64,000 nt of DNA from NCBI GenBank assembly GCA_030737835.1, contig CM060847.1, positions 22,369,304 through 22,433,303 of the forward strand, given 5' to 3'. This DNA comes from Acorus gramineus. Its lineage: Eukaryota > Streptophyta > Magnoliopsida > Acorales > Acoraceae. Below are positions 1-64,000 of the stretch, piece by piece. The first letter of the stretch is position 1. Each line of letters starts with the position of its first letter. The position numbers and the translations under genes are program-made. Under the pieces are notes generated by a model. That model had not been told where the DNA came from. It saw only the letters and a program-made list of their open reading frames with translations, and ran no database searches.

Positions 1-947
1 TGATCGTCACGGGCAATGATGAAGGAGAGGTTTCTAAGCTTCGGTCCGAGCTTTCCATTCGATTTGAGATGAAGGATCTTGGTGAGTTAAGTCATTTTCT
101 TGGCTTGGAGGTGGAGAAGGTGGACCTTGGGCTCTTCCTTTATCAAAAAGGCTATGCTAAAAGATTGTTGAGAGGTTTGGGTTGAACCAAAGCAAACGGT
201 GTTCCACTCCTCTCGATTCAAGCATGAAGATTGCTCGTAATGATGGAAAGCTTCTTCCGGACCCTCGCCCATATCGTGCTCTTGTGGGTAGTCTCATCTA
301 TTTGACTATCACAAGACCTGACATTGCATTCACTGTTGGACTCGTGAGCCGCTACATGCATGAACTGTGGAAACCACATTTTGAGGCGGCGAAACGCATT
401 TTGAAGTATGTGAATTCCACACTTGACTTTGGTCTTCTTTACAAGAAGAAAGTGGAGTTTTCTTTACATGGATTCATGGATGCCGACTTGGGTGGTGACT
501 CGGATGATCAGAGGTCTACATCCATTTATGTTTTCCTATGCGGATCAGCTGGGGTCTCTTGGTGTAGTAAGAAATAGGATTCTGTGTCTATTTCTGCTAC
601 GGAGGCGGAATACAAAGCTGCTACTTTTGCTTGTCAAGAGTGTGTGTGGCTTCGGCAGCTCATCGAGGATGTCCATTATAACATTCACAAGCCAACCACT
701 ATTCTTAGAGACAACCAAAGTGCTATTAAGCTTGCTATCAATCCGGTTTGTCACGCAAGAACCAAGCATATCGAGATCGAGCATTATTTCATTCATGAGA
801 AGGTGCTTGATGGAATGGTCAACGTGGAGGAGGTGCGAAGCAAAGATAATCTTGCGGATATCTTCACCAAATCTCTCTCCAAAGGGCCGTTTGAGTTTTT
901 ATGAGCAAAACTTGGGCTTGTACCCAAAAATTCACTTTAAGGAGGAG
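1..947 (+). pseudogene. Ty1/copia pol 3' end (RT tail and RNase H), decayed
   Basis: This is the end of a copia polyprotein, cut by the window edge. The frame opens just after the usual YVDD box, runs through reverse-transcriptase motifs such as FEMKDLGELSHFLG, then YRALVGSLIYL and TRPDIAF, and ends in RNase H with the motif SATEAEY and a late SKDNLADIFTKSL. It is broken three times: a one-base deletion near 168-170 shifts the frame, a TAG at 575-577 stands where the family usually has a glutamine codon, and a TGA at 902-904 stops it before the natural C-terminus. A purine-rich tract (GGAGGAG, 941-947) follows and abuts the LTR. It cannot make an active enzyme and is a fossil of an old insertion. 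The element's 5' part lies outside the window. Confidence 0.9.
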
Positions 948-2029
948 TGTGAAATTTTAAAGTGAACTTTGTTATCTTTCTATCTATTTTAGCCTTTTAT
1001 ATTGAGGGATGTAGTGAGGCAACTTTGTATTTTGTGTGGGGCACTATTGACTTACTTGCACAAGTGTTCATCTCCTACACTCTCCACTACCAACCACCTC
1101 ATTCATTTCACCACTTTCCCATAGCTTGACTTCCTATGTCACCCACCATATTTTTCATGACTTGGAAAACCAAATTGACCATCACTTTTCCAAGAACCCC
1201 ATTTACCTATACATGGACCACCAGTTCCCATAAGTCTTATATTTCCCTATGCATTGGTAAATCACATTGATCACCTTTTTCCAATATCTACACTTACCCA
1301 TGCATTGGTACACCACACAAGTTATTATGGACACCAACTTCCCCAACCTATTCCCCATACCAACCTTGCCTATAAAAAGAGACCCTCTCTGTCACGCCCC
1401 AGGGCGGTCGTCCCCGGGACGCGGCAAGTGTATATATGATATCAGTAAACAGGAGTTCAATAACATACTCACACAACAGCTAAAATGACATCACAGATAA
1501 AAGCAGGGCTGACATGATATATACACCAAATGCGGAAGCTAAAAAGACTGAATTTGTAATCAAAACATACTACAGACTCGATACATAATCATATGTCCTG
1601 TGAGAGCCAACATGTCCATATAAACACAAATACAATCCATACATAATCCAAACTAGGTGCCCAAGCACAGAAATATATACATACAACAAAGAGAAGGGTG
1701 TTGATGGCCTCAAAACTCGAGGGACGTGGCGCTACTCCGCTACTGGTGTAGTCGCTCGGGAAGTTCTGTTATATATGTGTCACTTTTTGGCCTATTGGCA
1801 ACCATTGGAGCATTTTTGGCAGTTTTAAAATTTTTAGTGTTTTTCGATCGGAACCGCATAATTTTGGACTGTTAGCTATCGTCCGAGTTAGAGGACTCCG
1901 ATTGAAAATCTAACTGCATATTATGTGTCCTGGTGCCGTTTTAAGCCACTCATGAAAATTTCATCGAATTCCGGCATCGTTTCCAAAAATTTCACAGTTC
2001 CGGGGCGTATCCGGGTTTTTAAGTCGCAC

Positions 2030-2042
2030 ACTATATAAAAGG
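2030..2042 (+). promoter_or_regulatory. TATA box of the large LTR (inner copy)
   Basis: ACTATATAAAAGG lies about 265 bp inside the LTR and is followed by a CT-rich stretch at 2085-2115, a typical plant core promoter and leader layout. The outer copy has a weaker, altered version near 7160-7175 on the minus strand. Confidence 0.5.
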
Positions 2043-2354
2043 AATCAAAAATATCAAATGCACTATTCATCATCCCCGACCTTGAGCTCTCTCTCTCCTC
2101 TCCTCCGTTTTTCTTCCGTTTGAGCCCCCTACACCCCTCAAAACCAAAAACCTAAAGCACGGGAAGTGTAGATCGGGTCCCGATCTACGCTCCGGTGTCT
2201 TCAAATCCGAGTTCCGACGATCCTAGCCTCCCCGACCTCCCCTTTTCGTCCTCTGATTTGGCCCATTTCGAAGGCCAAGCTAGATCGGGGCGCGAGAGGA
2301 CCGTTGAGAAGGGTTTCGGTGCGCGGAGAGCACCCGGTCACCTCTTCCTCCCCC

Positions 2355-3374
2355 TTGGTAAGCTTCTTTCCCTCCTTTTTCTTGTTTAGATGAATGCTAG
2401 GGGGGGGGGGTTTTGTGTTTGGGAGGTGGTCGGCGGCAGTGGGGGTCGTCGGAGGGCGGTCGGAGGTGGTTGGAGGTGGTCGGCGGCAGTGGGAGGGGTG
2501 GTTGGAGGTGCTCGGCAGGCAGGGGCACTGTCCCGGGCAGCAGGCAGCGGCGGCAGCGGCCCAGGCAGCGCGTAGGCTGGGCGCGTGCGGGGATGCGCGC
2601 GTGCGCGTGCGGGCGTGCGTGCGCGCGGCATGCGCGCGGGTGTGCGCGGTCTAGGGCTGGCAGTGCTGGTCGTGCTGGGTATGCTGGAGGGGTTGGCAGT
2701 GCTGGCGAGTGGGCTGGTGGCCTCGGGTAGCCCAGGCGCAGGGGCTGGCAGGGCGCGCACGTGCGTGCGCGCGAGCGTGCGCGCGGGCGTGCGCTCGGGA
2801 AGAGCTGGAGGCCAGCTAGGGAGCTGCGCGCGAGGTGCTAGTCGCGCTGGTCTGGGCGCGAGGAGCTGGTCGTGCGGGGTGCTAGTCGTGCGGACAGTGG
2901 CGGTGCGTGCGCGAGGTGCAGGCGGACAGTGGTGGTGCCGTGCGCGAGGTGATGGCCGAGCAGGGGAGGTGTGCGCGAGGCGCGGTGGGGCAGGCGAGGT
3001 GTGCGCGAGGTGCTGGTCGAGCAGGGCAGTGCGCGGCGAGGCGGCGGAGGTGCGCGCGGGAAGGTGCTGCGCGCGGGGGCCGTGCGGGGTGCTCGCGGGG
3101 CGGCGCGAGGTGTTTGGGGCGCTCGGGCTACTGCTGCGGGGCGCAGTGGATGCGCGGAGCCCCGGGGGCGGTGCGGCGGCGTGTCCAGGCGGCGGGCAGA
3201 GGGTTCGGCGGAGCACGGGATGTGCGGGCTGAAGCGCGGCGGTGCACCCGGGCGGTCGGGGGCCGTGCGGGTGGTTGCCGAGGGTGTTGGGTGTTTGTTG
3301 TGGGTTTTGGGTATTTATTGTGTATTATTGGATAGTTGTGGATTTATTCTAACCAGTTAATAACTTGTCTTGCA
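2355..3374 (+). other. Putative intron with GC-rich core inside the large LTR
   Basis: A donor-like GTAAGCTTCT follows CCCCTTG at about 2355, and an acceptor-like CTTGTCTTGCAG ends at about 3374. The outer copy keeps both signals at matching places on the minus strand (donor near 6834, acceptor near 5974), although the sequence between has diverged heavily. The interval is G-rich on the plus strand, dense in CpG and low in complexity; its open frames in every phase are a by-product of composition. A short exon-like piece follows (3375-3411), with another donor-like GTGAGTGGG at about 3412 and an acceptor-like TCTTTTCAG ending near 4456, also present in both copies. Splicing is an inference. 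Confidence 0.4.
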
Positions 3375-4184
3375 GATCCCGACGGACGGTCGCGCGTCGA
3401 CCCGATTTCCGGTGAGTGGGACAACCCAACCCAGTGTGGGAGGCGCTACATGCCTTGGGCGTGTACCGTCCTCCCCTGGGGCTTATAGTTAGTATTAACT
3501 GCTTTGATGTAATCCATGTATGCATGATGTGTGTGTAGAATTGCATGCCACCCTAGATTTTTGTGATAGGGACTTGCACCCTTAGGTTTGTGCATAAGCC
3601 GTGCATCCTGCCACCTCGCTATCATGCTAGGAAAGCCCGACCTGTGCATGCGTCCTATTAGTTTGATTTATTTAATTAAATGCAAACTGTATTAAATGAT
3701 AGCATGTTTAGGGAATATAGAGGGGGCCTTGCGAGGTTAACATTGAGACCCGGGTTAGGGTACTCCGTGTTCCTCGTTTGGTTGTCGGATGTCCTACATC
3801 GGGACCTCAGGTTACCCTCCCAAGGTCTCTATTTCCCCTTTATGTCGTATTTATTTCCCCGCATCCTGGTTATGCGCGCTGGTGGAATTCTGAGGAATTC
3901 GAGACATTAGAGTCGTAGAGATGTGCTGTCAGCGGATCCGAGTGGATCATATGCGATGGATAGGCTGTTCTGTTCCCCTCGTCGGATCCGTGTAGAGACT
4001 ACCTCGGCGTTAGACAGGTTGTCCCGTGCAGGGGCTCCCACTAGTAGGCGCCTCCTGATTTGGTGAAGGACTGTGCTGAACATGGGAGTGGCCAAACAAC
4101 CACGGAGTGAGGAGAGACTATCGGTGGACCAAGGGTAACCAACAGCCTAGTCAGTCCCAAGAGCCTAGGTCACCTGTTGAGAGG

Positions 4185-4315
4185 TGAGGGTGAGGGTATG
4201 GTGGGCCGGCGATGTGACGACCCACAGGATTATGAATGGATGATTATCAACCCGCTAAGTCCCAACATCCTAGGTCACCTGTTGAGGGTGAGGGTGAGGG
4301 TGAGGGTATGGGGTT
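4185..4315 (+). repeat. GAGGGT-type minisatellite
   Basis: Two clusters of GTGAGG/GAGGGT repeats at about 4185-4200 and 4280-4312 sit within repeated CACCTGTTGAG segments of about 95 bp. The outer LTR copy has the complementary clusters near 5030-5060 and 5140-5165. Confidence 0.6.
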
Positions 4316-7300
4316 CGGCGATGAACGAACCCCCGGATGGTGATATTATGCCACTTGTGGTTTATGACTTGCTTAAATGTGGTTAATATGAACTGTATGC
4401 ATGGGTTGTGCTATTCACTGAGCGTGTGGCTCACCCCTCGCATATTGTCTTTTCAGTGATCTCTGAGGGAGGAGCTTCCCGAGCGACTACACCGGCAGAG
4501 GGTAGCGCCGCGTCCCACGAGTTTTGAGGCCATCAGCACCCTTCTTTCTGTTGTACGTATATGTTCTGTGCTCGGGCACTTAGTTGGATTATGTTTGAGA
4601 TTTTATTTGTGTATATATGGGCATGTTGGCTCTCACAGGACTTATGATTATGTATCGAGTCTGTAGTATGTTTTTGACTACAGACTCAGTCTTTTAGCTT
4701 CCGCATTTGGTGTATATATTATGTCAGCCCTGCTTTTATCTGTGTTGTCATTTTAGTTGTTGTTTGTGGTATATTATTGAACTCTTGTTACTGATATCAT
4801 ATATACACTTGCCGCGTCCCGGGGACGGCCGCCCTGGGGCGTGACAGCTCCTCCTTCAAGTCCTCCTCAGTAATCACTGAAAAAGATTTTATGCGAGGGG
4901 TGAGCCACACGCTCAGTGAATAGCACAACCCATGCATACAGTTTATATTAACCACAATTTATAGCAAAGAGCCTCAAAGTGGCATAATCAATCACAAGTC
5001 CGGTGGGTCGCTACATCGCCGAACCACCACACCCTCACCCTCACCCTCACCCCTCAATAGGTGACAAAGGGTATTGGGACTTAATGGGCTGATAATCATC
5101 CATACACAATCCTGTGGGTCGTCGCATCGCCGGCCCACCATACCCTCACCCTCACCCCTCAATAGGTGACATAGGCTCTTGGGATTGACTAGGCTGTTGG
5201 TCACCCTTGGTCCACCGATAGTCTCTCCCCACTCCGTAGGTCGTTTGGCCACTCCCACATTCAGCACAGTCCTTCTACCAAATCAGGAGGTGCCTACTGA
5301 TGGGAGCCCCTGCACGGGATAACCTTTCTAACGCTGAGGTAGTCTCTACACGGATCCAACGAAGGGAACAGAACAGCCTATCCATCGCATATGATCCACT
5401 CGGATCTGCTGACAGCACATCTCTACAACTCTAATGTCTTGAATTCTTTCAGAATTCCTCCAGCGCGCATAACCAAGATGCGGGGAAATAAATAAGACAA
5501 AAATGAGGAAAAGAGACCTTGGGAGGGCAACCTGAGGTCCCGATGTAGGACATCCCGCCAACCAAACAAGGAACACGGAGTACCCTAACCCGGGTCTCAA
5601 TGTTAACCTCGCAAGGCCCCCTTATATTCCCCAAAGCATGCTAATCAGATCATAAGCTTGCATTTAATTAAATAAATCAAACTAATAGGACGCATGCATA
5701 GGTCGGGGCTTTTCTAGCATGATAACGAGGTGACAGGATGCACGGCTCATGCACATATCCTAAGGGTGCAAGTCCCTAACATACAAGTCTAGGGTGACAT
5801 GCATTCTACACATAGATCATGCTTGCATGGATTATAATAAAAACAGTTAATACCAACTATGTGCCCCAGGGGAGGACGGTACACGCCCAAGTGCATGTAG
5901 CGCCTCCTAACTGGGTTGGGTTGTCCCACTCACCGGAAGCTGAGTCTACGCGCGACCGTCTGTCGAGATCTGCAAGACAGGGTATCAACTGGTGAGTAAC
6001 AATCCACAATACCACAAAATACACAACAACAAACAAGTAAACACCCAACACTCGGGCAAACGTGCATACGGCCCCGTACGCACGCTAACCCAAGCACCCC
6101 GGCTCACTCCCGCACCCCCGGCAACTACCGGCACGGCAACCCGCCCCCGGATGCGCTGCCGCGCCACAGCCCGCGCACCCAGGCGCACCGCCGGCCCCTA
6201 CCCGCACGCCTGGACTTGCCTCTCGGGTGCACCGCGCGCCCACTGCGCCCAGCCTCCCGGGTGCACCGCGCGCCCACTGCGCCCCAGCGCAGCAGCCCGC
6301 GCGCACCCCGCACGCCTCGCGCCCTGTGCCTCGCCCCGCGCGCACCCCGCGTGCACCTCCGCTGCACTCGCATCGCTCCGCGCGCACCCCGCACGCACCG
6401 CCGACTCGCCCAGCACTCCACCGACTCCCAGCGCTCCACCGACTCCGCCGACACGCCCAGCGCCCAGCGCCCGCACGCCCAGCGCCCAGCACGCCCAGTA
6501 CGCCCAGCGCCCAGCACGCCCAGCGCCCGCACGCCCAGCACGCCCAGCACGCGCGCCCTGCTGGCCTCCAACTCCACCCGAGCGCACGCCCGCGAGCACG
6601 CCCGCGCGCGCCCTGCCAGCGGCTCCGCCTGCTGCGCCTGTGCTGCTGCCTGTGCTGCTGCCCTGCCCGAGACAGCAACCCCCATGCCCGAGCACCTCCA
6701 CCACCAATCCACCAGGCCACCAACGGCCTCCGACCGCCCCCAACCACCTCCGACAGCCACCCACAGCCGCCGACCACCACCCAACCCCAAAACCCCCTTC
6801 CTAACATACATCTAAGCCAAAAAGAAGAGGAAAAAGAGCTTACCAAGGGGAGGAAGAGATGTCTGGTTGCTCTCCGCGCACCGAAACGCTCCCCCAACGG
6901 TCTCTACCACCAAGACCTACTCCCACCTCCGATTTGGCTCGGATCTGAGGAGAAGAGAGGGCGGATGGAAGGGCTAGGTTGGCCGGAATCCGGATTTGAA
7001 AGCACCGGGGTGTAGATCGGGACCCGATCTACACTTTCTATGCTTTAGGTTTTTGGGTTTGAGGACTCTAAGGGGCTCAAATGGAGGTTTTTGAGAGAGG
7101 GAGAGAGAGAAAACAAAAGGTGGGAGATGATGAATAGTGCCAAGCAAATTTTAGATCTCATTTATATAGTCAAATCACTTAAAATTAGGGCTAAGCAAGA
7201 TTAAGGCTTGATTAGGGTGATTTAAGTAAGCTTTGACTTGGGTCAACCCAACCACACAAAAAGACAAAAAGGGTTGACCAAGTCATGGGCCCACTTTGAC

Positions 7301-7845
7301 CGAGTCAACTCTCCCAATGACTTCTCGCTCGGTCAAAACCCGGATACGCCCCGGAACTGTGAAATTTTGGAAACGTTACCGGAATTCGATGAAATTTTTG
7401 TGAGTGGCTTAAAGTGGCACCAGGACACATAATATGCAGTTTGATTTTCAATCGGAGTCCTCTAGCTCAAGACGATAGCTAACAGTCCAAAATTTTGCGG
7501 TTCCGATCGAAAAACGAAAAAAACTCAAAAACTGCCAAAATGCTCCAATGGTTACCAGCAGGCCAAAAAGTGACACATATATAACATTCTCCACCATTTC
7601 CACCAACTCAACTCAATCTAACTCACTCCACAAAAATCCCAACACCACCTAAAACATACACTTGTGCAAGCTTGTCTCTAGTAGCCCAATTTTGAATGTA
7701 AGCTTGTCTCTTGTAGTGAAATATAGTTGTCAATTTTTCCTCATCTTGGAGTTGTTCATTCTTCTTCTATTCTCGGTTGTAAGTCTTGGGCTAGTGTGAC
7801 TTTGATTGCACTATTCAAGAGCCTCGTGTTTCTCCACAATACACA

Positions 7846-10265
7846 CTCCATTCTCTAAAAAGAAAAATAACCCATCCAACACACCAACAATAGCTTGACC
7901 ATGAAAATCAATCAAAACAGAGAAAAAAATTCCATCCTAAAAAAATTCCAACCTAAAGCAGTGACATTGCTTATGCCCGGTCTCCTTCCTTAGCCACTCT
8001 TTATTTCCTATTATCCCCACCTACTTCAACCTCTTGTCTCCTAATGTCTCTCAATTTCAGCTCTTTTGTATCTTTCCTTTATGAATATGAAAGAACTACC
8101 TTTGCTGTAAAAAGAAATAAAATCAATGGAAAAGCACCACAAAAGTGGCCAACATTTAGACCACAAAAATAATGCACCAGTAGCATTATATGAATGTATT
8201 CCTATTGTCAAAAGAAGATTTTTCAATAACTAATGAAAAGATTTTTCAAATAACGTGCTTATAACACCCATTATATATATATACCCTTTCAAAGAAAAGA
8301 AAAACCTTCAATCAAATTCATTCTCTACTTTCTTGAAGAAAAAAAGGGTCGAGAGAATGATAAAACATTTTTGGGAAACAGTTTTTATTTTATTTGTTTT
8401 TTTTTTTAATTTTCCGTCTCCACTGCCGTCATTTTGTTGGTTTAGTCAACGTTAAAATAATGTTAAATATAATGTGAATCTCTAAAAACAGGTGGCACAT
8501 TGCGGACATAGGAGTAGCAGTGCTCCTATTCAGACGTAGGAGAAGCAGATTTTTGTCCCAGAGAGCCAATAAATGCACTCACACAACATACATATACCAA
8601 AATTACTCAAAATGATGTCACATCTATCATATTAATATATATTCTCATACACAAACAATTTGATTAAGATTATAGTTGTCCTTTAAACTTATCTGCATTT
8701 TACCCGAAGTTAAAAAAAATTTATTTTAACATTTTCTAATTAATTAAATAACAAAAAAAAAATCAAACAAAAAATTATTTATTTTACATGAATATCTATC
8801 TATTCTGTTACGTTATAGCTATTGGAACAAATAAATCTATAGCAACAAATCTGATTCGTAGCTGGCTCACGTGTATAATGGTATTGGCGTGTATAATGGT
8901 ATCGGTATTATTATTATTATAAATATTATTTTTGGTCTTTTGGGGTATAATGGACTGGTCCGGACTCCCAACATTTTCCATGGAAAAATTCTCATATGGT
9001 GGTGATATCTCAGTCTTTTCTTTCTTTGTTTCTCATTTATTTATATTTTTGATAAATAAGTTCATCCAATTTAGAGTTATATAGAATGAATTTTTTTAAC
9101 TTATAAGAAATATGATAAATCATTCAAACTGAAATCCGTAAGTAGAAAAATTGTTTGACCAATTAAAAAGTTAGAAGAACTTACTTTACAAGACATTGTC
9201 ATATCTACATATAACACGTCCTCTAATGCAATATGTCAAATCTCTAATGGATATATATATTATATTATGCAGTTGTATACTCTAGTAAGAAAGACGTAAT
9301 AATGTATGCATCAATCCTTTAGAATATGTTTTTTCTTTTTTTTTTGGTTAAAGCATGTATTTTAATACATTCAAATATGCATATCAGTAATATAACCTTA
9401 CGTGAAAATAGGTATTTTTATTAGATAAGTACATATTAGTTTAAATAAAATTCCGAACCTGTTTCATCTACAAATGTGTCCGCATGACTAAGTTTAACAT
9501 TTTTGTACTATATGTGTATGGTCACATCAAGCATCTCAATGAAGAACGTCTCTTATTATGTTGACCTAATTAACAAGAGATGGAAAAAGTGTGGTTCATG
9601 ATGTTGCCACACATTGTATTTATTAACAAATTGTATAATTGGAAGATGGGATTAGATTGACTGTCTTAATTTAACTTGCATGACATTTCTATTTTCTAAT
9701 CTCCTCAAAATAAAAATAAAAAAAACTAATCTCGTCCTTTAAGAAATAATTAGAACAACATTCATGAGCATATATATATACTATTTAAACCTTTTCAAAC
9801 TTCATTTTTTTTTTTTTTTATCATGAAAAGCTAAATGTGGTTTTGATCCCAATTTCGTGATTCGATCTGCATTTCAGAAATTTTAAGATTTATTAAAGCA
9901 GAATTTGCCTAAACGGGATCTAAATGGCTCCAAATTCCTTTTCCCTTCATAAATATATATCAAGAGTGTCATCCACTAGCATATATGAACATGAGGTTTC
10001 AAACATATAATCACTTCATAATCAAACTATTAATTGCAATACAAGAAGACACAGCTTGGATGCGCCATTTATTCTTACAATATCACCCTTTATTTTTATA
10101 ATAATCTCATGCCAGTATACCTTGCATGTCTTCGGTTCAAAATTGATAAGTGACACCTCACAGGTCTAGTACATGAGGTTAATTTATAGTATTTCTAATC
10201 ATGTTTTAGTTCTTCATATAAAGGATCTGATGAGATCTGACTAGATTCCATCTATACGAGTTGCG
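7846..10265. other. AT-rich intergenic DNA without a recognised gene
   Basis: No open frame of coding character was seen on either strand. The stretch holds poly-A/T runs, TA-rich runs and a short imperfect inverted repeat near 8490-8545 built on GTAGGAG/CTCCTA. It forms the 3' flank of the secreted-peptide gene on the minus strand. No target duplication or terminal repeat was found. Confidence 0.5.
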
Positions 10266-11708
10266 TCAACCATGGCCTGGTGGTTTCTCATAACGAGGAG
10301 CCTTTGGATAGGAAGTGCCACCAAGGTTGTAGTCATCACCATAGATTCCCTCAATAGTATATTTCTTTTCTGCATTTAAAAAAAAAAGAAAACATATACA
10401 ATTTGTGTGTCAATTAAGATTTATTTCACTTATAATAATCTTAACAAATCCATAATTATCATATATGCATGCATGTATAGCTTATCATCAAACACATAAA
10501 ACGTGTATGTATTTGAAAATGAAAAATGATATCTAGCCCCGTTTACAGCCTCGCCTTTTGTCTTCAACAATTTTGATTTTTTAAAATACATGTACATTCT
10601 CGCCTAATGTAGTACATAATATTATGAAAAGTAAAATAATAACCTAGATAAACTAATACATAAAAAAAGGAAAAAAAAAATAGAGCATACTCTGCATGCA
10701 CTAGTGAAATATATATAGCACCAAGATAGTATAAACTACCACTGGAGTGTATAGTCGATTGGGGATCATCTCCAAAAGCTACAAGCGAGAGACTACGTGT
10801 AGTAACCCTCGATTGGACACACACACACACACACAATATAGGGCATTTTTCACTTTTAACCCCCCAAAAATTTTAATTTAAAGTTTGACTCCATGTCAGT
10901 TTTAATTGTAATACAGGACTTGGGGTCACTTTGACCAGGTCAATGCTATCACCTCAGCGCTGAGTTGAATTTTTTTTTCTTTTTTACATATAAAAGGCAA
11001 TCACAAGTTTCTTTTGAATACATTTTTTTTAAATGTTTTTCAACTTCAATTTCTAAATTTATGGATAACTTTGATGGATTCACCATGGATTTTTTCTGTT
11101 TTCTATAAAATCTTTATCAAATCTATTAATCAAATATATCAATAAGAAAATTTAAAATTTTAATATTCAAGATTCAAATTTTAAATTTAGATAAAATAAA
11201 AAGTTAAAATTACGATAAGATTGTCTAAATTCAAATCAAATTTAAAATTAAATATTATTAAACAACATTTTAAATTTAAATTTTTTTAAAAATATGAAAA
11301 GAGATTTGTATATGAAATGTTATCACAAATCACATTCTAAGTAAACGTGATCCATAAATAAAGGGAAAAAAAATTCCATTCTAAGATGACAGTGTTGACC
11401 TAGTCAAAACCAATCAAGTGTCAGTTTTATAATAAAAATTAGATCATAGAAATTAAAATATAAAATAGGGTTAAAAATAAAAATTGCCCTACTATATATA
11501 TTCCAAGAAAATGATTGATGAATACTAGCCTACATATGAGACTGTAAATAGAACTTTATGTAACAACACAAAAAAAGAAAAAAGAAAAAAAAAACTCACT
11601 GGCATGGTCCGGCACCGAAGTCTCTGTAAGCTCACGCGCGGCCGATTTTGAAGAGAAGAGAGATGATGAAAGAAGGACTAACAAAACAAGGAAGGCCTTT
11701 GCAGACAT
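10266..11708 (-). CDS. Small secreted peptide precursor, two exons, 70 aa
   Basis: Exon 1 is 11708-11600 and exon 2 is 10369-10266. The donor is CCA|GTGAGT, the acceptor ATGCAG|AAAAG, and the junction falls inside a lysine codon, giving 213 nt in frame. Residues 1-24 form a classic signal peptide (MSAKAFLVLLVLLSSS, then LFSSKSAA). The mature part starts near RELTETSVPDHA, continues KKKYTIEGIYGDDY and ends in the proline-rich tail YPKAPRYEKPPGHG. A TATA box sits about 70 bp upstream of the ATG. The product is probably exported to the cell wall or apoplast. The acidic DDY and the Pro-rich end recall tyrosine-sulfated signalling peptides, but no known family signature is complete, and small secreted cell-wall proteins also start with an ARELTETS-like segment. 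Signal peptide, frame and splice sites are seen; function is unknown. The intron (1224 bp) holds a MITE. Confidence 0.7.
10841..11489. mobile_element. MULE-type MITE in the peptide-gene intron
   Basis: Terminal inverted repeats start GGGCATTTTTCACTTTTAACC and end with its near-complement (GGTTAAAAATAAAAATTGCCC). Flanking 9-mers CACAATATA (10832-10840) and TACTATATA (11490-11498) match at 7 of 9 positions, consistent with a Mutator-like 9-bp duplication. The interior is AT-rich with no coding sign. A CA dinucleotide run (10816-10834) abuts the left end. Confidence 0.65.
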
Positions 11709-11775
11709 TCTTTTTTTTCACTCAAAGAAGATGTGAAGTGTGAGATGTAGTCTATAATGTCTGCCCACTTGAGCC

Positions 11776-11785
11776 CTATTTATAG
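11776..11785 (-). promoter_or_regulatory. TATA box of the secreted-peptide gene
   Basis: CTATAAATAG read on the minus strand, 68-77 bp upstream of the start codon, leaves room for a short leader. It is a near-perfect plant TATA element and supports the minus-strand gene model. Confidence 0.6.
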
Positions 11786-12057
11786 GCAAATTTTTTAGTC
11801 ATTCAAACTATATACTATGTTGTTTAGGACTATATATGAAAATTTAGTTGGATAGGTGATGTTTTGAACGTATTATGCTGTGAGTCAAGATGGGGAGGAA
11901 GACTCACGACACTCACCAACCACAACAAAAAAAAAAAAAAAAAATGGAAAACTCACAGAAGTCAAGTTGAGTTGAATAACTTATTGTTTCTCTTCAAAAT
12001 CCATTTATGATAGCTGTATGACGAGATACATATGCTTTTAGCCTTCCATTTGGGTAT

Positions 12058-12206
12058 CCATATAAGTTATTCTGGAATAGATAACTATTCTAATATAATT
12101 AAATAATAAATCAATTATTGTTTGGTTGTGTTTATAGTTATTCTCGTTGAGAAATATGGTAATTAATAAAAATTTTGTTGAGGGTTGATAATGAATAAAT
12201 TGTGGA
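12058..12206. mobile_element. Fragment of a Tourist-like MITE
   Basis: The run TTGTTTGGTTGTGTTTATAG with TTATTCT and GAGAATAA-like neighbours is shared with the more complete elements at 20333-20861, 29133-29749 and 48930-49350. Only one end is preserved here, so the limits are approximate. Confidence 0.4.
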
Positions 12207-12735
12207 TAAAAAGCAGTGGTAGACCCTGAATTTATAACAAGGGGGGGCGGGGACTAAAAATTATACTTGAAAAAAAATTATAACAAAATTTATGAAGATG
12301 ATAATTTAAGACAAAAATATCAAATTCAAGTCATTCAATAATAAATCAATGCACCGATAAAAATTTCATAGATATTTTTTTATAATAGTCATAAAAATAA
12401 AGACGATTTTTCACCGCATAAAATTCATCTGCAATCATGTCATTGTCAAACTTTTCAGCTATTTACCTTTCAATATATATAATTAAACAATTTGCAAGAA
12501 ATTCATCCTCTATTTTATCACTATTGCCATTTGCTCCCCTTTTGATTCATCTTTAGATTCATCAACTATAATGCCAGAATTTAAAGAGTGTGTGTGTACA
12601 CTTGTGGTTACCAGAAAATAAATACCTAGACATAATGGATAAAAAATCAAATATCAATTATAATTGGTTAATAAATAAATATCATTGACCATTGTGTTTT
12701 ATGTTATTTTTTTATTTGGGGTTGAAAAAGACTAT

Positions 12736-15226
12736 GGTGGTGTTTGTTTGCAATGATAATCAATGCTTATTTAGATTAAAGCTTAAAAATCTCTTTAATT
12801 GTGTTTGGTAGGTGTTCAAATAAGCACATATGTATTACCTCATTAAGACATTTTTCACCCAAATTTTTCAGCATTGGATGGTGCACTTAAAAACCTGATC
12901 CCGCATCCAGTGGTTCTGACCCGTCTGTGAAAAGACGAGATTGCCCCTGTCACATTTGTTATTTACGTAGGGTATAAAAACCAGATTTTACTGAAGTCTT
13001 CTCTCTCCTCCTCCTTTCAGCGCCGAAAACACCCATATGTAAACCCTATTTTCGGACAACAAACCTCTTCGATCTGTGTTCCTTCATCTACGCCGAACGA
13101 CATTCTCACGGACAACATCCTCGTTTTTGGTGATCTCCCTTGAGAAGACAATGATGTTCGTACACTGATCCTTCCTCTCGATCTGTCACCAGACCACGAA
13201 GAGCGCCGATACACTTCGATCTCCCTCTCACCGTCTCCAACAAACGCCCCGACAGTCCGATCTGCTTCATAGCTGCTTTGGATCTCCACCCCAGCCAACA
13301 ATCAAGGTAAAACCCATGAAATCTCCTCCTTTTTTCACTTTTGTTCATCAGATCTGAACCTCCTTATATTGTTTAGGGTTTCTTGGATCATATAATAAAT
13401 TTGAATTTGTGAAGAAAATATGGATTTTGTTCTTTTTTCAGGTTAATGGTTTTTGGAAATTTGGGGGTTTTTGGGTGCACTGACTATTCATGGTGATTTC
13501 TTTTCGACAAAGTACTGACGGTGGTGGTATATCTAACTCACATTTTGATTAGAGGGCATATGTTCTGGATGGGTGTTGATGTAAATTTTGATTTTGATTT
13601 TTGGTGAGTTAAATTTGTAAATTTTGATTGGTGATGATTCTTTTGCACCTTCCAGTAAATATAAACTCCAATTTGGATGCTTTGACATTCACTATCTATT
13701 TGATATATGGAAAAGCTAGTTATAGAACTTTATAGTGTTCATGTGTTTTTTTTGGTGAAGAATGTGTTGGGACTTTGAAATTTCTATGCATTCAGTTGTG
13801 AGGGGCATGATTGTTGAATGTTGAATTATTGGATTTCAAAAGGTTTATAGCGAGGAGTTTCCCATTGAGCACTGCATTAATGTTGTATAGTCTATGTTTG
13901 GTGTTATTTGTTGCTTTCTGTTCAATGTAACTCATCGTCTGTTTGACTGGATGTTCATTGTATCAATATTTGTTAGAAATCTCACCTTTCATCTCTCATT
14001 TTTCTTGTCATCTATTCTTTTTCACGTCATTGTTGCAACACATTGTTGTCCCTGGTATTTCATTTATTGTAGTGGTTCATGTTGAGTGACCTACATGACT
14101 GGGAAGAAATGTTACGAACTTTCATCTTTTCTTTAGGGGTGAACTCTATTGAATTGCTTGTCTGAAGTTTGAAGTTTCAGGTGCATCAAAGTTTTGATTT
14201 AGAATCCTTTCATTACTCAGTTTAAGTTGTGTTCTACAAAATATCAGCAAGCCAAAAAGAGAAAGAATGAAATACAGCTTCTGAACTTATATATTATACC
14301 ATAACCATGTCTACATTTTATATTTATGATGTAAATGTCTTTATTTTGATGTTGCTTGTGATAAATATAGTGAGGTATAGTGTGTATCTTTCTCTAAAAT
14401 GTTTGAATTAATTACAATGCCTGTTTTCAGTTGTCATTGTTGTGCATTGTTGAGCTTTTGTTCTTTCACTACACATCTATGAAATCAAATGCCCTATGAA
14501 ATCCTTAGCATCTTCAGACTACAGTGACAGATCAGTTGGTAGAAATTTGCATATTCATCCTTTGCATCTATATGAAAGATAGTTTGACAGGCTTAACACT
14601 CTTCTGAATTGATTGCCAAGTGCCAACCTGAGTTAATATCTATTTTGGGGCTTAACATTTTTATGGGTGCATATTTTTAGAATTTATGCTACTGTCAAAC
14701 TCTTACAAAAGGGGCCCATAGGGTTTTTTGCTGTCCTTTTTTTTGAATGAGGGCATTTGGATGTGTTTGCAGTTCAATTGAGGAATCTTTGCAATCCTAT
14801 GAGATAAGTGAAAATATATTAATTATCAGAGTTTTCAACGGATTAAACAAACAATATATTGTTTTTGTACGTGTGGGTATCCAGACAGAATAATTTTTTG
14901 TTCTTCAAAGGGTAGTAGTGGTTGATGTATTTTTAACATGTTTAAAAAGAATAATCTTTAATATCTCAAAAAAAAAAGCATGTTTTCTCCATTTCAACCA
15001 AACATCAAAATAACATTCAGCACTTATAAAATGGACCAAAATACCCTTCCAATAAACACATATATTAAATGGTCAACTAAACACACTTATTTAAATAACT
15101 ACTTAATATTTTCCGCTGAACCAAACGTTTTTTTTTCCTGAATTCTTAAAGATTATCATCATAACCTCTTTCTGCACTTATTAATCAGCACTTAAAATCC
15201 GCTTTCAGCCGCTGCCAAACATCACC
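12736..15226 (+). mobile_element. Non-autonomous TIR DNA element with a gene-like interior
   Basis: Ends GGTGGTGTTTG and CAAACATCACC are imperfect inverted repeats flanked by TAT on both sides, as for a 3-bp target duplication. The homologous site at about 48815-48850 lacks the insert, confirming the limits. Subterminal AAGTGCTTATT-like motifs occur at both ends. The interior is more GC-rich and looks like the start of a gene: TATA box GGTATAAAAACC (12971-12982), a CT-rich leader, a 290-nt exon-like segment, then a donor-like AAG|GTAAAACCC near 13306 and intron-like T-rich sequence. No long frame was found, so it may have captured a gene's 5' end. A 3-bp duplication fits PIF/Harbinger-type elements, but the superfamily is not certain. 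Confidence 0.65.
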
Positions 15227-15545
15227 TATGTGTAACAATGCTCTTTTTGTAAAGATTATATATCTTTTTTTCATGAAATATACACTTTTAATAAAAAAAT
15301 CACATTTGCATGTGGAGTTGTAGGTAACATTTTATTGCTTTGTTTGATAAATTTGTGGGTGCAATCTTAAAATGATCATGATTTTTATCTGTGTTACAAA
15401 TACAATGATTTCTAGAGGAAAGCATCAAATGACATCAACACAAATATATTAAGGAAAATATTTGGAATACCCATTCTTAGTCTTTTTTATGGTCCTCAGC
15501 GTGTTTTAATTTTTTAAATGTATATGTTTGTAATGAAGTAAAAAT

Positions 15546-16336
15546 TGTTGGGTATTTTCAATATTTGAATTCAATTTTTGGGTTTTAGTGGTACCCCCAT
15601 GAGAAGATGAAAGTGATCCTATTCTTTAGTCCCACATCGGTTGTTTGTAAAAGGTTTTGAGTGTTTATAAGGAGAGCTCAATCTACTCTAGTGAAGTCCT
15701 TTTGGTGGACACCTTATGGTGGACCTTTGATTTCGCACCACCACGCGCGTCGCACGTGTGCGTATTGGGCGTTTTAGGGTGCACTTGGCACTTTCAGATG
15801 CAATCTGGACCGTCCGATGAAGGAACGTTCAGATGCAATGTGCACCGTTGGATTGACAGTTGGTGGTTATATTTCACCAATAGGTGCCATTGGAAGGGAT
15901 TCATCTCGTGATGGATGATCTGGACCGCACGATCACGTGGAAATGGTGGACCACCGATCGGACGGTTGCTGTAACTCCCCATTCATGAAAGGGTGTCTCA
16001 TTTGAATGAAAAGGCACCATTATGCCTATAAATGGAGACCATCAGATCCAAAACTCATAATAACAAAAACCACTCATCTTCTTTTCTTTCATTACGAGTT
16101 AGCATCATCAGCCCCTTCAAACAGAAAGTTCTAAGAGGTTCAGACAGAGAGTACACACTCTGTTCTTAACACCTACAGTGGGTTTCATTGTATCCTGAAG
16201 GCAACACTTCATCAATCCTGGGTGTACTCGCGGTTTATACCGGAACGGGGGAAGTCTGTCTAAAAGCATTCAACATAGTTGATCCTTGAAGCAACCGCAC
16301 CGGTTCTGTCTCCTTCCATTGTCTCGTTTTCCAACA
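15546..16336 (+). mobile_element. Solo LTR with perfect 5-bp target duplication
   Basis: A 791-bp unit beginning TGTTGG and ending CCAACA, flanked on both sides by AAAAT (15541-15545 and 16337-16341). It contains CCCACATCGGTTG, a motif common in plant LTRs, and a TATA box CCTATAAATGG near 16025. No internal region is present, so it is a solo LTR left by recombination. The homologous DNA at about 49605 has no insert. Confidence 0.85.
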
Positions 16337-16341
16337 AAAAT

Positions 16342-17690
16342 AAAGTACACACCGGAATAAATTGAATATATGTCTTTTTGTAGTTTTGTAATTAATATAC
16401 ACTAGCTTAATACTAACGAATAATGTGTGCATGAAGCAGCTAGTTGGATAATATAAAAACTTTAATTCATAATTTTTTCACTCATTAAAGTATGTTCTTC
16501 TATGTACATAGGGAGGTATAATGTTTTCAATAATAAATAAAAACAAATCTCAAAGCCTAGGGAATCATAATAATAACTAATAAAATAATAATAAATCATG
16601 TGTTTCTCATACAGGGTATGAATCTCAACTCCTAGGGCATCATTAATGGGTGAAAATGCAGGAGACATGAAACATAAGATTAGTTCATTTTATCAGTATG
16701 ACTTATCGATCTTGATTTGCATGAAAATGCAGGAGACATGAGTCATATGACAAACAAACATGCTATAAGATCAAATTAATTCAATACAAATAAAAACAAA
16801 GTAATAGTTACTGCGAGTAGTGCTGAAGATAAGATATAAGATATTGGAGGAAAACCAAAGCTATTTGTAGATTGTCAAAGAAGTTGCCCTATAAAATATG
16901 TGGAGGGATAAAAGGTCATCTCCTCGATCGGGCTGGATTCAGACTTGACCCGACCTCTCATAAAATAGATCTAGGAATAAGTGATGATCAGGCTTCACGA
17001 TAGTCGTTCTTCAGTTTCTCTCTCATGGTCTTATACCAGTACAATGTCAGCTAATGAACCTCCCACACTTAAGTCAGTATGAGATTCCACAAATCAAGAT
17101 AAAATATGAAACTGAGTGGTGTTTTCAAGAAAAGATGTGCATACCTCTTGGAAGCCGGGCACCCCTCTATTGCAGTTGTATGTCTAACGTGAGAGAATCT
17201 TCCACATGGACCAATGATCAACAGACACGTTTGCTACTCATTCTATTTTTGACTTAGTCAATTAATGACCGGCCTGGCAACAGCTAGCTCGAGCTAGCTC
17301 ATTCATGCTGATGTGTCAGCGTACTTTAATGGATTTTGTAATTTCACTTAGGCTATCGAGATACACGTGGCTTCGGTCTCCTCTTCTGCCGATCACATTC
17401 GATCCTTGGATACAAGGCTTAGCAACTCATGCACCTTAGCAGACCTGAAGAGGTTGGATGTCTGCCTTCGGGCATTCGGAGTCCGCTAAGGGTTGGATTT
17501 AAGGTGGGAGCTCGGCTTAGTCCAAGGTGATTATCTACTAAAGTGATCATTTATATCGAGGTGGGATTCACCCGTTCTTATTGTGATTGTCAATTATTCT
17601 TGATTGATGGTATGCTTATTCCTTATTAAATTAAGGTAGATTCTATCTGCTACAAAAAATATTTTAGATTTCGTAATAATCTAACGTATT
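16342..17690. other. Intergenic DNA, no gene recognised
   Basis: 16342-16920 continues the duplicated segment. 16920-17690 is less AT-rich and has no counterpart in copy 2, so it is a copy-specific insert or a segment lost elsewhere. It includes an 18-bp perfect palindrome (AGCTAGCTCGAGCTAGCT, 17282-17299). Short frames in it show no recognisable domain. Confidence 0.4.
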
Positions 17691-18254
17691 GTTGGAGTTT
17701 TGTTGGGGTGAGTCACTTAAATTAATTTGTTCATATTTGACTTGTCACAAACATAATATGTATTCAAAATTCTAAGATTTATTTATAATTTAACTTCAAA
17801 TTTCTAATCTTACATCAGTATTTATATGAATTTAAAAAATTATTCCATTGATTGTAAAAGGTTTGGATATCCGTAAAATCTTATTTTAAACATATTAGAA
17901 CAATAGAGATTTTCTGAAGATATATTTTAATTAATTTAGTCCTATAGCTTATAATTCCTGGTAATGTTATAGTTTCATTTTTATTTTAAAATTAAAAATT
18001 TCTTGTCATCCAACCATTTATATTGTTCTTAATAATTAAATTACATAATTTTGTGTAAAGCTTGGCGAGAGAATTTTTTCTCAAGATAAATATTGGAACA
18101 CAAGAAACAATTATTCATGGCACAGTAAATTATGAAAGCAAAAAATTATCCATGCAATTGAAAGTGTTTAAAGTGGGTTAATCCATGATCATAATCAAAT
18201 TTAAATTAATGTTCCTACTTCTCAAAAACAATATAATGGCCTGCTTAGCATCAA

Positions 18255-18720
18255 TTGTTAAGGTGCGTTTGGATGTGAGGTTGAAACTCTGAGATTCTTA
18301 AAATCTTAAGTTTCAAACTCAGCTTTTAAAAAGCTATGTTTTATTAGATTTTCAACCGTAAGATTTTTTGGCCTAAAAAGGAAGATTGTGGTTTCAAAAG
18401 TTAAACGCTGAAAATGTGTTTGGATTTGAGTATCAAAATTTTTAGTTTTTCAAATGCAGAATCTACCTAAACTCATTTATTCAGCTTCTACAAAAACAAT
18501 CTTTTCACATAATTAGTTTCAAAGAAAATTTAAAAAACAGATGCTTTGAGAATAAATAAATAAATAAAACAACAACATTATTTGTATAGGTTGAAGATGA
18601 TGGACAATTAAACACTTCATAGTTTATAACTTCTAAAAATTAAGGTTCACTAAAATAGAATATTGAATTTTTGCAGAACAAGTTTCTACTAAACAAATTT
18701 TTTATTTTTTCCGAAAGCTG
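18255..18720. mobile_element. Probable old MITE shared by both long copies
   Basis: Starts near GGTGCGTTTGGATGTGAGG and has inverted pieces such as TTCAAACTCAGC and GCTGAAAATGTGTTTGG. A diverged relative occupies the same place at about 54590-54830 in copy 2, so the insertion predates the duplication or hit the same site twice. Ends are unclear. Confidence 0.35.
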
Positions 18721-19703
18721 GATGGACTACTGTTTTTTTTAAGTGTTGGTTGATTTTTTAAAAATGCATATACTTTTATAAAAAATAAAACATATGGCAC
18801 AATGAATTGTTTATATTCATACAAACAAAAAAAAAATCATTAATCACCTAATTAATCATATATCTCATTAGCAAAGGAAGACTGCATGTGGGAATGCAAA
18901 TAAAAATTGTTTGTGACAGTGATTTTTTTTTTTTTTTTTTGGTGATTAGATTTTTTTCAGGAAAAATTAAATATATACTTTCAAAGTTGCACACACCATA
19001 GAAGTTACCAAACTCAAAGATTGTTTTAAAAAAAAAAAAGACCAATATGCGTGAAGCATGAAAATACAAATTTTCTATTGTTTTATTGGAGTCAAATGCT
19101 CTATTTATATATACACAAAAGAAAATCTAAAATACGCCAAAAAAAAAGGAAAACTAGGAAAATTTAGTTATGTTGGAAAAGATTGTTCACTAGTTACAAT
19201 ATAACAAAAGTTATGTTAACGAGTATCCTAATTAAGGCACCCAGTACGTACCATATTTTTGAAAACCAACAATAAATACATTCTTTCACATGATTATATG
19301 AATAATTTAAAAGTAATTTAACATATATATTTTTGAATTCAATATTTTCTTATAAAAAAATATAAGAAAATGTAAATTTTAAATTTCAAGATATGAAAAA
19401 TATTCTATTTTATATGACATTTGAATATGAATATTAAAACACATATATTTTGTTTTTTTTTTTTAAATAATACTTTCGAAAGACATTCTAAAATATGATG
19501 ATTGAAAAACGTCATCCATGTATTTTAAATATATAATAAATTTCACATGATTTAAAAATGGATAATTTCCATTACTAAAATATATTGATTCAAAAGTTAT
19601 GAATGTGACTGCATTTATTGTGGAATACCATCAAATAATTTTTAGAAACTTTAATGTGATTGTATTCAATGTTAAAACAAGTTTTATTTGTTAGTTTCTA
19701 ACA

Positions 19704-20152
19704 GGGTAAAATGCATTTTGACCCCCTAAAGTATCTAAAACCTACACAAACACTCCATGAAGTTCAAAAACATGCAATTACACCCCCATACAGTTAAATT
19801 TTTCTGTTAAGATGGAAAAAAGTACTCCAAAATTACTATTTTATCATTTAATTAATTTTCTAAATATCCAAAAAATGATACAATGAATTAACTTTAAATA
19901 TGTTTTATAAATATTTAATACAATAATCAACTTTTCAAATACATATGGATTCATTTTTTTAAAAGAATTTATTCACATAACAATTAATCAAAAGGTGAAA
20001 AGACAATAATGATTTAATTATGAGGGTAAAACTATACTTTTATCCCATCTTAAGGAAAAATCTAGTAGCAGAGGGAGTAAGTGTATATTTTAGAATTTCA
20101 AGGGGTGTCTGTAGGTTTTAAAGACCTTAGAGGGTCCATACGTAATTTACCC
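19704..20152. mobile_element. MULE-type MITE with 9-bp target duplication
   Basis: Ends GGGTAAAATGCATTTTGACC and its imperfect complement at ACGTAATTTACCC form inverted repeats of roughly 70 bp. The flanks TTTCTAACA (19695-19703) and TTTCTAAAA (20153-20161) match at 8 of 9 positions. The AT-rich interior shows no coding sign. Confidence 0.8.
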
Positions 20153-20332
20153 TTTCTAAAAATCAATGACAATATAATGAGCCTAAACTCGTTAACAAAA
20201 CCCCTGTAAAAATAATAACCCGTGAAATTATTGAATAATTATTTGAAGTATGAAATTGTATGATATTTTTAATAAATATTTTATGAAATTTAACTTTTTC
20301 AATAAATGTTTGACATAGAATATGATTTATTA

Positions 20333-20861
20333 TCCCCCGTATGGGGTGTGACATTGGGTTATTCGCTCCTGATAGCTATATTATGATAGATAATAATTCA
20401 GACTGAATAAGCAATTTTTTATTTGATTGCATTTTCTGTTATTCTCATTGAAAAACGTAAAAATGATTATTTTGTTGTTTGGTTCATCTTGGATAAAGTG
20501 ATGATAAATGATTGATAAGGGATGAATAAAAGTTTATGACTTTTTAAATGACAACTATACTCCTGGAAATAGTGTGAGAAATGTATGGTTGATTTGACAG
20601 ATGTGACAGTTTTTGAAATCTGTGTGAGACTGTTAGGTGAGATAAATTTTTTAAAATGACAGAGAAGGGTATTTTTATCCATTGGCATAGATAAGGCCTG
20701 ATAAGCAATTCCAACATTTCCTTAGAATAGTTATCAGGCCTTATCCTAGCTTATCCAGACATAATTATCGGGGTTTATTCTGTCAAAACAAACAACTTTT
20801 TTTTTACTATTCTGCTATATTTTTTCTTATTCTGGGCTTATTTCTCACGCCATACAGGGGG
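20333..20861. mobile_element. Tourist-like MITE, TTA target duplication
   Basis: Inverted ends contain CCCCCGTATGGGGTGTGA on the left and CATACAGGGGG on the right, flanked by TTA at 20330-20332 and 20862-20864. The interior shares GGATAAAGTGATGATAAATG-type stretches with the elements at 29133-29749 and 48.3-49.3 kb. A 3-bp TTA duplication is typical of PIF/Harbinger-derived MITEs. Confidence 0.6.
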
Positions 20862-20925
20862 TTAATGTTCTTTTAATTCCATGTACATTGTGAGTGGGGT
20901 TTTTTTACTAATATGGAACTAACGG

Positions 20926-21215
20926 AGGAGTCTGATCTAGTTAGGATTGACTTTAATTACTTCAATTAGTATCGAATCACACAGCCTATGAATCAAAATA
21001 TACTGTCAATTGTTGGGTAATGTGTCACTCTCCTATTGAATCCAGTCAAGTCTAAGTCTGGTCATTACCATCAGTATCCAATAGGAGAGTGACAATTGTA
21101 CTCAACAATTGGTTGCATAATTCGATTCATAGGCTGAGTAGTTCGAGTAATAGGTTGTGTAGTTCAATAATGACCATACTAACCAAAACCAATCATAACT
21201 GGATCCGAACTCCTG
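20926..21215. mobile_element. Foldback (inverted-repeat) MITE
   Basis: Two arms of about 120-140 bp face each other: GGAGTCTGATCTAGTTAGGA pairs with the sequence ending CTGGATCCGAACTCC, and TGTCACTCTCCTATTG pairs with CAATAGGAGAGTGACA around a short loop near 21050. No clear target duplication was identified. Confidence 0.6.
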
Positions 21216-22417
21216 ATGGGGAATTTTTTTTTTTTTTTCATCATCAAATCTAAAATAGATTTGGATCCAAGATTAGTTCATGTTTTAAGAGTCCGATTGT
21301 ATTCTAGTCATATTTGTTTTTTGGATTATCATAAATCATTCTCGAACATTCAAATGTTTTTACTTATTAAAATAGAAAATGTTATATTCAATTCATTTTA
21401 TAATCCAAAACACAGAGAGTAGACATTTTAAAAAAAATATATATATATGTCTCATTTAATGAGATATGTATTTTTGTAAAATTCCAACGAGATATATAGC
21501 TCGTTATAGTGAATGGAAGGGGTTAACGAGTTATATGAGTGTGTTTATGATAGTAAAAAAGATGCTCAATCAAAATGTTGTTCTTACATAGAGCCTGTAT
21601 AGTGTTTTCTATGGGGGAAAAAAACCCGTGTATTTCTCATTCAGAGTACATGAATCTCAATACCTTATTAAGGGCATCCATTAATTAATTAAAGAAAAAA
21701 AGGACCTTAAGAAAATCAGAGCATTAGTTCATCTTACAAGCATGATTTATTTGTCATGATCTGTATGAAAATGTATGAGACATGACAAACAAACACTTTA
21801 TATAAGATCAAATTTATTGCTCTTCTTACACCCTGCTAATGTTAAATTTATATATAACACATTAATAAAAACAAAGTAAAAGTGATATAGATGACTATTG
21901 AGTTATGAGGGTATAAGATATTGGAGGAACTTTTAAATTAATCATAGATTGTCACCGAAATTCGCATATAAAAAATGTAATATGTGTGAGTTAGTTTTCA
22001 TTGATCCACATAGTTGTCTATGATTATGATGTGATTTAATACAACAAAAATAAATGATGACAATGTTAAATGGAGTTACATGTGGAAAATATTTATAAAT
22101 AGATAACTCTTTTTGACATTTAAACAAAATGAGGATAGAACTAAAAGAAACACAACATCTATGCTCTAATTTGGATTTAGATTATTTATGATTTTTTAAA
22201 AATTTATGACTATTAATTATTAGATCCCTGTATAATTCTCAAATTCTTTTTGGGAATATAAATCATATAGCTGAATTTGGTTTAGATAATTATTTATTTG
22301 GAAAACAATACTTTAGCCACATGTGCAGTCTCACAGCCCTCAACCATTTTGATTTTTTTAAAATATATACTCTATTAATGAAATACATACTATTATGAAA
22401 ATTAATAGCTAGAAAAA

Positions 22418-22418
<1 letters not shown>
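21216..22418. other. Intergenic DNA with fragments of the duplicated segment
   Basis: 21570-21960 matches the motif block seen at 16600-16870 and 49850-50440 (CATGACAAACAAACA followed later by GATATTGGAGGAA-like sequence). 22325-22420 resembles the peptide-gene intron at 10545-10660. No exon of the peptide gene was found nearby. Confidence 0.4.

Positions 22419-22464
<46 letters not shown>
22419..22464. repeat. (AT)n microsatellite
   Basis: About 46 bp of uninterrupted AT dinucleotides, followed at once by an unrelated GC-richer stretch of about 85 bp (22466-22550). Confidence 0.95.
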
Positions 22465-22466
<2 letters not shown>

Positions 22467-23663
22467 GAGGGACCCCCGTGGCTGACCTTACGATCGAGCT
22501 GGGAAGGCTACCTCCACCTGTTTACCCCGATCCCACAGAAAATATGAGCGCCCTTATTTATTGACATTTCTCATTCCTTTTGATCTTAACAATTTTTCTA
22601 ATACATGAACATTGAATGATTCTACAAAGACTAAAAATAATGCGACAGATTATAACTCTATTTTCATAAATAAAAAGAAATAATAAACTCTAATAATGTT
22701 GTATAGGGTCCTTCTAGAAACTAATTTTGAGAAAACAATTTTTTTTTAATATAAATCACTCTCAACGAACATTTTCATAAAAATTATTATCAACCACTTT
22801 TTTCTTTTATTTTTATGTGTTAGATGTCAAATTAAACAACTTTTTTAAAAAAAATTGGTTGACAACATGTTTTATGAAAAAATTATATTTAAAAATTGAT
22901 CATGGCATAAAAATGAAACATTATAATGCTAAAACTCAACTATTATGCCTCATCCTATGAATAGTAATTAACATTGGCAACAACATAAAAAAAAAAGATT
23001 ATTTAGTCTCCGCCCCACCTAAAATATGCAAATTATTATAAAAAAAATCCTCTAAAATATAATATTATTATAAACCCCCTTAAAATATTACCTAGCTTTG
23101 TAAAAATTCAATAGTCAACAAACTAAGAATGTTGGGGGAATATTTCATCTCAATATATGTATATTGACTATTATACCCTCCCCATTAATGGAAAAAGGCA
23201 TTAATTACCCTTCTTCAACCTCTTGAAATCTCTTTTTAGAGTATTCCAGCCGTTTGGTTCGAATCTTTTTTTTGTGGAATTACTTGACTGAGAATCATTT
23301 TATCACGAATTCATATTCCATCAGACTGTTTGGTTTACTAATGGATTTCTCCAAAGAATCACACATAGAAAATGTTAAGGAATTTGATTTAAAAATCTAA
23401 AATACACTTACCATTATACAATACTTGCAAAATATATTTCTTTACCCATATCACATATCACAATTATAAAAAAGAAGTAATTTTTTATAAATATTTAATG
23501 AATGCAAATAAATAAAACAACCGATTATATAATTAAACACATCACACATCACATATTATACCAATTATAATAATATTTAAACCCATCTATAAAAATAAAA
23601 ACTGAATCTAAAATTATAAAATAACAAAGTTTCTTAATTATAAAATCAAAACAACTATATAAA
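22465..23663. other. AT-rich intergenic DNA, nothing recognised
   Basis: Contains a short GC-richer stretch at 22466-22550 of unknown origin, then AT-rich sequence with poly-A/T runs and small repeats. No coding frame, RNA gene or bounded element was recognised. Confidence 0.4.
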
Positions 23664-23926
23664 GGGTTTTTTATTTTTAAGTCCCCATAAACTATAGAAT
23701 GTAGTGATTGATCCCTCACTTCTTCATATTTTGGTTTTAGCCCCTAGATTTTTCTTTTTAGTCCCTGCGAGGGACCTATCCTTAAATTATTTAATTTTCT
23801 TTTTAGTCCCTGGGAGGACTAAAAGGAACATATCCTTTAAATCTGGGGACTAAACCCAAAATATGAAGAAGTGAGGGATCGATCACTAAATCCTATAGTT
23901 TGTGGGGACTTAAAAATAAAAAACTC
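23664..23926. mobile_element. MULE-type MITE (family M1), 263 bp
   Basis: Nearly the whole element is an inverted repeat: GGGTTTTTTATTTTTAAGTC on the left mirrors the right end. Target 9-mers CTATATAAA (23655-23663) and ATATATAAA (23927-23935) match at 8 of 9 positions. A sister copy lies at 54867-55141. Confidence 0.85.
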
Positions 23927-24175
23927 ATATATAAAATGGTGAGTAAAAAAAAGAGAAAAGGCTATTTATTTAGAATGGATGTAGATAGGAATTTAATTAA
24001 TTTGTAAACGATATAATAGTAATCTAATTTAAAATTCATGGTGGAATTTGAGATTACTACAAAAATGAGTGGGAATTTGATTCCACCATATTTTCCCATA
24101 TACCTTGATTTTAATTCCAGTGGAGCCCAACAAAAATTATATAAATATTTTTATATAAATATTTCCTTCAAATTT

Positions 24176-26040
24176 TTTTTATATAAATATCTTTTTTAAC
24201 GATATATACACTTTTAAACAAATCATATCACATGAGTACTGGATTGCACATGGAGTTGTAGGTTACATTTTATAGCTTTGTTAGATAAATTTGTAGGTGC
24301 AGTCTTAAAATAATTTTTATTTGTGTCACAAATACAAAGATTTTAAGAGGAAAGTATTAAACGACATCACTTGGGTGTGACACAATTATATTAAGCAAAA
24401 TGTTAGGAATAACAATTCTTATTGTCTTTTATGGTCCACATCATGTTTTATTTTTTTTTTAATTGTACATGTTTGTCTAATGAAGTAAAAATAAAGCACA
24501 TACTTGAATAAATTAAATATATATATCATATGTAGTTTTCTAATTGGTATACACTAGCTTAATACTATGTTAGGGAAAGTGGATGTTGCAAAAAGGTACT
24601 GTACATATTAATGTGTTTGAATCACCTAGCTTTGCACAATACATAAACTTAATGCATATTTACATGAATTTTTCACTCATTAAAATTTGCTCTTCTATGT
24701 ATATTAAGCATTATAACATTTTCTATAATAAAAATAATAATCATGTGTTTTTTTACACAGGATATGAATCTCAACATCCAGGGCATCAATGATAGAAAAA
24801 GAAATGCATGACAAACATAAAAAAAAAAAAAGGGTTAAAGACATTTAAGTCCCTACAAACATGGAAAAACCCATATAAGTCCCTACTAAAATTGGGACAG
24901 ACGTACGAGTCCCTGAAAACTCAGAAAAACCCAATTATCATCCTTGAGTTAAATTTCCATCCAAATTTAACGGAATATTCCTAGAATATTCCATCACATA
25001 TAATTACGTAGACACTGAAGTCCTTATAAACAGTCATAAAGATAAATTAGTCATTACAAAAGATAAAATTGCCCCTAAAAGGCTTTTACATTAAATTGTG
25101 TATATATTATAGTCCCTATAAATAATCATAAAGACAAATTAGTCCCCGCAAAAGATAAAATTGCCCTTGAAAGACTTTTATATGTAATTGAATAGACATT
25201 ACAGTCCTTATAAACAATCGTAAAGACAAATTGGTCTCTCTAAAAGACAAAAATACCCTTGAAGGATTTTTACATTTAATTGTGCATACATTGCAATTTA
25301 AAAATTAAATACCCTCTAAAAGACTGCAATTTCTACACAATTAAATGTAAAAATTCTTCAGGGGCATTTTTGTCTTTTACATGTACCAATTTGTCTTTAC
25401 GATTATTTATAAGGACTGTAATGTCTATCCAATTAAATGTAAAAATCTTTCAGGGGCAATTTTGTCTTTTGCAAGAACTAATTTGTCTTTATGATTGTTT
25501 ATAGGGATTGCAATGTGTACACAATTTAATGTAAAAGTCTTTCAGGGGCAATTTTATTTTTTGTAGGGACTAATTTGTCTTTATGACTGTTTATAAGGAC
25601 TTCAATGTCAACACAATTATATGTGACAGAATATTCTGGGAATATTCTGTTAAATTTGAATGAAAATTTAACTCAGGGATGATAATTGAATTTTTTTTAG
25701 TTTTTAGGGACTCGTACGTCTGTTCTAATTTTAATAGGGACTTATATGGGTTTTCCTATGTTTGTGGGGACTTAAATGTTTTTAACCCTAAAAAAAATTA
25801 GATCATTTTAACAACGTGACTTATCTGTCTTGATTTACATGAAAAAATGAAAATGAAGGAGACGTGACAAACAAACATGTTATAAGTTCAAATTCATTGT
25901 TTCTCCATAATTACATCCTCTGACAAGTAAATTAATAAATAAAAATAAAGTAATATAAAGTGATCTTGAGCAACTAAGATATAAGACAATGGAGGAAAGC
26001 CAAAGCTACATACATGTAAATGTGGAATGATGTATTGAAT
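24176..26040 (+). repeat. Third relative of the long duplicated segment
   Basis: Matches 15270-15545 plus 16337-16870 and 49350-50440 in order and orientation, including CATGGAGTTGTAGGT, TATACACTAGCTTAATACTA and TTGGAGGAAA-like landmarks. It is interrupted by the foldback element at 24832-25788. Confidence 0.65.
24832..25788. mobile_element. Foldback MULE-type element (family M2), 957 bp
   Basis: Two arms of about 480 bp are inverted copies of each other, starting GGGTTAAAGACATTTAAGTC and ending with the complement. Each arm contains 3-4 direct repeats of about 100-120 bp built around AAAGACAAATTAGTCC and AAAATTGCCC. The flanking 9-mers are A-rich (24823-24831 and 25789-25797; 8 of 9 match). 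A second copy is at 55387-56698. No transposase remnant is present. Confidence 0.8.
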
Positions 26041-26450
26041 GTGAAATGCATATGCTGAATGTGAAGTGCTACATATTTTATTATGTGTTGATGTGCTGAA
26101 ACATAGACATGCTATACCAACATATAAATGTATAACATACGTTGTGAACAGTGGCGGACATAAGATTTTCTGAAAGGAGGGTTACATGAAAAATTTTAGG
26201 AATACAAATTAAAAATTCTATAAATAAAATATTATTTTTCATGTGTCTTTCTTTTTTTTGCCCCCAATCAAATTAATCATTTCTCGTAAGTATAATTATA
26301 CAAATAACAAAAGACAATATTCACTTATTCACAGGAAAAAACAACAGAGAGAAAAAATTATTATTATTTAAAAAATACAAGAAATATCATAATTCAATTA
26401 AAAAAAATGAAATAAATCACCAATAAAATATTAACAAAACACACACACAC
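25798..26450. other. Intergenic DNA, end of the third duplicated segment
   Basis: To about 26040 it continues the duplicated segment. After that it is AT-rich with a CA run at 26438-26452 that precedes the SINE. No gene was seen. Confidence 0.4.
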
Positions 26451-26461
26451 ACAATAGACTT

Positions 26462-26629
26462 CTTTTTTTTTTTCGGTAGACAAGGCCCACAGAGGGCAAG
26501 TACACCTAGGCGCAAAGCCTGAAACACACCCCATGAGAAAGGATACACACCGGACTTGAATCTTGATTGTCCACAAGAGACTCGTACAACTCTTCCACCT
26601 CGTTAGGCGAGGGGACTTGCGAGATTCTT
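26462..26629 (-). mobile_element. tRNA-derived SINE with 11-bp target duplication
   Basis: On the minus strand the element has an A-box-like CTCGCCTAACGAGG (around 26598-26611), a B-box-like GATTCAAGTCC (26562-26552) about 35 nt later, and an A-tail (T-run 26462-26473 on the plus strand). It is flanked by ACAATAGACTT on both sides (26451-26461 and 26630-26640). Internal pol III promoter boxes, A-tail and an 11-bp duplication together define a SINE of about 168 bp. Confidence 0.85.
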
Positions 26630-26935
26630 ACAATAGACTTTGAATGGTTGAGATCTGAAATAGAGACCTGGTGTAAATTGAATGTTTTGACCTTTTCAAC
26701 TTTAATTTTGATAATCATGAGAATGTGAGAATATGAGATCTATAATATTATGTCTCTTTTATGTTGTTCTTACTTTTCTTCTCTATTTTTTTAGTTGTTT
26801 GAAGGCTGAGATTTAGTAGAGAATTTGTTTTTTTAATTTTGAGGGGGCTTAAACTCACCACTGGAACATAGTTTACTTAATTGAGATTTAATGGGGATTC
26901 TATTTATATTTTTCAATTATGAGGGGGATCTTAAG

Positions 26936-27371
26936 TAGAGCTGTAACTTGGGTCGAGTTGAACCTGAACCCGACAGGTTGGACCCGATTTTAACATGGGT
27001 TGGGTTATCCAAATTGGGTTCAGGTTCGAATTGGTCAATTCGGGTTAACTCACAAATCGGGTTGGGTTCGGGTTGGCTCACTCACAACCTGACCCAACCT
27101 GAACTCATAAATTAATAATTAAAAAAAAAATAATGACCGTTCATTATGTAGTTTCTAATCTGGGCAGTCCAAATTTTAGGTAAACATAACTAATCTTACG
27201 GGTTGGGTCGGGTTGGTTTATTTAATTTGCACATCATGTTAGAAAATCGGGTTGGGTCGGATTGGGTCAAGTTGGTTTACTTAATTACAGGTTGGGTTCG
27301 GGTTAAGGTTGAATAGTTTAGAATTCGGGTTGGGGTCAACCCGAACCCAACCCGCCCAAGTTGCAGCCCTA
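26936..27371. mobile_element. hAT-type MITE, 8-bp target duplication
   Basis: Ends TAGAGCTGTAACTTGGG and CCCAAGTTGCAGCCCTA are inverted repeats; the flanks ATCTTAAG and GTCTTAAA share six of eight bases. The arms are rich in GGGTTGGGTTCGGGTT repeats and their complements. Confidence 0.75.
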
Positions 27372-27379
27372 GTCTTAAA

Positions 27380-29129
27380 GCCCCCTAGCAAACACATGGG
27401 TTTGCCCCTGGTTACCAACTACCAAGACCTGATGGCTGATGATAATCTCAAACCCTAAATTCCTACTATAACTGTCATTACATTGCAACCAAGCCATGTG
27501 TGATTTATTTTATGTATTATCTCATCAAATTATGATAATGGATTCAAAAATAAAAATAATGGAGATCAGTGAGATTGAGATTACATACATTAGGAAACAT
27601 TTCTAAGTGGAGAAGAAAAAAAAATTACTTGATCTTCTTGAAGGAGCTTTATGGAGAAGAAGATGATAGAGCCGAGGTGACCACAAAGAAAGGGCAGGAG
27701 TTAAGAGAGACTTTAGGACATTGTGTGATTTGAGCAGTCATTTGCAGTAATGAATGGAAAACCATTGCAATTAATGTGCATATTTGATGCGTTTATTTCC
27801 CCCCCCCTTTTTTTTTTTTTTTTTGGATCAGGTTAGGTCTAACACCCATATGACAATTAGATTACCCAACGCGTGTTGAACTATTAGATCTAACCTCATT
27901 AAAATTGACATATCAAAATTCATTATAATTGAGATATCCGGTAATTAAAACTTTTAAACTAAATATAGCATTTAATCAAATTCTAATTTTTTTTATTTTA
28001 GAAACTTCTGAATTTATTTCCCTTTCTCCTTCTCCTTCTCCTCCCATATTCTTCCCCTAATTAAAACCAATATGATATGCATACTTTCACGGAAGAATAT
28101 TTATAGGGGCTATTCTATTCTGATTAATTTTAGTTTACGTAGACTTCTTTCACTACTATAATTTTTTGACATTAATCACGGTTGTATCATATTTATCAAA
28201 AATTGAGATCATTTTATTTATGATTAAATTTTTTTCAAACGTGATCATTTAAAAATATAAGATCATTATTTTTAATAAAACGTAATCGTTTTGTTATTAA
28301 ACATCACGATTTATCAAAAAAAAAAAAAAAAACTAAACTGTTATCAAATATTTTATCATGGGTTATTTAAAACGTAATTATTTCAAAAATAAAATATCAT
28401 ATTTTAATAAAAAAAAAAACAGATCTTTCTTATGAAAAAAAGCATAAAAAATATGATGCTGAGAATTCAGCGTGGACCCCAAATACCCGACCCCACATTC
28501 TCACGTGTACCCTCTGCCCCATCTCCTCGCCGTCCGCGACGACGCAGCCGCAACCGCCGGCCCTTCCTCCTCCGTCGGCGCAGTGGCGACCGCCGCCCCT
28601 TCCTCCTCGCCGACGCAGTCGCAGCCGCCGCCCCATCCTCTCTCACGTGTAAGTCTCTCTCCCTCCCTCTTCCTCTTCTTCCTTCTCCTCCTCCAGATCA
28701 GCCACGGCCGATCTCTCCCGCATCAGAAGGTCTTCAATCATCTCTCTCTCTCTCTCTATCTTGATTTTCATCTTGTCATAATTTGGGGGATTTCATTTGA
28801 TTTTGTGGATTTTAGGGTTTGAATGGTGAAATATGTCTTTTTGGATCGTGTTTTGTTTGTTGTATGATTGATTTAAAGTTAGAGGTGGTTAGGTTTGTGA
28901 CAATTGGATATCTGTATCTGATTTGCGAAATTGGTCACTTGTCGAGATGATCAAACTTTGGGGACTGGTTAGAAAAAAAATAATGTTCATTCATGATGGA
29001 TATCATATCTTATTATAAATTAATGGAACGTAGTCAGAGACTATAGAGAAGTGGGTGTCCATATGTGTGTCTTTTCATCATATGCAATTTATTGGTGCTT
29101 CATTTGAATGGTATATTAGGAGGAATCAC
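27380..29129. other. Intergenic DNA with a GC-rich gene-like patch
   Basis: Mostly AT-rich, with a C/T run at 27799-27825. At 28470-28760 the base composition changes sharply to GC-rich CCG/CTC repeats, with duplicated TCACGTGTA (28500 and 28644), the second extended to GTGTAAGT like a splice donor, then CT microsatellite and a TTTTAGGGTTTGAATGG stretch. It resembles the leader and first intron of a plant gene, but no product can be named and no downstream exons were found. Confidence 0.35.
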
Positions 29130-29132
29130 TTA

Positions 29133-29749
29133 GCCTATGTTTGAATGAAAATAAACCCTCCGGATAACCGCGGACAGAAATTTTGTTGTGTTTGAAAAGT
29201 TTGGATAACCCTAGATAAAGTATGTCATAATAAACCGGTATAAAGTAGTATATGGATTCCAATCAACTCCTTGAATAAAAGTTATCCTAGGTTATTAGCC
29301 TATGTTTGAATGAAAATAAACCCCTGGATAATCCCGGATAACCCCGGATACAAATTTTGTTGTGTTTGAAAAGCCCGGATAACCCCAGATGAAGTATGCC
29401 AGAATAAACTGGTATAAAGTGGCATATAGATTCCAATCAACTCCTAGAATAAAAGTTATCCTAGGTTATTCTACCCAAAAATTATGTGAGTCCACTGTCA
29501 ATCAACTGTTATCACCTCTTATAAATCATCTGTCAAATCAACTATCATTATTTTTTTACCTTTTATAAATCTTTATCCATACTTTATTCACATTTTACCC
29601 AAACAACAAAACATTTATTTTTACATTTATCAACGAGAATAATTCAAAACACAATCAAACACAAAATCATTTTATCCTTATTTATACTCACTTATGCTCG
29701 GATAAATGTATACCCAAGAATAAATCATATCCCCGTTCCAAACAGGGGC
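29133..29749. mobile_element. Tourist-like MITE with internal tandem duplication
   Basis: Terminal repeats GCCTATGTTTGAATG and CGTTCCAAACAGGGGC, flanked by TTA on both sides (29130-29132 and 29750-29752). The left part is duplicated: about 165 bp starting TAGCCTATGTTTGAATG at 29131 recurs from 29296 with modest divergence. Confidence 0.8.
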
Positions 29750-29752
29750 TTA

Positions 29753-31004
29753 GTTTTTCTATACAAAATATTGGCTGTGTGATTGACATAAAAAATAAAA
29801 AAATGTTGGTCTTTTGAGTGTTTTTGTTTGGTACATTTTATTTGATAATTGATATTGATGTTATTTTACATGAATTTTTATTAGAAATTGAGATTACTCA
29901 TGGACACTCTTAGGTGGTGAATAAAAGAAAGGGAAGAGGTCCAACAGTCCTTCCACGTGTTCCAAAAAGCAGGGCAAATGAAAAATGAAAGATAAATACA
30001 ATGAGAGGAGACAACACATAAGAAAGGCGTCTCCTGAATTATCCAGCTATTCGGGTTTGTTTTAGCTTGTTTCATGGTCTTTATCACATATGCAAATTAG
30101 CATAGGGTGCCAACAGACCTATACAAAACATATGAACAACTAAACCCACCACCATTTCATTCTCATAGTTTATCTCCTCTCTGGCTCTCTCTCTCCCCTC
30201 AACCCTCCTCCACCGACGCCACCACCGCAGCCACCACCATCAAACCATCACCAACACCGCCTCCACCAGGACCACCATCACCACATCAACCACACCCCCA
30301 CCACCACGGCTACCACCACACAACCACATCGATCACCCCTCCACCATCACTGCAGCCACCACCATAGCCTTCGCTCCTACACCTCCTCCCCGGCCTTCTC
30401 TTATGGTTACATTTATTTGTGAATTTTTTTTGCAAGTATATTCTTTATAAATTGGGTGAACATCTATCCTCTGTTTTTGTGTTATTTTCATATTAGAAGC
30501 TTAATTTAATGGCAGGATTAATACATGGCAAGATTCATGAGTCTTCGTTATATCTTCATTTTCATTTAGTTTTTGAATTTATGGTGAGGGATTGTGCTTT
30601 AGTGTCTGAATATTTGATAAGTCTTCAGGCAAATGGTGAGATTTGTGGTACCAATTGATTCTTTTAATTTATAAGTTACCTACATTATCGAAGTTGTTGA
30701 AATTAGTTATCATATGGTCGGTTAAAATAAAAAAAATTATGCACATTTAGTAGAAACACCTACTTGCATTAAATAAAAAAAAGTGGGTTTGATTTTCTTA
30801 ATTTTCCTTCCCTTGTGATGGTAGAATTTCTCTTCTGACCGTACTGCATCTAACAATCATGCGTGTGGTTTCCACATTTAATTCATTCTACACATTTCTT
30901 TTCACACTAGAAAAAAAATAATGTATTTCACTCATTTATTCCCACATTTTCACATATATTCAGTTTTCGTGATGACCTGTAATTCAAGAGTATAATATTT
31001 CTTG
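29753..31004. other. Intergenic DNA with a CCACCA-rich tract
   Basis: 30120-30420 holds a CT-rich then CCACCA-rich stretch, similar in style to the patch at 28.5 kb. Its frame encodes only low-complexity Pro/Thr/His and is not convincing as a gene. The rest is AT-rich. The right end, TCTTG at 31000-31004, is the target duplication of the copia element. Confidence 0.4.
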
Positions 31005-31311
31005 TGTTGTGAGATATGGTGGATAACCACCACTTCTCTAACCTATAACCTCCCCCACTCTTCATCTCCATAACCTCCCCCACTCTTCTATTCCATAACA
31101 CTCCCATTATTGCCCCACTATCTCCCCCTCACATCTATAGACTTGTAACTCTCCACCTTTGGAATTCCTCTATGCACCCTATAAATAGAGGGGTTCTCTC
31201 TTGTATTCAATCAACAAATAGTGAATAAGAATCTCTCTCTACTTTTCTTCTATATGCTTGTGTGCTTTGTTTATATACTTTTATATATCATATTCTATTT
31301 AGTTTACAACA
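31005..31311 (+). repeat. 5' LTR of the copia element
   Basis: 307 bp. It has a TATA box CTATAAATAG at 31180-31189, followed about 25-30 bp later by the probable transcription start region. The DNA just downstream reads CGTTATCAGCACGAG, a plausible primer-binding site related to the initiator-Met tRNA type. Confidence 0.9.
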
Positions 31312-31737
31312 CGTTATCAGCACGAGAAGCTCTTTGTTAAAGAGAAAGGTTTGTATCGATGGGTTCTTAATGATCTATATAAAAAAAAAATATACTCTCC
31401 TTTGATGTTATGTATTTTTATGTAAATCATCTACTACATACATATGATTAATTTTTTTTTTTTCAATATGCATGGAACCGTATGAAAATTATCAAAATTT
31501 TTCATACATATGTTATGATATGATTAATTTATGAAAACTAGTATGCAATTTTCTCATGCAACAGTATGCGGCATCTATCATTTGATTATTTATTTTTCAT
31601 GTAACTGTTTCATGTTTGCCATCTTTTATTAAAATTTAAATATTATACATCTATGTGTAGAACCAGAAGTTCTCACAAATATCAATTAATTTGATATTTA
31701 TATTTGATTTGAAATTCATTTTAATGTTACAATGTCA

Positions 31738-32684
31738 TGTGTCCCTATAGGATCATACAAAAATTGTAATTACATGGATCCCTGAAGGACCATGTAGAAG
31801 TTATGAATAATGTGTTCCAATTAAGACCATGCAAATTTTATTCTATCCCTGAAGGATCATGTAAAATTCTGATTTTATTCTATCCCTGAAGGACTACAAA
31901 AATTATTACATGGATCCTTGAAGAATCATGTAAAAGATATGATTAAAAATGTCCCTGAAGGACTGATTATATTGTATCCATGAAGGATCATACAAATTTT
32001 ATTTTATTTTATCCCTGAAGGACTGTACAAAAATTATGATTACATGAATCTTTGAAGGATCATGTAATTTTTTATTTTGTTCTATCCCTGAAGGACTATA
32101 CCAAAATCATGATTGTTCGTGTCCCTGTAGGACCAAACAAAAGTTATATGATATGTTTTTCGGATCCTTGAAGGACCAAATAATAAATAAAAAATTTATT
32201 TTGTTCTATCCCTGAAGGACTATAAAAAAAATCATGATTGTTCGTGTCCCTGTAGGACCAAACAAAAGTTATATGATATATTTTTCGGATCCTTGAAGGA
32301 CCAAATAATAAATAAAAAAAGATCCATGTATCCCAGCAGGAACATGTAAAATTTTATTTTGTTCTATCCCTGAAGGACTATAAAAAAAATCATGATTGTT
32401 CGTGTCCCTGTAGGACCAAACAAAAGTTATATGATATATTTTTCGGATCCTTGAAGGACCAAATAATAAATAAAAAAAAGATCCATGTATCCCAGCAGGA
32501 ACATGTAAAATTTTATTTTGTTCTATCCCTGAAGGACTATACAAAAATCATGATTGTTCGTGTCCCTGTAGGACCAAACAAAAGTTATATGATATATTTT
32601 TCAGGTCCTTGAAGGACCAAATAAAAAAAAAAAAAAAAAAAAAGGATCCATGTATCCCAGCAGGAACATGTAAATTATGATTAG
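31738..32684 (+). repeat. Tandem repeats in the copia leader
   Basis: The motif TCCCTGAAGGAC recurs from 31738 to 32560, first irregularly every 30-60 bp, then as a 158-159 bp unit at 32209, 32367 and 32526. Each long unit carries TCCCTGAAGGAC, TCCCTGTAGGACC and TCCTTGAAGGACC plus a poly-A tract. It occupies the place where the leader and the start of gag would lie and contains no long frame on the plus strand. Confidence 0.85.
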
Positions 32685-32699
32685 ATTTCACCATCATCA

Positions 32700-33145
32700 T
32701 CATCATAATGAAGAGGATTTAAAGATTAATACCTCATTGACAAAGGTCCACCGGCCATTATGCCTCAAATATGCTCCAGTTGTAGCAATATTGAGAGCAC
32801 CAATTTTATATATTCTCGTTGCCGAACAACGATTTTTTTAAAATATCATATAACTCAACTCAATGGCATAGCATCATTACCCGAAGTAAATGCATTTTAT
32901 TTTATGTTCGCCATGGAAGTTGTGGTCATGAATGATGAGATCATGATTTATATAGTTGAGAAAGCACAACAATCATAAAGTTTGTAAAATATCTCAAATC
33001 ACTAGAAGTGATTTGCTATTAAACAAAAGCATAATTGAAGGGAAAAGGGTTGCAGAACAAACCCCTAACACAAGGAAAATGATTGTTATGTATTTGGTGC
33101 TTTAAAAATATGGTCACGTACCTGATGTACGATCAGACTTTTATA
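32700..33145 (+). pseudogene. Decayed gag C-terminal remnant of the copia element
   Basis: Near 33083-33140 one frame resembles the gag zinc knuckle CX2CX4HX4C that precedes protease in copia elements, but the second cysteine is Phe, the histidine region is altered, and a TGA interrupts it before the last cysteine. Upstream, only short frames remain. A working capsid protein therefore cannot be made from this copy. The assignment rests on position and a weak motif. Confidence 0.45.
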
Positions 33146-33237
33146 ATTTTTATAATTATAATTTTTCTTTGTTATCTAAAATCCATTTTTCTTATTTTGT
33201 TTATCTTATTTATTTCATTTTCTTTTTTTTTACAAGA

Positions 33238-36200
33238 ATGGCTATGGTTGGTGACATTTGTCTAGCAGACAGCGCTACAACACATACGATCCTACGAAAT
33301 AAACAATATTTCTCGACATTGACATTAATCAATGCAAATGTTAATACCATTTCTGGTACTACGAAATTAATTGAAGGCTCCGGAAGAGCAAATATAATAT
33401 TACCAGGAGGTACAAAATTTTGTATTAATGATGCATTATATTCAGCAAGATCCAGAAGAAATCTGCTAAGTTTTAAGGATATCCGTCTTAATGGATATCA
33501 TATTGAGACTATCAATGAAAACAATATGGAGTATTTATGTATTACTTCAATTGTTTCAGGCCAAAAACATGTATTAGAGAAACTTCATGCTTTCTCATCT
33601 GGGTTGTATTATACAACCATAAAAACAATCGAATCATATGCTGTAATGAACCAGAAGTTCTATGATTCAGATATTTTTACACTTTGGCATGATCGTCTCG
33701 GGCATCCAGGATCTACAATGATGCGTCGAATAATTGATAATTCATTTGGGCATTCGTTAAAGAACCAGAAGATTCTTTTACCTAATCACTATCAATGCAC
33801 TTCGTGCTCACAAGGAAAATTGATAGTTAGACCATCCCCTACAAAAGTCAATGTTGAGTCACCAACATTTTTGCAAAGAATCCAAGGGGATATATGTGGC
33901 CCAATCCACCCCCCATGTGGACCATTCAAGTATTTTATGGTATTGATAGACGCATCTGCTAGATGGTCGCATGTTTGTCTATTATCCACTCGGAATGCTG
34001 CATTTGCAAGACTACTTGCTCAGATAATCCGATTACAGTCGCATTTTTCGGATTATCATATAAAGTCAATACGTCTTGATGGAGCTGGTGAATTCACATC
34101 GAAAACTTTTAACGACTATTGTATGTCGCATGGCATCGATGTTGAACACCCTGTTGCTCATGTGCACACCCAAAATGGATTAGCTGAATCATTTATTAAG
34201 CATCTTCAGCTAATTGCACGTCCTATGCTTTTGAGGACAAAATTACCCGTTTCAGCTTGGGGTCATGCTATATTGCATGCAGCAGCATTAGTTCGCCTTC
34301 GGCCAACTGCTTATCATCAATATTCCCCTTTACAGCTCGTACTGGGTCATCAACCAAATATTTCACATCTTCGAATTTTTGGTTGTGCTGTACAAGTTCC
34401 TATTGCCCCTACACAACGAACTAAAATGGGCCCTCAACGTCGATTGGGAATTTATGTAGGCTTTGATTCTCCCTCTATTATAAGATATCTTGAACCATTG
34501 ACAGGGGATGTTTTTACCGCTCGATTTGCGGATTGTCATTTTGATGAGACAATATTCCCGTCATTAGGGGGAGAAAATCCGTCGCCAGAAGAACGACGTG
34601 AACTTATATGGAAAACTCCATCTTTGTCTCATCTTGATCCTCGCACTAATCAATGTGAAACTGAAGTGCAAAGAATCACTCATCTTCAAAGAATTGCGCA
34701 TCAATTGCCAGATGCATTCAATGATGCAGCAAAAGTGATGAAATCACATATTCCAGCTGCTAATACTCCAGCTCGAATTAATGTTCCAATAGGAAAAACT
34801 GCTAATATGCCGGCTAATGAATCAACAAAAACACGCCTGAAGCGTGGAAGACCTATAGGCTCAAAAGATTCAGCTCCCCGAAGGAGAAAAACAATGAAGA
34901 ATAATTCTCTAGAAGAGTATGAAACACTTGAAAGACCCACAATAATAACTCCTATAGAGGAAGAAGTCCCTGAAGTGACACAAGTCCCTGAAGAGACTGA
35001 CGTCCCTGAAGTGACGCCCGTGCATGAAGAACAAGTACATGGAAATGAAGAAATTTCCATAAATTATGCAAATTCACAAATATTGTGGGATCGAAAGCAA
35101 GTGCTTGTTGATGATATATTCTCATTTGCAGTAGCTACAGAAATCATTTCAGATAATGATTTAGAACCACGTTCAGTGGATGAATGCAGACGAAAAAATT
35201 GTTGGCCACAATGGAAAGCTGCTATTCAAACAGAATTGGATTCACTTGCAAAACACCAAGTATTTGGACCAGTAGTCCTAACCCCTGAAGGTGTTAAACC
35301 AGTAGGATGTAAATGGGTGTTTGCGAGAAAACGAAATGAAAGAAACGAGATTGTTAGATACAAAGCTCGTCTTGTGGCACAGGGTTTCCTGCAGAGACCT
35401 GGGATAGATTTTGAAGAGACATATTCTCCTGTGATGGACACAATCACATTTCGGTATTTAATTAGTCTTGTAGTCTCAGAAGGACTTGACATGCAGCTAA
35501 TGGATGTGGTTACTGCATATTTATATGGAAAATTAGATACCGACATTTATATGAAAGTTCCTGAAGGACTAAAATTGCCTGAAGCAAAACCACGAAATAT
35601 GTACTCAATAAAGTTAAGACGATCCTTGTATGGATTAAAGCAATCTGGACGAATGTGGTATAACCGTCTTAGTGAGTACTTAATAAAAGAAGGATATGTC
35701 AATGATCCAATATGCCCCTGTGTATTTATTAAGAAAATGGAACTCGGATTTACCATTATTGCAGTATATGTTGATGATATTAATCTAATTGGGACTCCTG
35801 AAGAGCTCAAAAAGGCTTCCGAATATCTGAAAAAGGAGTTTGAAATGAAAGATCTTGGAAAAACAAGATATTGTCTCGGCTTGCAAATTGAGCAAAGTTC
35901 AAATGGGATACTTGTTCATCAAACAACATATGTTGAAAAAATCCTGAAGCGTTTTAATATGGACAAATGTCATCCATTAAGTACTCCAATGGTAGTAAGG
36001 TTACTTGACCCCAAAAAGGATCCTTTTCGTCCAAAAGAAGATACTGAAAATCTTCTTGGTCCTGAAGTACCATATCTTAGTGCAATTGGTGCCTTATTAT
36101 ATTTGGCCCAATGCACTAGACCTGACATTGCATTTTCAGTTAATTTATTGGCCAGATTTAGCTCTGCACCAACTCGAAGGCATTGGAATGGTGTGAAGCA

Positions 36201-36777
36201 CATTTTTCGTTATCTTCGTGGAACGTCAGACATGGGTCTATTCTATGCAAAGGATTCCAATAATGGTGCACAACTAAAGGGTTATGCAGATTCAGGATAT
36301 CTTTCAGATCCTCACAAGGCTCGCTCACAAACAGGCTATGTATTCACTTGCGGTGGCACAGCAATCTCTTGGCGATCTACGAAACAGACTTTGGTCGCCA
36401 CGTCTTCTAACCACTCTGAGATTCTTGCACTCCACGAAGCAAGCCGGGAATGCGTGTGGATAAGGTCTTTGGTTCATCATATTCGTACTGCATGCGGACT
36501 ATCTCTCATTACAGATGTTCCAACAACTATATATGAAGACAATGCAGCATGCATTGCTCAAATCAAAGGGGGATATATCAAGGGTGATAGAACAAAGCAT
36601 ATTTCTCCAAAATTCTTTTACACTCATGAGCTCCAGCAGAGACATGAAATTGATGTTCAACAAATTCAGTCAAAGGACAATCTTGCAGATTTGTTTACTA
36701 AAGCTTTGTCGACATCAACATTCAAGAAGCTGGTGTATGAAATCGGGATGCGACGAGTTTGCGACCAAAATTCTTGA
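33238..36777 (+). CDS. pol: Copia pol polyprotein, uninterrupted (about 1179 aa)
   Basis: The first ATG of the open frame is at 33238; the frame itself stays open from about 33169. Domains in order: aspartic protease with ADSATTH near residue 11 in place of the common DSGA; GAG-pre-integrase with HDRLGHP near 150 and a CTSC zinc pair; integrase with catalytic Asp, Asp and Glu near 237, 281 and 317, with the expected 35 residues between the last two; reverse transcriptase with the YVDD box near 844; RNase H with acidic residues in YADSGY, NHSEILAL and YEDNAAC. All main catalytic positions are present, so the enzyme part may be functional. The integrase motif reads RLDGAGEF, where the family usually has DNG. 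Since gag is broken, the element would need capsid supplied by a relative. Confidence 0.9.
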   Translation: MAMVGDICLADSATTHTILRNKQYFSTLTLINANVNTISGTTKLIEGSGRANIILPGGTKFCINDALYSARSRRNLLSFKDIRLNGYHIETINENNMEYLCITSIVSGQKHVLEKLHAFSSGLYYTTIKTIESYAVMNQKFYDSDIFTLWHDRLGHPGSTMMRRIIDNSFGHSLKNQKILLPNHYQCTSCSQGKLIVRPSPTKVNVESPTFLQRIQGDICGPIHPPCGPFKYFMVLIDASARWSHVCLLSTRNAAFARLLAQIIRLQSHFSDYHIKSIRLDGAGEFTSKTFNDYCMSHGIDVEHPVAHVHTQNGLAESFIKHLQLIARPMLLRTKLPVSAWGHAILHAAALVRLRPTAYHQYSPLQLVLGHQPNISHLRIFGCAVQVPIAPTQRTKMGPQRRLGIYVGFDSPSIIRYLEPLTGDVFTARFADCHFDETIFPSLGGENPSPEERRELIWKTPSLSHLDPRTNQCETEVQRITHLQRIAHQLPDAFNDAAKVMKSHIPAANTPARINVPIGKTANMPANESTKTRLKRGRPIGSKDSAPRRRKTMKNNSLEEYETLERPTIITPIEEEVPEVTQVPEETDVPEVTPVHEEQVHGNEEISINYANSQILWDRKQVLVDDIFSFAVATEIISDNDLEPRSVDECRRKNCWPQWKAAIQTELDSLAKHQVFGPVVLTPEGVKPVGCKWVFARKRNERNEIVRYKARLVAQGFLQRPGIDFEETYSPVMDTITFRYLISLVVSEGLDMQLMDVVTAYLYGKLDTDIYMKVPEGLKLPEAKPRNMYSIKLRRSLYGLKQSGRMWYNRLSEYLIKEGYVNDPICPCVFIKKMELGFTIIAVYVDDINLIGTPEELKKASEYLKKEFEMKDLGKTRYCLGLQIEQSSNGILVHQTTYVEKILKRFNMDKCHPLSTPMVVRLLDPKKDPFRPKEDTENLLGPEVPYLSAIGALLYLAQCTRPDIAFSVNLLARFSSAPTRRHWNGVKHIFRYLRGTSDMGLFYAKDSNNGAQLKGYADSGYLSDPHKARSQTGYVFTCGGTAISWRSTKQTLVATSSNHSEILALHEASRECVWIRSLVHHIRTACGLSLITDVPTTIYEDNAACIAQIKGGYIKGDRTKHISPKFFYTHELQQRHEIDVQQIQSKDNLADLFTKALSTSTFKKLVYEIGMRRVCDQNS

Positions 36778-36828
36778 AATCTTGTACTTATGAGGGGGAG
36801 TAATTTTTGATGACATTTTGCGAACTGT

Positions 36829-37000
36829 ACTCTTTTTCCTTCGCCTAGGTTTTGTCCCATTGGGTTTTCCTGGCAAGGTTTTAATGAGGCAGTGTCAAAC
36901 GCATACACTATTATACGATTAAGTTACATTGTACTCTTTTTCCTTCGCTTTGGTTTTTTCCCATTGGGTTTTCCAAGCAAGGTTTTAATGAGGCAATTTT
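36829..37000 (+). repeat. Direct repeat in the copia 3' spacer
   Basis: GTACTCTTTTTCCTTCGC...GGTTTTAATGAGGCA occurs twice, starting at about 36828 and 36931, about 103 bp apart. A G-rich tract (GAGGGGGAG, 36790-36799) precedes the first copy and may be a second polypurine tract. Confidence 0.7.
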
Positions 37001-37028
37001 CTTAGCGTGGTGGTCATCCAAGGGGGAG

Positions 37029-37337
37029 TGTTGTGAGATATGGTGGATAACCACCACTTCTCTAACCTATAACCTCCCCCACTCTTCAACTCCATAACCT
37101 CCCCCACTCTTCTATTCCATAACACTCCCATTAGTGCCCCACTATCTCCCCCTCACCTCTATAGACTTGTAACTCTCCACCTTTGGGATTCCTCTATGCA
37201 CCCTATAAATAGAGGGGTTCTCTCTTGTATTCAACCAACAAATAGTGAATAAGAATCTCTCTCTACTTCTCTTCTATATGCTTGTGTGCTTTGTTTATAT
37301 ACTCTTATATATCATATTCTATTTAGTTTACAAAACA
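37029..37337 (+). repeat. 3' LTR of the copia element
   Basis: 309 bp, preceded by the polypurine tract AGGGGGAG (37021-37028). It carries the same TATA box as the 5' LTR near 37204-37213. It ends ...CAAAACA against CAACA in the 5' LTR, a 2-bp indel. Confidence 0.9.
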
Positions 37338-37596
37338 TCTTGAGATTTATCCAGTGCTTTTATCTTTTTAAGCTTTTTACAGAGACAAATATATTTTTTT
37401 CAGTAATTTCATAATTAAAATTTTAGCAATTGTAACCTTTGAAGCGGTTGGTTTATTATACATTAGTCTGTCAAAACAGAAAAATATTCATATTAATAAA
37501 AAAATTATTAAAACAAATAATTACAAATGACATATTTTGCCACTATGAGTGGAAGTGGAAATTGGGTCTGAGTTATATATTCTCAATATTTGTCAG

Positions 37597-38195
37597 TTAA
37601 GGTATCTCATAAGGGGTGACACTAGGGTTTGATGGAAAGTCAGATTTGTCACAAAGTCTATAATATAGAATAATTAGTAAAAAATTCTTGCCATGCCACA
37701 TAAATCCTTTTTTTTTTTGTATGTTTGCTTTAAAAAAAAAATTGTGACATTAATGCATGAGTATGCATTTTTATTTTTTTGGTGCAAATGCATGAGTATG
37801 CATTTAGCAATATAAGATAAAACACTAATAATTTAGTTCATCTTGAAAACATGAACTTATATGCCATAATTTGTGTGAAAAAATGCATGATATGTGACAA
37901 ATAGACATCATAGGATCAGTTTATTCTTCTTGGACCTCACATCCTATGAGGCGCACCTTGATGTACAAAAATATCATAAAAGTTAACTTGCTCTGGATAT
38001 TAAAGTTAACATGGGTGCAAATCATATGATTTTGAGATATTGGAGGAAAAACTAAATATTTGTAGGTTATAATAAATTATCTAACAACATCTTATAAAGA
38101 GATACAACAAATAAAACTTTTTCAGCCGCACCATTATATATATGTCTCAAAATTAGGAGGACAGCAACACAATCCCAATGTATATATTGACTTTT
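37597..38195 (+). repeat. Tandem duplication, uninterrupted copy
   Basis: Starts CAGTTAAGGTATCTCATAAG and runs to AATCCCAATGTATATATTGAC. The second copy begins 1042 bp later at 38639 and is closely similar, but interrupted by two large elements. This copy contains the single, uninterrupted versions of both target sites: TTAAAGTTA at 38000-38008 and TGTCTCAAA at 38143-38151. It is itself a relative of the duplicated intergenic segments elsewhere in the window. Confidence 0.85.
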
Positions 38196-38638
38196 TTCTT
38201 GGGATTATTGCGTTGTGTCATCTGTTGTTAGGGTTGTTTCTTTTGTCATCTGTCGTTGCTCTTATCGGGGTTGGTAAGAATTGTTACTTGTATTAAACAT
38301 TTTTCCTTTGAAAACTACTCTTCTGATAATACTGTGGGCAGTATAACTCCCCAGCAGTCAATAGGTAAATATAGCTGCTCATTTAATCGAATTTATCTTG
38401 CTTTGTCAACCATCACAGGTGGAAGTGATTTATTCTGAAGATGTTGTTTTAGGCAGTTTCAAAAGAATGTTCTACAACTGATTTTGGAAAATAGATTATT
38501 GAGGCATGTATGATGTTCCAATAATCGTTATATTGATAATGCCTATTAAATGTAGTTTACAACTGTACATATAACCAATTTGCAGCTTAATCTCATTTTA
38601 TGTCATTAATGAGTCTTTTATCATGAGTGTAGGAGGTT
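38196..38638. other. Spacer between the tandem copies
   Basis: No gene was recognised. A TCACAG followed by a short open stretch starting GTGGAAGTGATTTATTCTG at about 38418 looks exon-like but ends within 20 codons. Confidence 0.4.
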
Positions 38639-39179
38639 CAGTTAAGGTATCTCATAAGAGGTAACCATAGAATAATTAGAGAAAAATTCTTGATGTACCA
38701 CATAAATCCTTTCTTTGTATGTTTGCGTGAAAATAATAGTGACATTAATGCAAGAGTATGCCCTTTTTTTTTTTTTTTTTTTGGTGCAAATGCATGAGTA
38801 TGCATTTAGCAATATCAGATAAAACACTAATAATTTAGTTCATCTTGAAAACATGAACTTATATGCCGTAATTTATATGGAAAAATGCATGATATGTGAC
38901 AAATAGACATCATAGGATCAATTTATTCTTCTTGTACTTCACATCCTATATATGAGGCGCACCTTGATGTACAAAAATATTATAAAAGTGAACTTGCTCT
39001 AGATATTAAAGTTAGGGCACCGATATTTTCACCCACTTAGTTATTCACCTCACCCCACTTTAAAAACAAGAATGTATTTTTTTTTAGAGGTGAACACACC
39101 CTGGCCTAACCCACCCCTTGTATTTTTAACCCCTCATATCCCTCGTTTAAATCCCGCCCACCCCTCGGTGGCATGTTCG

Positions 39180-39670
39180 ACTTTGTGTTGTCATCCCTCT
39201 GAAGACCAATTCGACGTCATATGATTGAACGGATCACAGAGACTTAAAATCTCTTTGTAACCGTTTCAACTTTGTGAAGTCGTCACTTATATCCCAGGTC
39301 AACATCACAAGGCCGAACGAGTCACAAAACTTAATGCCTTCTTTGTAACCCGTTCGACGTTGTGATGTCATCCATTCTATCCGAGGTAGACTTTACAGGG
39401 TCGAACGGGTCACAGAGACTTAAGGCACTCTCTGTAACCCGTTCGACGTTATGAATTCATCACTTATATCCCAACTCGACTACATAGGGTTGAACGGGTC
39501 ATAGAGATTTAAGACCTTCTCTGTAACCCGTTCGACTTTGTGAAGTCATCATCAATCTTCCAGATCAACTTCATAGGGTCGAATGAGTCAGAGAGATTTA
39601 AGACCCTCTTTTTAACCGTTCAATTTTGTGAAGTCGTTATTTATATCCCAGGTCAACTTCACAGGGCCGT
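39180..39670. repeat. 88-bp tandem array of hairpin-forming units
   Basis: CCGTTCGAC-type motifs recur at about 39260, 39349, 39439, 39528 and 39616, giving a period of 88-89 bp. Each unit pairs GTCGAACGGGTCACAGAG with CTCTGTAACCCGTTCGAC around a loop of about 15 nt, so each can fold into a near-perfect stem. Confidence 0.8.
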
Positions 39671-39905
39671 AGTGCATAAAATCTGGCTTAGCAGCAACAT
39701 GATCACGTTATATCTATAAATATCTCCAAAACATCATTCATTGGAAACACCATAACACGTGAACGCATTGTATCTATAAAATATCTCCAAACTCATGCAT
39801 ACAAAACACATTTGTTTCAAAACATGTTAAAAACCCATATCAAACCCAAAACACTATGATAGTCAATATCAACACCCATACAACATCGTGTCTATAGTCG
39901 ACTAA

Positions 39906-40154
39906 GATTTTGTTTGTTTCTGGACCTCGGGAAAGGTCCTTTTAAACTATCTGCATCTATCTTTGAATCGACTGATCTATGTGTATCTTCTTCATGCACT
40001 TCATCTTCCTCTACCTCGGGCTCATTTGCTTCCTCTTCCACAACTTTTGTTCAACAAATGAAATGTTCGAACTTGAAGGTGCATCATTGCCTAATCTTTG
40101 AGATTGACATCCTCGATGCGACGCTATTTGTGGAACGCGTAGTTTTGGAGCCAT
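39906..40154 (-). pseudogene. Frameshifted N-terminal exon of unknown protein inside the MULE
   Basis: From an ATG at 40154 the frame reads MAPKLRVPQIASHRG and continues for about 45 codons. It then needs a shift near 40040-40050 to enter an acid-rich stretch (VVEEEANEPEVEEDEVHEED), ending at a TAG near 39901. The split between a basic start and an acidic run is typical of the N-terminus of a transposase or nuclear protein, but no domain is identifiable. Confidence 0.35.
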
Positions 40155-41688
40155 GATGCACAAAAAATAAGAAGATTACCATAACTAATATGCAATGAAG
40201 ATTGAATGAACTAATGATAGAGATCGTTTACTAAAAAACAGTGCTACATATCATTATCAATCATCTAATATTTTTCATTGTCCAACAAATATATGGCTAA
40301 ATAATGTAAGAGGTAAATTTAAACTCATTATTCACAAACCCCCTAATACATAACACTATACTCCATTATTTTTTCCTTCTTTGCCATAACTAATACACAA
40401 AAAAAATATATATATCATTCAATGGTACTTCCTTTAAAAAAAAAGTAAAAAAAAGTACAAAATCAACCTCATCCAACCAAAGTTACAAACCAAAAGTACT
40501 AAATCATTCAATGATATATTCAATAGGTTTGTTAATTTATGGGTGCCTAGTTTAATTGCATGAAGTATGAGTGACCACTCAAGCAGAACAACAAGAGTGT
40601 AATTGCTCATATGAGATTGATGTATTCAAGTGGACAGTGGAATTTCACGTTGAGTGAAAATTTTAGGAGCAGCTACAAAAGAGTACAGTCTATATTAACC
40701 ATGATAAGTATACCCTGGTGTTCATGTCAAATCATTCAGAGCATAAGTTCCATAGAGAGTCAAGGAGAAAATGTTCTTTAATTATTTTTAGCTCCACTTC
40801 TAACTTTCGAGGGATATAACTATATATGAATGCATATAAATGATGGATGTGTTTCTATATCAATGCATATGCATCCATACAAGTGCATGTACCATTTATG
40901 ATCCTAAAAGTTGGGCTAAAAGGTTGTGTATTACTCCATACTCAATGAGTGAGTACCTTTTTTTTCTTTATGGACTGGCATAGAAGAAGATCAATGATAT
41001 AGAGCAATGGTGTCCTTATTATATATCTGGCCAATGATCTCCACGAACCTTGAAAAAATAAAAGATCAGATTTAGAAGTTAAATAATAGTTAGTAAATGC
41101 ATAATTTAAGTTGAAGAAGCCTATTATCATGATACATAAATAAATACAATGACAAATGATTAGCAGTTGAAACCAAAGGTGTTGACATAAACATAGGTAC
41201 TTTTGTTTATTTCATTTGATCTCTTGCTACATTTTCAATATCATGTTTGTTGGTTGATCATATTTTTTTTCTTCTAAAACAAAATATGATATTGAGATAG
41301 GGGATCCAAAAAGTTCTTAAACAAAAGACTCACAGGTTTAGTGAGTTAAACCAGATGAGTAAAGAATAAATGTCAGCAAACTAGATAATAAAGTAGAAAT
41401 TGTCAATGTTTACTGATGTGAGATGGAACATGGAGAAATTAACATATCTTGCAAGCAACACATCAACCATATAAATTTTACTGTCCATTTTGTTGTCATA
41501 TCCCCTTTTATTATATTATATATTTAGTCAACACATTCCAATCCATCAAAAAACAACACTCAGTTCAATATCTTTGGTCCAAAAATAATCTCTACATATT
41601 TTACACAAAAAAGAAGCTCGAATGTAAAAGTTTAATTCAACAATTCGTTTGAACCAAATTTAAGAATACATTATTACATGTTTTGGGA

Positions 41689-41960
41689 CATTTAATTAAA
41701 CAAATGAATGGAATTGAACTTGCACATCTAAATGAAATACTTGTTGATGTGGAAGGAAAAGGAAAGGATATTGGCAGTTGCAATGTGCAATATGAAAGCA
41801 AGTATAAAAATAAATGGAATTGACTAAACAAATTGGACATTTAACTAAACAAATGAATAGAATTGAACTTGCACATCTAAATGAAATACTTGCTGGATAG
41901 AAAGGAAAAGGGAAAGGATATTGACAGTTGCAATGTGGAATGTGAAACCAGGTATAAAAA
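41689..41960. repeat. Direct repeat inside the MULE
   Basis: GGACATTTAATTAAACAAAT at 41689 recurs at about 41834 as GGACATTTAACTAAACAAAT; the following 110-120 bp, including TTGCACATCTAAATGAAAT, match closely. The period is about 145 bp. Confidence 0.75.
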
Positions 41961-42780
41961 TGCAAAATAACATACATAGTATTTGGGTTGATGTTCGTAG
42001 TCCTTGGTTTTAAATTCATTACTTTTTTTGCAAAATAGCATATATAGTATTTTGATTGATTTTTTTATGCAAAATTGCATATATATTTATATGATTTGTA
42101 TAACAAAACAGTCTATTTGTATGATTTGCATCAATGGGAGAACTGAAAAGGCCCTAAATTGATTGAGCATGATTTGCAAAACATAACACTTGTCTACCCT
42201 AAAACTAGGGTTTGTTTTGCTATAACCTGTGAATGGTTGGAGGGGAGCAAGCAATGACGGCAGGTGGAGCCGGAGGGGAGCAGCGACGGCGGCTGAAGCC
42301 GAAGGGGAGCAGTGGCGGCAGGGCGAAGCCGGAGGGGGGCAAGGGCGGGGGTGGAGTCAGAGGTGGAGCAACGGTGACGAGTGAGCCAAAGGGGGAGGAT
42401 AAATGGATCGGAGGTGGCCGGAGATGGAGAAGGTGGAGGAAAAATGGAGGGAGAGAAAACAAAGGAAAAAAAGGCTTTAAAAAAAATGCTTTGGGTGGGG
42501 TTGTGAAACAAATCTTCATGTATATATATTAGGGGTGGGTTAGAAACCTTTAAAAATTTGTTAGGGTGGGACAGAAAACGGGGTGGGTAAGAAAATACAA
42601 GGGGTGGTAATGTATGTGCCCTTAAAGTTAACATAGATGCAAATCATCAGTGCAGATGATTTTGAGATGTTGGAGGAAAAACTAAAGAATTGTAGGTTAT
42701 AATAAATTATCTATAACATCTTATAAAGAGATACAACAAATAGAACTTTTTCAACCGCACAAGCATAGATATTTCTCAAA

Positions 42781-45700
42781 CCGTGTTGCTACCTAGGCCC
42801 CAGAAATTAAACCCCAACCCCATTGGTAAGCCCCATTAGGTGACACAATCCTATTGATTATCTGATTGACTTTTTCAAATCATAAAAAAGACAATGACTA
42901 GAATACCCTCATGAGCAATTTAAAAATTGGCTCCAATTAATACCGCCATTAATCCTCGTTTTCAAAATCCCAAAAATCACGCGACCAAACAAACTGCAAT
43001 CATCTCCACCGAATAATCATATTTCAAAAAAATTAAAAAGTTAGGGTTTCAGAATTGGGAGAAAACATTCGAACACCACCAAAAAAAAAAAATCAGTTTT
43101 CAAGAGACAATATAATCCGTTCTCTTCCCCAACCTAATCGTCGACAATGGCGAAGAATAAAAGTTAGATTTCTTCCCACAATCAACTCTTCCTTGTCGAC
43201 GTTTTTTTTTTTTTTCTATAAAAAACATGACGATCGGATGGATTTATTCCACATCTTATACGAAAAATCTCTGATTTTCATGATCAAAATATGAGACGAC
43301 GCAATTCCAGATACATGAATCAGAAATCCGAACAAATTAGTTTATCTGGATTTTTTTTTGTTTTTAAAACAAATCAGTATTTCAGATACATGAATCTGAA
43401 AATTTGTTAGCAATATGAACAAATTAGTATTTCAGATACATGAATCTGAAAACCAAACAAAATAGTGAATCTGGAATTAATTTTTATTTTTTAGCAATAT
43501 AAACAAATTTTTTATTTCCGATTAGTGAATATGAAAATCAAACAAAATAGTGTATCTGGAATTAATTTTTATTCTGTAGTAATACAAACAAATCTAACTT
43601 TCAGATACATGATTCTGTTATCCAAACAAGTAGTGTATCTGAAAATGTGATGCAATGTATAAGGTTAACATGGGGCACCCACAATCTGAAATTAAATTTA
43701 GTGTATCTGTCTTTCAGATACATGAGTCTGATACCCAGTGTATCTAGAAATGTTATGCATATGTGAAGCCTAAGCTGTATCTGAAATAACAAACATCATC
43801 TATTAGTGTGGAATGTCACTGTTATGCATGTATCAGAAATATAAACATCTGCATTTTGTTTGTGAACTGCTGATTTATGTTTTAAGATACATATGTATCT
43901 TAAAAGAACAAAGTGCATGTCTATTTCATTGTAATAGGCATATCAATTGTATCTGGATGTGTATCAATATGATTTCTCAAATGATAATTTTTGGCAATTG
44001 AATATTAAACGTATTATGCAGAATCTAAAAAAGACAGAATTGCTTAACAACGAAGGAACCGCACATACTATCCGTAGTATAGATTTACATTACACATAAT
44101 ATTTGAAACGTTTGCAACATTGGAGTTGAGTAGGAGGCATTCAGATAACTCCATTCTGGAATTTATTCAAGTCCTTCATTGACCGGTCATACGATTATAA
44201 CAAAATGAAGAAAAATGATGATGATGTCATGTCCATCATCCAATCATTCGACCATAAGTCCAACAGCTTCAATATTGGTGGGAAGCTAATAAAAATTGAG
44301 TCTTCCAAATGAATTACACAGAATATTTGAAACGTTTTCATATCACATGCATCATGGATGTCTTCCAAATGAATTGAGTCTTCACATGTATCATCCATAC
44401 AATCGTCATCACTGCCTGCTGAAAAATTAGGAAGTTGTCACATGTTATATAATTAAGATACAGTACTGTATCTTAACAAAAAAAACAAACAATTTCATGG
44501 TCTACAAGCTAATTAGCAAAACACACATAGATTTTCAATGAAAGTCATTCAAGCCTTTATATAAATACGACAATAAGCAATTAAATATTAATCAGATAGG
44601 CATCAATCAAATCCATATAAATAATAAATCAAACTTCAATTGGGCTGGAAACAACATCAAGATACACATGTATCTGAAATTAAAATTAACATGTACATAC
44701 TTGATACTACTGAATATTGCAGAGGGCTGTTTGTCCAACACATTTGATGTTAATGTGTTTGTGAATTTCATTTTACATTGTCATAATGTTTGTTGTTATC
44801 AGATATACGTGGTTCATTTTCTACATCCATTACAATTTTGCAGATACACATAACAAAGTCAAAACACATCACAATTTCATATATGAATCACCTTTTGTTA
44901 TGCAAATTATACAAGTTTTCAGATACACATTTCAAATTCAGATACACTACAAATTTACTTTGACAGGTTTTCAGGTAGTACCAATTATTTACTATGTGAC
45001 AGATATAGCCAATCTTATATGATTCATTTCGAATTAAGATACACTTAATAAAAAGTTCAAGATTTTGTTAAGTATAGAGAACAAGCTACATGTTTCACTT
45101 CTTATGCACATCATATATACCAGGTACAGTTCACATACTCATCACATTGTAAGATACAATTCATCTTCTCAGATGAAAGTAAATCAGAAAACCTGTTTTT
45201 TTTTTCATAAACACCTCACAATAAGCAAATACATTCCACACACAATAGACATTGTATTTGTAATTTATATAGATGTCTAATAAAACTTTCAAATACACTT
45301 TCAAATTCAAGTACATCTGAATTGTATCATATATGATCTTAAACACAGAACCAAAAACCAATCAGTTGTTCATCAAACATCAACAATACTTTGAATACAG
45401 AATTTCATATCCAAACATCAACTTTTGCCTTCCATTTTTATCATTTTTCTCATGAATTTTGGCAATGTCAAATCCAACCTTGTGAGCAAAATCATTATAA
45501 AATAACCGTACCACATCTTCAGAATGAAAACACATCCCAATATATGGAATAGACTGTTCTGCACATGCTACAATCTCATCTACATTTTTCTGATCAGCCA
45601 AATCAGACAGTTCCTTCTGGTTTTCAGAGCACATGAATCATTGATGTCTTCCAAATAGATTGATTCTTCGCATGTGTCATCCATAAAATCATCATTACTG

Positions 45701-46998
45701 CATGCTGAAAAAATAAGAAACGTTGCCACATGTTATATAATTAAGATACACTACTGTATCTTAAATCCAAACAAACAATTTATGGTCTACATGCTAATGA
45801 GCAGTGCATAGATTTTTAATAAAAGTCTTTCAAGTCTTTATATATATACGGCAATAAGCAATTAAATATTTATTGGATACACATTAATCAAATCTATAGA
45901 AATAAAATATCAAACTTAAAATTGCACTGAAAAACAAATTCAAGATACACGTGTCTCTAGAATTTCGATTAACAACTACACATTCGATACTACTGAATAT
46001 TGATTCTGATGAGTCGAATAATGCTGATACAAAGCTAAAAAATATGCTGAATGACTCAATATGCATAAATATACACATACACACCACTAAATACCGATTA
46101 TACAGATCGTACATAACACACAAAAATGCATCTAAATTCAGATACACAACATGTATCTGAATTTAACAAAAACGCATTCCATACCAGTGAATGTGCACTG
46201 TATCATGCAAAGTTCAACTAACTATTGAAAAATTTTGAATCTGAATGAGTCGAATAATGCTGATACAAAGCTAAAAAAATATGGTGAATGATACAATATG
46301 TATAATTATTCACAAACATACAAACATAAACGATTGTACATATCATACTTAGTACACAAATAAGCATATAAATCAAGATACAGACCATGTATCTGAATTT
46401 AAATTAAATTCAGATTCAATACATGTATATGATGATTCAAAGGAATGATGAAAAATCAAATCAACATATTTTATTGAGATCGAAAATGCCTAATTTAAAT
46501 GAATCGCCATTGTTTGCAGCACAATCAGGTCGCAAACAAAATAAATGAATCGTGTAATTCTTATATTCTCCACCGATCAAATTGAAAAAAAAAATGATTT
46601 CGATATTTGTTTTCATTTACACTGATCAATCTGGATCTAAACATTATAAATTGTGATTTTTTGGGGTACAAATCTGGATCTAAAAAAAAAAACGTTGAAA
46701 TATTCTCTTCTCCGCCGATCAAATCTGATTGAAAAATGAAATTGATGTTTGTTTTCGTTACGACAGATCAATCGGTATAAAAAAGATGAAACTCGTGATT
46801 TTTTATTTTTTTGAACGTGCAATTGAATTGGTATCTTCAAAAAGGGAAATAATCAGCCAAATCGTAACTGCCTCAACATTTATTGGACCGGGAAAAAAAA
46901 CGGTGAGATTAGTTAGGGGGTAATATGGGTAATTCAAACTTGTCACCTCATGTAGCTTATGACGGGGTCTACTACTTGGGGCCCAAAAATCATTATTG
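42781..46998 (-). mobile_element. MULE-derived element with FAR1-type remnant, 4.2 kb
   Basis: Flanked by the perfect 9-mer TTTCTCAAA on both sides (42772-42780 and 46999-47007). Weak terminal repeats contain GGCCCCAGAAATTAAACCCC on the left and the complement of GGCCCCAAGTAGTAGACCCC on the right. The interior is AT-rich, scattered with GATACA/TGTATC motifs, and holds a minus-strand exon with FAR1-like sequence (45380-45634) plus a duplicated flanking segment (44330-44700 and 45625-45975). FAR1-type proteins and MULE transposases share ancestry, which fits the 9-bp duplication. Confidence 0.8.
45380..45634 (-). pseudogene. FAR1-like DNA-binding exon fragment (MULE transposase type)
   Basis: The frame contains IPYIGMCFHSEDVVRLFYND followed by FAHKVGFDIAKIHEKND, a good fit to the start of the FAR1 DNA-binding domain (GMxFxSxExxxxFYxxYAxxxGF). 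It then stops before the cysteine-histidine part of that zinc domain. No transposase core follows in the element. It could be one exon of a spliced gene or a leftover; the remaining exons were not found. Confidence 0.65.
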
Positions 46999-47007
46999 TT
47001 TCTCAAA

Positions 47008-47760
47008 AAGAGGAGGAGAGTAACGCAATCCCAATGTATTGACTTTCCTATATAGAGGACAACTTTTACAATAAGAGATTATAACTACTTCTCAAAATTA
47101 AGTGAACAGCCATGTAATTCTAAGTTAACTATATTGGGTTGCATTAACATTTTTTTTCCTGAGATTTTATATCATCTGCTTTTCTTATATTTGTCTCCAA
47201 GAGGATGACAGTCTACAATGAAAGAAGAAGTGAATCTCTAATAAAAAAAAATCAATACTTTCTACTTGATATAGTATCGTCTTATTAGTAGGCCCACAGG
47301 ATCGTTGAATATTCAGATTATGTAAAAATAAAAAAAGCACTATATCAGATCAGAGCTTCAGTTTTCGTTTGCTCTAAGAGTTAAGGGAAACGGCTTCTCA
47401 AATGAAAGGGGGTGGGTGGGGGAGGACAAGAGCAAGGAAAGCTGGATCGGGTTATCTTTGTTGCCTGCAGGCGCATGGGCTATCTGGAGGGCACACAATG
47501 AGGTGGTTTATAGGGAGAGAGTCTTTTATTTTGAAAATATTTGAGAGATGGGTTCGTTAGAGTATTGGCGAGAGGGGCAAGATTTTGGCTGGTGCTTCGG
47601 GGGTTGTGGTGACCAAATGGGAGCTGCGGGTGATCGAGTAGGCCAGTGGCGCGTTTTCGATTAGAAAATTTTTCTACTTGACTTTTCAGTGCTTGATTTC
47701 TTTTTTTCTTGTTTTCTATCTATATTCGGACATGGTTTGTTTTGAGTATTTGAAATAGAA
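47008..47760. other. Intergenic DNA with a possible LINE remnant
   Basis: 47440-47540 encodes, in one plus-strand frame, AGAWAIWRAHNEVVYR, which resembles the WAIWRARN motif near the C-terminus of plant LINE ORF2 proteins. The frame closes at a TGA soon after. The remainder shows no gene. Confidence 0.3.
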
Positions 47761-47764
47761 TATG

Positions 47765-48010
47765 TCCATCCACTGCACCAAGATAGTACGGGACACCCCA
47801 CCTCTCCTCTAACGGACGTGGGATCGAATCCTGGGTTGTTCCAGTAAACAAACACAACTGGTAATGGGCCACGGGCCCATGCCGTTGTTGTCACTTCTTG
47901 TAAAACCAGTCCTTTGAGCTGAGTATGTAATAGCCTTACAAGGCTTGTAGTCTGTATTTGCCGTATAGGGCCTCCAAACCAAAAAAAAATAAAAATAAAA
48001 ATAAAATAAC
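47765..48010 (+). mobile_element. Probable tRNA-derived SINE
   Basis: A B-box-like GGATCGAATCC lies near 47821-47831. The body ends with an A-rich tail of AAAAT units at about 47980-48008. No target duplication was found and the A-box is weak, so the 5' limit is uncertain. Confidence 0.5.
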
Positions 48011-48284
48011 ATGCAATGGCTAATTTTCTAATACAACTTCTCATTTCTGCAAAATGATTTTTTTTATTCGTCATGGATTCATCAGGTTAAATTTTACAAT
48101 GTTAAAAAATTGAAAAAGAGAGAATTTGGAAGAAGAAAAAAAAGAGGAAATGAGAGATAAACGAGGAAAACCATATACATCTGATAATTCAATTATATGA
48201 TTATCTGATGTGATTCTGCGAGACAAACTCAATCATACCATCATTCATATTTTTTGAAGTTTCATTCTCTAACCGCTTGGGCAG

Positions 48285-48720
48285 TGGAATAAAGGGATAA
48301 TAGGAGGGAATAGTGGAGAATAAGCTAGAAAAGTTGTTTGTTTGAAATGAATAGATAAGTATAGCTATACTAGAATAGGTGAGAATAAATTAGTATTTGT
48401 AATCCAGGTTACCATGAAATTATGTTATTCCACATAATTTATTACACTTATACAAAGGGACTCACATGTCAAATCAATTGTCATCACTTCTTAAAAATCA
48501 AGGCCCACAAGTCAAATCTTATTTTCGTCATTTATAAATCATTATTCAATTTTTTTATTGCCAACTTATCCATAATTAACCAAGCAACAAAAATTTCAAT
48601 ATTATGCTAACCAATGAGAATAACTAAAAACACAATCAAACAAAAAAAACATTTATTCCACGGGTATAGTTATTTATTTCCCGAATAGTTATAAATCTCA
48701 TAACAGTTTATGTCTCTATT
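48285..48720. mobile_element. Tourist-like MITE relative
   Basis: Shares GAATAAAGGGATAA, TTGTTTGTTTGAAATG and GAGAATAACTAAAAACACAA-type stretches with the other Tourist-like elements in the window. Ends are not clear. Confidence 0.4.
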
Positions 48721-48924
48721 CAAATGACATAATTGATCAAATCAAGTATTAATTATATCTGGTTAATAAATATAATATCATTGACCATTGTGTCTTGTGT
48801 TATCTTTGAATTGGAGCTAAAAAAAATTGTGTTAACAATTAATGCTCTTTGCATAAGCACACAATTCATTCTAATATATATACCTTTTTTATTTATAAAA
48901 ATTATATATCTTTTTCATGAACCT

Positions 48925-49350
48925 TGTTTAGATCGCGATATAAGCTATTCCAGGATAGATAATCATTCCAATATAAGTAAAGAATAAATTATTGTTTGTT
49001 TGGTTGTGTTTTTAGTTATTCTTTTTAAAAAATGTAAAGATAAATTTTTGTTGTTTGGTTAATAATGAAGAATGTGATGTGAATAAGAATTTATAAAAGG
49101 TAAAAAAAAATTAATTTGATATGTGAGTCCCCTGATTTAATAGAGATGGTAACAGGTGATTTGATATGTCAGTCCATTTGTACCAATGAAATAGATTAGA
49201 TAGAATAACACAATTCCAGGGGGGACTTAGAATACCAATACCGGCTCATTCTCACCTATTCTGACATAATTATACTCTTTTATTCCTTGCAAACAAACAT
49301 CTTTTGGTCTTATTCTCTTTTATTCCTCTTTATTCCTTCCCTATACTCAT
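48925..49350. mobile_element. Tourist-like MITE inside duplication copy 2
   Basis: Copies 1 and 3 of the duplicated segment run through this point without about 425 bp of sequence. The insert contains TTGTTTGGTTGTGTTTTTAG and related stretches of the Tourist-like family. Target duplication not resolved. Confidence 0.5.
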
Positions 49351-49923
49351 ATTCTCGCGTGGGGACTGGATTGCATGTGAAGTTTTAAGGAACATTTTAC
49401 TGCTTTGCTTGCTAAATTTTTGGGTGCAGTCTAAATTTTTTTTTTTTTTTTGTCAAAATACAATGATTTTTAGAGGAAAGAGTCAAATGACATCACCTAG
49501 ATGAGACAAAAATACGAAGGAAAATGTTAGGGACACCCGATCTTTTTTATGGTCTATTTTTACAATATTTATGGTCCAAATTTTTAAATGTATATGTTTG
49601 TATAATGAAATAAAAATGAAATTTGGATGTCTTTTTATAGTTTCATAATTAGTATACACTAGCTTAATACTTATGAATATGTGCATATCAACGCCCATTT
49701 ATCAATGTGTGCATGAAGCACCTATGGATAATATATAAACTTTAATTCATAATTATATATAATTTTTTCCCTTCATTAAAGTATGTTCGTTTATGTACAT
49801 AGGTAGTATAATGTTTTTAATAATAAATAATAGTATTAATCATGTGTTTCTCACACAAGATTTGAATCATAAAACTCAGGGGTATCAATATTTATGGAGA
49901 AAAAAGACATAACAAACATCATA

Positions 49924-50226
49924 GGTTCTTGGTGACTTGGCTAGCACCATGGTTGCCACCATAGAAAGAAAAAAAAGAAAGAAAAAAAAAAGCATGTTTG
50001 TTATGTGTTTCTCAACGAGAGTCTTGATGAGCTGACTAGTATCATGGATTTGTTGATCTCATTGACACGTGTTCGACTCTCACCCTTGACTTATTCATAT
50101 GGTAAAGAAACTTCTGAGTGAATAGGTGCGAATACAAGGAGATTAATCTTTGTTTTAAAGAGTTTAGAATACTTTCAATAATAAAATAAATAAATAAATA
50201 AATAAATAAATATGAAAAAAGGCGTG
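49924..50226 (+). mobile_element. SINE (double copy) with 12-bp target duplication
   Basis: ACAAACATCATA flanks the insert on both sides (49912-49923 and 50227-50238). The second part has an A-box-like TGAGCTGACTAG (about 50027-50038), a B-box-like GTGTTCGACTC (50069-50079) and an AAAT-repeat tail (50180-50210). The first part (49924-49990) is a truncated, similar head (TTGGTGACTTGGCTAGCACC) ending in its own A-rich tract, so one SINE appears fused to or inserted in another. Confidence 0.75.
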
Positions 50227-50479
50227 ACAAACATCATAACATTAGTTCATTTAATCAGCATGACATATCTGTCTGGGTTTGCATGAAAATGCAGGAGACA
50301 TGACAACCAGATATGTTATAAGATAAAATTTATTGTTTGTTCATCATTACATCCATGTAATTTAATATAAATAAAAACAAATTAAAATAATAGTGATAGT
50401 GAGTATTGAAGATATAAGATATTGGAGGAAAACCAATGCTATTAATAGGTCGTTAAAGAAGTTGGTGTATACAATATTA

Positions 50480-52244
50480 AAAAAATATATTATAAGTTTT
50501 GTAATAATCTTGCATAAAATTTTGGGGCTGGAAAATTGCTACCACCTATTTTATTTTATGCACCATCTTTATCTAAATGGATGTCATTCATACACTTCTC
50601 ATTTATAATGACTAAGAACAACATTGGAGCAAGGAATTAAAGCGACGGGGGCACGAGCGTTAGGAGATAGAGGAAGATAAAAAGAATAATTATATATAGA
50701 TATATGATAAGTTAAAACAAAATTAAAACAATTGAATATGTAATGATCGAGTCCTTGAAGTAATGATGATTTAGTTTGAAGGTTTGTTTTTTACTTATTT
50801 TCCTGTATTTGGTGACTTGGAATAATTTATAGAAGATTTAGAAAAAAATATTGAAATATCATTATTCTCATCACAACGAATAGAACAAAAACAAAGCTTC
50901 AAAATTGAAAAAATGAATATGAAAAAAAAAAAATGATCACGAAAACATATAAGGATATCCTTAAGCTTATATTTTGAAAAAAAAAAATTAAACCTCACTC
51001 CAAAAAATCTGAAAGACTCAATATAACAATGATTAAAAATTAAAATAAATAAATAAATAATTACTAAAATATCTAAATTAGTGATTTTTCAACCTCTCAA
51101 AACCATATACCAATATTTATGTGAAAACAAAACTTTTCACTTTTTTTTTTCAAAAGACATGCGACTCCAAATCTCAATGAGCGCTAATAAACTCAGTCTT
51201 TTTTGTAATCCAATTTGCATTTGTCATGTCTAATGTAACATATAAAATCAATTAATGCAATACATGTTACACTATTACAGAAAATATAAATAAAATATAT
51301 ACATTTATTTCATATGAGTATATACCTTATTTCTATAAAAGATTAATATACTTTATTATATAGACATATACTTTAAAAAAATAATCAAATGTATACATGT
51401 TAACTGGATGCAAATGGGACTACCCATAATATTTTTGAATTTTAAACACACTCCTTAAATCAGGGTTTTTGCATATATAACCCCTAAAATTCAAAAGGGT
51501 TTAAATTGTGCACGAATACCATTTTGAAAGGTGTTCCTGCAAAACTTTTAAAAAAAAATATTGTGTAAAATACCCCTCAAAAGGGCATTCATGCAAAATT
51601 TAAACCATTTTGTGGGTGGAACCACCCTACAAATTTGGCCTGGATAAGCCCACCACTCAAATCTAAAATACATATAAACCCTTCTCGTAGGTTCTGAAAT
51701 TAGTTAGACATCTGAGATGTTTATGTAATTATATTTCATATACAATATACATGTCGATGGGAACAGAAAAAAAAAAGTTTATGAGTTTTAAATGGGTTAG
51801 ACACCTATGGCATAGCATTATCAGTCAATAAACATAGATTTATATCACACCATGTACATCATCAACAATTGCATTATCACATATAGCTTTTGATTTCAAA
51901 GAAAATTAAAAAAAAAAACATATAAATGACAATGACCTAATGTGAGAGTATCTGATCTTATTGGAGATCGATTTGACAGCGCGACAAGGGGTTCATCTGT
52001 GTGGTTCATCTGGCCTCGTCAGGGCATCCCCAAGAGAACAGAAAGGGAGGGAGGGAGGGAGGAGAGAACCAAAGCAAAATGGGATGAGGGAGATTGGGTT
52101 GTTTTCAAGAGATAGGTGGTGGCCTGGTGGGTGTGGTGAATCATTTTAAGGGCATTTATATGGAAGGGGATTTAGAGAAAACTAAAATGATGGGCAGTGG
52201 TTTTAAAGAAGGTGGTGCCTAAAATAAACTAGGTGGTGGTAATA
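50480..52244. other. AT-rich intergenic DNA, no gene recognised
   Basis: This has no counterpart in copy 1. It includes an imperfect inverted repeat near 51465-51605 (GGGTTTAAATTGTGCA against TGCAAAATTTAAACC), probably a MITE, and a GAGGGAGG run near 52030-52060 in a short GC-richer patch. Confidence 0.4.
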
Positions 52245-52985
52245 TCTCTATCATAGTTGTTTGGGCGGCTAGACGAGTCTAGACGGTGGTGAACCACCTA
52301 TTCACGTCTAGGCTGTGCTTAATTACATTTACATGTTACCAAGATTTTACATATAATACCTATATAAAATCAGATATAATCAGCCACTACAGTACATTAA
52401 TTTGACATATGTAAATTAAATTATAATATTATAGTGGATGATGATAAAACATAAATTTTTTATTGTGATATTGTACATTAAAAAAAAATAGTGAGTGATG
52501 ACAAAAAAATTTAAGTATTAAAAGATAATTATAATGAATGATAACAAAATATAAAATATCAAAAAATAATTATAATAATAAAATATGTATATGTCATATG
52601 AGTACGTGATAATATTAAAATAACAATAAATAGTCATTAAAATATAAATAAGTTAAAAGGTGAGGGAATCCATGCAATGCATGGGTGACAAGTAGCATAG
52701 AAAAAAATTTAAAAATAACCATCCTTTCTTTTTTGACACATGTTAATCACATCAGTCAAGAACTCTTTAAAAAAAACTCATCATACATGAATAAAAGGGT
52801 GGTTTTAAAATAAGAGAGAGTAACATGTGAGAGTAGAAAAAAAAAAAAAAAAAAAAAAAAAAATAAAAAAAATCAGACAAATAAAATGGAGGATTTTAAA
52901 AGAGCCTAATATGTTAAGTTAATGAACGCCTAGGGCTTTTCAGCCCGATTAACTGTCTAGGCATCGCCCAGACAATTATGATCCC
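52245..52985. mobile_element. Probable MITE with imperfect terminal repeats
   Basis: ATCATAGTTGTTTGGGCG on the left pairs with CGCCCAGACAATTATGAT on the right. CTAGACG-type motifs and their complements follow each end. The interior is AT-rich with a 26-bp poly-A run near 52838. The target duplication could not be resolved. Confidence 0.55.
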
Positions 52986-53327
52986 TGTCCAAAGTTTTGT
53001 TGAGGTGAATCATTTAAATTAATTTGTTAGTATTCGACTTGTCAACAAGAATTTAAATTTTAAAAAATTAATAATTTAGCTTGAAATTTCTAATTTTAGA
53101 TCAGTATTTATATAAATTAAAAAAATAATTCCATTGATTGTAAGAGTTCTAGATATTTGTAAAATTTTATTTAAGCTTATTAAAACTGTAGATATAGTTT
53201 CTGGTGATAGATTTTGTTTCATTAATTTTGTCATAAAGCTTATACTCGTAACAATTTTATAATTTCATTTTATTTTAAATTGAAAATTTCTTACAGTCCA
53301 ACCAGTTGTAGAATTACTTTTTAATAA

Positions 53328-54354
53328 GGAAAAAATCCAAATAACCTCCTGTACATAGGAGTGGTAAATAAGCTGAGCTGCTCGGGCTCAGTTTTGGCTT
53401 GACTTTGTTAAAGCTCATATAGTCTTGTTCGATTAGATAAATGAGTTGAGCTTGAATAATTTTTAAAGCTCGGTTATAAACGAGTCAAGCCCAAGCTAAG
53501 CCATGAGCTTATACAAGCTCGTTTCGAATATGATAGTTTAATATGATTATTTATTTTTTGCATGTTATTTGTTTTCTTCATGTTTTAATTGGTAAACGAG
53601 CTTTTTTTTAGCTAAACGAGAGTCTAACGAGCTTTTTTGAGAGCTAAATGAGCCCGAGCGCAACCCTTGGTTTGAGCATGCACTTGAGCTCGTTTTATAA
53701 ACAAGTTGAGCTGAGCTTTAACCGAGCTTTTCAAGAGCCAAACGAGCCGAGCTTGAACAAAAAATTAAACTCGGTTCTGAGCTGAGCCTAATTATACATG
53801 AGCCGAGCTTGAACATGTCAAAACTTAGCTAGCTCAGCTCATTTACCACCCCTACCTGTAAACTGTCTAAAATCCATATAACCCGCTGACTTTTCCTAAA
53901 GTCCATAAAACCCCCTAAAAACACCTATGTAAATCCAAATAGCCCCTTGTGTTAAATTTTAGTTGACAGATTAAGATTATTCTGTCTGGTTAACCCTAGT
54001 TGGAAACATAATATATCAAAAAACCCTTAAAATGTGTTAAAAATGTGAAAAATATCTGTAAATGATTATTTGATCCCTCCAAATAGGGTTTTATAATCTA
54101 TCCGGAGGTGTAAAATTGCCATGTACAGAAGATTTTTCGCATTGTTAACAAATTATAAGGGTTTTTTGGTATACTGTGTTTTCATTCAAAATTAACAAAA
54201 TAGAATTCACATAATATTACTCATCTATCAATGAAAATTTAATTGAGAGGGTTATTTGGATTTATATATACTTTTCAGGGGTTTATATGGACTTTAGGAA
54301 AAGTCAAGGGGTTATATGGATTTCAAATACAAAGGGTTATTTGGATTTTTTTCC
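53328..54354. mobile_element. MULE-type MITE carrying a nested hAT MITE
   Basis: Ends GGAAAAAATCCAAATAACC and GGTTATTTGGATTTTTTTCC are inverted repeats, and both flanks carry the perfect 9-mer TTTTAATAA (53319-53327 and 54355-54363). Its own length without the nested element is about 520 bp. Confidence 0.85.
53356..53854. mobile_element. hAT-type MITE nested in the MULE MITE
   Basis: Starts TAGGAGTGGTAAATAAGC and ends GCTCATTTACCACCCCTA. Flanks CCTGTACA (53348-53355) and CCTGTAAA (53855-53862) match at 7 of 8 positions. The body is full of GAGCTTG/CAAGCTC-type motifs in both orientations. Confidence 0.85.
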
Positions 54355-54866
54355 TTTTAATAATTATACATATAAAATTTTGTGTAAAATGTAGAGATAA
54401 TTCTTTCTCAAGAAAAAAATTGGAACACAAAAAACAATTCTTCTGGTGACACGGTAAATTATGAAAGCAATAACATTATCCACGAAAATTGAAAGTGTTT
54501 AATGTGGGTTAATACATGAAATCATAATCAAATTTAAATTAATGTTCCATAAAGTCCTTCCTCAAGACCAAGGGCCTGTTTAGCACCAATTGCGGGTGCA
54601 TTCGATTGCATGACTGCAAAATTGATTCTGTAGAATTTTGGGTTTTAAAACTGATTATGTAGGAAACTTACTTCTCACAGCTTTTGAAAATTGTAGTTGT
54701 TTAGTACTATTTGCCTGAAATATATTTACAAGAAGATGTTACAGTTAAACTTTTTGGTTTCACGATTGCAGAAACTGCCCAATCGTGCAACCAAACATTG
54801 ACTTGTTCTAATTTTTCAAAAACATTTTTTTACCAAATAATTAATTAGTTTCGAAGAAAAAATTTA

Positions 54867-55141
54867 GGGTTTTTTTATTTTTAAGTCTTTGTAACTATAG
54901 GATTTAGTGATCGATCCCTCATTTCTTCATATTTTGGTTTTAGTCCCCAGATTTAAAGGATATGTTCCTTTTTAGTCTCTGGGAAGGACCTATCCCTAAA
55001 TTATTTGGTTTTCTTTTTAGTTCATTGGAGGGACTGAAAGGAACATATCATTTAAATCTGGGGAGTAAAACCAAAATATGAAGAAGTGAGAGATCGATCA
55101 CTAAATCCTATAATTTATGGAGACTTAAAAATAAAAAACCT
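54867..55141. mobile_element. MULE-type MITE (family M1), 275 bp
   Basis: Sister of 23664-23926, with the same GGGTTTTTTTATTTTTAAGTC start and inverted layout. Perfect 9-bp target duplication AAAAATTTA (54858-54866 and 55142-55150). Confidence 0.9.
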
Positions 55142-55386
55142 AAAAATTTATTATATAGACTTTGGAAAAAAACAACATTTATTCTTATAGGTTGAAGATC
55201 ATGATGGACAATTTACCACTTCACACTTTTACAACTTCTAAATATTGAGATTCACTAAAATAGATTACGGTACAAATTTCTATGAAACCATTTTTTTGTT
55301 TTTTTTTCTCGGAAGGCCCTTGAGCGCTGGATGGACTAATGTTTTTTTAATAATATTAGTTGATTTTTTTTAAGTATATATATATT

Positions 55387-56698
55387 GGGTTAAAGACATC
55401 TAAGCCCCTACAAATATGGGAAAACCCATATATGTCTCTACTAAAATTGAGACAGACATACGAGTCCCTGAAAACTCAAAAAAATCAAATTATCATCCCT
55501 GAGTTAAATTTCCATCTAAACTTAACGGAATATTCCCAGAATATTCCATCACATATAATTGTGTAGACATTGAAGTCTTTATAAATAGTCATAAAGACAA
55601 ATTAGTCCCTGCAAATAACAAAATTGCCCCTAAAAGACTTTTACATTAAATTATGTACACTTTGCAATTCCTATAAAGAATCATAATGACAAATTAATCC
55701 CTGCAAAAGATAAAATTGCCATGAAAGACTTTTACATTTAATTGAATAGACATTACAGTCCTTATAAACGATCGTAAAGATAAATTGGTCATTGTAAAAG
55801 GCAAAAATACCCCTGAAGGATTTTTATATTTAATTGTGTAGACATTGCAGTCTTTATAAACAATCATAAAGACAAATAATATAATTTATTTATTTATTTT
55901 TTCATCTTCTATCCTATCGCTCACACTCTACCTGAAGATCTCAATTTGGATATAAAAAATATATTTTAACCAGTATAATACATTCTATTTACCTTTTTGT
56001 TTGTAGGGAAGTAAAAAAAGTTGTATGAGTTTATTAAAATTCTCTCTGCTAGGAATGTAAATAAACAAATTTTGTGAAAAATCATATATAGGTATTTCAA
56101 AGGAAACATCTTAAAGAAAATAGCATTATTTATTACTTGTTTAGGTGGAGTTTGAGCGATATAATAGAAGATGAAAAATTAAATAAAAAAATTATATTAT
56201 TTATCTTTATGATTGTTTATAAATAAATAAGGACTTCAATGTCTGCACAATTAAATGTAAAAAACCTTCAGGGGTATTTTTGCTTTTTACATTGACCAAT
56301 TTGTCTTTACGATTATTTATAAGGACTGTAATGTTTATCCAATTAAATGTAAAAATCTTTCAGGGCCAATTTTATCTTTTGCATGGACTAATTTGTCTTT
56401 ATGATTGTTTATAGGGACTGCAATGTGTACACAATTTAATGTAAAAGTCTTTTAGGGGCAATTTTGTCTTTTGCAGGGACTAATTTATCTTTATGACTGT
56501 TTATAAGAATTTCAATGTCTACACAATTATATGTGATAGAATATTCTGGGAATATTCTAATAAGTTTGAATAAAAATTTAACTCAGGGATGATAATTGGG
56601 TTTTTTTTAATTTTCAGGAACTCGTTCGTCTGCCTCAATTTTAGTTGGGACTTATATGGGTTTTCCCATGTTTGTAGGGACTTAGATGTCTTTAACCC
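55387..56698. mobile_element. Foldback MULE-type element (family M2) with insert in its loop
   Basis: The same family as 24832-25788, starting GGGTTAAAGACATC and ending TCTTTAACCC. Flanks ATATATATT (55378-55386) and ATGTATATT (56699-56707) match at 8 of 9 positions. The central loop holds about 330 bp of extra DNA with its own inverted ends. Confidence 0.85.
55878..56205. mobile_element. MITE inserted in the loop of the foldback element
   Basis: AATATAATTTATTTATTTA at the left and TAAATAAAAAAATTATATT at the right form inverted ends, with CTATCGCTCA and GAGCGATA as further matching pairs. The sister element at 24832-25788 lacks this DNA. Confidence 0.6.
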
Positions 56699-56707
56699 AT
56701 GTATATT

Positions 56708-59700
56708 TTATATAATGAAATATGTATATACCTTCATAAAGAAATATATATTCAATGGATTGTAATTTGTATGTGTCATATACACAGAAAAAACAAAAAA
56801 TACATACATATATATGTTTCACTCAATAAATCATATATCTCATTGGCGAAAGTTAGCCTGCATGTGGGAATGCATGTAACAAAAATTATCAATACATGCT
56901 GATATGAAAAATTTTCAATTTTAGGATTTTGTGATGACCAATAATTTTCATATCAGCATATATTGATAATTTTTTGTGTCAATTTTTACATTACAAAGAT
57001 AAGGGTTTCTCAAAAAAAGTTTACACGTGACTCAATTACTTGAGATACAAATACAACAATGATGTAGGCCAAAATTTTGATGTAGATCACGATCTCAATT
57101 TTATATAGAGATATATTTCATGGAGATCTTCAAGCTGAGTTATTATATAACTAACCATGCTTAGTTTTTTTTAAAAAAATTTCTTCATTTACAACCTCAA
57201 ATTAACGAATTTATTATTTATAGTAAATTTTATATTTGAGATATCTCTATCATAACAGATCGGAATTAATTTCTATCAATTCATATGATTATTTAGGATC
57301 TCATAGAATTAGAAAAATTAGTTTCTGAATTTTACTATTTTTAATAATTTTTAATTTTCTATTATTAATATAAATATGAGACTTGTAATCTAGGGTTTAC
57401 CATTTTATTATTAATAATATTCCGAATTTCCTCTCTTTTGGGGCTTTCTTCCTTATGGATTTAAAGATTCATTGTGGATTTAAGGAGCTTATGAGATCTT
57501 AACACTTGTTGGATCTTTTTTATGGTTTCGTGCTGCATTAAACAATGTGTTTATCAAATGTCTATATACACATTTTTTAAAAATTTAAATCATGTTTACA
57601 TTAATTCATATTTTGTTGTTCCACGTACATAAAGTATTTTTTCAAAAAAAAAAAAATCATTTGTTTCTCACACAGAGGACATGAATCTTAAAAGGACTCA
57701 ATAACAAATAAATAAAAAATAAATAAATAAAAATTCATCTTATGAGCATGATTTATAAGTCATATTTGCATGCAAGGCATGATTTATCTGTCATATATGT
57801 ATACAAGGCACATTAATTTAGTTAGTTTAACAGAATTCAAAATGATACTTATAAATAATGGGTATGAAGAAAGCTAAGATGTTGGAGGGAAAACAAACTA
57901 ATTGCAAATTAGTTTCCACATCATTCAAGTTTCCAAATCAATTGTCTCATTTTATCTCATTTAAATATTAAATTTTTTTGTGATACATTTAATTAATTAG
58001 TATTTATTTAATTATTAATGATTGGAGTTATTTTAACATGAATAGTTTAAATAAATCCAAGATTAAAATCAAACTAACCAGTACAATTTGAATCTCATTT
58101 TTGGTAGCTTTATAAAAGACATTTTATAAGTTTTGGGTGACATATTTAAAATTAGTTTTATTTTGAAGGAATGGGGGATGTTATATTTTGAATTTGTTTA
58201 ATTTGGTGCGTTAAATCTCAAAACTCAAAGAATAATGTACTATTAATTTTATACTGAAATGGAAAACTGCTTAAAGCTATTATTTTTCATTCCTAACATT
58301 TATATATCTAATTTGGATATGTGAAATATTTACATTATTAGTAACAAATAATTATATCACATCTCATTTTATTTTTATTTTATTTATTGTAGTTTTTGTA
58401 GCACTAATTCTAATTATTGTAGTTGTTGTAGCACTAATTCTAATTTGGATATGTCATGAATTTTATTTGTGATTGGGGGATTACTTGTGTTGGGGCAAGT
58501 AAAGTTTTATATATTAGGTAAAACTGTTATTGAGGAGTGGGCTTTAATTTTGTTATTATGGTAGATTCCTCTTCTACCTTCTTTATGTTTTCGGCATGCT
58601 TCATTTTAATTCAAATATGCATCATCAAACACACAACAAAGCAATATAAGAAGTCAAATCTAAAAAACTATTGTTAGAATTTGACAAGTACTGTTAAGAT
58701 TAGATGTTGGATAATTTAATTGAATAAATAATTAAAAAGAGAGTGGGGTGATAAAATATCATAGACACAGTTGAAAGAATTCAAAAACTGTATAACCCTC
58801 CTTTTAAGTATTTTAAAACCATAATTTCGAATTCATACCAAGTGATACCATATCATAACAATTCGTATAATTGAATATTCATGCCAATTCATTCATGTAT
58901 GTGTGAAAATCTTTAGGCATTAAAAAATGGGTGTTAGAAGTAAAACATAAATGAATATTTACACCGAATCCAGTGCATGAAAATACTTAACGCCATGTAT
59001 ACTCCGATATATGAGTGTATATCATTTTTTAAAAGAGTATACTTTATCAGCTAAGTATATAGTTAAAAAAAAATCATTCAAACGTGTGCAGGCTATAAAT
59101 GGGACTGAATGTATCATTTTTCATGAAAATTACATTTTTGATAAATTAACATTTTGAAAAAAAGTAGTAAATTCTAGAATATAATAAATAATATTATTTT
59201 TAGAAAAAATATTGCGGTTCAAAAATAATTTTAACTAATCAAATACCACTATTATATGAAGCGCTGAAACACTCAATTTCGTTTTGCAGCCTCATACACT
59301 ATGATGACGCAGGATATATTGCGCTATCATAATGTATGAGGTTCTATTATAGTGTATGGCGTAAAAAAAAATTTCATTTTTTTTAACGCTCATAAAAATA
59401 CACCAATGTATCATGTATATATTTCATTTCATATAACAATATATACTTCAATTGGAGAGCGTATGATTTAAAAAAAATAAAATAGTGTGGACTACAATTT
59501 GGGCTGCACAAGGAGCTGGAAATATCATTTTCCTTAATTTTAAGTTGGAAAACATCCTGAATAAATTAAAAAGATTTTTTAAAAAAGAATTAAGACAGAA
59601 TTACATCAATTACAGTATAATAATAGAAAAATAATTAAATATAACTTTATTAAATTTAAAAACAACATATTATCGATATATATGCTCTTGTATTTTCAAA

Positions 59701-60706
59701 GATATGCTAAAATTTTTGGGAATATATTTGTCATAATTCAATATGCAGCAAACAGTATTGTAGACCTTTTGAAAGATTGATGAGCATTATATTTTTGAAT
59801 TAACCACCAAAACGACTCATTCAACAAGCTAGCTATTAAAATTTAGGGTTAGCGTAAATTCTTTTTGCTGCCCCACTTGCACAGCTCACAAACATTTTGG
59901 ATTTTCTTTCAAGTATATACTTCAATAATGAATATTATTCTATAAAAACTGAAGTATTACTCATATGAACTAAAAGAATATATTTTACGTATTTCGTTGT
60001 ATATACAGGTCATAGTGGAGAATATATATGCAATAGTGACGTCATTGTACAAATGCAGCTGAAAAACAAACTGATCCTATCAGCACCCAAAAACTAGTAA
60101 TAAAAGTTAAGAGTGCATTTACACTTTTTTTTTTTTTTTTTTTCAGTACAAAACACAGTTCTATATATCACGTTAAAAATCCAGTGAAACATATATCTCG
60201 TTAAATGTTATATATACCACATTAAATATTTTTTTACACTTACTAAAATGGATTCATTCAACTTGAAATGGATCGATATGCACTTTTTATCAAAGCATAT
60301 ATCATTAAATGTTGTTTACTATTTTAAAAAAAAAATGAAAACATGTGAGGTCTGAATTTTGGTTGGTGAATGTGACTGAATCTATCATTTTTCAAAAGTT
60401 AAAGTCATCAGCGTATAACATCCAATTCTAGTGACATCCTTTTTAAAAAGCACAAAAGATAAACCAAATACAACTCGTCAGTCCTACTTGAGCCAGTTGA
60501 AAATGGACCATTACAATCACCAGTTATACAACACAATTACATACATCTTTTCAAGTTAGTCTTCTTCTACACTTTCCAAGAATTTCACATCAGTGTGATA
60601 AATGGCAAGAAAACCACACCAAAAAGGGGATTCCCACTCAAATAATCACAGCAATTTCAGATCATAATCTGCAGCTATGTTAAAATAAGCATAAGAAAGA
60701 ACATCT
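56708..60706. other. Intergenic DNA downstream of HEN1
   Basis: 56800-56890 ends the long duplication. 56880-56985 is an imperfect palindrome built on GCTGATATGAAAA/TTTTCATATCAGC. 57590-57930 matches the duplicated segments again (CTCACACAGAGGACATGAATC landmark). 59288-59342 is an inverted repeat (CCTCATACACTATGATGACG against its near-complement). No gene was seen. The 3' UTR and poly(A) site of HEN1 should lie in the last few hundred bases, but no single clear signal was picked. Confidence 0.45.
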
Positions 60707-61999
60707 TCACCTGTTATTCCATTCCCATATACGTTCATAAACGCCCGATGATTCATGGTTTATCATACAATCCTCCGTTTGATGTGAAGCACTTCTCCTG
60801 AAGACAGCAATCTGTGAAGCAAAGCCCGGTTCCACCTCAGCCGACCCGCCAACCCCACCGAATTCAACACTGTAATTGTGTCTCGAGGCGAGGTTGGAAG
60901 CCCAGTGGTTGAACTGCTCTCTCGTCCATTCAAACTTGTGATCGAAGTTTCGGAATCTGCATTGCGAGGTCTGAGAGGGTTTATCATCCGCGTCTTCTTC
61001 TTTGTCGGGCAAAGCAGCTTTTTGAAGTATAGGATTGTATTCGTAGTTGGGGGTTGAGACAATGAGGAGATGCGGGCGGAAAGAGCCCAGCACGACTTCG
61101 CCGAACAAATGAGCCTGGTCTTCTTTCATGTGCTCAATTACCTGCACACTCTCACAGTGATCGGGACTTAATTTCAAATTTACAAGGCTCAATAAATTTT
61201 AAAAAAGGTCTGGGAGCTGTTAAATAATGTCCTAGGATGCACAGGACAAGCACCATGACACATCCTGGGCATGTGTCAGATACCTTATGTGTCCCAAATT
61301 AGAAATAATTTTCTCATTCTTGAACATAAATTAGATTTGGCATGGACATGACATGGACACGAATTTATATGGGACACAATATAATTTTTTTTCTTAATAG
61401 CTGAAGATTTATGCTCACATTAAACCAATTAAATTTTTTATAGAGTTAGTAGTTCATACAGTGTTATAGTCATTCAACTTATTGTGGTTTATAGATGTAT
61501 GTTTTTTTCCTAATAATCATAATATAAAATTTATTTATTTATGAACATGTATTTTTCATGTCAGTTCACCATGTACATATTGTGTTGTATCCATGTCCCG
61601 TGTCAATGTCCATGCTTCATAGATGATGCCTAGATCCCACGAATTTAAAAGAAATTGATATTATAGCTCAAAATTATATTATCTACCACCAAAAAAATAT
61701 GTTATTATTGATTGTTCATAATGATGAATGTCTCAGATTCATAGTCGAGGTAAGGCAATGTCTATGGGAATGATCCTCTTGAAGGAAGTGCATCTCATGA
61801 GGGGTTAACAAAAACTAATTGAAGTAGGCAAGGGAATAAGCATAGTTAATATGTGAATACACGTCTGCAAGTGTTTATACATTAAGAATATCTAGAATCA
61901 AATAACACAATCAACATACACTACCTCTCATCCCAGCAGTTTGGAATTGACTACAATGCCCATGAAATCCAAATTTCAACCACATTTTGACCCAGAAAA

Positions 62000-62068
<69 letters not shown>

Positions 62069-64000
62069 CAGGTTCTGGACAAATAAAAGGACTTGCAAAT
62101 GAACGAGAACATGCAATTGTAAGAATATAATTGTTAAACGCAAAACAATTAGAAACATAAAATGCTGGAAATAATTTAACTACATAATTAAAAGATGATT
62201 GGATCTGGCATGTCAAACTTTTTCTATAGTGAATGCAAAACACCCTCTAGTGAAAAAGATCACTATGTGAATAAAGCTAACTTCATTACAGATGAATTGG
62301 TAGAGAAGCTCAGTACCTCTAGACAAGTGCCGATATCAAAAGCATACAGCCGAGGATCAAAGTCAGTGATGGATCCATAATACAACTCCGCATATTTGAT
62401 ACTTGCATTTTGTATTCCATGATTAGCATTCATGCTTAGTTTCGAATGAATTGTCTGCAACATAAAAAAGAGGATGTGAATAATGCATGAAATGAGAGGT
62501 CAGATAAAAGAAAAAATGGAAATCAGCAGAGGTGAATCAAAATTTGAGAAAATATGGCAATCTAACATTTCCTGAAAAGCATTTCACGGAACAATAATTG
62601 ATTTACTTCATCTACCGTGAGAAGTGGTCTCTCATTTCTCATGATGCATGCATATAAAAAATGTGCTCAAAATATTATTAATTGCAAATCTTTCAAGTGA
62701 GACATAAACAGGTCAGAAGTCAGACCTTTGCAGCACGATTGAGACTCTTCCTTGATATATCAACGCCAACAATCTTTTGCAATGTAGTTGTATGCTCCAG
62801 TAAAGATTCCAATAAGCTTCCCGAACCGCACCCAAAATCTACCTGTACACATGCAAAAGCCAAAAGGTAAACATCATTCACCCCCAAGAAGCTTGGAGTG
62901 AGAATAATAAATACAAAGCTATAAATTTTACCAAGGTTGTGGCTTGGGACTCGCTGATATGCCGCAGCGCATACTCAACCCTCTGTTTAGATAAAGAAGG
63001 ACTGAAAAGAGCTTGCTCCATCCTGTCCTCCAATGGTTCTGTGACCCCCAGCAACTTTACAGAGTACTCCAAATAGCATGATTTTTCATTAAAAGAATCA
63101 GAGCCTGGAAACAAAAGAGCAGTTCATGGTCATCCTTAACCATTATGGACATTAAAACAAAATCTAGAAAGAATAACATACTCAGCAGTTGTGCAAAGTA
63201 CTTTGCAGATCCACCAGCAGCAGCTAAAATTAAGTCCTTCGACGGCAATGCTACTGAAAATCGAGCTTTTTGATTGATGGACAGCTGAGTGACGCATGTT
63301 TCAAGTTGGGGAGTCACAGCACCAGTCCCCACCTCAAATTCAAACTCATCCTTGCTTTCTAGAAGTTCCTTCATGTCTTCCCCTTCCCTAACCAAAGCCA
63401 CGGTATAACTTATGCAAGCTAAAAAACCCTGTGACGGGCTCACCCCTGAATCTGGACCTTCAATATCATAAAGTGTACAACTTTGATCTGACAAGCTGCA
63501 TTTTCTCAGAGCAATTCTTTTCTGAAACCCATGTATAGATAAACACAACTCAAATTCTTGACAAAATTTTTGTTGATTAATATGAATGCCCTGAACATAT
63601 CTGCAAGAAGATAATGTCCCCATAGGAGTAACTGGCTGCTTGAAATATTCATTTAACCACATGAGAACCTTTAGGGAGGCATTTTGGATGGCATCATTCT
63701 GTTTCCTGTAGGATTCTTCAGGAATGTACTCTAATATTACATCATTTCCCTTCGACAAAATGCAAACTTCACACCTAAAATTTCCAGCCATGCCAAATTG
63801 TTTATTGGAAGAATCAGGGACCACATCACTTCCAAATTCATCTTCCTTAACAGACTTTAGTGACTTGACACTGTCACACAATTTTAGTGTCATCGACTTA
63901 TGTTCCGAAGAGGATACAATGTCAGTCGTGTTTTTCAATGAGAAAGCAGGTTCCGATAAACGATGTTGACGACAAAATGTGCAGAGAAGTTCCCTAGGGG
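60707..64000 (-). CDS. HEN1: HEN1 small-RNA 2'-O-methyltransferase, C-terminal half (partial)
   Basis: Five exons on the minus strand: 64000-63182 (continues beyond the window), 63104-62932, 62842-62726, 62454-62317 and 61141-60707. All junctions are GT-AG and keep the frame. The first exon ends the second dsRNA-binding region (NDAIQNASLKVLMWLNEYF) and covers the PPIase-like domain (ESKDEFEFEVGTGAVTPQLE). The methyltransferase follows: S-adenosylmethionine loop VDFGCGSGSLL, then IVGVDIS, DIGTCLE joined to VIEHM, LLIVSTPNYEYN, FEWTREQFNHWAS, and RHNYSVEFGGVGGS. The metal-binding residues known for Arabidopsis HEN1 (Glu-x-x-Glu-His and a later His) are all present. The enzyme methylates the 3' ends of miRNA and siRNA duplexes in the nucleus and cytoplasm, protecting them from uridylation. 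The stop at 60707-60709 follows a short divergent tail. The gene looks intact within the window. Confidence 0.95.
62005..62066. repeat. (TA)n microsatellite in the last HEN1 intron
   Basis: About 62 bp of TA dinucleotides in the 1175-bp intron (61142-62316) that separates the exons ending DIGTCLE and starting VIEHM. It should be highly variable in length between individuals. Confidence 0.95.

Follow-up and report, generated by a model that had tools for sequence, protein, structure and literature searches.

Plant genomes encode several groups of small secreted proteins against which a new locus can be compared. Glycine-rich proteins (GRPs) of class I have been described as a signal peptide followed by (GGX)n arrays with a very high glycine content, and those of class II as carrying a Cys-rich C-terminus (PMC5852109). 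AtGRP3 requires its Cys-rich end for binding to WAK1 (PMC4777284), and in Chinese cabbage the genes described for GRPs of classes I and II consist of one or two exons (PMC7396569). In tyrosine-sulfated peptide families, as they are presented in PMC7913133 and PMC11534595, the domain starting with DY is conserved and the rest of the precursor is variable. In the PSY-type alignment of the former source, the set DY, N, H and P is present in 31 of 32 sequences (PMC7913133). Here we describe a small two-exon gene on the minus strand of a 64-kb stretch of Acorus gramineus DNA (the whole analysed stretch is called the window), and our best reading is that its product joins the many small secreted proteins of plants, a broad class with loose limits. 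The 70-residue protein is not listed in the protein collection that was searched, and within that scope the gene is unannotated, as had been proposed, and adds a product that the collection lacks.

The gene starts with an ATG at 11708 and stops with a TGA at 10268–10266. Its first coding exon (11600..11708, minus strand, 109 nt) encodes residues 1–36 and the first base of codon 37, comprising the leader and the beginning of the mature part. An intron of 1,230 nt (10370..11599, minus strand) starts with GTGAGT and ends with TGCAG, a GT-AG intron, and the second coding exon (10266..10369, minus strand, 104 nt) supplies the rest of codon 37, KKYTIEGIYGDDYN, the tail LGGTSYPKAPRYEKPPGHG and the TGA. 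The original prediction had two exons joining in frame across GT-AG sites into a 70-residue product, with neither exon above 110 nt, so that the gene would be invisible to single-frame scans, and all of this was borne out: the frame spliced at 11600/10369 translates to 70 residues (MSAKAFLV...KPPGHG), ending KAPRYEKPPGHG. The junction that it gave, 10370–11593, was half correct. Position 10370 does end the intron, but its donor was misplaced by about six bases and truly lies at 11600/11599. When eight donors were tried, with the last exon base running from 11596 to 11603, three of them kept the frame (11597, 11600 and 11603), and a GT at the intron start was found with 11600 only. Since 11600 alone keeps both the frame and the GT, the earlier model holds for the gene ends, the exon sizes and the encoded protein.

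Sequence patterns on both sides of the gene are consistent with this structure. A putative TATA box (TATAAA, 11779..11784, minus strand), found by a pattern scan upstream, lies 76 nt 5' of the ATG, and the predicted spacing is thus plausible. Two AATAAA polyadenylation-type signals (starts at 10094 and 10073; 10068..10094, minus strand) were found by pattern 3' of the stop. Both kinds of motif are placed as in a short gene, and such motifs alone are no proof of one. The region is AT-rich, with a G+C content of 0.28–0.30 between 8 and 12 kb. A comparison with Rfam gave no match at the gathering threshold. The intron stretch 10564–10634 resembles positions 22340–22405 of the window (71 nt, 76%, E = 3e-8), and the intron therefore probably holds a piece of a short dispersed repeat.

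The predicted product is a small secreted protein. Its leader is strongly hydrophobic, with 12-residue hydropathy windows up to +2.6, which agrees with the secretion that had been proposed from the sequence. The putative signal peptide covers residues 1–24 (11637..11708, minus strand), and its likely cleavage site, between SAA and RE, was placed by the small-residue (-3,-1) rule. The mature part would then have 46 residues, including 5 Tyr, 5 Pro and 6 Gly, with no Cys.

A single relative was found among about 5.77 billion proteins (6 candidates scored), the 79-residue QJS10_CPA01g00572 of Acorus calamus (E = 1.1e-19). This entry is a 'hypothetical protein' in NCBI and a 'Glycine-rich protein' in UniRef, and it carries a precomputed PF07172 assignment in the protein collection. 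In a tblastn comparison with the window, it matched each exon separately (E = 1.3e-4 for exon 1, E = 3.5e-5 for exon 2), and the A. calamus protein crosses the position of the splice junction unbroken, with a single additional residue immediately behind it (PDHAKK...TIEG). Because the homolog was found at this E value and each exon was matched alone, sequence comparison confirms the two-exon gene as real, beyond chance. The A. calamus entry is itself a genome annotation, so the match represents two genome readings that agree and is not a proof of expression. A profile built from both proteins scored 136 candidates, and QJS10_CPA01g00572 alone passed E = 10. These homology searches reach only relatives with shared exact 5-residue words; as far as the two word-based searches reach, the family appears restricted to Acorus, a lineage described as sister to the remaining monocots (PMC10282084).

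The A. calamus protein is probably a paralog from elsewhere in the genome. It is encoded on a 46.9-Mb contig, and the A. calamus HEN1 gene closest to the HEN1 gene of the window lies on a 35.0-Mb contig; it is from these different contigs, told apart by length alone, that paralogy is deduced. A translocation would look no different, nor would a HEN1 gene lost from the other chromosome. Within the 64-kb window, tblastn of the 70-residue query found no second copy of the gene. Apart from the gene's own exons, the best match (E = 0.054) falls inside the Copia-type frame, and the rest had E values of at least 1.

The two copies share a conserved first part and differ in their tails. Between these two sequences, which are the only ones behind the pattern and probably paralogs, 46 of the 51 window residues through DDYN are identical, with two single-residue insertions in QJS10_CPA01g00572. 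The identity is spread over the leader (22/24) and the mature part to DDYN (24/27). After DDYN, the window protein continues with 19 residues (LGGTSYPKAPRYEKPPGHG; 10269..10325, minus strand), unconserved save for the PGHG end, and the A. calamus protein with 26 (PNPTGPLPTPYPTTPPGYGGGYPGHG). The latter tail is richer in Pro and Gly and ends PTTPPGYGGGYPGHG, a GRP/PRP-like composition, and the mature A. calamus protein as a whole contains 9 Gly and 10 Pro, again with no Cys. This conservation pattern is a direct observation, as are the gene structure, the frame and the homolog.

Shuffling indicates how little the tails have in common. The global alignment score of the two tails was equalled by 501, 492 and 406 of 5,000 shuffled pairs under three gap settings, and the local score by 1,466, 1,002 and 808 of 5,000. 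Without the last four residues, 4,671, 4,591 and 4,407 of 5,000 shuffles were as good or better. The PGHG end is identical in both proteins and was reached by 87 of 200,000 shuffles; such sharing is unlikely by chance and suggests that the C-terminus is probably homologous and that the stretch between it and DDYN has turned over. Conservation of the DDY and of the tail had been expected together, and it holds for GDDYN, kept in the one relative, but not for the tail, which aligns little better than shuffles. The idea that the Pro-rich tail is a peptide-hormone domain is not supported by two tails that differ in both sequence and length (19 vs 26 residues).

The relationship to GRPs is loose. 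Of the Pfam families, GRP (PF07172) matches both full-length proteins best, if weakly, and both fall short of its gathering cut-off of 30 bits, the window protein with 16.2 and QJS10_CPA01g00572 with 26.8. Once the leaders are removed, the mature parts match no Pfam family in either protein. The leader fragment alone scores 17.7 bits against GRP for QJS10_CPA01g00572 and 12.0 for the window protein, for which GRP is the last of four chance-level matches. As the match disappears without the leader, the label 'glycine-rich protein' is mostly about the leader. No NCBIfam match was found for either protein. What the window protein shares with PF07172 GRPs (classes I and II, such as AtGRP3) is the weak leader match to the start of the profile and, by sequence, a small secreted product; its exon number lies within the one or two of the class I and II genes of Chinese cabbage. 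In contrast to class I proteins, it is devoid of GGX or GGXXXGG repeats and has 6 Gly in 46 mature residues. Unlike class II proteins, with their Cys-rich C-terminal domain, neither mature protein contains a Cys. The window protein may thus work like a small GRP-type secreted protein, one that scores below the bar of the curated family.

We favor, with moderate confidence, a small, lineage-restricted, Tyr/Pro/Gly-containing secreted protein that is probably associated with the cell wall and whose tail evolves freely. In this reading, the nuclear Acorus gene is functional and encodes the 70-residue pre-protein, whose leader (residues 1–24) would direct it into the secretory pathway and then be removed, leaving a Cys-free mature protein of 46 residues. 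The first half of this protein would be the conserved RELTETSVPDHAKK..TIEG(I/V)YGDDYN, and the second half a low-complexity tail of Pro, Gly and Tyr that can vary freely. In the apoplast, it may act as one of the loosely defined wall-associated 'glycine-rich proteins', with Tyr/Pro-rich contacts or cross-links holding it in place. We infer here that the gene is expressed and its product secreted, and likewise the cleavage site, the wall location and the role. In our reasoning, such a protein is expected to combine a short, conserved acidic and Tyr-containing segment with a variable tail of Pro, Gly and Tyr, and tails near the shuffle level are expected of low-complexity wall proteins. Support also comes from GT-AG exons that join in frame, from plausibly placed TATA and AATAAA motifs and from a homolog filed as a GRP. 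The assignment to the wall is weakened because the GRP score is below threshold and comes mostly from the leader, because there is no GGX array and only 6 of 46 residues are Gly, and because the conservation of RELTETSVPDHAKK..TIEG.YGDDYN exceeds the need of a purely structural filler. A small cell-wall protein was one of two options offered by the original prediction, and the favored reading agrees with it.

A signaling role is one alternative to weigh. The protein could be the precursor of a tyrosine-sulfated peptide, with TPST acting on the Tyr of DDY, a subtilase cutting before DY and the resulting 22-residue DYNLGGTSYPKAPRYEKPPGHG binding a receptor kinase, which we consider quite unlikely. 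The GDDYN motif is kept in QJS10_CPA01g00572, and the Asp at -1 is compatible with the account in PMC7913133 that TPST prefers a Tyr with an acidic neighbor at -1 or +1. From DY to the end, the window protein has 22 residues, inside the 21–24 given for mature CIF peptides (PMC11534595), and the terminal PGHG is identical in both copies at a frequency of 87/200,000 shuffles. Yet conservation is lowest after DY, and the count from DY to the C-terminus rises to 29 residues in QJS10_CPA01g00572. The conserved part is the propeptide and not the putative peptide, the reverse of known families. Compared with PSY precursors, the window protein has a predicted leader, Asp-Tyr and downstream prolines in common but differs in the order of DY, N, H and P and in a post-DY part that is unconserved between copies. 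PSY membership was rejected when this order was tested, as DY is followed by N51 and by the sole H at residue 69, with no P behind it. CIF/TWS1 peptides, compared on DY and on length, share a DY with it (22 residues to its end, against the 21–24 of PMC11534595 for mature peptides) but differ by their conserved C-terminal domain, which the two copies lack; the CIF family has two conserved hydroxylated prolines, and prolines are present in the window protein. A conserved C-terminal peptide domain of the PSY, CIF and RGF type was not found in these two sequences, which are probably paralogs with tails near shuffles. The CIF and PSY likeness that had been proposed is reduced to the acidic residue beside the Tyr and a compatible length. 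The single comparison thus appears to make a peptide hormone less likely, and because the tail is unconserved, an ordinary protein of the cell-wall type is likelier than a new hormone. DDY with a Pro-rich tail is insufficient to call a sulfated hormone when the first relative shows that it is the tail that can vary. A variant in which the conserved TIEG(I/V)YGDDYN with a sulfated Tyr is itself the signal of an Acorus-restricted family of secreted peptides, and the tail a disposable spacer, seems very unlikely; it would represent a further kind of sulfated-peptide precursor beside PSK, PSY, RGF and CIF, with its conserved element upstream of and including DY. Sulfation of the conserved GDDYN, if it were shown, would mean that precursors are laid out in a new way at the base of the monocots.

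Three further explanations concern the conserved segment, the shorter tail and the gene itself. The active part might be RELTETSVPDHAKK..TIEG.YGDDYN, with an irrelevant tail, in a secreted defense peptide or another apoplastic protein, an unlikely reading in our view. It draws on the 24/27 identity of this segment in two copies that are probably on different chromosomes, and on a chance-level match of QJS10_CPA01g00572 to a defensin-like family (E = 0.43) that runs through the leader. However, the signal peptide is equally conserved (22/24), so a recent duplication may explain the identity, and the mature part matches no Pfam family and no solved structure at E below 0.1: among PDB sequences, there were six matches with E up to 1, all to ISW1 remodeller chains and at chance level (best E = 0.13). 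The mature part has no Cys and, with 7 Lys/Arg against 7 Asp/Glu, lacks the cationic character that is common among antimicrobial peptides of plants. The shorter tail and the lower mature counts of Gly (6 vs 9) and Pro (5 vs 10) relative to QJS10_CPA01g00572 would also be compatible with a decaying and dispensable GRP paralog, a copy of the A. calamus type that has lost its Gly/Pro-rich tail in transposon-rich surroundings. Such decay is very unlikely given an open frame with no stop or frameshift, intact splice sites, and TATA and poly(A) signals. That two meaningless open stretches were spliced by chance is scarcely credible; nothing except the shortness of the exons speaks for it, and the homolog at E = 1.1e-19, with the exons matched separately, refutes it unless the A. 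calamus prediction is the same artefact.

The rest of the window contains repeats, transposon-like frames and part of another gene. A large imperfect palindrome occupies 1885–7468, with eight nested inverted-repeat pairs around about 4.7 kb whose arms are 74–94% complementary, and its G+C content reaches 0.61 per 2 kb compared with about 0.3 beyond. Its appearance is that of a foldback-type element or of an inverted duplication, with long frames inside that are GC-rich and of low complexity. The Copia-type polyprotein frame at 33106–36774 (plus strand; 1,202 residues from a TTG at 33169) contains, by eye, integrase- and reverse-transcriptase-like stretches. A second Copia-type reverse transcriptase/RNase H was recognized by eye at 182–904 (plus strand), in fragments split between frames, and a short frame at 45383–45637 (minus strand) resembles, also by eye, the FAR1-type DNA-binding region of transposase-derived proteins. 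A gene for the small-RNA 2'-O-methyltransferase HEN1 is represented at 60707–64000 (minus strand) by its C-terminal part, 559 residues from five joined exons. This part is 96% identical to an A. calamus HEN1, and among the best 120 of 407 matches, those outside Acorus reach at most 60%. At least five matches are from Acorus; among those listed are two A. calamus copies (on contigs of equal length, 35.0 Mb) and two of a more distant Acorus lineage at 72–76%, which suggests that HEN1 has been duplicated in Acorus.
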